DNA of 64,000 bases from Geosiphon pyriformis (lineage: Eukaryota > Glomeromycota > Glomeromycetes > Archaeosporales > Geosiphonaceae). Positions 1 through 64,000 of this stretch are shown piece by piece (the first letter of the stretch is position 1; every line of letters starts with the position of its first letter). A program made the position numbers and the translations under genes. The DNA is taken from contig JAAOMT010000586.1 in assembly GCA_016748015.1 (NCBI GenBank), positions 914,534 through 978,533 of the forward strand, written 5' to 3'. Below the pieces are notes generated by a model. It searched no databases, had not been told where the DNA came from, and saw nothing but the letters and a program-made list of their open reading frames with translations.

Positions 1-1475
1 TATTGTATTTTGGACTATGGATATATGATAAGTATAATACAAAGTAAAATTGATTGTTAACTAACTGTCTTTTCAACTTCTACAACTACTTGCTTTTATA
101 TATTCTTTTGGTTTTATAGAATTGCTTTCAATTGCTTCACTATTTCTAGCTATTGCTCATTATTGCTAACTATTGCTCATGTTTGTCCTATGTTACCTCA
201 AGTTGTATCACGTTTTTTTTGTTATGTTTCTTTGTTACATTTTTCCCATAGCTTTTTGGTTTTTCTACTTGGATAACAGCACTAGAGTTCTGTAGTTTTT
301 TTCAGCTAGACTTAAGCTGTGACTAACATATACTACTGGGTGTTTTCTTTCATTCAGTCTTTTTTGAGATAGTACAGCTCCTAATGCTTGACCCAATGCA
401 TTGGTTGTAATTATGAATGGTTTGCTATAATTTGGATAGATCAGTACTAGAACTTAAATAAGCTTTTTTCTTAATATATCAAAGGCTTTTTGCTGGTTTT
501 CTGTCCATTCATATTTAGTGTTCTTTGCTTAGAGCTGGTATAATGACTGAGCCAGTTTGGAAAAGTCTTGATGAAATGGCAGTAGTAACTTGCAAATTCC
601 AAGAATGCTCATAGTTCAGTTAAGTTGGTAAATACTGGAAAGTTTTAATTATCTTGTCTGGATCTGTTTTGATGCCATCTTTGCTTACAATATGTCCCAA
701 AAACTTGAGTTCGGTTTTTCCAAAGAAATATTTGGTTGTATTTAATTTTAATTCAGCTCTTCTTAGTCTTTCAAATACTTGTTGAAAATAATGTAAATAA
801 TCATTGAATGTCTTAAAAAACATATTGGTGTCATCTAAGTAAACAATTACTAATTTTCACAGTAGTTCAGTATAAACAATTTTCATGAGCTATTGAAATG
901 TAGTTGATACATTCATTAAGCCAAAAGACATAACTTCAAATTTAAAATTTCTTTCTCAGGTTGTAAAAGCCATTTTTTTCTTATCTTCTGGTTTTATGGC
1001 TACTTGCCAGTAACCATTATCTAAGTCTAATGTTAAGAACTATTTTTTTCTTCCAAATGTATTGAAAAGTTTCTGGATCTTTGGAGTTAAATAACTATCT
1101 CCTTTTGTTATTCCATTAAGTTTTCAGTAATCTATGCAAAACTAAATCTTCCCATTTTTTTTCCAAACCAATACAACTAGTGAAGACTATGAACTCATTA
1201 ATGGTTGAATTAACCTGTTGTCTAGCATTCTATTAATTTCTTGTCAGATAATCTTATGGCTAATTGGTGGTACTTGGTATGCTCTTTGTTTTATTGGCAT
1301 AGTGTCTTCAATCTTGATCTGGTGTTGGATTATGTCTGTTTTGCCAAATTTATTTTCACTTGCAAAAATGTTAGTAAAATTGTTAAGTAACATTTTGAGT
1401 TGCATCTGTTAAAATAGGTTTAGATTTTCTAAGTTTATTTGTTCTAATTGTTTTGATTGGAACAAATAATATTTG
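1..1475 (-). pseudogene. Copy A reverse transcriptase and start of RNase H (broken)
   Basis: The clearest stretch is 620-823, which reads through the RT fingers/palm boundary with the motif FLGHIVSKDGI, the same block as in copy C near 18000. The catalytic YLDD is at 830-841 and is intact. Upstream RT blocks lie at about 900-1200. Below 540 the frame reads RNase H-like sequence (AEKNY-type block near 300). Several stops and shifts prevent one open frame. The role in the parent element would be cDNA synthesis. Only fragments of up to about 65 codons remain open. Confidence 0.8.
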
Positions 1476-1477
1476 TT

Positions 1478-2589
1478 CTATCCATAGATTATTTGTGATG
1501 TAATATTCACATATTCGCAAAGCTGTGAAAAATCTGAAATGGGGTTTGGTAGTTGATCTTCAACTTTAGTGTTTAAATATTTAATAGTGGTTCCTTTTGG
1601 TATCTTAATGACATCTTCTGTTGTGTTGTAGATAGAAATTTTAATGTGGTTTTTGTTTTTGGCTGGTATGTATAGATTGATAAGTCTAATTTCTCTTGAT
1701 TTGCAAATAGTTGGTTCTATTTCAAAAATCTGTGCCTGATTTTTTACTTTTCTTTTCAATACTAACATATGCCTGTTATATAGTGAAATAAAAACCAATT
1801 GATTGGTGGAGATAATTTTTTTCTTGTCAACAATTTTTTTTTCTGTTATATTGACTGGCACATCTATTCTACTTGTGGATCCAAATTTACTTATTTTTCT
1901 AACTGTAATTCCTAATTTTTCTCTGTTTTTTACTAATACTAATTGAGCTATTTTAACCAGAAACGGAAATATTGTCTGTACTATTTTTCATTTGGCTCTA
2001 TCACATAGGTCTTTTCTGAGTCATTTTGTAGCATAATAATAATATTTCCTACATATTCTGTATCAATTATTCTTCCTTTAATGTTGATTCCTTTTTTTGC
2101 TAGACTATTCTTTGATGCTAGTTGAACTATTGTTGTTGTTAGAATTTTCAGTGCTATTTTAAGATCAATGCATATGCACAAATTTGGTTTTAATTTGATG
2201 ACATCTTTCCCTGAATATCTCAGATTAAACTCAGCATCAGTATTATATACACATTCTGACATGATATCTTTATCATTATCACTAAACCATTTTAGTTCCT
2301 GCTTCTTAGTAAGATTAAGGAGCATGATATATTGTTTGAAGTTTGAATCATTGTTATTTTGGTTGCTATATTGAGTGGCACTAAAACTATTATTATTATT
2401 GTCATCATTGTCAGAATTTGAATTGGGATTGAAATTTAATTCCAATTCTAATGTGCAGCTACTGATTGGTTTTTCCTCTTCTGAGATTATGTAGATTATG
2501 CATAATAGTGAATTGTAAATAAAATCACAATTGTCACAATATTCAAAATCACTGGAAATTAAACAATGTTGGCATAATTTAGTATTCAA
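1478..2589 (-). pseudogene. Copy A dUTPase domain and pol linker
   Basis: The 202-residue frame at 1981-2589 begins with a CX2C-X8-CX2C cluster (CQHC...CDNC). After an Asn-rich stretch it enters a dUTPase fold: a degraded motif 1 (AEFNLRY where AGYDLRY is usual), a QLASKNSLA block for motif 2 and GRIIDTEYVGNI for motif 3. A one-base shift follows near 1981. The next frame carries a degraded motif 5 (KFGSTSR for GFGSTGR) and then a 127-residue linker at 1478-1861 with an NLYIPAK block that is also present in copies B and C. dUTPases hydrolyse dUTP to dUMP and limit uracil in cDNA. The motif changes suggest an inactive enzyme here. Confidence 0.75.
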
Positions 2590-2823
2590 CTGTTTTAGCC
2601 ATTGTTTTTGCTCTTTTCTTGTTGGGGCCAGTTGTTAGTAGTGTTTGAAAAATTCTTTAGGATTGTCCTTAATGTTATTAAAGACATCAAAGATTTAGAC
2701 ATATTTAGGTTCTGAAAGTAATAAGGGGTTGTTTTTGATTTCTAGTAGTTCATGTCTTCTACTTTCACATTTACCATTTTCCAAATTTCATGTTCATCAT
2801 GGAAATATTCTTTCAGTCATTTA

Positions 2824-3075
2824 TTAAGATGGTATATTGACATGTTTTATTGCATGTTTTTTCATGTTCAGGAATGTTATTCTACATTTTTTTGTCAAGC
2901 AAAATGGTTTTACAGATAAGATAAGACTCATTATCTCATTTTTTTGTCTTTTTGGTTGTCTAAACCATTCGAAGATGCAAAAATAACAATAAAATTTTGT
3001 TGCCATTGGGTATTCTTCATCATTACTACAGCATATATCTATTGATAACAATTTCTTGCCACAATTAACACACAC
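2824..3075 (-). pseudogene. Copy A cysteine-rich segment between protease and dUTPase
   Basis: An 83-residue frame carries CVNCGKKLLSIDICC, an EEYP block and then CYFC. The same pattern (CX2C-KKL-SI-C, EEY, C-X2-C, W) is present in copy C at 15670-15780, which supports a real protein module. Pairs of cysteines at this spacing usually bind zinc, but I recognise no named family. A second part of the module, next to the dUTPase, is the CX2C...CX2C cluster at 2520-2580. Confidence 0.6.
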
Positions 3076-3546
3076 CAGTTTTGGTTAGTGATAGTTAGAT
3101 GGTTGTAATAAAGTATAGATATATGAGATATAAGTTGTAATAGTTACTGGTGCTGGCTTTTCTTTTTTTTTTTTTTTTTTTCAGTTTCTTCTCACTTCCA
3201 ACTTGGTGTCAGTTTGTCCTGATTGTTATTAGTTTACAATATTTGATTGTTATTCCAGATAAGTTCTTCTTTCTATTTTTTCTTTTCTTTGTTGTCTTAT
3301 GAGGGTATAGATGGTAGTTTGTTGTGTTTGTCATTGGTCTATAAGACTTGGTAGGCTTTTTAGATAGGTTTTTTTTTTTTCTTCAAGCTCAATTAAGGGT
3401 GTTAGAGTATAAATGGTTTTAAAGTCACCACACATGGCTGGTATATGTGTGTGTCATCTGTTCTAATTGAGTTGGAGCTCCTGTATAGTCCAATTCAATA
3501 CTGTATTGATTTTGGACAACCAGTTATTGCTAATGAGTGTTTGGTA

Positions 3547-3795
3547 CTAAGTGGCTTCCATTACTAAGACTTTGATGAGAATAATAATACCATTGACTTC
3601 AAATAAGAAGTCATCAATTTCACTTATAGGAGTTTTGGTTATTCTATTAGCTGTAATAATTCTGGTGTTAGCAGCATGATCAACTTGGCAACTTAATTGG
3701 TTTATGAGTTGTCTTGTGATAATGCTGTCTGCTAAACCACTATTAAAAATGAGCTTGATAGATTGATCATTAACTTTGGCATCAGTGTACATCAT
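3547..3795 (-). pseudogene. Copy A retropepsin-like aspartic protease
   Basis: The frame shows the active-site block as IFNSGLADSIITRQL, followed by the hydrophobic strand and a DDFLFEVNGI block matching copy C (DNFLFTLDGI). Retroelement proteases need D-S/T-G. Here the aspartate codon is AAT (3742-3744), so this copy should be inactive as written. About 82 codons remain open. Confidence 0.7.
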
Positions 3796-4369
3796 GGTAA
3801 TAAGTTTGGTGTTAAAAGCAATTCCACTAAGTAATAGAATTGGAACAATTTCTTCGAGTTCAAAAGAGAATATAACAGCAAGAATTTTGTTTTTGGTACT
3901 GGTTGCTGGTAAAATATTGCTGGTAGGTGGCTGTTTTTGGTTGGTTTTTTGGTTGTTGGGTGAGACATTTTTTGGGGTAATTAAGAGACTTAAATAGTGT
4001 TAAAAATTCAGGGTTTGGGTGTACCCAGTTCTTGAATTCTACTGACACAATCCTGATGGCTGATTTAATGAACTGGAAATTAGTTGGTAGACAACTATTG
4101 CCAATCTCCAGTTTTGGGTAATTCTTGATTTGGGATTTCCTAATGTTATTTGAGCTGAGTTTGGTGGTGGTGTTAGAATTATGAGTGTCTAATAAATTAT
4201 TTATGGCTGTGATGGTTGATATATTATGAGTGTTGCTGATTAATAAATTGGTGCTTGATAGATTGGCTGTGTTATTTAAGTATAATGAGACTGATATTGA
4301 TATTGTTTGGTTGATAAATTGTTGACATAATTTGGGGTTTAAAATCTGTGATCAGAGTTTTGATACTAA

Positions 4370-5310
4370 TTTCCTGATTATTGGTTGTCTATTTTTAATC
4401 AGCAATTGATTCTTAAATGTTCTTGTTTACCACAATAGTGGCAAATATGTGTTTTTTGTTACCATTGCTAATTGCTCAATAATAATGGATGCAATTAATT
4501 TTGGGAACAATTTGAGTTTTCCTAATTATTGCATCATTGTGAAGATTAATAAATTGCCTGATTGTTGTTAGCTAAGTATCTTTCTAATTTTTGATTGATC
4601 AAATTACTAAACTGTTTCAATTTGGAATCCAAGTCAGATGATCTGTTCATTACTAGATTTATGACTTTGATGTGATTGACTTCTAATTTGACAGCTTCAA
4701 AATTTCTGATATGAGTGACTGCAGCTTGAAGGTTGACTGGATATTATGAATGTATATGTTGGAGAATACTATTGTATAGTCCACAGATAAACTGATTCAG
4801 AATCTGGGCCACTGTAAAATAGTTGGCATCAATGGCTTGAATTTGGCACAAATTTTTGTGGAAGCATCTTAGGTAGGTAGTAACTGCTTCACTTTCTCTT
4901 TGCTTGATGGTGGTAAAGGTATTTGTCAAATAGTTAATACTATTATTATTACTGAAATATCTCAAAAATTCAAGTTTGAATTCTTAGAAAGTTTGTGGTT
5001 TGGCAGCTAAACTCTGATATCATAAATTAGCAGTATCTTAGAAAAAATAGAGAATCATTTGAAGGGCTCTATTATTGTTTTATCCATTGGCTGTAATAGC
5101 TTTTTTCACATTATTGAGCCATACTTAGGCATTATCTTTCTTGCCAGTAAATTTCTCAATTTTGGTAATAGGTGCATATGCCATTGATGCTAATGGTAGT
5201 TGTTGTTGCAGTTGGAGTTGGAGTTGCTGTTGCTGTTTTTGCTGAGATGGTAGTTGTGGCTGTTGCTGTTGCTGTTTGGCAATTGGTGGGGCTAGAGGTG
5301 AATCAATCAT
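4370..5310 (-). pseudogene. Copy A Gag capsid and zinc knuckle
   Basis: From 5310 down the frame has a glutamine-rich stretch made of CAG/CAA codons (5190-5290), then a Gag capsid-like region around 4744-4965 (helical, with QILNQFICGL matching copy C QILDQFITGL). A CCHC zinc knuckle CHYCGKQEHLRINC follows at about 4395-4445 and is intact. Stops (for example near 5120 and 4745) split the frame. The role in the parent element is particle assembly and RNA binding. Confidence 0.7.
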
Positions 5311-6157
5311 GATTACTGGAAATAAGTTTTGGGCAACAATAAGGGTGGTATTTAGATTGTTCTGATTTGACTAAATTAAAACAATCAGAATTTGAATTTC
5401 CAGGTTTTTTAAAATCAGATTTTGCTTATTAATTTTTTGATCATTATTTTCATCTTTCTTGAAGTCAGTTATTTCTCAAGAATTAATGGTTCCAAAATCT
5501 GGTTGTGGTAATGGTGATCAAACTCCTGATAGCATTGGAGATCATAATTTAAATCCCTTAAAATAATCATCATATGTTCTTAATAACTTTGTTTTCTTCT
5601 GTTTACTTTGAACAAAATTCTGTTCAGTAGTGTTGTTATGCTTGCTGTAAACACACTTGTTATATTGATAGTGTTTCTGGGTGTGTAGTGATATGATAGA
5701 TTAGCAGGTAAATCAAATCTTTGTTTCTTCCAAGTGGATAGTTGGACTTGCTTTGAGGTTTCTGTTGGTGTTTGCAATCTTTCTTTTTCTTTGTTGACAA
5801 AAATAATAAAAAATTTTTGTTTAGTGTATTTTTCTATTTCTCTATTTATTTCCATAATTAGTAGTGCAAATAGATAATTTTGTGGAAGGGTAGTGCTTTG
5901 GAGTAGTTTACTAAAGAAATTGTTAAAAGTAGATTCTGGATCTCCTTAATTTTCCAAGTAGTATGCAATTTTTTTGTTAACGTAACAATTAAAAGTTGAT
6001 TCTGTTGACCAATTACTATTTGTTAATCTGAGATGAGTGTAATAATATTGAAATAAAGATTTTGCAAATCCCAAGTGGTTTGTTTCTGTTTTTTTAAATT
6101 CTGTTATTGTTTTAGATGGTTGCTGTTGGTGCTGGTTTTCTGTTGGATTATACTTTA
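5311..6157 (-). pseudogene. Copy A presumed Gag N-terminal region
   Basis: This stretch lies between the primer binding site and the recognisable capsid. It holds two short open frames (5580-5855 and 5946-6170) rich in Thr, Asn and Gln, and I recognise no domain. Copy C has a comparable unrecognised N-terminal part of Gag in the same place, so by position this is probably degraded Gag leader. The true start codon cannot be placed. Confidence 0.35.
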
Positions 6158-6169
6158 CAGAAAGCACCA
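6158..6169 (-). promoter_or_regulatory. Copy A primer binding site
   Basis: On the minus strand TGGTGCTTTCTG begins two bases inside the LTR end. It would pair with a tRNA 3' end of the form CAGAAAGCACCA. The first eleven bases are shared with copy C, so both use the same primer tRNA, which I cannot name from this sequence. Confidence 0.65.
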
Positions 6170-6171
6170 AA

Positions 6172-6971
6172 TGTTACAGATGATTATTTGGGGTTTCAAA
6201 TCCAATAACAAACCCATAACTTGGTGCTCAATAGCTGAATTATGTTGGTAATGTTTGAAGGTTTTGGTGATCTAAAAGTTTTGGTTAAGTTTTTTGTATA
6301 ATAAATAAAGATTCAATTGTTGTTTTAATAGCCTCTTGGAATTACAATTCTATCAAATTTCTTTCTTGATGTGGTGGCTAATAATCCTCCTGGTAAGCTA
6401 TCCTTAAATCTATAAGTTCTTTGCCCTTATTTTATGAGTCTTTTACCAGTCCCTATGACATCTGTAACTTAGCACTTTTAATCCTTAATCAATTAATAAA
6501 ACAAAACAAAAAAATAAAAATAAAAATAAAAAAATCAATCAAAATAAGCCAAGGCAATTAAGTTGGTATCCTGTCAATAGCTGTAATCAAGAGTTATTGT
6601 TCCAGTGTGATTAAGTATTGACAGTTGTCAACATGAAGTGTTGATAGTGAAGAGTAAATTAAGATAACAAATAATTATTTATTAATATTTTGTGAATTAA
6701 AAAATTGTTTAAATGAAATCTAAACTGAGAGTTCTGTTTTTTTTGCTTTTAATGCTATTGCTATATATACATATTTGGGATTTCTTAATTCTTCCATTCT
6801 TTCTGCCAGAAATTCTGAAATTTCTGGAATTCTGCAATTTCTTGAGAAGAATCCTGGAATTCTGAAATTCTGTGATTTCTCATATAAGAATCCTGGAATT
6901 TCATATTTTATTGCATCTATTTCTGATTGACTAATATATACTACTATGATTCCTATCTTCTATAAGTAACA
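6172..6971 (-). repeat. Copy A 5' LTR (about 800 bp)
   Basis: The ends are short inverted repeats, TGTTAC at 6971 and GTAACA at 6172 in element orientation, with the primer binding site directly inside. The outer end coincides with the break in copy B's integrase reading. The LTR carries a TATA-like TATATA at about 6763-6768 (minus strand). About 50 bp upstream of that is a run of GAA/TTC motifs. The partner LTR is outside the window, so age cannot be estimated. Confidence 0.75.
6817..6829 (-). promoter_or_regulatory. Heat-shock-element-like motif in copy A LTR
   Basis: The sequence GAAATTTCTGGAA fits GAAnnTTCnnGAA, three alternating pentamers, which is the binding pattern of heat shock factor. 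It sits in a stretch (6805-6895) with many further GAATTC/GAAATTC half sites and lies about 50 bp upstream of the LTR TATA box. The pattern is symmetric, so strand is nominal. Binding is inferred. Confidence 0.5.
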
Positions 6972-7700
6972 ATATGTGTTAATGTTTATTTTAACTAATA
7001 ATATTACTGTTCTATTATAAACAAGTTCAAATGGTATTGCTTGTGTAATATCTTGCTTCATTATTTAATAAGCAAATAGTACTGAAAGTATAAACAAATT
7101 CTATTTGTCTTGGTTTTTTTGGTTAATCTTGGCTATCACTTTACACAATGTTTTGTTAAATCTTTTGACTAAGCTATTTGTTTGTAGATGGTATGATAAT
7201 AATAATGGTCTCTTAATTCCAAATTTTTGACTTAATTCTGTTAGTGTTTTGTTCACAAAGTAAGTTTTTTGATCTGATAATAATTTTTTTAAACATTTAT
7301 GTCAATAAATCAAATTTTGGTGTATAAATTTGGCTATAAATTCTACATCTGCTCTTTGAATTGCTTTTACTTTTGGCCATTTTGTGAAATATTTTATAGT
7401 TACTGCTATATAATGATTGCCTCTGCTGGTTATTATTAATGGTTCAACTAAGTCAATTTCAATTTAATCAAATAATTGTTCTACTTTAATTGGTCTTAGT
7501 GGTTTATTGGATTTTGTTTCTCTTTTTTTCTGATAAACATCACAATTTTGAACATATTGGATAATATCTAGATACATAAATGGCCAATAATATCTTTTTT
7601 TGGTTCTTTTCATGGTTGTTTTTTTATAAAAATATTCTGCTGTTAAATCTGAATGCATGTTAAATATTATTGTTCTTTTTTCTGGTTCTGTAATTACTTT
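6972..7700 (-). pseudogene. Copy B integrase, truncated by copy A
   Basis: The zinc-binding HHCC region is at 7464-7658 (RYYWPFMYLDIIQYVQNCDVYQ), where the second His and the last Cys are both Tyr, so the finger is damaged. The core follows at about 7060-7450. The last readable block near 6990-7060 contains KQDITQAIPFELVYNRT, matching copy C KQDTTKHIPFDLTYGRT. The match stops at 6972. The missing remainder should be on the far side of copy A. Confidence 0.7.
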
Positions 7701-7989
7701 AAGTGGCTGATCTGAATATTTTATGTTCTTTTAATATAATATATCTTGGTAAGTGATAAAACATTTTGCTTGTTATTTTATGTTGTTTTGTTTTTTTTAA
7801 GATAATTTCTTCTTAAACTGTTGAGTATTAATATAATATTGAAATTGTTAATATTTTTGGTGTGTTTATCTTTTGTTATATTTTTGGGTTGAAAATGTTC
7901 TTAGATTTGTTTTATTTGTGACAAACTGTTGGCATTTTTATTTTTTTTTTCTCTTTTATAATGTACTATATAATTAAATAGTGATAGTT

Positions 7990-9300
7990 CTATTTTTTAT
8001 TTTGTATGGCAATTATTTCCAAATTTTTGCTTTTGAATTGATGTTAATTCTTTGTGATTAGTGTACATATTAAACTTTTGACTTAAATATTCCTTCTATT
8101 TAATGACAGCCCAATAGATAGCTAAGTATTCTAGTGTTAAAATTCTATAGTTTCTTTTGGCTGGACTTAAACTTTTGCTGATATATGTCACTGGATGTTT
8201 TTGTCTATCTGCTTTTTTTTGTGACAATACTGCTTTTAATGTTTGACCAGATACATCAATAGTGATAATAAATAACTTGTTGTAATCTGAATAGATTAAT
8301 ACTGGTGCTTAAATAAGCTTTCTTCTTAAGATATCAAAAGCTTCTTGTTGAGTTTCAGTCTATTTATATTTCACATTCTTTGTTTAAAGCTAGTAAAGTG
8401 GTTGAGCCAGTTTGAAAAAGTTCTGAATAAAGTGGTAATAGTATCTGGCAAATTCTAAGAATACTTTAAATTCTGTAAAATTTGTTGGTATTAAAAAATT
8501 CTTAATTATTCTAGATCTATTTTGATGCTGCCTTTGCTTATAACATGTTTCAAAAATTTCAGTTTTGTTTTGTTAAAAAAGCACTTGTTTGCATTCAATT
8601 TTAATTCAGTTCTTCTTAATTTTTCGAACACTTGCTAAAGATGATAAAAATGATTGAGATAATTATCAAATATTTTTGAGAACACATTAGTGTTATCTAA
8701 ATAGACTACTATTGATATTAATTTCTATAATAATCTAGTGTAGATAATTTCTATAAGCCATTAGAAAGTGGCTGGAGCATTAGTTAAACTAAATAGCATA
8801 ATATCAAATTTGAAGTTCTCTTCTTTAATTATAAATGTTGTCTTCTTTTTATCCTCTAGTTTTATGGCTGCTTGTCAATAACTACTGTCTAAATCCAAAG
8901 TAAAGAACTATTTCTTTCTTTCAAAAGTGTTAAATAATTTTTGGATTCATAGAATTAGATAGCTGTCTCCATGAGTTATATTGTTAAGCTTCCTATAATC
9001 TACACAAAAGTGGATTTTTCCATTTTTTTTTTAGACTAATACCACTGGTGATAACCATGAATTTATTGATAGTTGAATTAATCCATTGTCCAATATCTGA
9101 TTGATTTTTTGTTGGATGATTTTATGGCTTGCTGGTGGGATTCTGTATGTTTATTATTTTATTAGCACTGTATCTTCTGTTTTAATTTGGTGTTAGATGA
9201 TATCAGTTCTACCAAATTCATTTTTACTGGCAAATATGTTAGTAAAATTGTTAAGTAGCATCTTGAGTTGTATATGTTAAAATGGGTCTAAGTTTTCCAA
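7990..9300 (-). pseudogene. Copy B reverse transcriptase and RNase H (broken)
   Basis: RT blocks are found from about 9200 down. The catalytic loop at 8692-8703 reads YLDN, so the second catalytic aspartate is lost by a G-to-A change. RNase H-like blocks lie around 8040-8330. The layout matches copies A and C at the nucleotide level, but stops and shifts are frequent. Confidence 0.7.
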
Positions 9301-9324
9301 GTTTATTTGTTTTAATTGTTCTGG

Positions 9325-10176
9325 TTAAAGCAAATAATATTCTTCCTGTTTGTATATTGTTTGTGATATGATATTCACATATTCACAAAGTTGTGAAAAG
9401 TCTAAAATAATGTTTGGTAGTTGGTTTTCAACTTTAGTGTTCAAGTATCCAATAGTAGTTTCATTTAATATTTCTATAATGTCTTTAGTTGTGTTGTAGA
9501 TAGAAATTTTAATGTGTTTATAGTTCTTGGCCAGTATATAAAGATTGGTAATTTTAATTTTTCTTGATTCACAAATAGTTGGTTTCACTTTAAAAATCTG
9601 GGACTGGTTCTTCACTTTTTTTTCTATTACTAATATATACTAATCATATAGTGGAATGAAAATTAATTGATTGGTAAAGATAATTTTTCTCTTATTAATT
9701 GTTTCTTTCTTTGTTATATTGACTGGTACATCTATTTTATTCATAGATTCAAATTTATTTATCCCTTTTGCAATTATTTCTAATTCTTCTCTTGTTTTTA
9801 CTAACACTAATTGAGCTATTTTTATTAGAGGTAGGAATATTGCCTATGCTATTTTTTCATTTGGTTTAATTGTGTATCCTTTTTTTAAGTCATTTTGTAG
9901 CATTGCAATAATATTTCTTATATATTTTATATCAATTATTCTTTCTTTAATATTAATTACTTTTTTTATTAAGCTAAATCTAGATACTAATTGAATCATT
10001 GTTGTTATTAGAATTTCTAGTGTTATTTTTAAATTTCTATTAATGTGTGAATATGGTTTCAATCTGATAGCAGTTTTTTCTAAATATCTAAGATTAAACT
10101 CTGTATTGGTATTATGTATATATTTTGGCATAATATTTTTGTTATTATTACTGAACCATTTCAGTTTTTGCTTCAT
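9325..10176 (-). pseudogene. Copy B dUTPase domain and linker
   Basis: The frame at 9844-10176 shows the dUTPase order with altered motifs: TEFNLRY (motif 1 region), QLVSRFSL (motif 2) and ERIIDIKYIRNIIAML (motif 3, normally GIIDAGYVGNI). The linker at 9325-9615 has NLYILAKNYKHIKISIYNTT, close to copy A. Gly-to-Lys/Arg and Asp-to-Asn changes are typical of G-to-A decay and the domain is surely inactive. Confidence 0.65.
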
Positions 10177-10200
10177 AAAGAGATTTAAAAGTGTAATATA

Positions 10201-10960
10201 TTATTCAGAGTTGTAATTAAAATTTGAATCATCATTATTGTTGCCATAATAAACAAAATTAGAACCATTGTTGTTATTATTATTAGAGTTTAAATTAGGC
10301 TTAAATTTTGATTTCGATTCTGCTATACATTCACTGATTGGTTTTTCTTCTTTAGGAATCAAATAAATTATGCATGATAGTAGATTATAAATAAGATCAC
10401 AATTATTACAATAATTAAAGTCACTGGGAATTAAGCAATGTTTATACAGTTTTATATTTAACTGTTCCAAATACTGTTCTTGGTTTTCTCTAATAGATGC
10501 TAAGTTTTGGTAGTATTTGTAAAATTGTTCTGGATTACTTAAAATGTCAAGAAATATGTCTGAATTTGGAATAAGAATGGTCTCAACTGGTTTTGGTGGG
10601 TTGTTTTTGATTACCAATATTTCATTGGGCAAAGTATTTTTGACTTTGGCACTTGTCATTTATCAGATTTTGTTTTTATTATGTAAATAATTATCTAAGT
10701 ATAAGAGTACTTAGTTTTATGTAGTGTTAAAAAGTGTTTTTCAGCTTACCTAATTACTAATAAGGATTATGTATTGACATAATATGTCACACATTCCTCT
10801 TTAACCAGAAATATTATTTTATATTTCTTCATCAAGTAGCATTTTTCCACAAATAAGACATGATTTATTGTCTCATTTTCCTTGTCATTTTGGATAACCA
10901 AAATGTTTTCAGTAATATGATTTGCAGTAATAATAAATATGCATTCAGTAGTCTTCATCT
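10201..10960 (-). pseudogene. Copy B cysteine-rich segment
   Basis: The 152-residue frame at 10201-10659 ends with the pre-dUTPase cluster YKHC...CNNC, where the first Cys of the copy A cluster has become Tyr, followed by an Asn/Ser-rich spacer. The short frame at 10767-10958 corresponds to the first cysteine module, strongly eroded. Position and order are the same as in copies A and C. Confidence 0.5.
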
Positions 10961-11394
10961 GGTGTTATTTAAGCTTTCATGAATGAAAACTTTTTTTTGT
11001 AGTCAATATATCTAAGAAAAATGTAGAATAGTTTCTTTTTTGTGTCTACTAAATATGATGTGTATCAACTGTTAGCAGTTTTGCTAATGTCAATGGTGGT
11101 TTGTGATTCATTTTTTTTTTCTCTTTGTTATTTTATAATAGAGTTGATAGTAGCTTGTTATGGTCTTTTTCAGTCCACAATACTTAATATACTTTCCAGA
11201 TAGATTTTTTTTCTTCTTCCAATTTAATTAGTGGCAGTATTAGTATAGTAATGTTTGTTTGGAAGTGATTGCAGGTAGTAGATACTCAAGTTTGCAAATT
11301 ATTATGACTGAACTATAGTTTTTAGGTATTTTAATTGAGCACTGCATTGGTTTTAGACAACCAATTATTACCAATAAGAGCTTAGTACTATGTG

Positions 11395-11640
11395 GCTTTT
11401 ATTACCAATACTTTGATTGGTATTTTGATGTCATTAACTTCAAATAGAAAGTTGTCAATCTTATTAACGAGCATTTTTGTTATTTTATCAGCAGTAATAA
11501 TTCTGGTGCTGGCAGTGTAATCAACTTAGTGACTTAATTAGTCCATGAGTTGTTGTGTAATAATACTGTTTACTAAACTACTATTAAAGATTAGCTTAAT
11601 AGAATAACTATTAACTTTAATATTAGTGTATATTGTAATA
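11395..11640 (-). pseudogene. Copy B protease remnant
   Basis: The minus-strand reading around 11560-11600 gives KLIFNSSLVNSIIT, aligned to copy A LIFNSGLADSIIT. The catalytic aspartate is again Asn (AAT, 11583-11585) and the following glycine is Ser. Further down, the block corresponding to DNFLFEVNGI is still recognisable. No frame over 60 codons remains. Confidence 0.55.
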
Positions 11641-12039
11641 ATTGGTTTGGTATTAAAAACAGTTCCACTAAATAATAGTGTTTTTAATAAGGTTTCTATT
11701 TCAAAAAAGAATATTGTGGTGAGTGATTTATTTTTTGTGATAGTTGCTAATAGAATATTATTAGTAAATAGTTGGATTTGATTGGATTTCTGTTTGTTGA
11801 ATTGAACATTTTTTGGAATAACTAAAAGACTTAAATAGTTCTAAAAATTTGGATTTTGGTTGTATCCAGTTTTTGAACTTTGCTGGTGTAATCTTAATAT
11901 TTGACTTAATAAACTAGAAATCAATTAGTACATAACTATTGCTAATCTTCAGTTTTGTTGAGTATGAGTAATTCTTAGTTTTTGGTTTCTGGATGTCATT
12001 TAAGCTAAGTTTTGTGATGGTGTTTAAAATAGTTGGTGT

Positions 12040-13005
12040 TGTTACCAAATAAAATTAGAGATATTGCTTAGCATAAAATTACCCTTATAATTCTTATCAT
12101 TAATTAGCATTTCAAATTATCACTTATTACATTAGCAAAATATCCGAAATTATCATTTAATTAATAACCCAATTTGTATATAACACAAATGTAACCTAAT
12201 TGTGATGATCAATTATGCAATATCCCGAAATATGTAACATTCAAAAAGTTCACTGAAATTTGTAGAAATTTGCTGAAATAATTGATAGTTCACCGAAATA
12301 TCTAATTGTTTGCAGAAATAACTTGTAATTTGCCAAAATGTAGCTTTAGTTTAGCAAAATTGTAGAAAAAAACAAAGTTCAAGTTCATAGAATAGTGTTA
12401 TGACAAGTTGTATAAAAGAAGAGCTTCTCTTTTTGAGAAAATGTATCTTACTTTAGATTCATCACTTAGAACTATTCCTACATATATAAAAAGAAATAAA
12501 TATCAAATAATTTGAAAAACCAAATTCTTTAATTATTGCACTTGGAAAATCCTCAAAACCCAACTAACGTTTTGAAATTAATTAGTTACCAATTTCAGTA
12601 AACTGTTAGTGACTCCAGACCTGGATAGAAAACATTTCCCTTGACAGAATTCTATTTCTTTTACATTTTTTTTTTTTTTTTTCTTTTCTCATTACAATCA
12701 TTAGGGTAGCCTACAGATGAGATTCCTGTAGAAGAGTTGACTTTCACAGCAAAGTAACTACACATTTTAGTGAGCTTCCAGACAAGCAATTCCTGAGAAA
12801 GAGTTGATGTTTACTACAATGTAACTATATAAAGTAACTGGTAAGGAATTGGTCATTCCACTATAAGCCCAGCAGTTCAAATTATAGGAGATAATTTGAA
12901 GATAAATTCAGTTACTGAAGGTTCAACCACATCCAGACAACGTGAATTCACAACAAACAGGCATCAACAATGTTTAAGAAAAGAGACCAAAAACCTCCGG
13001 TAACA
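12040..13005 (+). repeat. Copy C 5' LTR (966 bp)
   Basis: It starts TGTTACC and ends GGTAACA, perfect inverted ends, with the PBS two bases later. It matches 20913-21856 along its length. One difference is a 24-bp insertion near 12057-12080 that duplicates an AAAATTA-ended segment. A TATA box TATAAAAG at 12411-12418 marks the likely U3/R boundary. An AATAAA at about 12495 lies in the presumed R region. Repeated pentamer-like motifs lie upstream of the TATA box. Confidence 0.9.
12411..12418 (+). promoter_or_regulatory. TATA box in copy C 5' LTR
   Basis: TATAAAAG is conserved in both LTRs (second copy at about 21260-21267), with a GA-rich stretch immediately after. It is the best candidate for the element's promoter. 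Confidence 0.6.
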
Positions 13006-13007
13006 TT

Positions 13008-13019
13008 TGGTGCTTTCTC
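13008..13019 (+). promoter_or_regulatory. Copy C primer binding site
   Basis: TGGTGCTTTCTC begins two bases after the LTR end GGTAACA. It matches the copy A site in eleven of twelve bases. The primer would be a tRNA ending GAGAAAGCACCA (including the CCA). Confidence 0.7.
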
Positions 13020-13050
13020 ATAAAAATAACACAGCAACAACAAATTCAAA

Positions 13051-14950
13051 GTGGCAACCACACCAGACACAGCAACTCTAGAGTATTACCAGTCAATTTA
13101 CACACACTGCAAGCAAAGATTCAACATTCCAGACGAAATTGAAGTTGTCAAGAAATCAGTATACCAATACATTGAAAACTGCATCAACAATTATCTTTTT
13201 GGAAACTACAACATTTCAGAAGTTAGAAGCAATCTCTACAATAATTTAGTGCACTATTCACACTTGGAAACAGAAGACCTAAACAGTGAAACACTTGCTA
13301 CCTACTTCCAAGAACTTAATTTTAACATTATTGAATATTGTGAAGAAAAATACCCAGTACAGTCTAAATACTCTTTTGACTTTGAATCAGAGACAGAAAC
13401 AAGCAACAAAGGCAAACAAAAATTGAAGCAATACTCAAAAACCACCCCAAATACTTTAATACTACCAAAAACAACTGTCAAATACTTACAAACACCTGAA
13501 CAAGGAACCAGTTCAAAACTTCTACTTACTATTACACCTTTTCCAGCTTTACTTGCACAAACACAAATACCTAATTCATCTTTAAATTGATTTGCAAGAC
13601 TAGAAGATTTTACATTACCTAGAAGTCCCACCAAACAACAAGAACCCTTTCAAACTAGTTTCAATCTCCTTGACTTTCTAGCTAAAAATCAAAGTGAACA
13701 CTCTGAGACAGTAGCGAATGAAGAAAACGACTCTGAAATATCTGAAAAAAAATCAATAGACAGTAAAAACAAAGAAGACAAAATGACAGCATACATCACA
13801 AAAATCCCTGAATTTAATGGAGAAGACATTAAGACCAGTCTCCAAGAATGGCTCGACCAAGTTACTAAAGCTGGAGATGCAAATGGATGGAATGCTGCCA
13901 GAATGTTAAGAACAATTCTCTACTTTCTCAAAAGAACAACAGGCAAATGGTTCGAAAACTTGACCATCTCTTTTAATAACTGGACAGCTTTCAAAACTGT
14001 CTTCTTAGAACAATTCACTGATAATAACACCTCCATTACTCTTCGAAATTGTTTTCGCAATATCAAACAAAAACCTTCCGAATCTGTCATGACTTATATT
14101 GAGAAATTCAATAAACTTTTCAGACGAATTTGCCAACTTGAAACTAATGATTATTATTCTGATGCTCAAATCTTGGATCAATTTATCACTGGTTTAAAGG
14201 ATAAACTGATTAAAAAGGTTTGCCCACATGCTCCAGAAGATTTAAACTCTGCCATTCAGCATGCAAAGAGATATGAAATGGCCATAGAAGAAGCCAATCA
14301 TACAAAACTTGTGAACTTAGCCATTGGAAAGACTAACTCAGCAGCTAAAGAGAAAATTGACCAACTTACAAAGAAAGTCGAAAACTATTTTACCAACTAA
14401 CAACAACAGCAACCCCAAAAATATCAACTATCTCAAAGACAGAATCAAAACAACTTCGTATCATTCTCTAATAACCAGCCTCAGAATTGCCATTACTGTG
14501 GAATTCCTGGCCACTGAAAAAAAGATTGCAGAAAGCTACAATGAGACCAACAAAACAGGAGTAATCAATGTTACCCTTTGCCACAACAATCTTATTACCA
14601 ACTATCACTACCACTAGCTTACTATCCACCAAGACCACAATATCAAACCGATTACTATCAACCTGCTCCACAGCCAATGCAACAACAGTATTGACAACCC
14701 ATTCAACATTACTAAGTACCTGCTCAAAGATTGGTTCAACAAAACCAATTTGCACCACAAAACTGATTCACAACAAACAACAACAGAACCAACCCAAATA
14801 ACCAATTAATTCTCCGAAATCTAGCTCAGCCAAGACCCACCCATTATCATACTCAATCTAGCTATCTTACAATATCTGAAGAACAGGATTTTCACCATAC
14901 TGCACTTTCGGAAGGTAGAGCTGCAGCATGACAACAAAACCCTTTCTATA
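13051..14950 (+). pseudogene. Copy C Gag (capsid and zinc knuckle, interrupted)
   Basis: The frame runs through TGA at 13588 and TAA at 14398. The first part (13051-13780) is acidic/Ser-Thr-rich without a known domain. The codon at 13051 is GTG in an ATG-like context, so the start is uncertain. The capsid region at 13783-14390 has the retrotransposon Gag pattern (W at LQEWLDQV, QILDQFITGLKD). The zinc knuckle CHYCGIPGH-stop-KKDC at 14488-14529 keeps all four ligands but has TGA where Arg/Trp is expected. A Gln/Pro-rich tail follows with stops at 14542, 14692, 14713, 14764 and 14929. Confidence 0.8.
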
Positions 14951-15039
14951 CTCCTACCACAATTCCACTAGCCAGAATTGCTAAAAATGCCAACCTTTCA
15001 GATATATTCCTTTTTGAGTTCAAAGCAAATAAGTCACCA

Positions 15040-15480
15040 TTCCTGTTTAGCAATGCAGCCACCAATAAACAAAAAACAATCACTGCTATATACACAGAAG
15101 CAGAAGTTGAAGGAAAGGCAATTTGCTTGATCCTAAACAGTGGATCCACCAGAAGCATCATTACCTATCAGTTAATGCAACAGTTAAAGAAAAATGTTGA
15201 CCAACCAGCTCAAACAGTAATCATTACTGCCGATGGCATGAAAAAGACTCCAGTAGGAGAAATTGACAATTTTTTGTTCACTCTTGATGGAATTACCATT
15301 TCAGTCAAAGTTCTTGTAATAGACATTCCTTAGTATCAAGCCCTTGTCAGAAATGACTGACTTCAAAAAGCCAATGCAAAATTAGACTGGGAAACCAAAG
15401 AACTACAAATCTCTTACCAAGGACAACATGCCCGAGTACTTGCCACTTGTGGTACATTCAACAAATGCTCTGAAAAAGCC
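15040..15480 (+). pseudogene. Copy C aspartic protease
   Basis: In the same frame as Gag, the active-site block reads LILNSGSTRSIITYQL, with AAC (Asn) at 15136-15138 where the catalytic Asp should be. IITADGMKKTPVGEIDNF follows, then a stop TAG at 15331 (Gln/CAG expected) and a stop TGA in the block RND-stop-LQKANA, where Trp is usual. The order and length fit a retropepsin between Gag and the rest of pol. Confidence 0.75.
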
Positions 15481-15639
15481 CCAGCTTTTGAATTCAAACC
15501 AGAAGAAGAAAAACCAATAATCGAAACATTTATGGCTCTTGGATCAATGTCTAATTGGGCTGAGGAAACTGAACAAGAACATTTTACTCCACACTCTAAA
15601 CCTAAAACTCCTGGATAGAATATCCCTTACTCAAAGCCT

Positions 15640-16300
15640 AAACCAAGGAAATGATGCCCCTACATTCCTCTTAAATGTAAGAACTGCCACAAGAAACTAT
15701 CGTCAATAGGAGCTTGTATTTCACCTGAGGAAGAATATGAAAGTCATACCTGCTACTACTGCAAGGTCTGCCATCAAGAACAATGGAGCCACTTGATCAA
15801 AAAAAGCAGAAAATAGGATAGAACACCCTGTCTTACTTGTGGAAAGCAGCTTCTTGATGAATGTGACTGGATTGATGTCGCATTTAGAGGAGGAGTCTGC
15901 GATCAAACTTGCCAATATGCTCTTTCTATTGCAGAAAAGATAAAACATGGAACACCTTTCAATGCCGCATACAATAGCACCTTCAACAAACTCCATTATT
16001 ATCCCCATGACGCCAAAATGATCTACAAACTTGCCATGGTTTTAATTAACGGAAGAACCAAAGAAGATGATCTTCAAATAAAAGAAGCTAAATATATCAA
16101 ATATACCTTGGAATTAGCTGGATTTGATTATGAAAATGAAGTAGAAGTGTACCATCAAATCACAAGTCACACTTACCTAATCAAAGAAGCTCAAGCTCAA
16201 TGGCTAGAGCAAATGAACATTAAATTATGTGAGGAATGCATAATGCCTTGTGATGAACAATAGTGTTCTGAATGCTATGCTCTTAGCATTCCATTACCCA
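15640..16300 (+). pseudogene. Copy C cysteine-rich zinc-binding-like segment
   Basis: It continues the gag-pol frame. Clusters in order are CKNCHKKLSSIGAC, EEYES, CYYCKVCHQEQW (15676-15792), then PCLTCGKQLLDEC and CDQTC (15829-15915), a helical stretch of about 90 residues, and LCEECIMPC...CSEC (16226-16275) just before dUTPase. Stops fall at codons where Trp/Arg/Gln are plausible. Copies A and B have counterparts at the same position. I recognise no family. The cysteine spacing suggests two or three zinc sites, and a nucleic-acid or protein contact role is only a guess. Confidence 0.6.
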
Positions 16301-16429
16301 GTGAAAGTGACGAATATGAAATCAAATTTGGTGAACCTAAAGCCACAGAAAAAATTGAAATGACACTTGTCTATCTTATCAAAAGTCAGCCTGCTTTACA
16401 GCTCAAATACTTTAACAACAACAGACAAG

Positions 16430-16830
16430 AAATAAAGCCTGAAAAAGCACATGAAATTGATGCTGGATACGATCTATGATATCCAAGAAAAGACACTTTA
16501 GTTCTTTAACTAAATTTTCTTACCAAGATCAATCTCAAAATTGCCCTCGAAATCCCACCAGAAGCAATGGTCTAAATTGCTTCACGATCATCATTGGCAA
16601 GCAAAAGAATTAATGTTAGAAGAGGAATCATAGATGCTGGATATACAGGAGATATTACAATCATGTTACAAAATGAAACTGATAAATCTTTCCGGATTGA
16701 ACATGCCAAAAAAATTGCTCAAGTTATTTATTTACCCTTAATCAACATTTCGGGTTTACAATTAGTCAATCAAAGAGAACAATTGGGAAAAAGTGAAAGA
16801 GGAACCAATGGTTTTGGTTCAACTGGATGA
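16430..16830 (+). pseudogene. Copy C dUTPase
   Basis: dUTPase motifs appear in order: AGYDL (motif 1, about 16462), ASRSSLAS (motif 2), RRGIIDAGYTGDI (motif 3), a motif 4 region ending EHAKKIAQV, and RGTNGFGSTG (motif 5, about 16800-16830). This is the best-preserved of the three copies. Three stops lie between motifs 1 and 2 (one TGA, consistent with CGA of DLRYP, and two TAA, one consistent with CAA). The family is the trimeric dUTP diphosphatase, and the motif 5 Gly-rich P-loop-like end is intact. The domain is flanked in frame by the cysteine-rich segment and the RT linker, so it was part of the polyprotein. Confidence 0.85.
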
Positions 16831-17520
16831 TTCACAGTTCCAGTAAACATAGCTCTTAATGAACAAAATGAATTTCACCAGATTCTATGACTTCTACAAC
16901 CAATTACTATTTTACCTTTTGGGGAATATCCGGAAATCTACATCTGCCCAAAGCCAACAATCACACAACAAATTTTTGAATCCAATGAACAAATCTGCTT
17001 GGAACATAATATCTCGATTCCAAACATTTATATTCCAAAAGGAACAAAGAAAGTCCAAGTTACTTTTTACAATCTCAACAATTATCTCATAGTTTTATTA
17101 AATAACTTAGAAATTGGAGTCATTCACAGTAACATCTTTCAACAAGAACTACCCCAAACAGTTCTCAATTTTTCGAAAATCATTGGACATTCACTACCAA
17201 AAATCAACCCAAACTCCAGCTCTGAAAACTACTATGTTGTCATAGAAAAACTATCTCGAATCAACATGGGACAACTTGAACCACAACAACAGAACCAGCT
17301 CAAAGAGTTAATTGCAGAATTTGCTGATATCTTTGCCAAAAACAACAATGACTTAGGAAGAACTGATTTGGTTCAACACCAAATCTATACAGAAGATGCC
17401 AAACCAAGGCAACAACAAGTCTACCGAGTTGCTCCAGAAAGCCACCAATTTATCAGAGAAGAAGTACAATGAATGCTTAACAATAGCTTATTCAACCATC
17501 AATGAGTCCATAAGCCTCAC
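16831..17520 (+). pseudogene. Copy C pol linker and RT N-terminus with frameshift
   Basis: The sequence after the dUTPase stop includes ISIPNIYIPKGTKKVQ, equivalent to NLYIPAK of copies A and B, and then the pre-RT block EFADIFAKNNNDLGRTD and HQIYTEDAKPRQQQVYR, which is typical of Ty3/gypsy pol before the RT. The frame ends at TGA 17470. One base is missing near 17490, after which the next frame carries PSMSP and the RT proper. Confidence 0.7.
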
Positions 17521-17522
17521 CT

Positions 17523-18670
17523 GTGGTCCTAGTTAAAAAGAAAAATGGAAAGATACGATTTTGTGTTGATTATCGACAACTCAACAGCATTACTATTGGA
17601 GATGCCTACCCTTTTTCCCGAATTAATGACATGTTGGATGCCCTTGGAAAGTCCAAATACTTTTCGACATTAGATTTAGAGAGCGAATACTGGCAAGTTG
17701 CCATGGATTCCAAAGATTGCCCCAAAACAGCATTTACTACTCAAGAAGGAAATTATGAGTTCAATGTAATGCCTTTTGGATTATGCAATGCACTAGCAAC
17801 ATTCCAAAGACTCATGGATGTTATTTACAAAGGCCTCTTTTGGAAATCAGTAGTTGTCTATTTCAATAATATTGATGTTTATTCACCATTTTTTGAATTA
17901 CACTTAACACACTTGCAAAAAGTTTTTCAATGATTATAGAAAGCAGGACTGAAACTAAACATTAAAAAATGCTACTTTGAAAAAACGAGTTTGGTCTTTC
18001 TTGGCCACATTGTGAGTAAAGATGGAATTAAACCAGACTCCAGAAAAATCAGTGCTGTCAAAAACTTTAAAACTCCTCAAAACACTACAGAACTAAAAGA
18101 ATTCATAGGGTTAGCCTCCTATTATCGGAAGTTTATCAAAGAATTCTCAGAAATTGCAAAACCTCTCAACCAGCTTACTACCAAAAATGTTGAATACAAA
18201 TGGACTGCTGAACACCAAAATGCATTTGAAATCCTCAAAGAAAAACTAACCACAGCTCCAATTCTCGCCTACCCAGATTTCAGCAACCAATTCTGGTTAT
18301 CAACAAATGCCTTTTATACTGTCTTTGGTGCCATCCTATCATAGTTAGATGACAATAGAAATGAGTGAGTAATTGCTTATGCTAGCAAAACATTGAAACC
18401 AGCTGAAAAGAACTACTTTACAACAGAATTAGAAACTGCAGCAGTAATCTGGGCTCTACATCACTTTAATCTTTATCTCAGATCCAAAGAATTTGATATT
18501 ATTACTAATAATATTGGACTCAAATAACTTTAAAACAAAAACACTCAGCTGAATGCCAAACAAACCCGATGGACAAGATTTTTAGCCAACTATTGATACA
18601 TTGTACATCACAAACCAAGAAAACTCCATACTAATATTGATTGTCTCTTAAGAATGAGACAAAATTAGAA
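17523..18670 (+). pseudogene. Copy C reverse transcriptase and RNase H
   Basis: RT motifs are VLVKKKNGKIRFCVDYRQLN, YFSTLDLESEYWQ and FNVMPFGLCNALATFQRLMD, and the catalytic loop reads YFNN (17859-17870) instead of Y-x-D-D, so both metal-binding aspartates are lost. The FLGHIVSKDGIKPD block is at 18000. RNase H follows from about 18280 (IAYASKTLKPAEKNYFTTELE) with stops at 18340-18370 and 18525-18535. The enzyme is certainly dead in this copy. Gly-to-Glu and Pro-to-Leu changes in conserved blocks are all single transitions. Confidence 0.85.
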
Positions 18671-20051
18671 AACAGAACCAACACCCATTTGAATTAACAG
18701 CAACAAAACAACAAACAATGAACTCTGAAAACTACAACAATCTTAAACAATATTTGGAGACATTAACAATCCCAACAGATTGGTCCCCAGATGAAAAACG
18801 TTAATTACAACAACAAGCCAAACAATACTTCTTACACAACAACATTATTTATTATTGAAACTTCAGAAACCCAGACAGTTCACTCAAATTAATACAAGAA
18901 CATGAAAAAAAACTATTTTATACAACATGCACTCAGACCCTTTATCAGCACATCTAGAAAAAGACAGCACCACCCAGAGAACACTAGAATATTACTTTTG
19001 GCCTCGAATGAGAAAAAACATTCATGAATATGTTAAATCTTGTGATAGTTGTCAAAAAAGAGAAGAAACTCGCCCTACAAAACCTTTAAACCCAATCAAA
19101 GTTGGACAGTCTTTTAACCAAATTGGTATTAATTTAGTCAGACCACTACCTATCACAAACCAAGGAAACCATTATATTGCAGTAGCCGTAGACTATTTCA
19201 CTAAATGGCCTGAAGCCAGAGCCATTCAATGAGCAGATGCAAAATCAGTAGCAAACTTCATTTATGAAGACATTATTTGTAGACACAGATGCCCAATTGA
19301 ACTTTTATCTGATCAAAGAACACATTTTGTGAACAATCTAATTCAAAAAATCTGTGAATGATTCAATATTAAAAGACCATTATCTTCACCCTATCATCCA
19401 CAAACAAATAAACTTGTAGAATGTTTCAACAGAATATTGTGTGAATTTTTAGCCAAAGTCTCAACAGATTTTGAGCAGGAATGAGATATCTTTATTCCAT
19501 CAGTGTTACTAGCATATAGAACACTAAAACAAGATACCACAAAACACATACCATTTGATTTAACCTATGGAAGAACAGCAACATTACCAATTAGTTTCAT
19601 AGTGGAAACATACTCAGTACAGCCAATTAATGAAGACAACTTTCAGAAAACACTACAATGAAGAGCCTACACTCTGCTTAGCACATTGGAAGGAAAACAA
19701 CGAATAGCAGCAACCCACATTGAACACTCTCAAGCTCAACAAAAAGAACGGCATAACAACAAATTGCCACCAATTACCAATGAATTTAAAATTGGAAACA
19801 AAGTTCTCTTACACAGAACTAAAGCCAAAAAACAATGGAATAGAAAATTTGAAAATAAATGGGATGGATCATTCTTTATTCATAAAATCCTAGGCAATGG
19901 ATCATACAAGTTAAGACTTGATGACAAAATCCTAGCAAAAGTTGCACATGGAAATTGTTTGAAACACTATAATTCCAGAAACAATCCTGAACCATTAATT
20001 TCACAAATTGGTACACATTCCTTTTTAATCAATCCCAAAGATATTCCCTAA
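18671..20051 (+). pseudogene. Copy C integrase
   Basis: The HHCC zinc region (HSDPLSAH...CDSCQ) is at 18927-19060. The DDE core follows: first Asp in AVDYFTKWPEA, second in LLSDQ and Glu in KLVECFN, all three present. SSPYHPQTN is recognisable. In-frame TGA codons occur at five places (19230-19665), mostly where Arg or Trp is expected. The C-terminal region (19686-20051) carries a GPF/Y-like module (KWDGSFFIHKILGNGSYKL) and ends at TAA. Confidence 0.85.
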
Positions 20052-20224
20052 AATTTAGAATCAATAGTTGTTATTAAACAACCTCCCAACTTGAACACTT
20101 AATTTAAATTTATTATTATAGTTATTTCCTTATAATTTAGAAACAATCTCACAAAAACAAAACAAAAATAACATAAAAACCCATACACCAAAAATAATTT
20201 TCCTTTATTTTCAAATCTCTTATA

Positions 20225-20956
20225 ATGACTATTCCTCAAAACATTCAACAATTATCCCAAAAACTAATGTTAGCTTTAAAAATAATACTGGAATTATCCA
20301 TTACTGTTACTGAAAACCACATTAATTATACCCAAACAGAAGTAGTTACAAATTTAGCCCCAAATACATGAAAATATTACTTATATAAGAAGAACACAAG
20401 AAGTTATTTTGGAATTCACCTGCCAAAACTTTTAAAGCTTGCTTTAAAAGAAAACTTAATGCTCATTCCTATTAGTATTCTACCAAATGCTACTATTCAA
20501 CAAAAACTTCAACTGTGTCTTAATAAAGAAAACTATGACTATACTCCAATATATAGATATTTCTACATTGGAAAAACACTTCACGAATGAAAACAGGAGC
20601 TTACAGCAACAAACCTCACAAAAAAAGCTATTTGGAAACAACTCTACAATAAATTCAAAACAACAGCTAGACCTACAAACAGTCATTATAAACTAAGAGC
20701 TGCTCTTAGACTTTATAACCTATCCCACACCTGTAAAAACGTCCTACAAAACCCAATTTTACAACCTTTGAAGATTCAATACATTGAAAAGCTCACAGAA
20801 CTGAAATTTCAACAATTTTCAGATCAAATTTCTTCAATAATTTTGGATTATTATCTGGAAATTACAGACAGTACTTGGATTTTGACAGAGCTTAGTCTTG
20901 AGAAGGAGGTTATATTACCAGATGAAATTACCCTTATAATTCTTATCATTAATTAG
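20225..20956 (+). pseudogene. Extra ORF in env position of copy C (unknown function)
   Basis: After integrase there is a 244-codon reading from ATG 20225 to TAG 20954-20956, interrupted only by TGA at 20369 and 20588. The frame crosses the polypurine tract and ends inside the 3' LTR. Length and openness are far beyond chance in DNA this AT-rich. The product would be basic and mostly helical, with a YRYFYIGKTLHE block, a KKAIWKQLYNKFKTTARPT block and an acidic C-terminus. I see no signal peptide, membrane span or furin-like site, so it does not look like an envelope protein. No family is recognised. Copies A and B lack this region in the window, so it cannot be compared. Confidence 0.6.
20900..20909 (+). 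promoter_or_regulatory. Polypurine tract of copy C
   Basis: GAGAAGGAGG lies three bases before the 3' LTR. It is the expected plus-strand primer site for an LTR retroelement. Confidence 0.65.
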
Positions 20957-21856
20957 CATTTCAAATTATCACTTATTACATTAGCAAAATATCCGAAATT
21001 ATCATTTAATTAATAACCCAATTTGTACATAACACAAATGTAACCTAATTGCAATGATCAATCATGCAATACCCTAAAATATGTAACATTTAAAAAGTTT
21101 GCCGAAATTTGTAGAAATTTGCCAAAATAATTGATAGTTTACCGAAATATCTAATTGTTTGCAGAAATAACTTGTAGTTCGCCGAAATATAGCTTTAGTT
21201 CAGCAAAATTGTAGAAAAAAACAAAGTTCAAGTTCATAGAATAGTGTTATGACAAGTTGTATAAAAGAAGAGCTTTTCTTTTTGAAAAAATGTATCTTAC
21301 TTTAGATTCATTACTTAGAACTATTCCTACACATATAAAAAGAAATAAATATCAAATAATTTGAAAAACCAAATTCTTTAATTATTGTACTTAGAAAATC
21401 CTCAAAACCCAACTAACATTTTGAAATTGATTAACTACTAATTTCAGTAAACTGTTAGTAACTCCAGGCCTGAATAGAAAACGTTTCCCTTGACAGAATT
21501 CTATTTCTTTTACATTTCTTTTATTTTTCTTTTTTTTTCTTATTACAATTATTAGAGTAGCTTACAAACGAGATTTCTGTAGAAGAGTTGACTTTCACAG
21601 CAAAGTAACTACACATTTTAGTGAGCTTCCAGATGAGCAATTTTTGGGAAAGAGTTGACATTTACTACAACATAACTATATAAAGTAACTGGCAAGGAAT
21701 TGGCCATTCCACTATAAGTCCAGCAGTTCAAATTATAGAAGATAATTTGAAGATAAATTCAGTTATTGGAGGTTCAACCACATACAGACAACATGAATTC
21801 ACAACAAACAGACATCAATGACATTTAAGAAAAGAGACCAAAAACCTCCAGTAACA
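20913..21856 (+). repeat. Copy C 3' LTR (944 bp)
   Basis: It starts TATTACC (TGTTACC in the 5' LTR) and ends AGTAACA (GGTAACA in the 5' LTR). It aligns to 12040-13005 throughout, apart from the 24-bp insertion in the 5' copy. In the first 330 aligned bases I count about 19 differences and all are transitions. It contains the TATA box at about 21260 and the same repeated GAAAT motifs. Confidence 0.9.
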
Positions 21857-22060
21857 GTATTAATAAATAACTTGTAACTGCTGTTTAAAAACCAGTTCCA
21901 AAAGTCTTGGAATTGTCTACTGAATTGTTCTTTAATGGGAAAGCAAATTAAGCAAAAAGACAAAGAATTAAGTTTAATAAAGTCTAAGTTATTTTTGTTG
22001 TGTGTTTCAAAGTGTTCTTCTGATTATTGTGACAGATATAAATAATTATTTATACAATAA
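21857..22060 (-). mobile_element. Probable copy B gag remnant beyond copy C
   Basis: Joining 12039 to 21857 restores an alignment with copy A gag (GTGT then TAATAAAT, as in A at 4185-4200). About 155 bp further, GTTCTT...ATTGTGACAGATAT resembles the zinc-knuckle coding block of A (4415-4445). Similarity fades after about 22060. The support is short stretches only. Confidence 0.45.
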
Positions 22061-23100
22061 GAAACAAAGTAGATTTTAACAACTTTACAGAAAGCATTAC
22101 TTTTATGTTATAGGTTAGAATAATAAGCTAATAGATAATAAAAGAAAATAGAATTATAAAATAATAATAATAATCAAAGAAAGAATTACAATAAAAGAGC
22201 AAATTGAGTAAATAAAAATTCAATATGTGTAATCAATCTTATAAAAATTACAGTCATAAATCTTTTCTGGAAATTTGAAGATAAAAGAATGGTTTGTAAT
22301 TGTCAACAAGATAACATTACTGTTATTATTCTATGTTTTAACTTGGTGATTTTTAGAATCAATAACAAATATTGTTATACTTTTCAATCATTTTTTTATT
22401 CAATGAATCACAAAAGCAAGCAATTACTTTTTAGGCTAATTTTAACAATACAAAATCAAAAAGAGAAAAAGATAAAATATATGAATGCCAACAAGTAATC
22501 TTTTATTTCAAGATGTTTAGATACTTAAAGGTAGAGAAAAGAGAATAAATGATATGAAAAGAAGTAATTGATAATGGATTTTATTTTGTTACTTTGATCA
22601 TGTTTTTCTATAACTAAGAAACCTATTGTTTATATAGCTATTAAAAGTGGTCAATGACCAAGTTAATGACTAGGTTAATAATCAGGTCAATGATCAGATC
22701 AATGGTCAGGCTATTGATCAGGTCAATGATCACTATCTAAAAATAGGGTGGCTAATTATATGACATTAGTGGCTAATACATGTAATAACTAATAAAAAGT
22801 ATGGGTTTTAACCGTAACAATATAAAACTAAATTGTATTTGTTATAAAATAAATGTAAAAATTTACTTTTTAGATGTTTATGTAAATTGTATTAAATTTG
22901 AAATATAAAGAAAAATACAACAAAAAATTGAATGCATAAACATATTTATAATAAACAAATATTAAATAATTACTTGAATAAAATAATAAATTTGTAGTTG
23001 CTTATATTGTTAAAGCATTAAATAAAAAATTTTTGATTGTAACCAAAATTACAATATTAATTGCAGCACTAATTTAAATTTAGATTAGCTTTTACCAACA
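22061..23100. other. AT-rich intergenic stretch without recognised gene
   Basis: No coding pattern was recognised on either strand. The only long frame (22289-22498) is of low complexity and has no relatives in the window. The region contains the 12-bp tandem repeat at 22649-22732. The left end may include more degraded copy B sequence. Confidence 0.5.
22649..22732. repeat. 12-bp minisatellite, 7 units
   Basis: Seven consecutive 12-mers fit the consensus GGTCAATGATCA with one to four substitutions each and no length change. Each unit contains TGATCA or a variant of it. The array lies about 420 bp upstream of the farnesyltransferase gene. Confidence 0.85.
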
Positions 23101-23154
23101 GAGTTCACTAAACACTGTTCCAACGTTCGCGTGTTTTTATATATCTGCTTTAGA

Positions 23155-25444
23155 ATGGGAATTATCGAAGGCGTACAACCGCTCGAAGAGCTATTCACCA
23201 ACCCGGACACGTGTATAACTGAGTCGTGGAAGGAGCAGGTACCATTTAAGAAGTTTTAGGGAGTGCTTATAAAAAAGAGTAAAGCTGTAGCATGCCCCTT
23301 TTAAAACTTACTCAAACCAAATATGGGTTTCAAAATTTTGGATAATGTCAACACTTTAAGTCGCACACCGAAAGAAATATATACGAGTTGTTCAAGGAGG
23401 TGAAAAATTCTCAAGGTCTTGTTACGTAAGTTTTTTGATTTCAAAATCTCAGTATTGCTGGTACAATTGCTAATAATTTTGATATATTTATTTGATGATT
23501 TCCCTCGGTCTGGACGAATTCATTCATTTTTTGCGGACGGTCCATTAATTTTTTCCAAACAACGAGACGATTATAGGGTCAGTCTCCATCGCGAAAAACA
23601 TAGGAATTATTTATTGCGCGGCACCCAACATCTGAGTAGGTATTTTGTGTCTTTGGACGCTAGTAAACCATGGATTTGTTACTGGATTATGCATTCTTTG
23701 GATCTACTGGGTGCTCCGATTACTGCAGATTTAATTAATAGGTACTTTATACAGGGGAAAATTTTCGCATTTAGGGTTTAAGAATTTTTTTGAATGTAAA
23801 GACGCGCCAAATCTACGCAGATTCTAGCACATGAATAAGAATATTAACTTTCACTCATTATTGAAAAAAGTGGAATATCAACACTTGCTAAATACCAGAA
23901 TTCCACAGGGGGATTCGGCGGTGGATCCGGACAAATTTCACACGCGGCTGTTACGTATGCTGCGGTGAATACATTAGCAATTTTTGGTACGAAGGAAGCT
24001 TATGATATAATTGATAGGCAAGTCATTTCCCTTTGTAATATCTTAAGCCTTCTAGTTCTTATAATTTTAAATCCAACTTCACTAATCAATCTGTGAACAG
24101 AGAAAATCTTTATAAATGGTTGCTGAAGCTGAAAAAACCCGATGGATCATTTGTGATGCACGAAGGCGGGGAAGTTGATGTGCGGTTAGGAATCCTTGAA
24201 TTTTTGAGCGCTCATTTACGCCATTTGAAACGGAGTTATTAAATAAAAAACTTAATCTTTCCAGTGGTGCCTATTGTGCATTATCCGTAGCGCTTATGAC
24301 AAATATTCTAACATCGGAACTCATTGCTGGAACCCCTAAATGGATAAAAACGTATGGCACAACCATTCTTGGGTTATTATCAAAAATGATTCAATGAACA
24401 AAATACTACAATTTATATTTCATCACGCTTTGTACTTAGGTGTCAAACTTTTGATGGTGGGATTGGTGGAGTACCAGGTGATGAGGCACATGGTGGGTAT
24501 ACGTTTTGTGGTGTAGCTGCCATGGAAATAATGGGAACAACACATCTTCTTGATATTCCACTGTTATTGGTAGGCCAACATTTACACAACAAAATGTCTA
24601 TGATTCTGCATTAAATCTGCTTGGTAACTCTATATGATCAGTCGTATGCATTTTAGAAATGGGCTGTATCGCTTCAGATGAAGTTGGAAGGTGGGTTTCA
24701 AGGTCGGCCCAATAAACTAGTTGATGGCTGTTACTCGTTCTGGGTTGGTGGCTTGTTCCCCTTATTAGAAGCAATATTAACACGACAACAATATGAAAAG
24801 CGGGCCCAGCCAGGTGGGGAGGAACTCGCTTCGTTTGTTGGTATGTCTCCATATAACCAAAAAATTTGGCGGAATTTTTTTGATTATTAATTTAATGAAG
24901 TATCTGTTTCTTTAGCCCAACCGTTATTTGATCGCGGTAAATTCTAAAATTCTTAATACGTCAACAATTGATATTTAATCACCTGTGTATTAAAGATTGC
25001 TTCATTTTACGCGAAAACAGAAGCTCTTCAGGAGTATATACTGGTCGCATGTCAGTCGCCCGGTGGTGGACTCATTGATAAGCCTGAAAAAGGACCCGAC
25101 TACTATCACACATGTTATTGCCTAAGTGGGTTATCCACTGCTCAGCATCATATTATTTTCGACGTGAATAGAGAAGAAGAACTAACAAATGAAAGACGAC
25201 ACACAAATAGTAACAGTTTGAGTGGCAGGGAGCGATCATTGTTATGGGTAGAAGAAGTGTTGGGAAAAAATGTGGTCGGCTTGCCAGAAAATATCGTGGT
25301 AGGTTATTGATTTTCAACTTTTCTATTCAGTGAAGTCATTCAAAATTGATTAGGCCCATTTTTTTTCAGCGCGCAACCCACCCGGTTCATAACGTTTCTC
25401 TTCCTAAAGCTCATGCGATAATCAATTATTACAAAGACTTGTAA
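23155..25444 (+). CDS. RAM1: Protein farnesyltransferase subunit beta
   Basis: Eleven exons: 23155-23238, 23361-23425, 23577-23741, 23871-24017, 24101-24184, 24265-24351, 24440-24569, 24657-24840, 24916-24936, 25021-25298, 25370-25444. The sum is 1,320 nt, 439 residues, close to human FNTB. The product is the beta subunit of CaaX farnesyltransferase, which attaches farnesyl to Ras-type proteins in the cytosol. Prenyltransferase alpha-alpha barrel repeats are evident: GGFGGGSGQ, GGIGGVPGDEAHGGYTFCG, GGFQGRPNKLVDGCYSFW and GGLIDKPEK. The zinc ligands are the Asp and Cys of DGCYSFW and the His of YYHTCYCLSGLS, all present. Intron 4 has a GC donor, and exon 9 is a 21-nt microexon. It faces the CTK3-like gene tail to tail. 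Confidence 0.92.
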
Positions 25445-26330
25445 CATATTTAAGTTAGTTTCTTTTGTATTTTTATTCCTCATTTTATATTCATTCACAT
25501 ATTATAAATTCAAAGCTAAAAAATGCTCTTGGCTGTTGAAAATTGAGCCCATTAGTTTGAGAACCAAAAACAAGCGCAATATGAGATTGCAAATTTCGTC
25601 CGAGTTAAGCTGAACAATGTGAAAATGCCTAATTCAAGTTAAAAATTAAGCCCACATGTTTCTCTTGCCACAATGATTTGCATGGATACTTCTCATCAGT
25701 TCTCCCCGAGAACCATTTATGGTTTTCCCACGATTGCTTCCTAGGGCTACCATTAATAGAAAAATAACTCACACCTTGTTTCTCTCACAAGTGATTACCA
25801 GTAAATCGTAGCGTCGCTAAGAGTCGGTTTGATTAACAAACCTTCGTGAATTTTCTAAGAATATTTTCGTTGACTTCGAGTTGCTGATAATTTCCGCTAT
25901 TACTCGCAATCCCTTATCGATCTGATATAGTAATTTTTAGTTTAACGAAGACTTCTCAGGTAAATCTAGATGATTAACTAGGTCGCCATTCAGTAAAAAG
26001 AATTCTAAATGTAAGTCACCATAAATTGTTTTCGCCTATAAATTCTGGGTGCTTTCTCATCATGTCAAGACTCTAAATGTAAATAACTCTGGGTATTCCC
26101 TCATCAAATCCTTGTAGTGATTAATTATCAGGTAGGTCTGAGAATGTTTCTTTTCCTGTTTCAGTTCTCTTATGGAATTTATATTACTCGAGGAATCTTT
26201 GGACTCCTTCGAAATAGTTAAAGGATTTGACATCTGCTCCCGAAACGATGGATTCCGAAGCAAAAAAATGGATTAACCCATTCGCTCATTTGAATTTTCA
26301 ATAGATTGATCACCTATCCTGAGATAATTG
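25445..26330. other. Convergent intergenic region
   Basis: This lies between the stop codons of the farnesyltransferase beta gene and the CTK3-like gene. One minus-strand frame at 26060-26263 ends without recognisable domains and is probably downstream untranslated sequence. Nothing else was seen. Confidence 0.5.
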
Positions 26331-27711
26331 TCATAGAGTTTCGGGGGTATCACTGTCCAATTGCAAGGCATATTGGGCCTCCTCCAGCATTTCATGCCAT
26401 GGATAGCTTGGTATGTATCTGTAATTATCGGTCATTAATTCATCATAATTTATCTCGTCGTTTTCTGAAATGTTTGCCCAAGCCTCTTCAAATTCGGAAT
26501 TTATCCCTTGCTGAGGTGGCGGCCGAAGCCACATGTGTTCGCGGATACGTTTATGCTAGCAAATTAAAAAATGAATCATTATTTTGAAGGTTATTATCAA
26601 GTTCATTGTTGAATCAGGGATGTAAAAGTTAAAAATTTACTTGTTCGCGATCATATTCCATGCGTTTCAAGATTTCTTCCTTCCGGAAGGTAGTGGCTGT
26701 TACAGGAGGAGAGCTAATTCAAAATAAAATATAAATGATTTCTTCTTAATACTGGAGCTTGGGTCAAATTTAGACAAACTATAGCAATGCACTCAAATAA
26801 CCAGGAGCATTTTTTAAGGAATGTTAAAGAATAATTTAAAAATTATACCTTTGCTCACGTTCCCTTAAAACCTGTTCAGCCGCGTCAATCACGGCATCAG
26901 GATGATAACCTTTTTCTCTCCAAATCGAGAGCACCTTGGGGGAATTTGTATAATTAGCGCGTACTGCTAATTTCTCAGACTCCCCTTTGCTGTAAATCAA
27001 GGTAAGGCTTTTTCATCTCACCTTGCGCGTATTTGCAATGTTTAGCCTTCCCTCTGCTCCTTCAGGAACGATGTTTGCGACTATACCAGCCAAGTTTTGC
27101 CTGATTAAGTCGGTATAGCCTGTGAACTTTTTCCATAAGGAGGCCTCTGTCATATAATCGTAGAGGTTTAAGTAGTTTAGGCGATGAATTACTTTAGCCT
27201 GTTAATATGCCGCGTACGAGAGCAACAGCAATATAAAGATTTTATCGGTTAATTTAGTGGTAATTTTGCACGTTTATACGAGCTAAAAATTTTAAAGACA
27301 TTTTTGAAATTCTGAATTGACATAATTTTTATTGCTTGTCATTTGCGAAACGATAGATAGGACCAAAATATTTTATCTGAAGCTATAGAGTTTACGAGAT
27401 ATCTTAAGAGCACGATAATGCGAAGCTAGAATACTATTAATCACTTTTCAATATCATAACCGGAAAAGATTATCGAGGCAAAGCAAATTTTGCAAGAAAG
27501 CTCTGCTTTTGTCCTTTAGAAAGAGCTTTCGAAAGAAATTTAACTGTTATTTGTATACCTCTTCCAAGGACTCGTTAATACAGCTGAACAAATCCTCGCA
27601 GTGAACGCGGTGACATATAGCAAAGGCACAGGCATCTTTTTGAGTAGCTTGATAATGTGACATCTTCTTTAGAAAACGTAAAAAGTCAAGTCGAGCTTGG
27701 AACGGGTCCAT
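26331..27711 (-). CDS. CTK3: CTD kinase subunit gamma, CTK3-like
   Basis: Exons in coding order: 27711-27559, 27198-27022, 26934-26849, 26713-26641, 26555-26331, giving 714 nt and 237 residues. The start MDPFQARLDFLRFL is the characteristic opening of fungal CTK3 proteins, followed by the CID-like helical domain (KKFTGYTDLIRQNLAGIV, NTRKVLSIWREKG). The C-terminal part has the family's basic RMEYDRE...HKRIREHMWLRPPP and an acidic end. CTK3 is the regulatory third subunit of the kinase that phosphorylates Ser2 of the RNA polymerase II CTD, so it acts in the nucleus. The first intron is long for this locus (360 nt). It is divergent from the carrier gene with 243 bp between the start codons. Confidence 0.85.
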
Positions 27712-27954
27712 GGTTTTATTAATGGTAGAGGAGCGGAGATTGTTGGCGGATACTTTGTTTTAGGTAGAACCTAGACGTAAGAAAAAGAGGTTAAGAAACA
27801 AGTCTTTGCAATTTGAAAACAACTTCTAAAATAGGTCATCAAAGCCCACTGTTCAGGGTAACTTATCAGTAGGATCTGTCTGTCAGGGTATATCTGATAT
27901 GATGATTTTATTGCTCAAAAAAGTTTCTTCTGCAATTTTTGTAAATTTGCCTCG
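27712..27954. promoter_or_regulatory. Bidirectional promoter region, CTK3-like / SAL1-like
   Basis: Only 243 bp separate the two start codons on opposite strands, so both promoters must lie here or overlap. No clear TATA box is seen. Pyrimidine-rich stretches precede both starts. Confidence 0.45.
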
Positions 27955-30161
27955 ATGTCTAAAACGAATCCAAAGAAAATAGAGACTGACCTCCCAAATA
28001 ATATATCTATCTCCGAAAAACCATCCTTTCGACTGGTATCGGAGCCTCTCGTGTCTCGAGAGGTACTAAGAACACCAAGTTCTCCCAGACAATCTCCAAA
28101 CTCTACGAAATTAGTTCTTTCAGAACACCCTTCTTACCCACCCTCTTTTCACGAAAATGAAGCGGCTCGGGCAGTTCGCATACATTCAACGTTTGCCGGG
28201 CTTGACAAAAACGGTACTGGCTTTCTTGACCGTGATAAAATACAGAAAGGCTTGAGCGAGCATAAATTTCCAGCACGCAACAAGTATGCATCAGAACTCT
28301 TACAAAGATGTGATACTTCGAAAGATGGTGTGGTGGACTTTGACGAATTCAAGGCTTTTGTCGAGGAAAAGGAAAAAGAGTTGTGGAAGCTTTTCCTCGA
28401 GATTGATAAAAGTCGAGATATGCACTTACAACCAGAAGAACTGGAGGGGGCTTTCCGGAAAGCGGGTGAGGTTTACACCTAACCATATAATTAAAGTCAA
28501 TTTCATGTATGAACTTTCTTTCATCTCACAATAAAATGCCTTTAATTATATCAGGCATTCAATGCACCAAAGAAGAAATCAAAAAGTTTATTGATATTAT
28601 GGATCAAGATGGCAATGGAATCATTGATTTCGGAGAATGGCGAGATTTCCTTTTGGTATTTGGTAGTTGAATTGAGAATTCTCCAATTGAGCTTCTCGGA
28701 TTTTCTAAATTTAATCAGAATTTTTGTCCAGCTGCTTCCAAGTGAAACGAATCTTCAGGAAATATATAATTTCTATCAATCGGGAGCTCAAGTTAATATT
28801 GATGGTGAAGTAGTGATTTCGCCAACAGATCCAAAGTATTTTCTTGCGGGAGCCATAGCTGGTAGGCTATCTGATTATGTTTGCTTTACCTTGGTGAGCG
28901 TAGAAAACCAAATTCTAAGTCTTATTGGTGCAACAGTTCTTTAACTAACCCTTCCTTTAGGGGCTGTCAGTCGGACCGCTACTGCGCCTTTCGATCGTCT
29001 GAAAATATATCTCCAAACACAGACCGTTTCACCACGGAAATTAAACGTCTTTGTGAAAAGAGGGAAAAAGCTTAATGAATTGAATGAAATTCCATCTATA
29101 CCCCCTGGCTGGAAGAAAGCTACCACCGCCATTAAGGAATTATATCAAAAAGGTGGAATATTAAACTTCTTTCGTGGGAATGGACTTAATGTTGCTAAAA
29201 TCGTTCCAGAGAGTAGGTTTGTGTGCGGCCAGTAAATAAACGTTGTTGGTGTGGCTTTAGTTACTATGAATTTACACTAATATTTAATCCAAATTTCCAA
29301 CTTATTAGCATAAAGTTTTATGCTTATGAACAATCAAAAGCTATAATTGCTTATTCGATGGGTACCGAAGATATAGAATCGATAGGAATTTCAGGAAGAT
29401 TTCTTGCTGGGGGGATAGCCGGCTTGATGTCTCAATTTATAATATATCCATTGGAAACTCTCAAAACGAGGTTAATGAGCTCAGCGGGTATGGGATCTCC
29501 ATCATTGAAAGGGAGTCTTTTACTACGCACGGCTAAAGATATGTGGAATATACAAGGGACACGGACATTCTACAAAGGCTTGACTCCTGCTATGATTGGA
29601 GTGTTTCCATATGCCGCGATTGACATGAGCATATATGAGAGCCTAAAAATGGCATACAGGAAGTGGGAAGAAAAACGGGATACTGTTAAAAAGTCAAACC
29701 AGTTTAGCGCGCTTCTCTCATTAGGTTGTGGAACGACGTCTGGTTCTATAGGGGCGACAATAGTATATCCTTTATCGCTTGTGCGCACACGGTATGATTT
29801 CAAACCTTTTTCACCATTAAGAATTTGAGATAATTTTGGCCCTTTATTCCGTTGTATATTCTCATTACCCGATAAAATATATGACATTGAGAACTTTTAG
29901 ATTACAGGCCCAAGGTACCCCAGGACATCCACAAACATATGCTAACGCGTTGGATGTTATTAAAACAACATATTCTAACGAAGGTATTCGTGGATTTTAC
30001 AAGGGATTGGCACCAACATTAATAAAGGTGAGTATGTTCTTTGATGTCGATAATGTTCTCAAAACTCAGTTATATGCTATCTTTTGATATAGGTTGTTCC
30101 AGCCGCAGCGATCACCTACTTGGTTTATGATCAAACGAAGCATAAAATGAAATTAAGCTAA
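27955..30161 (+). CDS. SAL1: Ca2+-dependent mitochondrial ATP-Mg/Pi carrier, SAL1-like
   Basis: Exons: 27955-28465, 28555-28655, 28732-28861, 28961-29216, 29309-29791, 29901-30027, 30093-30161, giving 1,677 nt and 558 residues. After a Ser/Pro-rich start, four EF-hand loops are visible: [27 protein letters not shown] (poor consensus) and DQDGNGIID. Three mitochondrial carrier repeats follow with the signatures PFDRLK, PLETLK and PLSLVRTR. This is the short Ca-binding carrier (SCaMC/Sal1) architecture: the EF-hand half faces the intermembrane space and gates ATP-Mg/phosphate exchange across the inner membrane. A general calcium-binding carrier of another substrate is a less likely alternative. 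The gene ends 236 bp from the PRMT3-like stop codon. Confidence 0.92.
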
Positions 30162-30397
30162 ATAAAATTATTTTAGAGAGTATCGAAAAATTCTCAACTG
30201 TATTTATATCTTTTCATTTTAGTAAAGTAACTTTTTTCGCAAATCCACTTATTTAATTCTGAATTAGAAAGACTTGAGCATTAAATTTTTTCATTATTTG
30301 GGATTTCAATGTTGACCCTGTTAGAAAAGGTAACTAAGCAGTATTCTAACAATTCAAATTAATATATCAAAATTACCCTTAGTCAGATATTAGAAAT

Positions 30398-33251
<2,854 letters not shown>

Positions 33252-34630
33252 TTGTTCGACAAGTCACGCGGAAAATTTTGAAATGAAATGCTCTCCGATC
33301 GGATATTCAACCTAGATCTAATTAAAAGCAAAGATTTTACAAATAGCCATGACTCGTGCGTTTTTTACATGTGACTAGCCACCCAAGCTGGTCAAGATTA
33401 AACTACAAAAAAAAACATACTCAAAACAAACATTCTATGCATAATTGCAATTATATTATTGCTTTCAACTATACCAGCCAACCATATTTGCATCAGACTT
33501 AATATCATGATTTTATAGCTTTTAAAGAGTTATTAATTTATTAAAAATATTATTACTAACAAAAAGAATTATATTATTATTATTTATAATTTTATTAGAA
33601 AACCCATCTATTTTACATTTTAATTTAAGATTCACTATATTTGTACACAATTTACAAATAATTTTACCAATATTGTAAATAATTTTCTTAATTGCAAAAA
33701 GTTTTTTTAATTTAGTATTTAAAAAAAAATACTTATTAATTTTATAACCAAAGTAAATTCAGCTAATTTAAATTTTAACCATAAAATTAGCAATAACAAC
33801 AGAATAAAAAGCCAAAATAATAATAATTTATATATATATATATAATTTTGTATAAGTAAAATAATTTGTATAAAAAACCAATTTTTTAATTTTAAAAACA
33901 ATACAGCCAAAAAAATTTTATTAACTTGGGTTTAAAAGTATTTTTTAAAATGATTATTTTTTTAATTAAAAAAAATTTTAACATTGTTATTTAATAAAAA
34001 CAGATTAACAAATCAAAACAATATCTAAAAATATATATAATTTAAAATACATAATTTTATATTATTATTATTTAATAAATTTTAACTTAATACTAAAAAC
34101 TTTGTTAAAAATACTTATTATATTTTTAATATTACTTATAATAATTTTAAAAAATATTATAAAAAACAATAACAATAAAATTAAAATTAAAATCAAATAT
34201 TACACAATTTTAAGAAAATAAATTAACAAACTTAATTATATAATAATATTCAAAAAATTTAAAATATAAATTTTATACAAAAAAATTAAATATTGTCTTT
34301 AAAAACAGATTTTAATTTAAAAAAACATGTAAAAATTTGAATATAATTTTAATAAAACCAACAGTATTTTTAAAAAACATTATTTTTATTTAATTAATTT
34401 AATTTTTAAAATTAAATAATTTAAAATTATATGTAAAATCATAATTTGTTTTATTTTTAAAATTAATAAATATTAGCTAAAATTTAATCTATTAATTAAA
34501 ATTAATTTTGGTAAATATATTATTATTATTATTATTAAATAAAAAAAAGCTATTATTTATAATTAAATTTAGAAAAATCTGCAAAAAAACTTTTTTTCTT
34601 GTTAATTTTCTGGTTATAATAAGAACTTAA
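33252..34630. other. Very AT-rich stretch without recognised gene
   Basis: It is composed almost wholly of A/T runs, with a short TA microsatellite at about 33830-33844. The left 100 bp are the 5' flank of the PRMT3-like gene. The few open frames (for example 33719-33910, minus) are low-complexity hydrophobic translations of T-rich DNA. Confidence 0.6.
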
Positions 34631-34631
34631 T

Positions 34632-35935
34632 TCACAGATCAGTTATGATTAAGTATATAACACATAGTAAAATTTTATACAAATCTACTATTAGAAGCAC
34701 CAAACACTGGTTTTTTATGCTATTAGCAGCTACTGTATTAATCAAAGCAATTAATAATACAAATATATGAACTTTTGCAAAAATAGTAAATAAAAACATG
34801 TGTACAAGATAATAATAATTCTGCTTTTTTTCATGGTTTTTGCTATGTAAGAAACCAGCATTTTTGCCTCCATTTATATAGTAAAAGTTATCAGCATTCA
34901 ATAATTCAAAATTTTTACAATTAATAATATGCCTTTTTTTGGAGAAAGTGTAAAAGCTTACAAAGATTTTATAACTATAGCACACTTAATTGGCTTTATT
35001 ACACCCATACTCTCTTTTTTGTTAAGCAAATTAAAATTAATTAAAGTGTTTTTTTGTTATAACTTGGCAGTTGTTTGTCAAGCTTACATAGGAAAAAATT
35101 AACCACACCCTCATTTATTGTTTTATCATCTTAATTAGTATGTTCATCAGTTTTTTTATGGGAACAATATGACCAAAAATAAGAAAACTGAAACATGATG
35201 AGAATGATATCAATTTTGCAGGTGGTTTTTCTTATTATTTATTTTCTATAGCTATTGTATCTTCTGAAGAACTTTTAGCTTTATTAATTTCTAATATTTA
35301 TTATACTTGTTTATTTGCAGTATCTTTAAAAGCACAAAAAAACCTCCCAATCTAATTTTGAATTGTATTTACTTTTGGAACATCCTTTTACACAATTTTT
35401 TCTGATTCTACAAATCTTATAAGTTCAATTTGTATTTCTTTTGCTAATATGCGATCTTAAGAGTTTGAATTTCCATTTATAAAAAAACTTTGCAACAACA
35501 TATTTATTTTTTTTGACATATGTTTTCTTTTTTCTTTTCCACTCATTTTCTGATTATGTTTTAGTGCCCATCTTTTTGGTAGTAGGTATTTTTGATCAAT
35601 CAGGTTATGATTCTTTTGATTAAAATTCTATATAAGATTTTATGAACACAATTAAAAGACTTACTTTAGATTAAAAGCAGTGGCATCTTAATTTATATTT
35701 TACAAATATGAGGTTAATATCAAACAATCTTATTATTTTATTTAGAATCAATTCAAGAAGACACATTGACTTCATAATCTTTTTTTGGTCTTTTCAATAG
35801 TCAGTTTTATTATTGATTAATTTCTAATATCATCTATTCTTTAAGTATTTTTTAATTAAATATAAAGATAATATTAGTATTATTTATATTATTGTTGCTA
35901 CAAACAATCTTCAGATTAAATCTACTTAATATTTA
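34632..35935. other. AT-rich region with short unrecognised frames
   Basis: A minus-strand frame of 117 codons (34632-34985) and shorter plus-strand pieces (for example around 35600-35770) have more normal codon composition than the surrounding A/T runs. That suggests old coding sequence. I recognise no domain and cannot join the pieces in one frame. Debris of a mobile element is a reasonable guess, because a broken transposase-like gene lies immediately to the right. Confidence 0.3.
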
Positions 35936-35939
35936 TGGC

Positions 35940-37406
35940 ATTTGCATCTCCCAATTAATGAGATTTTTAGTATGCTCTGAAAAAAAGATTTTGGTCTAAC
36001 AATCTCTGTATTACATAAATTTTCTATAGCTGCTAGTGAATAATTCTTTCAACTGCCAACATATGGAAGTGGCCACACACAAATATAATCCACCAGCAGT
36101 CTTTTAGTAGACTATTCCCAATAATAATACTTGGAAATTCCTGGTATAGTTTTTATAAGCACTTTTTTTCTTTTGTTTTCTGCTTCTATTTGACCATGAT
36201 CTGGTTCTATATTCACAAAAGAGGTGTTGGCAATATTTTGACTGGCTTTTATGATGTTATTATTCTTCATAATATCAAATCCAATTTGTACATATTGTTT
36301 AATTGCATGAGCAATCTGGATAAAATTAGTATGAGTAAAGAAATAATATAATCTAGTTTTATATTTACTTATTGAGACATAATGTGAATCTATTATAGTT
36401 TTTGCTTTATCTGGTTTAAAAAACTACCAACCTAGCACTTGGATATTATACCATTTAAACTAATAACTTATGATAGCTATAAGCTGAGAATTGTGATAAT
36501 AAAAACTATTTTCAGAAAGTATGTAAATCCATTTTGGTTTTTTTCATATTGTTTCAAATACAGCTTCAAATAATAAAGCTGTAAACCAAGCATTTTGCTT
36601 GGTATCCATACTCCAGTGGTCATAAGCTCTAACAAACAATTTATTTTCATCAGGCTTTTTTATAAACACAAGAATTATATACAAGATCTATCCTTGTTTG
36701 CCAAAAAATGCTTCTTTGGTTTTTCTGGCTGATTGAGATAATACTCACATTTTATAATCTGCTATGATTATAGCACCATTTTTATCCAACTGATTCAATG
36801 CAGCTTTAAATTGTGCATTTAGATAAATTTTTTTTGCTTGATGTGCAAGAAAATATTGAAATCTATCTCTAATTTCCACATACTATGAAATTCATCTAAG
36901 CTAACATAAGATTTTATGAATTTAAACAATTCAAAATGTTTTTGGCACTCTTGACAACTTAAGGAATATGATTTATCACATTCTCCAAAAGCATATAACA
37001 AGCAATGATTGATACAATTATTATGTGATATTATACTATTAGCATTAATTATCAATTTATTTTCATAAGTTTGTTTCATATGTTGATGTAGCTTTTTAAT
37101 ATGTGACAAAATATTATTCTAAAAATTTAGGTAAGTAAATAGTATTAATTATAAAACACAATATATATTAATCCCAATTTTTTTGTTAGTAAAGATTCTA
37201 CATGCCAGTCTTTTCAAATCTGAAAATGCTTCATAACTATAATTATTGCATGTTTGATACAAGCCACCCAGATTTTCACAATAACAAATATGTGTATTAT
37301 TAGCCAATTGTCCCATAAATAAAGTTTTTTTTATTCTGTTTGAGTAAGTTTTAGAAAATTTTTCCCATAAAGCTTTTTTTTGGTCTTTCATATACAAAAC
37401 AGACAA
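35940..37406 (-). pseudogene. Broken DDE-transposase-like gene
   Basis: Read on the minus strand from 37406: a Cys-rich N-terminal part (CENLGGLYQTC), then HCLLYAFGECDKSYSLSCQECQKHFELF (two CX2-type pairs). The core blocks are AIIIADYKM, KEAFFGKQGW, VRAYDHWSMDTKQNAWFTA, KWIYILSENSFYYHNSQL and KAKTIIDSHYVSI. The order ADYKM ... S-D-N ... HYHN looks like a DDE/RNase H-fold transposase, with the second acid seen as SEN. At least five stops break the frame. Similar ORFs are, to my knowledge, abundant as uncharacterised genes in Rhizophagus, so it may be a transposon-derived multigene family. I saw no terminal inverted repeats. Confidence 0.55.
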
Positions 37407-38640
37407 ATTTAATTTTGAGTTTACTTAATTATAATTAAATTAATACAATTTGCTAAGCTTAAAATTAAAATAATTACTTTTTTAAAAATATTTATTGAGA
37501 TTTTTTTAAAATAAAATTTTTTAAGTTATATAAAATTTATTGGCATTTTTTTTGTAAATTAAAAAAAAATTATTGGTTTTTATAATTATTTTTTAGTCGT
37601 ATAGTTTTTAAGATTAATAAATTAATCTTTTAATTTTATAAAATATATTGTTTTATTTCTTATTTTCTTAATTTTGTTTAATAATTAAAATATAAAATTG
37701 TTATTTTTGGTTTATAAAAAAACTTAAATATTATAATTATAAAAACTAATATTTTGAAAAACTATTATATTTTGATAAAAAATCTTTAAATATTAATATT
37801 GTTTTAAATATTTAAATTTAAATATGTAATATAATATAATATTAATATAATATTATATGTTATTTAACTTTAAAATAATATTATATGTTATTTAACTTTA
37901 ATATTAAACAAATATTATAATATTATTATGTTTTTATTTAGTATTATATTAATATTACAAGACTATTTTTAGTGTTTAAATTATTAATATTTTTTATGTA
38001 ATTATATATTTTTTAAATTATTAAGATATATAAATATAAATATATATTTTTTTAGTTCTATTATTTTATAATAAAAATATTATATTGCTATTATTTAATT
38101 TTAGTTTACATTATCTACAAAATTCAAATTAAGGCATTTTTGTTTTTTCTTATTTTTAATTTATTAAAAATATATATATATATATTATAAAATAAATAAT
38201 AAAAGAATTATACTTAATAAAGCATTTGAGATTTTAAAAATAATAAAAAACACATTTTATTTTATTTTCATTATTTAATATAATTATTTCAAAAATTAAT
38301 TAATGATTTTTTTATTATATTAAATAAAACTCAAATTAGATATGTTCAAAAAAAACAGACAATTTAAAATAGTTTCTGAAATACATTATTAATACATTAT
38401 TAATACTTTTTATACATTTATCGAAAAAAAACACATTATTTACATCAGTTGACATTTTTATTAATGAAACTCAAAACAACACATCTCACTTTTAAAACAA
38501 TTATATAAAGAATTCAATACAGTAGCTGAACCAACCTAAATTACAACTAATACATAAAAGCTTTAATTAACATAAATTATTTGTGGATTTATAAATTTTT
38601 ATTGATTTATAGTGTATCTTTTAAGCAAAAACTCGAGATA
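37407..38640. other. Very AT-rich stretch without recognised gene
   Basis: There is no coding signal. It holds a tandem duplication at 37847-37900 and TA microsatellite sequence near 38170-38186. It ends in the promoter region of the cytochrome oxidase gene. Confidence 0.6.
37847..37900. repeat. Direct tandem duplication of about 26 bp
   Basis: Two copies of a unit containing ATATTATATGTTATTTAACT lie head to tail in AT-only surroundings. Confidence 0.6.
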
Positions 38641-38740
38641 TCATACCGATCTGCAGGTTTTATGAGATCTAACTGACTATAAAATAAAAGGTTTTAACTT
38701 TTTTTAGGGAAATTTCTCTCGCGTCCTTGCCACCTTTGCA

Positions 38741-39399
38741 ATGCTGCGTTTTCCCAGTCGTATAAGTCAAAGCGTGTTTAGAAACATTTCAGTCAGAAGT
38801 GCCTCTACAGCTTCTGTTCCTTCGATTGACAACCTTGAGACGCGCTGGAAAAGTTTGTCGAGTCAGGAACAACAGACCCTCACGAAAGAGCTCGAAGAAC
38901 TTCAGAAACAAGATTGGCATCAACTGTCGGTTGACCAGAAAAAAGCTGGTAGACTAGAAACCCCTAATTAAATTCAATAATGAATTGCAGATACAGGACC
39001 TACTTCAAACCTTCTTCTTTTCATTAGCGTATTATGTTGCCTTTGGTCCGCATGGACCAAGAAAGCCGCTACATGGATCAAATCACGGCATCAAAGTGTC
39101 TATCGGGGTAATTGGGTGTCTTCTTGCTGGTGTTGGACTATTCTATTATATCGAGTCACTTGGTATGTTTTTGGGAATTTTAATTATGAAAAATTTGTTG
39201 TAGACAATTAAGCTGCTCTATATTAACAATATTATATGTAATCTTTATTGGAATTCAAGTACCCGAAAAACCACGTACATTGACCAGAGAGTGGGAGGAA
39301 GCTACTAACGAAAGGCTGCGTCAAGAGAAAGTTAATCCAATTAGCGGTATTTCCTCTGAGGACTATAGTGGAAAAGGCTATGTTGTTTCCTCGAAATGA
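38741..39399 (+). CDS. COX5: Cytochrome c oxidase subunit 5 (COX IV family)
   Basis: Exons: 38741-38948, 39028-39162, 39260-39399, giving 483 nt and 160 residues. The N-terminus (MLRFPSRISQSVFRN) is Arg/Ser-rich and amphipathic, a mitochondrial presequence. The matrix domain has W-x-SLSSQEQ and the family block KKAAYYVAFGPHGPR. One membrane span (SIGVIGCLLAGVGLFYYIE, around residues 95-115) is followed by the intermembrane-space tail RTLTREWEEATNERLRQEK. Subunit 5/IV is a nuclear-encoded regulatory subunit of respiratory complex IV in the inner membrane. Length fits fungal Cox5. Its 3' end faces the EMW1-like gene, 528 bp between the stops. Confidence 0.93.
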
Positions 39400-39927
39400 C
39401 CCGCTAAGCAACTTGAAACTTGATAATTATTTGACTGTGCAATATTTGATTGGTTAAATATTTACTTCGCATCAATAGTCAAATGGTTGAATCCGCCTTA
39501 GGACAATTTAGGATTGTCTAGTAGAATGGACATGTTGTAATAATATTATAATTATAATTTTTGAGGAGAATCAGTATTTTTAGTGCTTCTGTGCATTACA
39601 TGAACTAACCGCTAGCCGTCTTATAATAGAATTTAAATAGTAGTTTTGCTCGAATTTCGATCCTTTAACATCACGAATATAAGTATCATACCTTTCTAAT
39701 TTTCCATAAACGGGTACAACAATCATTGAGCAAATTTTTTTGATTGAATCGGTAAACATACCTGATTCATGAAACAGACTATTTCTCTTAAGATGGTGTA
39801 AATAAGCTTACAGTGATGTGATGCAATGAAAATATGCATTTTTTATTTATAGAAATTTTAGGTTTAACAGGATAAACACCTGAAAAGTCATCTAAAATAT
39901 ACAGTTCACTCATAAATTAACTAACCT
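39400..39927. other. Convergent intergenic region COX5 / EMW1-like
   Basis: This is the 3' flank of two convergent genes. No open frame or structural element was recognised. Confidence 0.5.
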
Positions 39928-42555
39928 TTATATACTCAGATCTTTTAAAGCTTTTTTGAGTTTATCATGCATTTCACTACCCTCAAAAGAGTTCTTCGTC
40001 CGACCGATCAAGGTTCTAAGCAAGGATTTTGCTTGATATCGCCAATCTTTACATACCAACTCTTCAATGGTGTTTCCCATGCTCTTGATTTCTGTAGCAT
40101 TTGTTGCTGCCGCCGATTGTTGATCTACTGGTTTGATTACTTTCAACTCGCCCAAATTCTGGTAAGTTTCAACAACTTCTAGTGCTGCTGTGGCTGCTTG
40201 ATCAAAAACCTCAGCAGACGTTTCTAAACGTGGATCGTGCAAGAAACATCGATAAGCTTTTAAAAGAGCCTCCAAAGTGAGATCATATCTTTTCTGGGAG
40301 AACCAAAAGTTCCCGCAGATGCGCCAGATTTTAGGGTTGTTAGTAACACGCGAAGTAATCCCCTCAAAGAGCAGCCGTTCAACTTTGGGCACGAGAAATT
40401 TAACATTGTTTTTATCAGCATCAAGAATTCCTTGGGTTACCGAATTCACAATAATTTCTAGAACCTCAATATCAACACACTTTTCTTTCTCTTTTTGCCA
40501 TAATAAGTCTACTACACGTTGCATAGCACGTATGGCTTCTGAAAATTCACCTATATCAATGGCGGTATACATATAGTTGGTCCATACCTTCCAATTATCG
40601 TAATTTTGTTTTAATGCTTGTTGGAAAGCATTAAAAGCGTCCATTTTACGATCTTGTTTTAAAAAGATCGATGCAAGATTGTTCCATGCCTCGGAATTTT
40701 CTGAATCAATAGTAATAACTCGCAGGAAGGCATTTATAGCTATATCCCAATCATCAATACGCATTGCAGCACAACCTTGAATAAACCAGGAGTTTTCAAA
40801 CAACGGATTTATTTGGAGGGCCTTTTTATAACAATCAATCGATTTTTGATATTGTTGCTGTTGAAACCAATGACTGCCGAGGGACCGCATAGCTCGCGCA
40901 AAACGATAATTAGAGATTTCCCATGCATATTCCCAGTGCTTTGGATCTTTTTCAATATCACCTAAAATACAATAAAGCTTGGGCGATTTAGGCGTGATCT
41001 TGAGACGTTCATGTATTATACCCTTAGCCTTTTCTTCTTTTCCTAACATGACATAACAATGAATCACTTCTTCCCACATTTCTAAGCGTTCAAATATCTC
41101 CAGGGCTGAACGGACCACTCCAAGAGACATAAAGCGTTCACCTAGCTCTTTTTCCATGTCCCATTTAGATGGTAAAAGAATTTGATAAAAGTATTCAATT
41201 CTTTCATGTGCACTAGAAATCTCAAGTGGAAACTGATCTACTAATGCTTGCAATTGAAGAGCAGATCGTTCTACAGTACGTGACTTTTCTTTTTCTAATC
41301 GTGATCTTAGCAATAGAGCCATCGTATGTACCATCCAGTTGTTTGGATTTTCGAGAACACGAGAGACATAAGGAATCATTTGTTCAGTGGTGATACCATG
41401 AGCTGGATTTGTATTTTTTATATTTAAACAAAAAGCTAGAAGAATACATTGATCAATTATTTTTAGATTACTCTGGTTTTCTGGATTGGTTTCGATTTCA
41501 TCGGCTTCATATTCGTTCTCCATGGTTTCATTGATCTGGCTATACTTTCGAAATTTTATTTTTTCAAGAAGCGTGTCATCATCAAGAGGTAAATTATCAG
41601 GAAGCTTATTTGGTCTGCTTTCCTCAGGTTGGATATTGTTATTGGAATGGCTGCTAGCAACAAGCAAAAGTTGAGAGACATCAAAGGTTTGAAACCTTGT
41701 GCGTCTGCCTAAAGCACCTGTTATCTTCCATTTTAAGCCACTTGCTCGTTGCGCTTTGACAAAATGATCAAGAGCTAAGGCGTCTTGATTATAATAATGA
41801 TAAATAAATCCACATTCAATATGATAACGAACGTGGACTAATGCAATCTCCTCAGAAAAATCGGGGAGTGAAGTCTCAAGCGATCCAATGCATTCGATGA
41901 TAGGGCGTCGTAAAGACGCCGCGTTATTATCTAAAATTCGTTGTTGCAAAAATAATGCTCTCATCGCCCACCAGTTTTTAGTCTTTAAATCCTTCAACAA
42001 AGAAATATTATCTACAAGAATAGTACGAGCAATCAACAAAAAAAGTGCATTTGGTGTCAAGTGATAAGCCTGTTCTCCATCTGCCTCTAAAGAATCTATA
42101 GCCCTCTTGTTTAGTTCAATACTTCCGATTCTCATATATTTGGGCAAAATATCCTGTGGTTCTAATTCAAAGACTGGTCCAGTCCATCCGGTTTGAACAA
42201 AAGCATTGATAAAGCTAACAGCGATGCAAAGTACCTGAAGCTGTTTGACCAAAGGGTGCTCATGATTAAACTCTTCTATCTCCTGAAAATAAAGTTGAAG
42301 TTGTCGAGAGATATAGGTAGAAATCTCAATGGTTTGAGATGACTCTTCTGCTGCTTCCCTAGCCAACACAGTTGTTTCCGAACTCAAATCACTTCCAAGT
42401 AGTAAGCGGACAGTATTTGAAGTTAGGACATTTTCGTATTGGCCATCAATCAATTTAGAAACAAGTGTGGCAACATTAAGGTGGGCTTCTTCTTTTACTG
42501 GTTTACCCGAAATTAGGGACCATTCGAGCTTTTCAATTTTTGCTTCGAGCGACAT
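39928..42555 (-). CDS. EMW1: TPR protein of the TTC27/EMW1 family
   Basis: One uninterrupted frame of 875 codons, a typical length for TTC27 (about 840) and yeast Emw1 (about 900). The N-terminal half is alpha-helical with a block on the RRPIIECIGSLETSLPDF pattern. The C-terminal half holds tandem tetratricopeptide repeats (about residues 555-700), for example YQKSIDCYKKALQINPLFE, WDIAINAFLRVITIDSENS and AFNAFQQALKQN. The yeast protein is essential and linked to cell-wall integrity and Rho1 signalling. The human homologue has been tied to pre-rRNA processing. The exact role here is inferred. It is intronless, whereas the other host genes except the Sfi1-like one have 2-16 exons. Confidence 0.85.
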   Translation of the reverse strand: MSLEAKIEKLEWSLISGKPVKEEAHLNVATLVSKLIDGQYENVLTSNTVRLLLGSDLSSETTVLAREAAEESSQTIEISTYISRQLQLYFQEIEEFNHEHPLVKQLQVLCIAVSFINAFVQTGWTGPVFELEPQDILPKYMRIGSIELNKRAIDSLEADGEQAYHLTPNALFLLIARTILVDNISLLKDLKTKNWWAMRALFLQQRILDNNAASLRRPIIECIGSLETSLPDFSEEIALVHVRYHIECGFIYHYYNQDALALDHFVKAQRASGLKWKITGALGRRTRFQTFDVSQLLLVASSHSNNNIQPEESRPNKLPDNLPLDDDTLLEKIKFRKYSQINETMENEYEADEIETNPENQSNLKIIDQCILLAFCLNIKNTNPAHGITTEQMIPYVSRVLENPNNWMVHTMALLLRSRLEKEKSRTVERSALQLQALVDQFPLEISSAHERIEYFYQILLPSKWDMEKELGERFMSLGVVRSALEIFERLEMWEEVIHCYVMLGKEEKAKGIIHERLKITPKSPKLYCILGDIEKDPKHWEYAWEISNYRFARAMRSLGSHWFQQQQYQKSIDCYKKALQINPLFENSWFIQGCAAMRIDDWDIAINAFLRVITIDSENSEAWNNLASIFLKQDRKMDAFNAFQQALKQNYDNWKVWTNYMYTAIDIGEFSEAIRAMQRVVDLLWQKEKEKCVDIEVLEIIVNSVTQGILDADKNNVKFLVPKVERLLFEGITSRVTNNPKIWRICGNFWFSQKRYDLTLEALLKAYRCFLHDPRLETSAEVFDQAATAALEVVETYQNLGELKVIKPVDQQSAAATNATEIKSMGNTIEELVCKDWRYQAKSLLRTLIGRTKNSFEGSEMHDKLKKALKDLSI

Positions 42556-42858
42556 TTAATTCACGAAATTTTTAGTGAGCCCAAATGTGATTTGCCGATC
42601 CCAATTCTTTATAGACAAATCATGTAAATAAAATTTAAATATTCACATTTATTTAGCATTACAACGTTTTTCAAAGTTCTCCAAAAATTAGTCATTCATA
42701 GGCGGTATGGATCAAGATTTAATTTATTACGATTTCCAATATTCAGTCTAGTACCATTTTTCATTTGCCATTCAAAGACCTTAGGAAATGAATGAAGTCA
42801 AGTCAGATTTCTCTAATCGTGATTCTAAGATGGAGAAATTATACTCCCCACGTTAACC

Positions 42859-43695
42859 TTATATCAACCTCTTGTAGGTCAAATCATGAGGAGACCAGTT
42901 TGTGCGATATTGATTCATGGCAGCACGATGAATCCCCCTGGTCTTTGCAAATTCTTTGTATTTCCACTCCCACCACTTCGCCAATTTTTGCATCTCATTC
43001 TCAGTTTTCTTATCATATTTGTTGATATACTTCTCCAACTCGGTTTCCTCTTCCCTTTCATCTTCACCTTTCCCTTCACCGACCACCTCGATATACTTCA
43101 ATTCGTTATCAGGCGTCTGACGATATAAAAAAACTTGGTCAGGTTCATCGCTGAACCTAAAGTTCAGGCTCTCCGCATTCCGGAAGCGTAATTTGTCAGC
43201 CCTCCTGAGGACACCCCAAGGTGATAAATTCTCTTCGTTGGCACTGAATTTGATGTATCTCATGCGCTTGATTCTTTTTTGACGCCTTTTCTTTTCAGCA
43301 GCCTCGAGCCACTGTAAGAAGTGTTTCCTAACTAATCTCTTCTTGCGTTTTTTTTGAAATTCGAGAATGAGCTTATTAGAATTTTTAATCTCTTCGACCT
43401 TTGCCCTCCATTTATTAAAGTATTTTCGTTGGAGGTGGTATCTAGTCGCAAGGTCAGGGTATGAACCAGGAATTATAGGCCACTTGGGGGCTTGTTGCTG
43501 TAGATGGATAACATATTTGTCCTCTTCCTCAACGCTGAGTAAAGAGCTTTTTGAACAAAGAGTTTTAATTCCACTCAATAAGTTGCTAAAATGAGTTATA
43601 ACAGCAGTCTTAACTACTTTAGCTGGCCTTTTGAAAGGATCGAAACGGGTGCTTTTAAAGGTACCAGGAGTGCTTTCGCTACGGACAGGGGGCAT
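42859..43695 (-). CDS. Basic protein with two Sfi1-like repeats, function unknown
   Basis: A single-exon frame of 278 codons. I do not recognise a family over the full length. Two segments, KYFNKWRAK (W96) and KHFLQWLEA (W129), are exactly 33 residues apart in a Lys/Arg-rich helix. That matches the spacing of Sfi1-type centrin-binding repeats. An acidic stretch (GEGKGEDEREEETELEKY) and a Trp-rich C-terminus (KLAKWWEWKYKEF) follow. A role with centrin or calmodulin at the spindle pole is a guess. The frame is long for chance and is flanked by close genes on both sides. Its start codon is 195 bp from the SF3A2 start on the opposite strand. Confidence 0.65.
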   Translation of the reverse strand: MPPVRSESTPGTFKSTRFDPFKRPAKVVKTAVITHFSNLLSGIKTLCSKSSLLSVEEEDKYVIHLQQQAPKWPIIPGSYPDLATRYHLQRKYFNKWRAKVEEIKNSNKLILEFQKKRKKRLVRKHFLQWLEAAEKKRRQKRIKRMRYIKFSANEENLSPWGVLRRADKLRFRNAESLNFRFSDEPDQVFLYRQTPDNELKYIEVVGEGKGEDEREEETELEKYINKYDKKTENEMQKLAKWWEWKYKEFAKTRGIHRAAMNQYRTNWSPHDLTYKRLI

Positions 43696-43890
43696 CGTGA
43701 GGCTATGAACTTCTTTGCTTCGAGTTTCCTAGCTTGAATTTTTTATTTCAAAGATCGACCGGGCGGAATGTTATGATTTATCGATCGCTGATCATTATCT
43801 GTTATTGTCATGATGTATATATATATATACGCAGGACTTTTTAGAGAACTTGACATTGTTTCCTGGAAGTAAAACAAGTAAAATTTCAAA
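43696..43890. promoter_or_regulatory. Bidirectional promoter region, Sfi1-like gene / SF3A2
   Basis: This is 195 bp between divergent start codons. TGTATATATATATATACG at about 43814-43831, roughly 60 bp before the SF3A2 ATG, is the only TATA-like element. Confidence 0.45.
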
Positions 43891-44755
43891 ATGGATTTTC
43901 AGAACAGAGTAGGTTAGTATTTATCGGCTTCTTTTTCGATTCAATGAAAGTTAATTTTCGCAGTTTATAGCCTTTTTCCTAATACATTAAATATTTTTAT
44001 GTAAAGGTTCTAAGGTAGGTAGTGGAGGGGTTGCTGGGTACTCTGAAACAAATGTTGATCGACGTGAACGTCTTCGTAAACTTGCGTTGGAGACTATTGA
44101 TCTGAACAAAGACCCATATTTTATGAAAAATCATTTGGGGTCTTATGAATGCAAATTATGTTTGACGTTGCACACAAATGAGGGTAGTTATCTTGCCCAC
44201 ACTCAAGGCAAAAAACACCAAACTAATTTGGCTCGAAGGGCGGCACGTGAAGCCAAAGAGAACAATAATATACAACCAGCGTTGCAAGCTGCTGCTAAAA
44301 TTCAAGTTAGAAAAAATATGGTAAAGATTGGTCGGCCTGGTTATAAAGTTACCAAAGTTCGTGATCCTATCACGCGACAGCTTGGTCTTTTGTTTCAAAT
44401 TCAATATCCAGAGATCGGAACAGATGTCATCCCTAGACACCGATTCATGTCTGCGTATGAACAGCGTATCGAGCCGCCCAACAAGGCTCATCAATATTTG
44501 TTGTTTGCTGCAGAGCCTTATGAAACTATTTCATTCAAAGTTCAAAGTAAAGAGGTGGATAAAGGTGAAGGAAAGTTTTTTACTCATTGGGACCCGGATT
44601 CAAAGCAATTTTCATTGCAATTCTTTTTCAAAAATGATCGCCCAAGCATTTATTCTGAAGGAGTCCCACCAGGTTTGGAACGTGCTCCCATCGCAAACCC
44701 GTTAAATCCTTACAATGCGCCAGTCATGCGAGGACCTACTTACGTACACGGTTAA
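43891..44755 (+). CDS. SF3A2: Splicing factor 3A subunit 2 (Prp11/SAP62)
   Basis: Exons: 43891-43912 and 44007-44755, giving 771 nt and 256 residues. The 22-nt first exon encodes MDFQNRV, and the junction restores the conserved RVGSKVGSGGVAG start. The matrin-type zinc finger is YECKLCLTLHTNEGSYLAHTQGKKH, followed by NLARRAAREAKE and the conserved core (VGRPGYKVTKV-like, RFMSAYEQR, FTHWDPDSKQFSLQFFFK). SF3A binds U2 snRNP and is needed for prespliceosome assembly in the nucleus. The length is that of fungal Prp11, without the proline-rich tail of animals. Confidence 0.95.
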
Positions 44756-44938
44756 GAATGATTCGAGTCATAGAATTATAGACAATAATAATCATGACAA
44801 GCAATTTGTCTAAACAAATTGGATTTTTAACTAATTTCTAAAAATATCCTCTTTGGACTAATCGGTTTGATTAAAGTATCCGCTATATAAATAAATTAAC
44901 CTAAAGGAAAATGCCCAACAAAAAAAAAACTTAAAAGC

Positions 44939-46487
44939 TCATAGCACATATGGAACTATATTTTGACTTTTTATCTTTAGCATTATACTGGCACCATAAT
45001 GATCTAATAGAATATTAGATATTTTAATAACAGCTCATAATTCATAATTTGAAAATTTAAATAGCCTACCTGATAACTGTGTAAACGGGAGTTCTTGTTT
45101 ATCTTCTGAGGAATTAGTAAAAAATTTCTCAATCTTCGTTTGTTCTAAATCTACGTTTATTAGCCTCTTGTTTAAGATAAGATTATCGTCGTCAGTTTTC
45201 TCATCAATCAAGAGGATATAATCTAAACTAGCCGTGGTCTTCCAATCACTTTTGCTAGTCAAGACAGTCTCACGGGGTTGAACATGGCCTTTTTCATCAG
45301 TAAACACATCTCCAAATGTTACTGGATGAAAATTATATCGTTGCCACAAGAGATCATGGACATTTATAATTGTGGGTGCCGTATAACGCATATCGTCTGA
45401 TGCATTAAGTTTCGGATTGGCCAGAGGCGCTTCAATTCCTTCCCCACAAAGGATTTTTATCATGCATTTGTATTCTGTACTGTCTCCTTTCACCACTTCC
45501 GGATTTGAAGGATCGAATTGTGGGCGTCCATTGACATTGAGATCTCCCATCAAAATTATAAGTTCTTCGGGTTTTCGACCTGAATGGATGGTACATTTAT
45601 CAATAAACTCTCGGAGCATGGCAAATTGTCGGTGACGAATTATTACCGATTGGTCATTTGGTGCGGGTGCTGAAGTATAAGATGCTTGTGTGTGTGTCAC
45701 AAAAATGTGAATGAAGTTCGTTTGAGTAATTCCCACCTTGGCATATAAGGCCCCTTTGTCTGAAAACCTTGATTAATTATATCAAATAAAATGAATTTAA
45801 TAAACAAAGAATAAATCCACTGAAACGTGGTGCAACATTCTCCTACAAATACCCAAACTACGTGATTCCTTTGGGCCATAAATCTATATTTGTTTATGGT
45901 AGGATAGAGTTTAAGCTGAATTGGAATCACCAGTTTGATAGGAAAAAAAGATGCAGAAAAACAAGGTGATGCCACAAAGAATTATAATAATCACCCGAAA
46001 ACAAATAGCAAAGAGTAAGAAATCTCTTTGATATTCTTGGACGCTAACTAACTTACCTATCAGAATAACAGCCAACCGGATAAACCATGTAATCACATTC
46101 ACGTAAAGGGAATTTACTCAATAGCACCAAACCACCATCGATACTTCCACTAAACAAACTTTTTGCAGGCGATGACCAGGAAAATTTAAAGCCAGCCTTG
46201 TAGGCAGCTTCTAACAACCTGTGCCGCCGACTGCTGCCAAATTGAAACATCTCTTGCAAACATATAATGTCGAACTTGGGAAGCACATGTTCTATAAAGT
46301 ACGCGAGCCGTGCTTCTTTGTGATCACTAGCATTGTTACGAATGAGTGGTGGTCGCATGAAAAAATTCACGGTTAGAATTCGGACTTTGTCTGCTACTGC
46401 ACCGTTTTCATTACTCTTTATAGAGTCAATGGAAATAGTGGAAACACAAGCCGAAGTTTCGTCCACATTCGTTACAAGTTCCAACAT
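44939..46487 (-). CDS. EEP-family phosphodiesterase, neutral sphingomyelinase-like
   Basis: Exons in coding order: 46487-46057, 45767-45070, 45003-44939, giving 1,194 nt and 397 residues. Catalytic residues of the endonuclease/exonuclease/phosphatase fold appear in order: Asn in TVNFFMRPP (N41), Glu in CLQEMF (E79), THTQASY, Asp and Asn in GDLNVNG, Asp in SLDYIL, and SDHYG at the start of exon 3. The last motif is what places exon 3, because stopping in exon 2 would lose the catalytic His. The closest match by motif is neutral sphingomyelinase / inositol phosphosphingolipid phospholipase C. I see no clear C-terminal membrane spans, so a soluble relative is possible. The substrate is inferred. 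The gene ends 183 bp from the SF3A2 stop. Confidence 0.78.
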
Positions 46488-46841
46488 TTACAGTCTGGGC
46501 ACGCTTGAAATTCGATAATTTGTTGTAGTAATTTTGAGCTGTGAATTCTAATACTGAAAGCTACACGCGAAACCTTAAAAATTTTGCTGTATATTTTAAA
46601 AAAATGCCAAGAAAGCTGGATCACAAGTTTCATTTAATGAATTCGTACTCCGATCAGCATAGGTACCGGGATTTGGACCGGGGGCATCTATTTGATTCGG
46701 TGAAGCTTGGGAACTTACCTACAATTTGTCTCTTCTCAAGAACCTCAAAAGGCTGAATCTGCTAGTAGCGCACCACTTTACCGCATTTATAACCTCCAAA
46801 AGAACCGTGTAACTTAACCTTGCGTTTTAAACCTTTAAAAT

Positions 46842-47639
<798 letters not shown>

Positions 47640-49358
47640 ATACCATCTCTTCTCATTAATTAAAACTAATATGAATATAATTGCATCCGATCAATATCTC
47701 TACCATCGCCTTCATTAGCGATCTCGAACAAGAGAAGAGAACAATAGATGTGTGTTTTATAAATCCCAAGTGCATTTTACATTGAAACCCTGCTCTTTTT
47801 ATACTGTTTCATAAATTCAACTCCTGATCTTCTGTCTAGAATAAATAATTTATTTCTATACTCCATTCATAATTCATGAGTATAGTAAACATGAACGTTT
47901 AAAAATTATTATTGAAGAATATGCATATACTCAGGAAAGATGAGATGGGGCCGGATGAGAGAAAACTAATTGCAATACTATGAATGAAAGACCACTATGA
48001 TCGCATCAAAAAAATTCAATGAGTTCAACTACAAGCGAATAAGAACAATATTGTAACTTACTTTAGGTACAGTATATTTCAAAATTTAAAAATCTTGTAA
48101 TGATTCATCGTCAAGCCAAATCCGAAGATATATCTTGACCAACCATCTTATACGTCCTAGAACTCTGAAAACTTTGCATGTATCAGTTTTAATCAAAACA
48201 GAAATAAATGGCTGATTACTTTGACTTAAGTAATTATCCAATCAATAATCCAATATTCGAAAAGAATGAGAAAAGTAAAGACTAAATTAATCGGACCTGG
48301 ATCAAAAATGCATGCAATACTTGCAACTAGTAATGATCCAAAGAATACAAAGCATTATAACAAAAAACAAAAATTTAAAGCAAAAATAGTGTTTAAAAAT
48401 AAAAAAAATGAAAAGAGTATTTTATTTTTTGACAAAAAATTTATTAGCTCCGGACGGGTCGGGTTGGGTTTTGACCTAAAAATAAAATTTTTGTTTACCA
48501 AGACATTTTTATTTAATAAACTTTGTTTTAGAATCTTTAAAATTGAACGATTTTTAAATTTGATTCGACCCGTTCGGAGCACTAAGCACAGTCAACAACT
48601 ATTTTCAGTATAATTGAAATTGTTAAGATTACTAAAATAGTGAAAAAACAATTTTACAATATATAAGCGAAACAAATCCTATTATTTACAAATAAATGAT
48701 AATATACTAATAAACTAAATAACGTATCTGTATTAATATGTTAAATTAAGTATTTTTATTAATAAAATATATTATATTTAATTAGGCATATTTATTTATT
48801 ATATTTTTTAAACATATATATAAACAAAAATTAATTCTTGTTTTTTATTTAACTAAAATAGTTTATAAACTTTATAAATAATAAATTAGTTCAATAAATT
48901 AAGATTTGTCCAAAAATATTTTCTAAATAAAAAATTTAAGCTATAAAAATTCAGATTTAATTTAATAACACCCAAGAAAATGGAATTATAAAAAAAAATT
49001 TCAAAAAGTCAAAAATTCCTCTTGATCTTAACTATAATTATTCAATAATCACATCAGTACATGAAATATGTAGATTTGATTTGTAACGTTCCCAGTTCAT
49101 CTTTTATAGAATAGACAATTAGGTATGCATTTCATCATACAATACCCCTTTCAACAAGCAAGCACAGATAATACCTTTCAAGGAGTTGCCTCACACTATA
49201 ACTGGGACCAGAAAATACTGTTAACTAAAATTACTTTCCTTATAATATCTAAATTGGATTCCTCTTTGGCCTCTTGCACTCCGGAATAATTTGAACTGTT
49301 GTATTATATCACGAGTTTTCTCAATATCATATAAGATGAATCCGCCCAATGTACCAAA
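47640..49358. other. Intergenic region with a fold-back repeat
   Basis: There is no supported gene. The frame at 48266-48613 (115 codons) overlaps a GC-rich inverted repeat and has lysine-rich low-complexity translation, so I do not call it. The right half is the 3' flank of LAS1. Confidence 0.5.
48444..48585. repeat. MITE-like fold-back element
   Basis: The left arm GCTCCGGACGGGTCGGGT (48447-48464) and the right arm ATTCGACCCGTTCGGAGC (48563-48580) are inverted repeats matching at 15 of 18 positions. The three mismatches are G/A transitions. Outside the arms TTAG and CTAA also pair. The GC-rich arms enclose about 100 bp of AT-rich DNA, which is the look of a small non-autonomous DNA transposon. 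A clear target duplication is not seen. Confidence 0.55.
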
Positions 49359-51394
49359 TCAAAAATGAGGGAGTTTTCTCGCTTCATCTAACTCGAGTGG
49401 TAAATCTAAACAAGGCAATTGCCCATTTGGTAGGCACCCTATGGGGCAAGGTACCCAGGAAGTTGCATCATACAGAGTCCAACCTGAGGAAGTAGATCTT
49501 TCATCTAACTCATTCGAGGTATCGCTTAACTTTTCCTATAAAAAGTCAAAGTTATTATAATTAACGTGTAAAACTGAAAGAGAATATATCCAATTGAGAT
49601 CCACCTCTTTAAGCCTAATAATAATTTCTGAAAGTTGTGTTTCTAACGCGAGAATTTCTTTTCTGAATTCCTCATCGCTGATTTTTGGTATATCCTGAAA
49701 ATTTGTGAATTTCTTTGTATCGAGTAAAGGGATTATTCAGTGTTTTTATCGTTAAACTCATATTAAAGATTCTTATGACTTACATGATCTAGGCTTAATG
49801 TTTTATCAATATATTTTAAAAAAGGAACTACACTTGATCTTAATTCTACGTCGCGTTCAGTTAGAAATTCCAGTATTATATACGTACTAATGGCAGTGTA
49901 AATATAAAAATAAATGATTTCATTTGATTTGAAAAATGTTTTACCGACCACAAAATTTTTACAGGGGTCTTACAAAGAATTTGGCCGACGAAGACAAAAT
50001 TCCAACACATTTTCCAAATCGATATCACCAAACGATGTGGATTTTTTGGCTAAGTGGATTTTCAGAATCTGATGTATCCACGCAACTATAAAATGGTTAT
50101 AATGAAAATTAGTAATTATCTTGCTGGATTTTAACCCATACTTTTTTTTACCTATAGTCAGCATATAGCTAGTGCTAGTAGTTGCTTCATCCTCAAAATC
50201 TGCATCCAACTTTTCCAGCATTATTTGCATTAATTCACTTCCGAAATTAGTCCAGGTTTCGTCAAATGACCGTAATATTGGTAACCATAGTTGCAATAGT
50301 TCTTCTGATAATAACAAATCAGGTAAAGTGGCGCGTTTTCTAAAGCAAATTTGTCAATTCTTGACATTTAAATAAGGTTTAAAATTATCTCTTCATTCGA
50401 AGCATACCGTTTGCCTTTTGGCACTAGAAATCCCGATTCAAGTAGTACTGGTATAAGTAAATCCCCCAACATGTCAGGCCTGGTTAATTTTTGAATTTGT
50501 TTTACAAGTTTATTATTCAATAAAGAAGCAAGTCGAGGTGTTTCCTTGGATTTGAGATCTAAAAAAACTCAAATGTTTGCAAAATTTAGCGGAAAAGAAT
50601 TGAAGATTTAAACATATATTATCACCTTTCAGATATTGCTTTCTCAAATCCTTATAATTGGCAATTAATAGACGAATATCATTGATTTGCGTATCGATCA
50701 ACGGTTTTTGCGAAGCCCAATAATTATCGTCAAGCCATTTTATTGCCTAGATAATGAGATGATGAAAATTATCAAATTTCAAAATCTTCAATATATAATA
50801 AATAAAATGGCCATATTTTTTTAACCTGTCGAGATCCTCTTCGCAAAAGCTGTAAGCTTGGCAAAGCTTCGTGCGTTGCGGCATGGCGTAGTTCCACAAA
50901 CCATAATGGCAGATCCAGCTTGGCTGCTAGTGTGGCGATAGATAGAGCAAATGTACCCTGTTGTGCAGGATCAACCATCCCATTGACAAACCTGAAAAAA
51001 GCAAATTTGTTGGTGAGAAACGGAGAAAATGAACATCAAAAAATCATGCATACCTTGTGAACACCATAGAATATAAAAGACACAATTCGTTGAGTGAGAT
51101 TTTTTCTGTTGAATGCTGGTCACGTAGCATTACCTCGACGAATGCCGCTGTACAAGTTACTGCGTGTGGAACTTTACCCCGACTGGCCCAAGCTTTTACC
51201 TTCAATTTAATTAAAGAATTGAATTAGCCGAGAAAAAGCCTGAAACCAAATCAAAAGTCTTTTCAGCAAAATGAATGTATGACTCTTTTAACGCCTAGCT
51301 CTTGCATACGAGGAGATTCGGCATAAAGCCATTCGTAAACTTGTTGATACTCTTCTGTTGAGGTCCATGGAACAATACGAGGGATACGAGACAT
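49359..51394 (-). CDS. LAS1: Ribosome biogenesis endonuclease LAS1
   Basis: Exons in coding order: 51394-51284, 51199-51054, 50991-50826, 50746-50626, 50558-50408, 50339-50152, 50085-49974, 49886-49784, 49694-49605, 49535-49359. The sum is 1,365 nt, 454 residues. The N-terminal Las1 domain has RIVPWTSTEEYQQVYEWLY, VDPAQQGTFALSIATLAAKL and the HEPN-type catalytic block LPLWFVELRHAATHEALPS (RxxxTH). The C-terminus carries the family tail W-x-PCPIGCLPNGQLPCLDLP. Las1 with the Grc3 kinase cuts ITS2 in the nucleolus during 60S maturation. The exon 1 donor (AGA followed by GTCATA) is non-ideal but keeps the frame and the conserved VKAWASRGKVPHA block. Confidence 0.93.
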
Positions 51395-51689
51395 TTTAAA
51401 GTTGAAATTATAACTTAAAAAATTAATTTTTTAACAAGAGTCATGAAAAAAACTTAAATTTTACAATTTATATTTGGTTGCAAAATATAATAATACTTTG
51501 ACCCAAAAATTAAAAATTAAATTTTTTAAATGACTATTTTATTTTTTGCTTTATTGAATATAGTTTTTTTTTGCAATTTACAATAATATTCATGCAATTT
51601 ATGTTTTTATTATATGTGACTAACCACTTAAGCTAGACAAAACAATATTACATATCTATACAAATCTTGATTTTACTATTTAGACCAGA

Positions 51690-54600
51690 AAAAAAATATA
51701 AAGTATACCTATTAAAACTAAGATTCAATAACACTTAGCAAATAAACTATATTATTAAACAACCCAGTTATTAATTCATATAGCAAACCAAGAATTAAGT
51801 CATTATTTTCATCCAAAACAGCCTTTTTTAAGTTTGCTTTAAATTTTAACCTAATTATTTAAATTCTTAAATAATACAACTTTATTAAATATTCAACAAA
51901 TTTTACTATAGTTAAAACATCTATTTTTTTATTTTTAGTTAACAAAAAAATATTTAAATATCTGTGTACTTTACCCTTTTCAACAATTAAAATTAGCAAG
52001 CTATTAATCTTTAAAAAAATTGTCTTAATATCTTGATTAATAGAAATGATCACTATTTTTTTATTGTTGATTAAAATATTATTAATTCTAAAGAATTTAC
52101 TAATAATACTTAAAATATACTAAATAAACATCTAATAATTCTCTATTCAAATAGTGTTATTAACAAAAGCACTTACAGCAAAAAATAATGTTATTTTTTT
52201 ACTGTTTTTTATTATGTCTGTTTTAATTACAAACTTAGTGTCAACTTAATAACTACATAAATATTTGTGTCTCTTAATCTTATATATAAAAAATTATAAA
52301 AAATTCTTTAAAAAAACAGTAAAAAAACTTTATTTTAATCAAATTTATCATATACTTTGTATTTTTTTAAGAATCTAAAATCTGTTATAATTTTATTAAT
52401 TCTGTTTTTATATATACATTTAAAAACTTAATAAACCAATTATATATTTTAATATATTGTAAATTAGTCTTAAATAATACCACTTAATTAAGTTATATGT
52501 TTTGTGCACTTTTTATAAAACTAATTAAAGCTTTCTGTTTTTTTCCAGAATATTTTCAATAATTAAGTTAATAGCAAATACAGAAAACTAAGTCAAAATA
52601 TCTTTTAAGACAGAAAATTATCTTTATAGAGAACATTAAACTTACTATAAACCAATAAAATCCAATCTAAAAAGATTTTAGACAATATTTTTTTAACTAT
52701 TTTAATTAAAGCAATAGATTAGATATTTGTCAAAATACTATTTTAATTATAAAATTTAAAAATTATTAAAACTTATACTTTTTTCTAAAAAACAAAAACA
52801 TTATTAAGAACCAAACAAGAATTTAGCAAATTCAAAAAATATTTTTTAATTATCTTATTATAATATTTCTAAAATTCATTAGTTATATTAAAGAAATTAA
52901 CAGCTTTGTTATTAAACAAACTATTAATTACCAAAATCAAAAAATATACTGTTATTTACATAATTCAAGAAAGCATATTAACAAGTTTACAAATTAAACA
53001 GCTTTAAAAGAATAATATACTTCTTTATTATTCTTTTATAATCTTATTAATAATATGTTTTATTCTATTAGGCTCTAAAACCAATTTATTTTTAGTTACT
53101 AAGTAATTTAAAACTATCTTATAAAAAAACTATTCTAAGACATTTTTTATTATGTGCTTTTTGTTAATGCAAAAATTTTCCATGTATTTTTTAATTACTT
53201 TTTTAACAGATGTATTTTTGGTTGTTTTTGACTTATTATATTTAAATTTTCTGTGTTTTTTCTTAACTATTAATAAATATTTGAAAATATTTATTGTTTT
53301 TGTACTATTTTACAACATATTATTGGCTTTAAAAGTTTTTTTACTATTAATAGTTGCTCATTTTTTAATAAGATAATTAAATTTAAGTTTATTACTTAAA
53401 TTTTAACTTTTTACAATTTTGGTAACCAGTAATTCCAACCTAAAAACCTTAATAACTATTTGTTTTTTAAACAATTAAATTCACTATATTAATATCTAGA
53501 AAAAAATTTATTAGCTAAGTCTATTATTATTCTTTTTAGCATTTTTCATATTGTATTTAAATTATCCAGATATTTTGTGTTTACAAACTTATATATTTTT
53601 ATTAAAAGCTTTATAGTTAAATATTTTTTAAAACATATCTATTTATTATTTTCTGTATTTTTGATTTTAAACTTCTAATAATTCTTATTTGCTTGCTTAC
53701 AAATACCATTTAGACAAATATTTAACAGACTTTTCAAATTAACCAAAACTATAATTACTTTGTAATCAATATTAAAATAGCCAGATACCAAATTAATTTC
53801 ATAATTTACAGCTGTAATTAACAAGCTATTACTTACAAAAACATAATCAATAATCTTTTTTACTTTTTTAAAATTGCTTTAGATAGAAGTTTTAACTAAA
53901 AAATATCTATTAAATAAATTAACCAAACCTAAATCCAAGCAAAACTTGAAATTCATATTTTTCTTAGACCTATTTTTATTAAAATTTCCATCCAAGATTA
54001 CAAAAGTGGTAAAATTGACTGTCTTAATAATAAAAAAATTGATTTTTAATACTTAATTAAATTTAGTTTTAGTAAAAGTACCAACATATAAATTCAAAAC
54101 TATGATTAAAAGTTTATTTTTAAACAAAAATCATACTAAAATAATTTAATCAAGAATTTTTTTTACTTTTAAAACATATTAAATTAAAAAACTGTTTATA
54201 ACAATTATTATAGTAGTACTAAGAAAACTTTTGTCCAAACTAAATATGAAAATTTAAATTCTATTAAATTTATTTATAATCTATAGTTTTATATTAAATC
54301 TTAATTTTGTTTTTATAATAATAAAAATTATATTGCCTAAATCTATATGCCAACAAACAATATTTTTTTGCTTGATAGAGACATTGAAACTCTTAATATT
54401 ATATGTAACAATTTTTTAAATTAAGTTAATTATTAGTAAAAATAGATATTAAGACTTAAATCAATATTATTTATTTTGGCCAATAAGTCCAAAACTATAT
54501 TTGTCAAACTGTTTATGTTTATCTTCAACTTAATAAAATTCAATAATAACAGAAAATTTTTTATCATTACAGTTTTGTTGTTAGTAATTATATTTAAATC

Positions 54601-55860
54601 TTTACTTATTACTATGTTTGTTTTTTGATTTTATAATAAAAAGATCACTAATAGTTAATATTTAAAGCATAAATAAAAAATTATTAGTTTAAATACATAC
54701 AACTTTTTTGTCAATCTATTAATTTGTTTCACAAAATTAGTGAAACTGTATTTTAAAACTATAAATTTGTTATTAATATTCAATATAGTTAACAAAAAAG
54801 GCTTCATTACTAAAAAAAAGCCAACTTTTAACAAATTATATTGTTTAAAAGGAGAAAAAAATAAAAAATCATTAATAATTTATGTCTATGTTTTATTATA
54901 AAAAAAACTGGACATACAATAAAAGTCTGTTTTTTTTATATATATTAACTAATTGTATCTAATTTTAAAAAATAACCAGCTTTTTATTACAACTACTAAA
55001 ATTTTTACCAGATAAACATATATTAGATACATAACTAAATTGTTTATATTAAGTACAAACAGCCAATAATAAGCCAGTTTAATGCAAATTTACATTTTTA
55101 AAAACCAGATTAGAATTAATAATAGTTTTTTTTGACTTTTTATTACCAAAATAAACAACAACATATCTGTTATACATATATAAACCTAAGTTGTAATTAA
55201 TAAACAAATTTTTTTACCATAAAATGTTAATAAATTAGAAAATTATGAATATTTGTATTAATCAATAATGTATATAACAAAGCTTGATAATAATTTTTAG
55301 ACACTTATATTTGTTTATTTTTAATAGCTTTAGTCACATAAACAAAATTTTTTCTTATAAGTATTAACTACTTAAATACAACCAAATTAACAATTTTAGA
55401 TAATTTAAATTTAACTAAAACTTTTTGTTATAAACCAATAAACTGTATTTTGATCGTTAAAATCTTGTCAAATTTAAAAAAAATTAACTTTATAGTCAAT
55501 TTAAAAAAATTTACAGAAATCTTCTTAATTATTATTTTTTAATCTGTATAACTACTTATTTTTCTATTATTATTAACCAAATTTTTTTATTAATTGCCAT
55601 ATTCTTAGTTTTTTTAAGCTTAATTTAAATGTAAATAACCTAATAATTTCTAGAATTTTTTTTATTACTACTAACTTATTATTATTAGTTTTATTAAATA
55701 CAGTAAACAACTTAATATTTAATATAAAAAATTTAATTGGCTTAAAATTTTTTTTTAAAACATGTAACTTAACTGTTAATAAACATTTAATATTAAAAAA
55801 CTTAGAATTTAAAAGTGTTAAAATGTTATTATTATTATTATTCAAATTACCAAAAAACAT
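51690..55860 (-). mobile_element. Heavily decayed LINE (APE-type), minus strand
   Basis: The minus-strand reading shows, from 5' to 3': a possible ORF1 remnant (55573-55860), then APE endonuclease blocks at about 53790-54010 (FVILDGNFNKN for FVVLGGDFN, LGLVNLF, KKIIDYVFVSNSLLITAV). The C-terminal end of ORF2 is at 51690-52053 (KKIDVLTIVKFVEYLIKLYYLRI and IRLKFKAN). The blocks match the plus-strand LINE at 62792-64000 and the 3' part at 59700-60100. The DNA has drifted to extreme AT, so no frame over about 95 codons survives. Confidence 0.65.
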
Positions 55861-58730
55861 TTTTTTTAGATAGTCATTTAAGATATATGTTTTAATATAT
55901 ATGTTTTAATATATATATTTTTTAATATAGTATAATTTATTATATTATTAACTTTTAAGATATTTAAATCTATATAGTTAGTTTCTTTTATAATTGTATT
56001 TTTTATATTTTTTAAGTCTAAAATTTCATTAATACTGCTTATTTTATTGTTTATTTTACTTCTTTAAAATCTTATAAGTTTAATATTATCAGTTTTTATA
56101 TTTATAAAACTCAGAAAACCAATAAATAACTTAACTAAATTGCTAATAATAATAGATTTTTTTGGTTTTTTATATAATGCTTTATGTAAGTAAGCATTTT
56201 TTAAACATTTATTCTTGACTCCAGATTGAATTTTTATTATTTATATATAAAAAAAAGAATAATTACATATTAATAATTATAATTAATATACAAAAAAAGT
56301 ATTTTATTATATATAGATATAAAAAAACTTAACAAGTCAAATAGTTGAATTTATAAAAAATATTATTTATATTTTTAGGTTTTTAATTTAATTTTACAAT
56401 TAGTTAATATTTAATAAATTAATTAAGAAAAATTTAATTAATATATTATTTTTAAATTAGCCAATTAAACATAATTATATATGTTAATTATATATAAGTA
56501 ATCAAATTATTTTACAAAAAATTTAAAAATATGATATTATTTAATATTAATTTATTTTTTAAGTATTAATTATTAATAGCTTTATATTATTATATATATA
56601 TTTATAAAAAATATATTTATATAACAATAAATATTAATTTTAAAAATAATAATAATCAAAATAAATAAATTATAATATAATTTTGTCTTTTATTAATTTA
56701 TTTATTATTGTAAAAGTATTTTAAATAAGCATTTATTATAAAAAAAAAATCTTATAAATTTTTTTAAGAATTTTATTTTTATATTATAAATAAATTTTTT
56801 TAATAAAAATTAAAAACAATACATTTGAAATTAATTTGTTTTTTAATATTAAAAGCAATAATTTTATAAGTATATTTAAATAAAATTAAACAATATAAAA
56901 GTTAAAATAAAATTAATAATATAAAATAAAATAATATAAAAATAATAATACAAAAAAAATTATTAATTAATTTATATAAATAAATTATTATTTTTTTAAG
57001 TTTACTGTAATAAAATTTAAAAAAATTTGTGAAAAAAATTTGAAAAAAAAGAAGTAAATATTGACGTACTTAAAAATTTTATTGGTAAATATTTTTTATA
57101 TGGTTTTTTTTAATATATATAAATAACAAAAATTAATAATATTTTAAAATAATTATTTACAATTAATTTTTGTTTTTTTATGCATTATTAAAACCATAGT
57201 TTTATAGGTTTTTTTATCATAAATTTTTGATATTTATATATATATAATATAGATAATACAAAACCAAAAAAAGTTTGTTTAATACTTTTTGTTTTAACAC
57301 TATTTTAATTTAAAAAAATATCAAAAAATTCATCAAAAATATATTTTTTAATAATTTATAATACTTGAATAATAATTTTTTTATTTTTATTGTTTATTAA
57401 TATTTATATTTATCCTAAATATATAATATAAAAAACACTTTTATAATCAGAACATTAATTATATTTATTTAATAATTAATTTATATATACTATTTTAAAT
57501 TTTTTAACAAATAAATTATTTTATAATAACCAAATTTCTAAAAATATTTAATATTAAAATATTATTAATAAACTAAAATATAATAAAAAAAATTAGTAAT
57601 AAAAAAAATATTATTATTTAAAAATAATTTATACAGAATAATATAATAAATTTTTATATGTTTAATTTAAAATTTGTAAATTTAAAAACTAATATTAGAA
57701 TAATTTGCCAAAAATATTATTAGTATTAACAAAAATTATTATTGAAATCACTTAAAAAATTTTAAGTTATATAAAAATAAATAATATAAAGTTTTAATTA
57801 AAAAGTTTTTTAACAAATTAGTTTTAGATTTTAAATTTTTTTAAATTAAAATATTCTAATTAATACAAATATTTTTAAACTATAATTTATAACTAATAAT
57901 AAACTATAAAACTATTAAAAAACTATTTATCTAAAATTGTTTATTTTAAAATTATATTTACAAAAAAATTAATATAAAAATATAACTTAATCAAATTAAA
58001 CTTAAACAAATTATTTTTAAACAAAAAAATATTTTTAATTTTTTAATTAATAAAAATAATCACAATTTTATTATTATTAATATATTATTAATTTAAAAAA
58101 ATTAGCTTATAATATTCAAAATATATTGAATAACAACTTTAATTTAAATAGTATTATTAATAAATATATTAATTATTAAATAAAATATTAAACTAATTAT
58201 AACTTTAATTTATTAGTTTAATAATTAACTTAATATTAATTTTATAATTATGTAAATTTTTATATTATTTTATTTTATACAAAAAAAATAAAAAAATTTT
58301 CAAAATAATAATAAGAAAATTTTATTTTAATTTGGATTATTATTAAGTATTTTATGGTTTTTATAAATATTTAAACTTTTTTATAATTTAAAAATATATT
58401 TATATAATAAATACAAATTTAATAGCTTTAAAACAAATTTATTGTAATATTTTCAAAGTTTATTAACAATATTAAACAAATTAACAGTTTTTTAATTTGA
58501 AAATTTTTTAATTATATTAAATAATTTATTAATTATTATTATTATATTAAAAAAATATTTAACATAATATGCTTTTTTGTTTAGTGTTTTTTAATATTAT
58601 TTACTTTAAACTTAATCTTATTAAAATTTAAAATTATATTGCTATTTATAATAAGATAATTTAAAAATATTTTTAAAATAAATTTTTAAAACATTTTAAA
58701 TTATATAATTTTTATTAATAACAAAACTTA
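55861..58730. other. Extremely AT-rich stretch without recognised gene
   Basis: It is almost pure A/T with no usable frame. A short direct repeat with unit ATATATGTTTTAAT lies at about 55880-55925. It may include decayed 5' parts of the LINE that ends at 60240, but I cannot show that. Confidence 0.55.
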
Positions 58731-58733
58731 TTT

Positions 58734-60240
58734 ATGAAAAATAATGCTTTTTTAAAAGTCAAGTCTGCTGTTGTTCTTGAGTTATCTGTACTGAATGTCT
58801 TAGAATCTAAGAAGTTTTCTGATGTTTATAATAGTTTACTAAAGATCTGGTCTAATTGTATTGAAATCTACACAGATAAATCTTTAAAAAACATTAGTTT
58901 TACTGAAGTAATAAGTGAGATAACTGTTTATTTTCTAGCTATAGATGTGAATATTAAGGTTAGAGTGTATAAACTTTTGTCTTCTACTTTAACTGATTTA
59001 CAAGCTATTGTTTTAGTTTTAAAGTGTATTTTATTTTTATGTACTGTAATTTTGTATTTAAACAGTCAATCTGCTATTAATGCTTGTGTGTCTAAGACTT
59101 CTTTTATAATGCATGACTTTTACAATCAATGTTGAATTAAAAAATTACATATAGCCAATTTTATTAAGAATAAAAATATTTTGGTTAAGTAGATGAAAGT
59201 TAAAAAATATTCAGGAATTCTGGGCAATGTTAAGACTAATATATTGGCTAGTGAGACCACTTTTTTTTTTGTTAGTTGGAATTTGGAAATAATTTTGGTT
59301 GTTAAGAATACTACTGTGTTTGGTAATATTTGTTATTTTGTTTATAATCTGTACTAATCAATTTGTCATGTTTGTTGAAAAGCTAGTCTTGATTATAATA
59401 TAATTTTGAGTGTTATAATTAAAGAGATAGATTGGACTACTACTATAAATATTTGGCATCCTAACTTGCATATGCTCTTTGGATTTACTAATAAGAAATT
59501 AGCTAATCTGTACATATATATAATAAAAACAGTATATAGATAACTATTAGTAACAGTTAGAAAGAGATTATATAACAAGTTGTCTGACCATGTTTTTACT
59601 TGTTTTAATAATATTAGTCTCTGTGGGAACATTTTGGCTAAAGTTATTAAAAAATGAATATTATTAACAAGTCTTTTTTGTTTACTTACTTCTGTTGTTT
59701 TGTATTTATTTTTAATGTGTTCTTCAAATATGGATTTGTTTATTGTAATTTGCAAAAATTTTGTGTTGAAAGTTTGGTATATTAAGACTGTTTTGGTTTT
59801 TAAAAAAAAAGAAAAAACAGTTCTGATTCTTGTCAAATACATTAGATTTGTGGTAGAATTGTATTACACTAAAGTATGGCTTATCAAATCCAAACATAGA
59901 GTGAATATAGAAAAAGCTGGTTTGGTCAAAAATAATAGTTTGGTTTTAGGCTTGTCTTGCTGTATAGTATTTATGCTGTCAAATAAGATAATTTATATGC
60001 TTGGTATTATAGAATTTTTTGTTGTTAGTTTTGGTAAATGCAAATTGTGTTATTTTTTTTCCAGTTTAGGTGGTAATGTATTTATTAACATAAACATATA
60101 ATGTTGTTTTGACTGGCTTGACTGGCTGGTTATATATAACAAGTATGTAAGCTATATTTAGTTTGATTTACTTGGTTTGGTTTTATATATTAGATAGCAG
60201 TTGGATTTCATTTATAAAATTTTTTTAAAAAAAAAAATAA
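58734..60240 (+). mobile_element. LINE 3' part: RNase H, ORF2 C-terminus and tail
   Basis: The RNase H domain at 58734-59135 has IEIYTDKSLKN (normally YTDGSL), SSTLTDLQAIVLVLKCI (ELQA Glu changed to DLQA) and LNSQSAINACVS (the D-S-Q Asp changed to Asn). The downstream C-terminal region of the family follows at 59430-60101 (IWHPNLHM, SDHVFTCF, VWLIKSKHRVNIEKAGL), ending FININI. A 3' untranslated stretch ends in an A-run at about 60231-60237. Upstream RT is not recognisable. Catalytic changes are again mostly G-to-A. Confidence 0.7.
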
Positions 60241-60934
60241 CAAAACTTTTTATATATTTAAAAACAGCAAAATTTTTTATTTTAAATAAATATTATTAAT
60301 ATTAAAATTTATATTTATTAAACTTTAAACAACTAAAGTTTTAAAAATTAAAAGTTTTAACTTAAAATACTTAGATAATTTTTTAATTATAAAATTATGT
60401 TTTAGTAAAAATTTTATTAATTAAATAATACATATTATTATAAATAAAATTTTACATTATATTTGAATTTTTATTTTGTTTAAAATTATTAAAATTATTA
60501 GTTAAATCAATTACTTTTAATAAAAAAATATTTTTAAAATAAATTTATTTAATATTATTTGTAATTTTAAAATTTTATTTTTATTTATTTTTATTTGTCT
60601 ATTTTTATAAAAAAATCAATTATATATTTAATAAATTATTTAAGTTTACTAAATAAAAACAGCTTAATAATTAATATTAAAATATTTATTTATATTTAAA
60701 ACTTTATAAACAGTTATAATATTAATAAAATTTACAAAAACAAAAATATAATTAATTATTTTTTTTATATTTTTTTAAATTATAATGGTAAAAAAAAACT
60801 TCTTTCTCTCTTTCATCCCAAATTTCTAAAAAAGAGTCAAATTTTGAAAGAAGTTTTTTCTGTTCTGTTTTTGCATACTGTCTTCCACTATTTCACAAGA
60901 ATCAAACTCTTTTGTTGTTGAACCGACTGCTACT
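60241..60934. other. AT-rich spacer and 5' leader of the next LINE
   Basis: AT-only DNA runs to about 60785. From there normal base composition and a TC-rich stretch (TTCTTTCTCTCTTTCATCCC) mark the probable 5' untranslated region of the LINE starting here. Confidence 0.5.
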
Positions 60935-62795
60935 ATGAGTGGTTTTAGTGCTAAGAGAAGGTTTGCCAGAGTCTCGACCACTGGTTCAGTTGGTGGTGGT
61001 TCAACTCAAAAAATCAAAGTCTTTCAGTAGTATTAAACTTTCAAGTGTGGATAAGAATCTCAAAGATGATGGGCCTGTTAGTGTGGATGGGCAATTTGCT
61101 AGCATGGTTATAGATGGAAAAGCCTCTGATGGTAGAGCCGCTTCTGACTCCCAAATGAATACACCCAATATGAAGTGTTTCAATACTGGTGCGGCTATTG
61201 GTTCCCCTATCGGCTCTATTAATTATGACATAGATGATGAGAAGGAAGGTTCTCTTCCTCCCCATTTGTCTTTCTCTTTAGAAAAGGTGTGGGTGGACTT
61301 CAAAATTGTTAAGTCTCAAGTGAAAGTTGCTGTGAAGAAATTATTTGCTTTGGACATCAATTTATCTGATGTGGAGAGGAAATTGGCGACAGCCAAGACT
61401 CAGGTTATTAGAAAATTGTTTTTGACAATCAATGGTTTTGGAAGGGCCACTACCTTCTCAAAATTTAAAGAGATCATCCGATTGACATTTACTTCATCAA
61501 AAAGCATAGAAAAGACCACATTATTGGCCAGAAAAAATAACATTATTGTAAACAGCGATCTTAAAAGACAGGAAATTTGCTTAGATTAGGCCATAGTAAT
61601 CAAGAAAATTCCCATAAATATGCCAAAGGAAATGATTGTTGCCGTAGTATCCGAGTTTGGAGAAATCAAGTTGATCAAAATCCAATTAATTGGTTTATGG
61701 CAAAAGGCTGTAGTGGAATTTGCTGAACTGAAATAGGCTGTGTCTCTGGCTAATAAGTGGTCCTTCCTGATTGGTAAAGACTCGGTTTGTGTGGCTATGG
61801 CGGTGAGTGATCGTGAAACTTGGGCATCTAGAGATCAGTTCAGAGTGCTTTTGTTTACTTTGCTGATGGGAACTACTGCTCATAATCTTGGGGATCTTCT
61901 TGAAAGGGCTGGTGAAAAAACTTGTGTCATAAATTGGTTATTAGAGACTGATAATAGAGTTCACTGTGCTGTTGTTTGTTTTGATTCTGATGAGGTTTTG
62001 GAGTCAGCTTTTTGCACAGAGCCAATCTTTGGTGGTGTGAAACTCTTATAGGCTAGGCTGAATTTGGTTTGCTGTGAATGGTGTGGGAAGTTTGGTTATT
62101 CTGCCTTGGAATGTGATGCTGAGGTTGTGTCAGCTCTCAAATCTTTAAAGTTTTTTATAAGGCTTGCCAACCTAGATACTCGTCTCCAGTTGGCCAAATT
62201 GTATGCAAAAAAAAATGTACCAATCTCTTGTCCTGTTGCATTTGGTGGCAAATTTTGGGCTCAAGTGGTCTCAGTTGCTTTAGTCTCTCATGGTTTTCGT
62301 GCTGGTTCTGGTTTTAGTTCCTCGTCTTCCGGTGCTTTAAGTTTGGGTGGGGCACCTCCTCTTTTACCTGTGGTCAATTCTCCTTTGAGTGCTCGCTTAG
62401 TGCTTCTGGAACGCTCTGTGGAGCTTTTGTCTGAACAAATTTCGAACATTCTTTCTCGTCTTGACAATATTGGTTTAGCACTCTTGGTGTCGTCCTCTCA
62501 AATGGCTCTTTCTGTGGTTGTTTCTCAGTTCCCAATCTCTGTTCTTCTTGTGGTTGTGAACTCCGACTTGGATTTTAACATGGCAGTTGATGATCTTTTT
62601 GTCCAGCCTACTTTTTTCTCTCTGGGTGTTACCGATTTGCTCTTAGGTCTGAGTAGTTCCAAAGTTCTGACTTCCAAAGTTGGTGGTCTGGAATCGAAGT
62701 TGGTTGCCTTCGACATCTTTGTTGGTTCAATTTTGGCTAAGTTGGATCAGTTGTGTGCTGACTCAGGTTCTTCGGTTATCTTTTCATCACAATGA
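60935..62795 (+). pseudogene. LINE ORF1 (Gag-like, CCHC-type), broken
   Basis: ATG 60935 opens MSGFSAKRRFARVSTTGSVG, and a one-base shift near 61010 leads into the main frame, which runs to TGA 62793-62795. In-frame TAG codons lie at 61587, 61734 and 62049. Blocks include PPHLSFSLEKVWVD, VIRKLFLTINGFG, an RRM-like stretch (IKKIPINMPKEMIVAVVSEFGEI), WASRDQFRVLLF and a cysteine knuckle CCEWCGKFGYSALECD (CX2C-X4-H position read as Tyr). A Ser/Leu-rich tail with a helical ERSVELLSEQISNIL block follows. ORF1 proteins of this clade bind RNA. The frame is intact enough to suggest recent activity of the family. Confidence 0.75.
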
Positions 62796-64000
62796 CCAGT
62801 TTTATTTGGAAAATTGCCACGTGTAATATTAGGGGAATGAACAATCCTGCAAAACAGGAAGACATTTTTCACTGGCATAAGGAATCTGGTAGTTTGATCT
62901 CGATTGTTACAAAAACCAAGTTGTGTTCCAGTTTACAACCATAGATCATGAAAAGGTTTGAGGATGTTCAGGTTTTTATGTCTGGTCTGGATGTTGGGTT
63001 TTGTGGGGCTGGTGTGGTCATTTTTGTGAACAATTCTTTGGCTCGTCATGTTTCCAAAGTCGAGGAGATGAAGGGCAGAGTTTTTTCAATTTGTCTTTTG
63101 TTCAAAAACAAGCTTTCTGTGTCTATTATTGGGCTTTATGCCTGTGCGTCTGGTGGTGACCGTTTTGCTCAGGCTTCTGTTATTAATTTATTTATTGCTG
63201 ATACTGTTAACAAAAGTTCTTTTGTTGTTTTGGGTGGGGACTTTAATAAAGACAATTCAGTCAAGGGGGTGAGTCTTAGAAAATGTTTAGGTTTGGGTCT
63301 AGTTAATGTTTTTGGTGGCCACTCTCTAGCTAGGATTTCTACTTGGAGCAATTCAAGAAGTGTTAGCAAGATTTTGGACTACATTCTAATTAGTGACTCT
63401 TTGATTTCAGCTGTTGTGAATTGTGATGTTAGTTCTGTCTTGGAATTTTTTGACATGGATTACTTGGCTGTCTCAATGTCTATTGGGCTGGGTGGTCTTT
63501 TGGATGCTCATTTGAACAGCATTCACAAGTACGCTAATAAGGATTGCTGGAAGTTTAAGATTAAAAATGCTGATGAGAAAAAGTGGGTGCATTTTAAAAA
63601 ACTTTCTGAGTGTGCACTTTTGGATTCTCTAAATAGGTTCAAGACGGCTGAGAATGGTGGCAACTTGGATGAAATGTGGGGAGTGCTAGCTGAAGCCATG
63701 ACTGCTTCTGCTGAAAAAAATTTTTCAAGATATTGGTATAATGAATTTGATTGTACTAAGAATAGACTTTCTTTTAAGTTTTCTAGATTAGAGCTGTTGG
63801 TTACTAAATTATTAAAAGTGTTGAGACTGGATGATATGTTGGGCTTTAATTGTCTGGCTAACACTTGGTTCAAAGTTGACCCTTCCGAAGCTTTCAAAGT
63901 TCTTGGTATGGTCAGGGATAGTGTGGATTCTGCTGGCTTGATAAGTCATCTTTCAAAGGTTAGAAAGCAATATAGAAAGTCCAAATATTATGAATCTGAA
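62792..64000 (+). pseudogene. LINE ORF2, APE endonuclease part (continues off window)
   Basis: The ATG at 62792 overlaps the ORF1 stop. The frame is open to the window end except for one TAG at 62942 (Trp/Gln expected). Endonuclease blocks are IATCNIRGMNN (Asn present), IVTKTKL (catalytic Glu of TETKL changed to Lys), VVLGGDFNKD (Asp and Asn present), KILDYILIS and FFDMDYLAVSM (the D-H His changed to Tyr). A family-specific helical region follows (KFKIKNADEKKW, FSRYWYNEFDCTKNRLS). Reverse transcriptase should lie beyond 64000. It is the freshest mobile element in the window. Confidence 0.8.

What the first reader, a model, noticed from the sequence alone, without database searches (positions are those of the whole stretch)
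20225..20956. Unrecognised third ORF in the env position of a fungal Ty3/gypsy element
A 244-codon reading with only two TGA interruptions sits between integrase and the 3' LTR, crosses the polypurine tract and ends in the LTR. Both TGAs are single transitions from Trp or Arg codons, like the other stops of this element. The product looks soluble, basic and helical, without membrane span or signal peptide, so it is not an obvious envelope. I do not recognise it. It could be an accessory protein of this element family.
Basis: partly seen in the sequence, partly recalled or inferred. Interest (0 to 1): 0.8.

Follow-up and report, generated by a model that had tools for sequence, protein, structure and literature searches.

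The report
Conserved accessory gene in fungal retrotransposons
The open frame between integrase and the last repeat of this Geosiphon retrotransposon looks like a real, selected gene for a small helical protein with no recognised relatives, shared by several related element families, and is more likely a regulatory or particle helper than an envelope.

Summary
The window lies in Geosiphon pyriformis; the frame at 20225-20956 sits between integrase and 3' LTR of a dUTPase-bearing Ty3/gypsy element. It has two in-frame stops where shuffles average 17 (0 of 5000 had two or fewer). Of the 150 best family matches scored, 44 have no stop. Against a sister family dN/dS is 0.22, like the integrase control (0.24); the five other frames give 0.32-1.43. 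Distant homologues (25-35% identity) lie after integrase in copies of three further families. So it is most simply an ancestral third gene. Its run through the polypurine tract into the LTR is peculiar to families A and B; in the C, D and F copies read it stops at the tract. The product has no membrane span, no conserved acidic, His, Cys or Ser residue, and no Pfam, PDB or clear fold match; all relatives listed are from Geosiphon. Most likely (about 0.35) it is an RNA-binding regulator of the element; a particle protein is the main rival. New protein family of a known kind: the additional ORF between pol and 3' LTR.

The parts
12040..13005 (+). 5' LTR (TGTTACC...GGTAACA)
   Evidence: 93% match to the 3' LTR over 935 bases; outermost bases set by eye
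13030..13590 (+). N-terminal extension of gag, no recognised domain
   Evidence: 186-codon open stretch, no Pfam family at E 0.01
13591..14400 (+). gag capsid region
   Evidence: Retrotrans_gag E 6.8e-13, Ty3_capsid E 2.5e-8
14932..15333 (+). aspartyl protease
   Evidence: Asp_protease_2 E 1.5e-7
16441..16830 (+). dUTPase between protease and reverse transcriptase (read with X at stops)
   Evidence: dUTPase E 6.9e-23
17514..17933 (+). reverse transcriptase
   Evidence: RVT_1 E 1.1e-20
17940..18344 (+). end of reverse transcriptase and start of RNase H
   Evidence: RT_RNaseH_2 E 1.2e-11
18864..19481 (+). integrase zinc-binding domain and part of core
   Evidence: Integrase_H2C2 E 1.3e-15; rve_3 E 0.0046, below its cut-off; two further pieces gave no family
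19662..20051 (+). integrase C-terminal part
   Evidence: open stretch; SH3_Tf2-1 E 9e-4, below its cut-off
20225..20956 (+). ORF3, the accessory gene; TGA at codons 49 and 122; the part conserved between families ends near 20880
20900..20912 (+). polypurine tract, read through by ORF3 in this family
   Evidence: sequence; same place just after the ORF3 stop in the C, D, F copies read, by eye
20913..21856 (+). 3' LTR, with a 24-base deletion near its start
   Evidence: start by alignment to the 5' LTR

Best explanation
ORF3 is a genuine third gene of a dUTPase-bearing Ty3/gypsy lineage in Geosiphon, most simply present before families A, B, C, D and F diverged and kept by selection while elements were active. 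Selection and shared position are shown; the single origin is the simplest reading. Inferred: it makes a small soluble protein, with an N-terminal helix and beta-hairpin (modest model confidence), a basic, probably flexible linker and a helical domain, that acts by binding rather than catalysis. Most likely it binds the element's RNA in the nucleus and promotes its expression or export as unspliced genomic RNA, as CERV does for Cer1 in worms, made from a spliced or otherwise subgenomic message. I put the gene itself at 0.95 and this mechanism at about 0.35.
For: Gene: open-frame excess; 44 of 150 scored family-A matches without a stop, the query copy included; dN/dS median 0.22 between A and B over 900 pairs, other five frames 0.32-1.43, integrase 0.235; group-diagnostic differences at codon positions 1, 2, 3 of 41/209, 25/218, 76/210; C-D dN/dS 0.23-0.31 over 4 pairs; homology A to C by BLASTP E 4e-13 and hhalign probability 98.8; same position in one D and one F locus; ORF3 and integrase group families A, B, C, F alike. 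Binding rather than catalysis: across 31 sequences of five families the invariant or 90%-conserved residues are I, Y, L, T, F, N and Q only; in a six-sequence alignment one Lys is invariant too. Nucleic-acid binding: the low-confidence linker after the hairpin has net positive charge in 31 of 31 sequences. Fast evolution relative to integrase (A-C 25% against 58%; C-F 35% against 65%) suits a regulatory partner. Precedent: CERV, encoded by a spliced Cer1 mRNA and required for export of genomic RNA (PMC10309623, abstract and one section read).
Against: No RNA, localisation or binding data exist here. The whole protein is only mildly basic (pI 7.0-9.9). CERV is a large protein with a cysteine loop; nothing here shows descent from it. 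No splice sites were tested. A particle protein would show the same constraint. The 31 linker rows are related sequences, not independent observations. D-F dN/dS is weaker (0.53-0.55; dS 1.2, saturating) and C-F is 0.30 at dS 1.9; the C-C pair gives 1.39 on 13 differences and the D-D pair 0.46, and pairs within A and B give 0.63 and 0.44, as decay of dead copies dilutes the signal. 5 of 8 stretches after dUTPase matches showed no ORF3.
Confidence: 0.4

Rival explanations
1. ORF3 is a second structural protein of the virus-like particle (a matrix-like or capsid-accessory protein), made in smaller amount than Gag.
For: Helical domain, no conserved catalytic-type residues, fast evolution with purifying selection, as expected of structural proteins.
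Against: No similarity to the gag N-terminal extension of the same element (hhalign probability 0.1) and no capsid-like match in PDB or viral fold searches, though these found nothing clear at all.
Confidence: 0.25
2. ORF3 counters host silencing or defence, or links the element to host chromatin or transport.
For: Fast evolution relative to integrase; thousands of unscored first-look candidate places for this ORF in the genome; differences between copies are nearly all transitions (ts/tv 31.5 within A, 14.9 within B) and stops recur at the same codons, which suggests a host process acting on copies.
Against: dN/dS is well below 1 in each quarter of the gene (0.14-0.27), with no sign of positive selection at this resolution.
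Confidence: 0.2
3. ORF3 is a degenerate or divergent envelope-like protein.
For: Env position, sense orientation; LTR elements elsewhere carry env-like ORFs there (PMC7264820 section 4; PMC5408684 passages).
Against: No hydrophobic span: best 19-residue mean 1.43 or less in 17 sequences; helical soluble-type model of a relative.
Confidence: 0.04
4. The frame is a chance open reading frame, or its conservation reflects DNA-level constraint near the polypurine tract.
For: The last stretch before the LTR is conserved as DNA in different frames between families (by eye).
Against: 0 of 5000 shuffles, codon-position pattern, dN/dS, protein-level homology over some 200 residues.
Confidence: 0.02

Closest known systems
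Additional sense ORF between pol and 3' LTR (aORF-3S) of plant LTR retrotransposons (PMC7264820)
   Same: Position, orientation, presence in many copies, unclear function
   Different: Section 4 presents those mostly as env-like, some with transmembrane domains; this product has none and no sequence relative was found
CERV of Cer1, C. elegans (PMC10309623)
   Same: An accessory protein of an LTR retrotransposon without similarity to known retroviral proteins
   Different: CERV is large, has three predicted domains and an essential cysteine loop, and its function was tested; ORF3 is about 206-240 residues with no conserved cysteine
Non-envelope ORF3 genes of bdelloid rotifer LTR elements (PMC5408684)
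   Same: ORF3 in addition to gag and pol, in lineages most of which carry a dUTPase domain
   Different: Those include GDSL esterases, DEDDy exonucleases, coiled-coil and transmembrane ORFs; no such family matched here
Fungal gypsy elements with dUTPase between protease and RT, e.g. PosPlaTy3-5 of Postia placenta (PMC2864245); the same figure's legend has an 'additional ORF with unknown function'
   Same: dUTPase placement; fungal host; the additional ORF as a category
   Different: Not comparable: no sequence was held, only passages were read, and which elements bear that ORF and where was not seen

Membership tests
Ty3/gypsy LTR retrotransposon | Two LTRs with TG...CA ends | tested here: met
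   93% LTR match; ends by eye; the 3' copy's first bases are mutated
Ty3/gypsy LTR retrotransposon | gag, protease, RT, RNase H, integrase in gypsy order | tested here: met
   the integrase core only weakly in the window copy (below cut-off)
dUTPase-bearing fungal gypsy elements | dUTPase domain in pol between protease and RT | tested here: met
   E 6.9e-23
Additional sense ORF between pol and 3' LTR | Sense ORF in that position | tested here: met
   (copies of families A, B, C, D, F)
Additional sense ORF between pol and 3' LTR | Present in all or most copies of a family | tested here: inconclusive
   hundreds of copies have it, but only the best-scoring candidates were examined, and 5 of 8 stretches after dUTPase matches showed none
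Additional sense ORF between pol and 3' LTR | Codon-level selection | tested here: met
Retroviral-type envelope | Transmembrane span | tested here: not met
   hydropathy maximum 1.43 or less in 17 sequences; usual threshold 1.6 recalled; no dedicated predictor used
Retroviral-type envelope | Signal peptide | not tested
   no dedicated predictor at hand
CERV | Cysteine-rich loop with invariant cysteines | tested here: not met
   no conserved cysteine in 31 sequences
CERV | Spliced mRNA | not testable with these tools
   no transcripts held
Known fold family | Structural match to a solved or viral predicted fold | tested here: inconclusive
phrog_23683 (phage family of unknown function) | Profile match over most of the domain | tested here: inconclusive
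   E 0.0047 and 0.026 over 54 residues in 2 proteins; likely chance

The most novel reading that the evidence does not exclude
ORF3 is the founding member of a new retroelement regulatory protein family, possibly with a new fold: a fungal counterpart of Rev or CERV that controls nuclear export or expression of gypsy RNA and arose within, or is now confined to, the Geosiphon lineage.
Probability: 0.3. Interest if true: 0.75.

Novelty: new variant of a known kind. Interest (0 to 1): 0.55.

Why it matters
Fungal Ty3/gypsy elements are usually described with gag and pol only (my recollection). A third gene kept through the divergence of several families, in a fungus whose assembly is tabulated at 64% repeats (PMC9453076, passage read), means that this lineage depends on a function not yet named. 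It gives a defined protein, with dozens of natural uninterrupted versions, for testing how fungal retroelements regulate their RNA, build particles or meet host defence. It also accounts, wholly or in part, for some 260 listed 'hypothetical protein' entries of the Geosiphon annotation (E 2.3e-8 or better).

Tried and rejected
Tried without result. Pfam, NCBIfam and PHROGs: no match over a cut-off (PHROGs has none). Weak hits were scattered: best Pfam E 0.017 in 2 of 16 members; cell-division protein FtsQ twice over the same region (NCBIfam E 0.005 in one of two proteins, 16 bits against a cut-off of 366; PDB E 1.6), which I take as chance. PDB sequences: best E 0.18. Phage records by tblastn: one phage genome under two accessions, E 7; its protein is short and not convincing. 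Viral contigs: 312 pattern stretches, none confirmed. First structure model, family A first, 16 rows: pLDDT 41, not used. Fold searches: nothing clear; absence of a match does not show a new fold.

Considered and rejected: ORF3 as a copy of the gag N-terminal extension; as envelope; chance frame; stop readthrough from pol as the general route of expression: in the C and F copies read ORF3 follows the pol stop in the same frame, but the D copy read is in another frame and the A and B copies printed have several stops between. A functional role for the residues across the polypurine tract: the same DNA lies after the stop in the C, D and F copies read. One inherited defect behind the stop at codon 122.

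Limits: copies compared are the best-scoring ones (one search scored 40 of 1542 candidates and 30 became loci; searches scored 150 of 2441, 2535, 3916 and 4079), so stop counts lean towards young copies. The 900 A-B pairs share one split and are not independent; dS there is 0.92, near saturation. Two A copies with a one-base shift were kept. One minus-strand frame gave 0.32, close to the coding value, as can happen where degenerate positions coincide. The first dN/dS script stopped on an error after the main rows and was rerun for the rest. Of 8 stretches after dUTPase matches, 2 held ORF3, 1 a piece of it running into N, and 5 none. The protein searches listed 120 of 204, 120 of 217 and 120 of 134 hits; all listed are named Geosiphon pyriformis, the unlisted ones were not seen, only proteins sharing short exact words are candidates, and in two searches only about 8000 candidates were scored. 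Literature: searches of open PMC papers; 63 and 99 (Geosiphon or Glomeromycotina with gypsy, LTR and further terms) returned 0 papers; nothing seen describes this ORF. That does not prove it unpublished; the Geosiphon genome paper (Curr Biol 2021) was seen only in a reference list.

Full report
What is there. The window belongs to a 124.7 Mb assembly whose proteins are on record as Geosiphon pyriformis, a glomeromycotan fungus. At 12040-21856 lies one copy of a Ty3/gypsy element. Its LTRs match at 93%, and it has capsid, aspartyl protease, dUTPase, RT, RNase H and integrase domains in that order, interrupted by stops. ORF3 at 20225-20956 follows integrase, with 2 in-frame TGAs. Shuffled versions of codons 1-234 average 17.3 stops, and 0 of 5000 have two or fewer.

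Copies. A DNA search of the own genome gave 1542 candidates, of which 40 were scored: 40 main matches at 90-100% identity over nearly the whole ORF, and 12 short pieces of its end. A protein search scored 150 of 2441; by my count 44 of the 150, the query copy included, have no stop. A second family (B, 235 residues, about 66% identical) scored 150 of 2535. In the 60 loci fetched (30 A, 30 B), 4 of 30 A and 19 of 30 B copies have no stop over 233 codons. Mean stops in frame are 2.7 (A, shifted copies included) and 0.5 (B), against 13.9-22.4 in the other five frames. Differences within families are nearly all transitions (ts/tv 31.5 in A, 14.9 in B), but 1.7 between families. The 53 stops of the A copies lie on 12 codons, and carriers of the commonest (14 of 30) are not closer to each other than to the rest. 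So the stops look like post-insertion decay at susceptible codons.

Selection. Between A and B, base differences diagnostic of the groups fall at codon positions 1, 2, 3 as 41/209, 25/218 and 76/210. Nei-Gojobori dN/dS (my script) has median 0.224 over 900 pairs. The other frames give 0.66, 1.43 (plus strand) and 0.75, 0.32, 1.26 (minus strand); by quarter the ORF gives 0.27, 0.27, 0.19 and 0.14. The integrase control is 0.235, its other plus frames 0.64 and 1.03; the 150 bases before ORF3 are 64% identical against 71-86% in nine windows before that. Between C and D, four pairs give 0.23-0.31; C-F gives 0.30 and D-F 0.53-0.55 at high dS; the single C-C and D-D pairs give 1.39 (13 differences) and 0.46. 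Within A and B the ratios are 0.63 and 0.44. The A-B pairs are not independent, and dS is near saturation; the frame contrast and the agreement with integrase are what count.

Depth. dUTPase matches in the genome led to 8 stretches of 3 kb. Two (L068, L069) hold integrase followed directly by ORF3, uninterrupted over 222 codons in L068 and with stops in L069; a third holds a piece before reading N; five show none, two of them largely N. The L068 product (family C) matches the window family at 26% identity over 215 columns (E 4e-13); profile comparison gives probability 98.8 and E 7e-17. A genome search with it gave 151 matches, including further families at 63-66% (D) and 37-40% (F) identity. 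F itself scored 150 of 4079 candidates at 84% or more. In one D and one F locus the ORF again follows integrase and ends at the polypurine tract before an LTR start (by eye). Integrase and ORF3 group A, B, C and F alike: A with B, C with F. ORF3 changes far faster: A-C 25% against 58% for integrase, C-F 35% against 65%. Hence ORF3 most simply predates the split of these families; no tree test of exchange between families was made.

The stretch across the polypurine tract. In families A and B the frame runs through the tract into the LTR; in the C (2), D (1) and F (1) copies read it stops at the tract. The DNA just before and at the tract is alike in all, but read in different frames (by eye). 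So the last 15-20 residues of the A and B products probably reflect DNA constraint and are not part of the conserved protein. The window copy's end differs again because of a 24-base deletion.

The protein. No relative in Pfam, NCBIfam or PDB passes a cut-off, and PHROGs gives only E 0.0047. Three searches of 5.8 billion proteins listed 120 of 204, 120 of 217 and 120 of 134 hits, all listed ones named Geosiphon 'hypothetical protein'. A model of the family-C relative on an alignment of 31 sequences from five families has mean pLDDT 71 and pTM 0.63: an N-terminal helix and hairpin (blocks 54-66), a low-confidence linker (41-62), and a helical domain 64-205 (blocks mostly 72-92, with a dip to 54 at 121-130). 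It is not a model of the window's own protein; an earlier one with family A first was poor (pLDDT 41). Fold searches found nothing clear. Hydropathy speaks against an ordinary membrane span in 17 sequences. Conserved residues are I, Y, L, T, F, N and Q, with one Lys in a smaller alignment, which speaks against an enzyme. The linker is net positive in 31 of 31 rows.

How it most likely works. Shown: a selected, element-borne gene in the env position for a protein without membrane span. Inferred: binding function; basic linker contacting nucleic acid; nuclear regulator of the element's RNA. The nearest tested precedent that I read for a non-env accessory protein is CERV of Cer1, required for export of genomic RNA (PMC10309623; abstract and one section read). 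The analogy is of role, not descent. A particle protein is the main rival; host counter-defence is next.

Relation to the known. [quoted passage not shown] PMC5408684, passages). A 2010 survey of fungal gypsy elements reports dUTPase between protease and RT and has an additional ORF of unknown function in a figure legend (PMC2864245, passages); I could not compare its sequences. I therefore rate this as a new variant of a known kind: a new protein family in a known slot.

Noticed in passing
window 15660-16290: Cysteine-rich stretch with repeated CxxC pairs between protease and dUTPase (motifs by eye). 15817-16260 has no Pfam family at E 0.01; its PDB hits are antibody light chains, best E 4e-4, doubtful. 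Possibly an extra zinc-binding domain of pol.
   Followed up: partly
window 13030-13590: gag carries an N-terminal extension of up to 186 residues without a known domain, without similarity to ORF3.
   Followed up: partly
window 1984-2634, minus strand: A second dUTPase-bearing stretch on the other strand, probably another element cut by the window edge (dUTPase E 1.4e-6).
   Followed up: no
window 12040-13005 and 20913-21856; families A and B: The two LTRs differ almost only by transitions (by eye), family A copies have ts/tv 31.5, and stops recur at the same codons: cytosine-deamination-type decay of repeats in this fungus is suggested.
   Followed up: partly
families A, B, C, D, F just before the polypurine tract: A short DNA stretch before the tract is alike in all families although read in different frames: a likely cis signal.
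   Followed up: partly
L074 and L068/L069: In the F and C copies read, ORF3 follows the pol stop codon in the same frame with no further stop before it; many listed copies show the same open-frame length (227, 250).
   Followed up: partly
L064: A copy with LTR-like sequence close after its dUTPase match and no ORF3 seen: perhaps an internally deleted element.
   Followed up: no
L063: A long open frame that looks like a non-LTR reverse transcriptase downstream of one dUTPase match (by eye).
   Followed up: no
window 27898-28479, 29217-29825, 39931-42555 (minus), 43991-44752: Ordinary host genes: EF-hand protein, mitochondrial carrier, TPR protein, splicing factor SF3a subunit 2.
   Followed up: no
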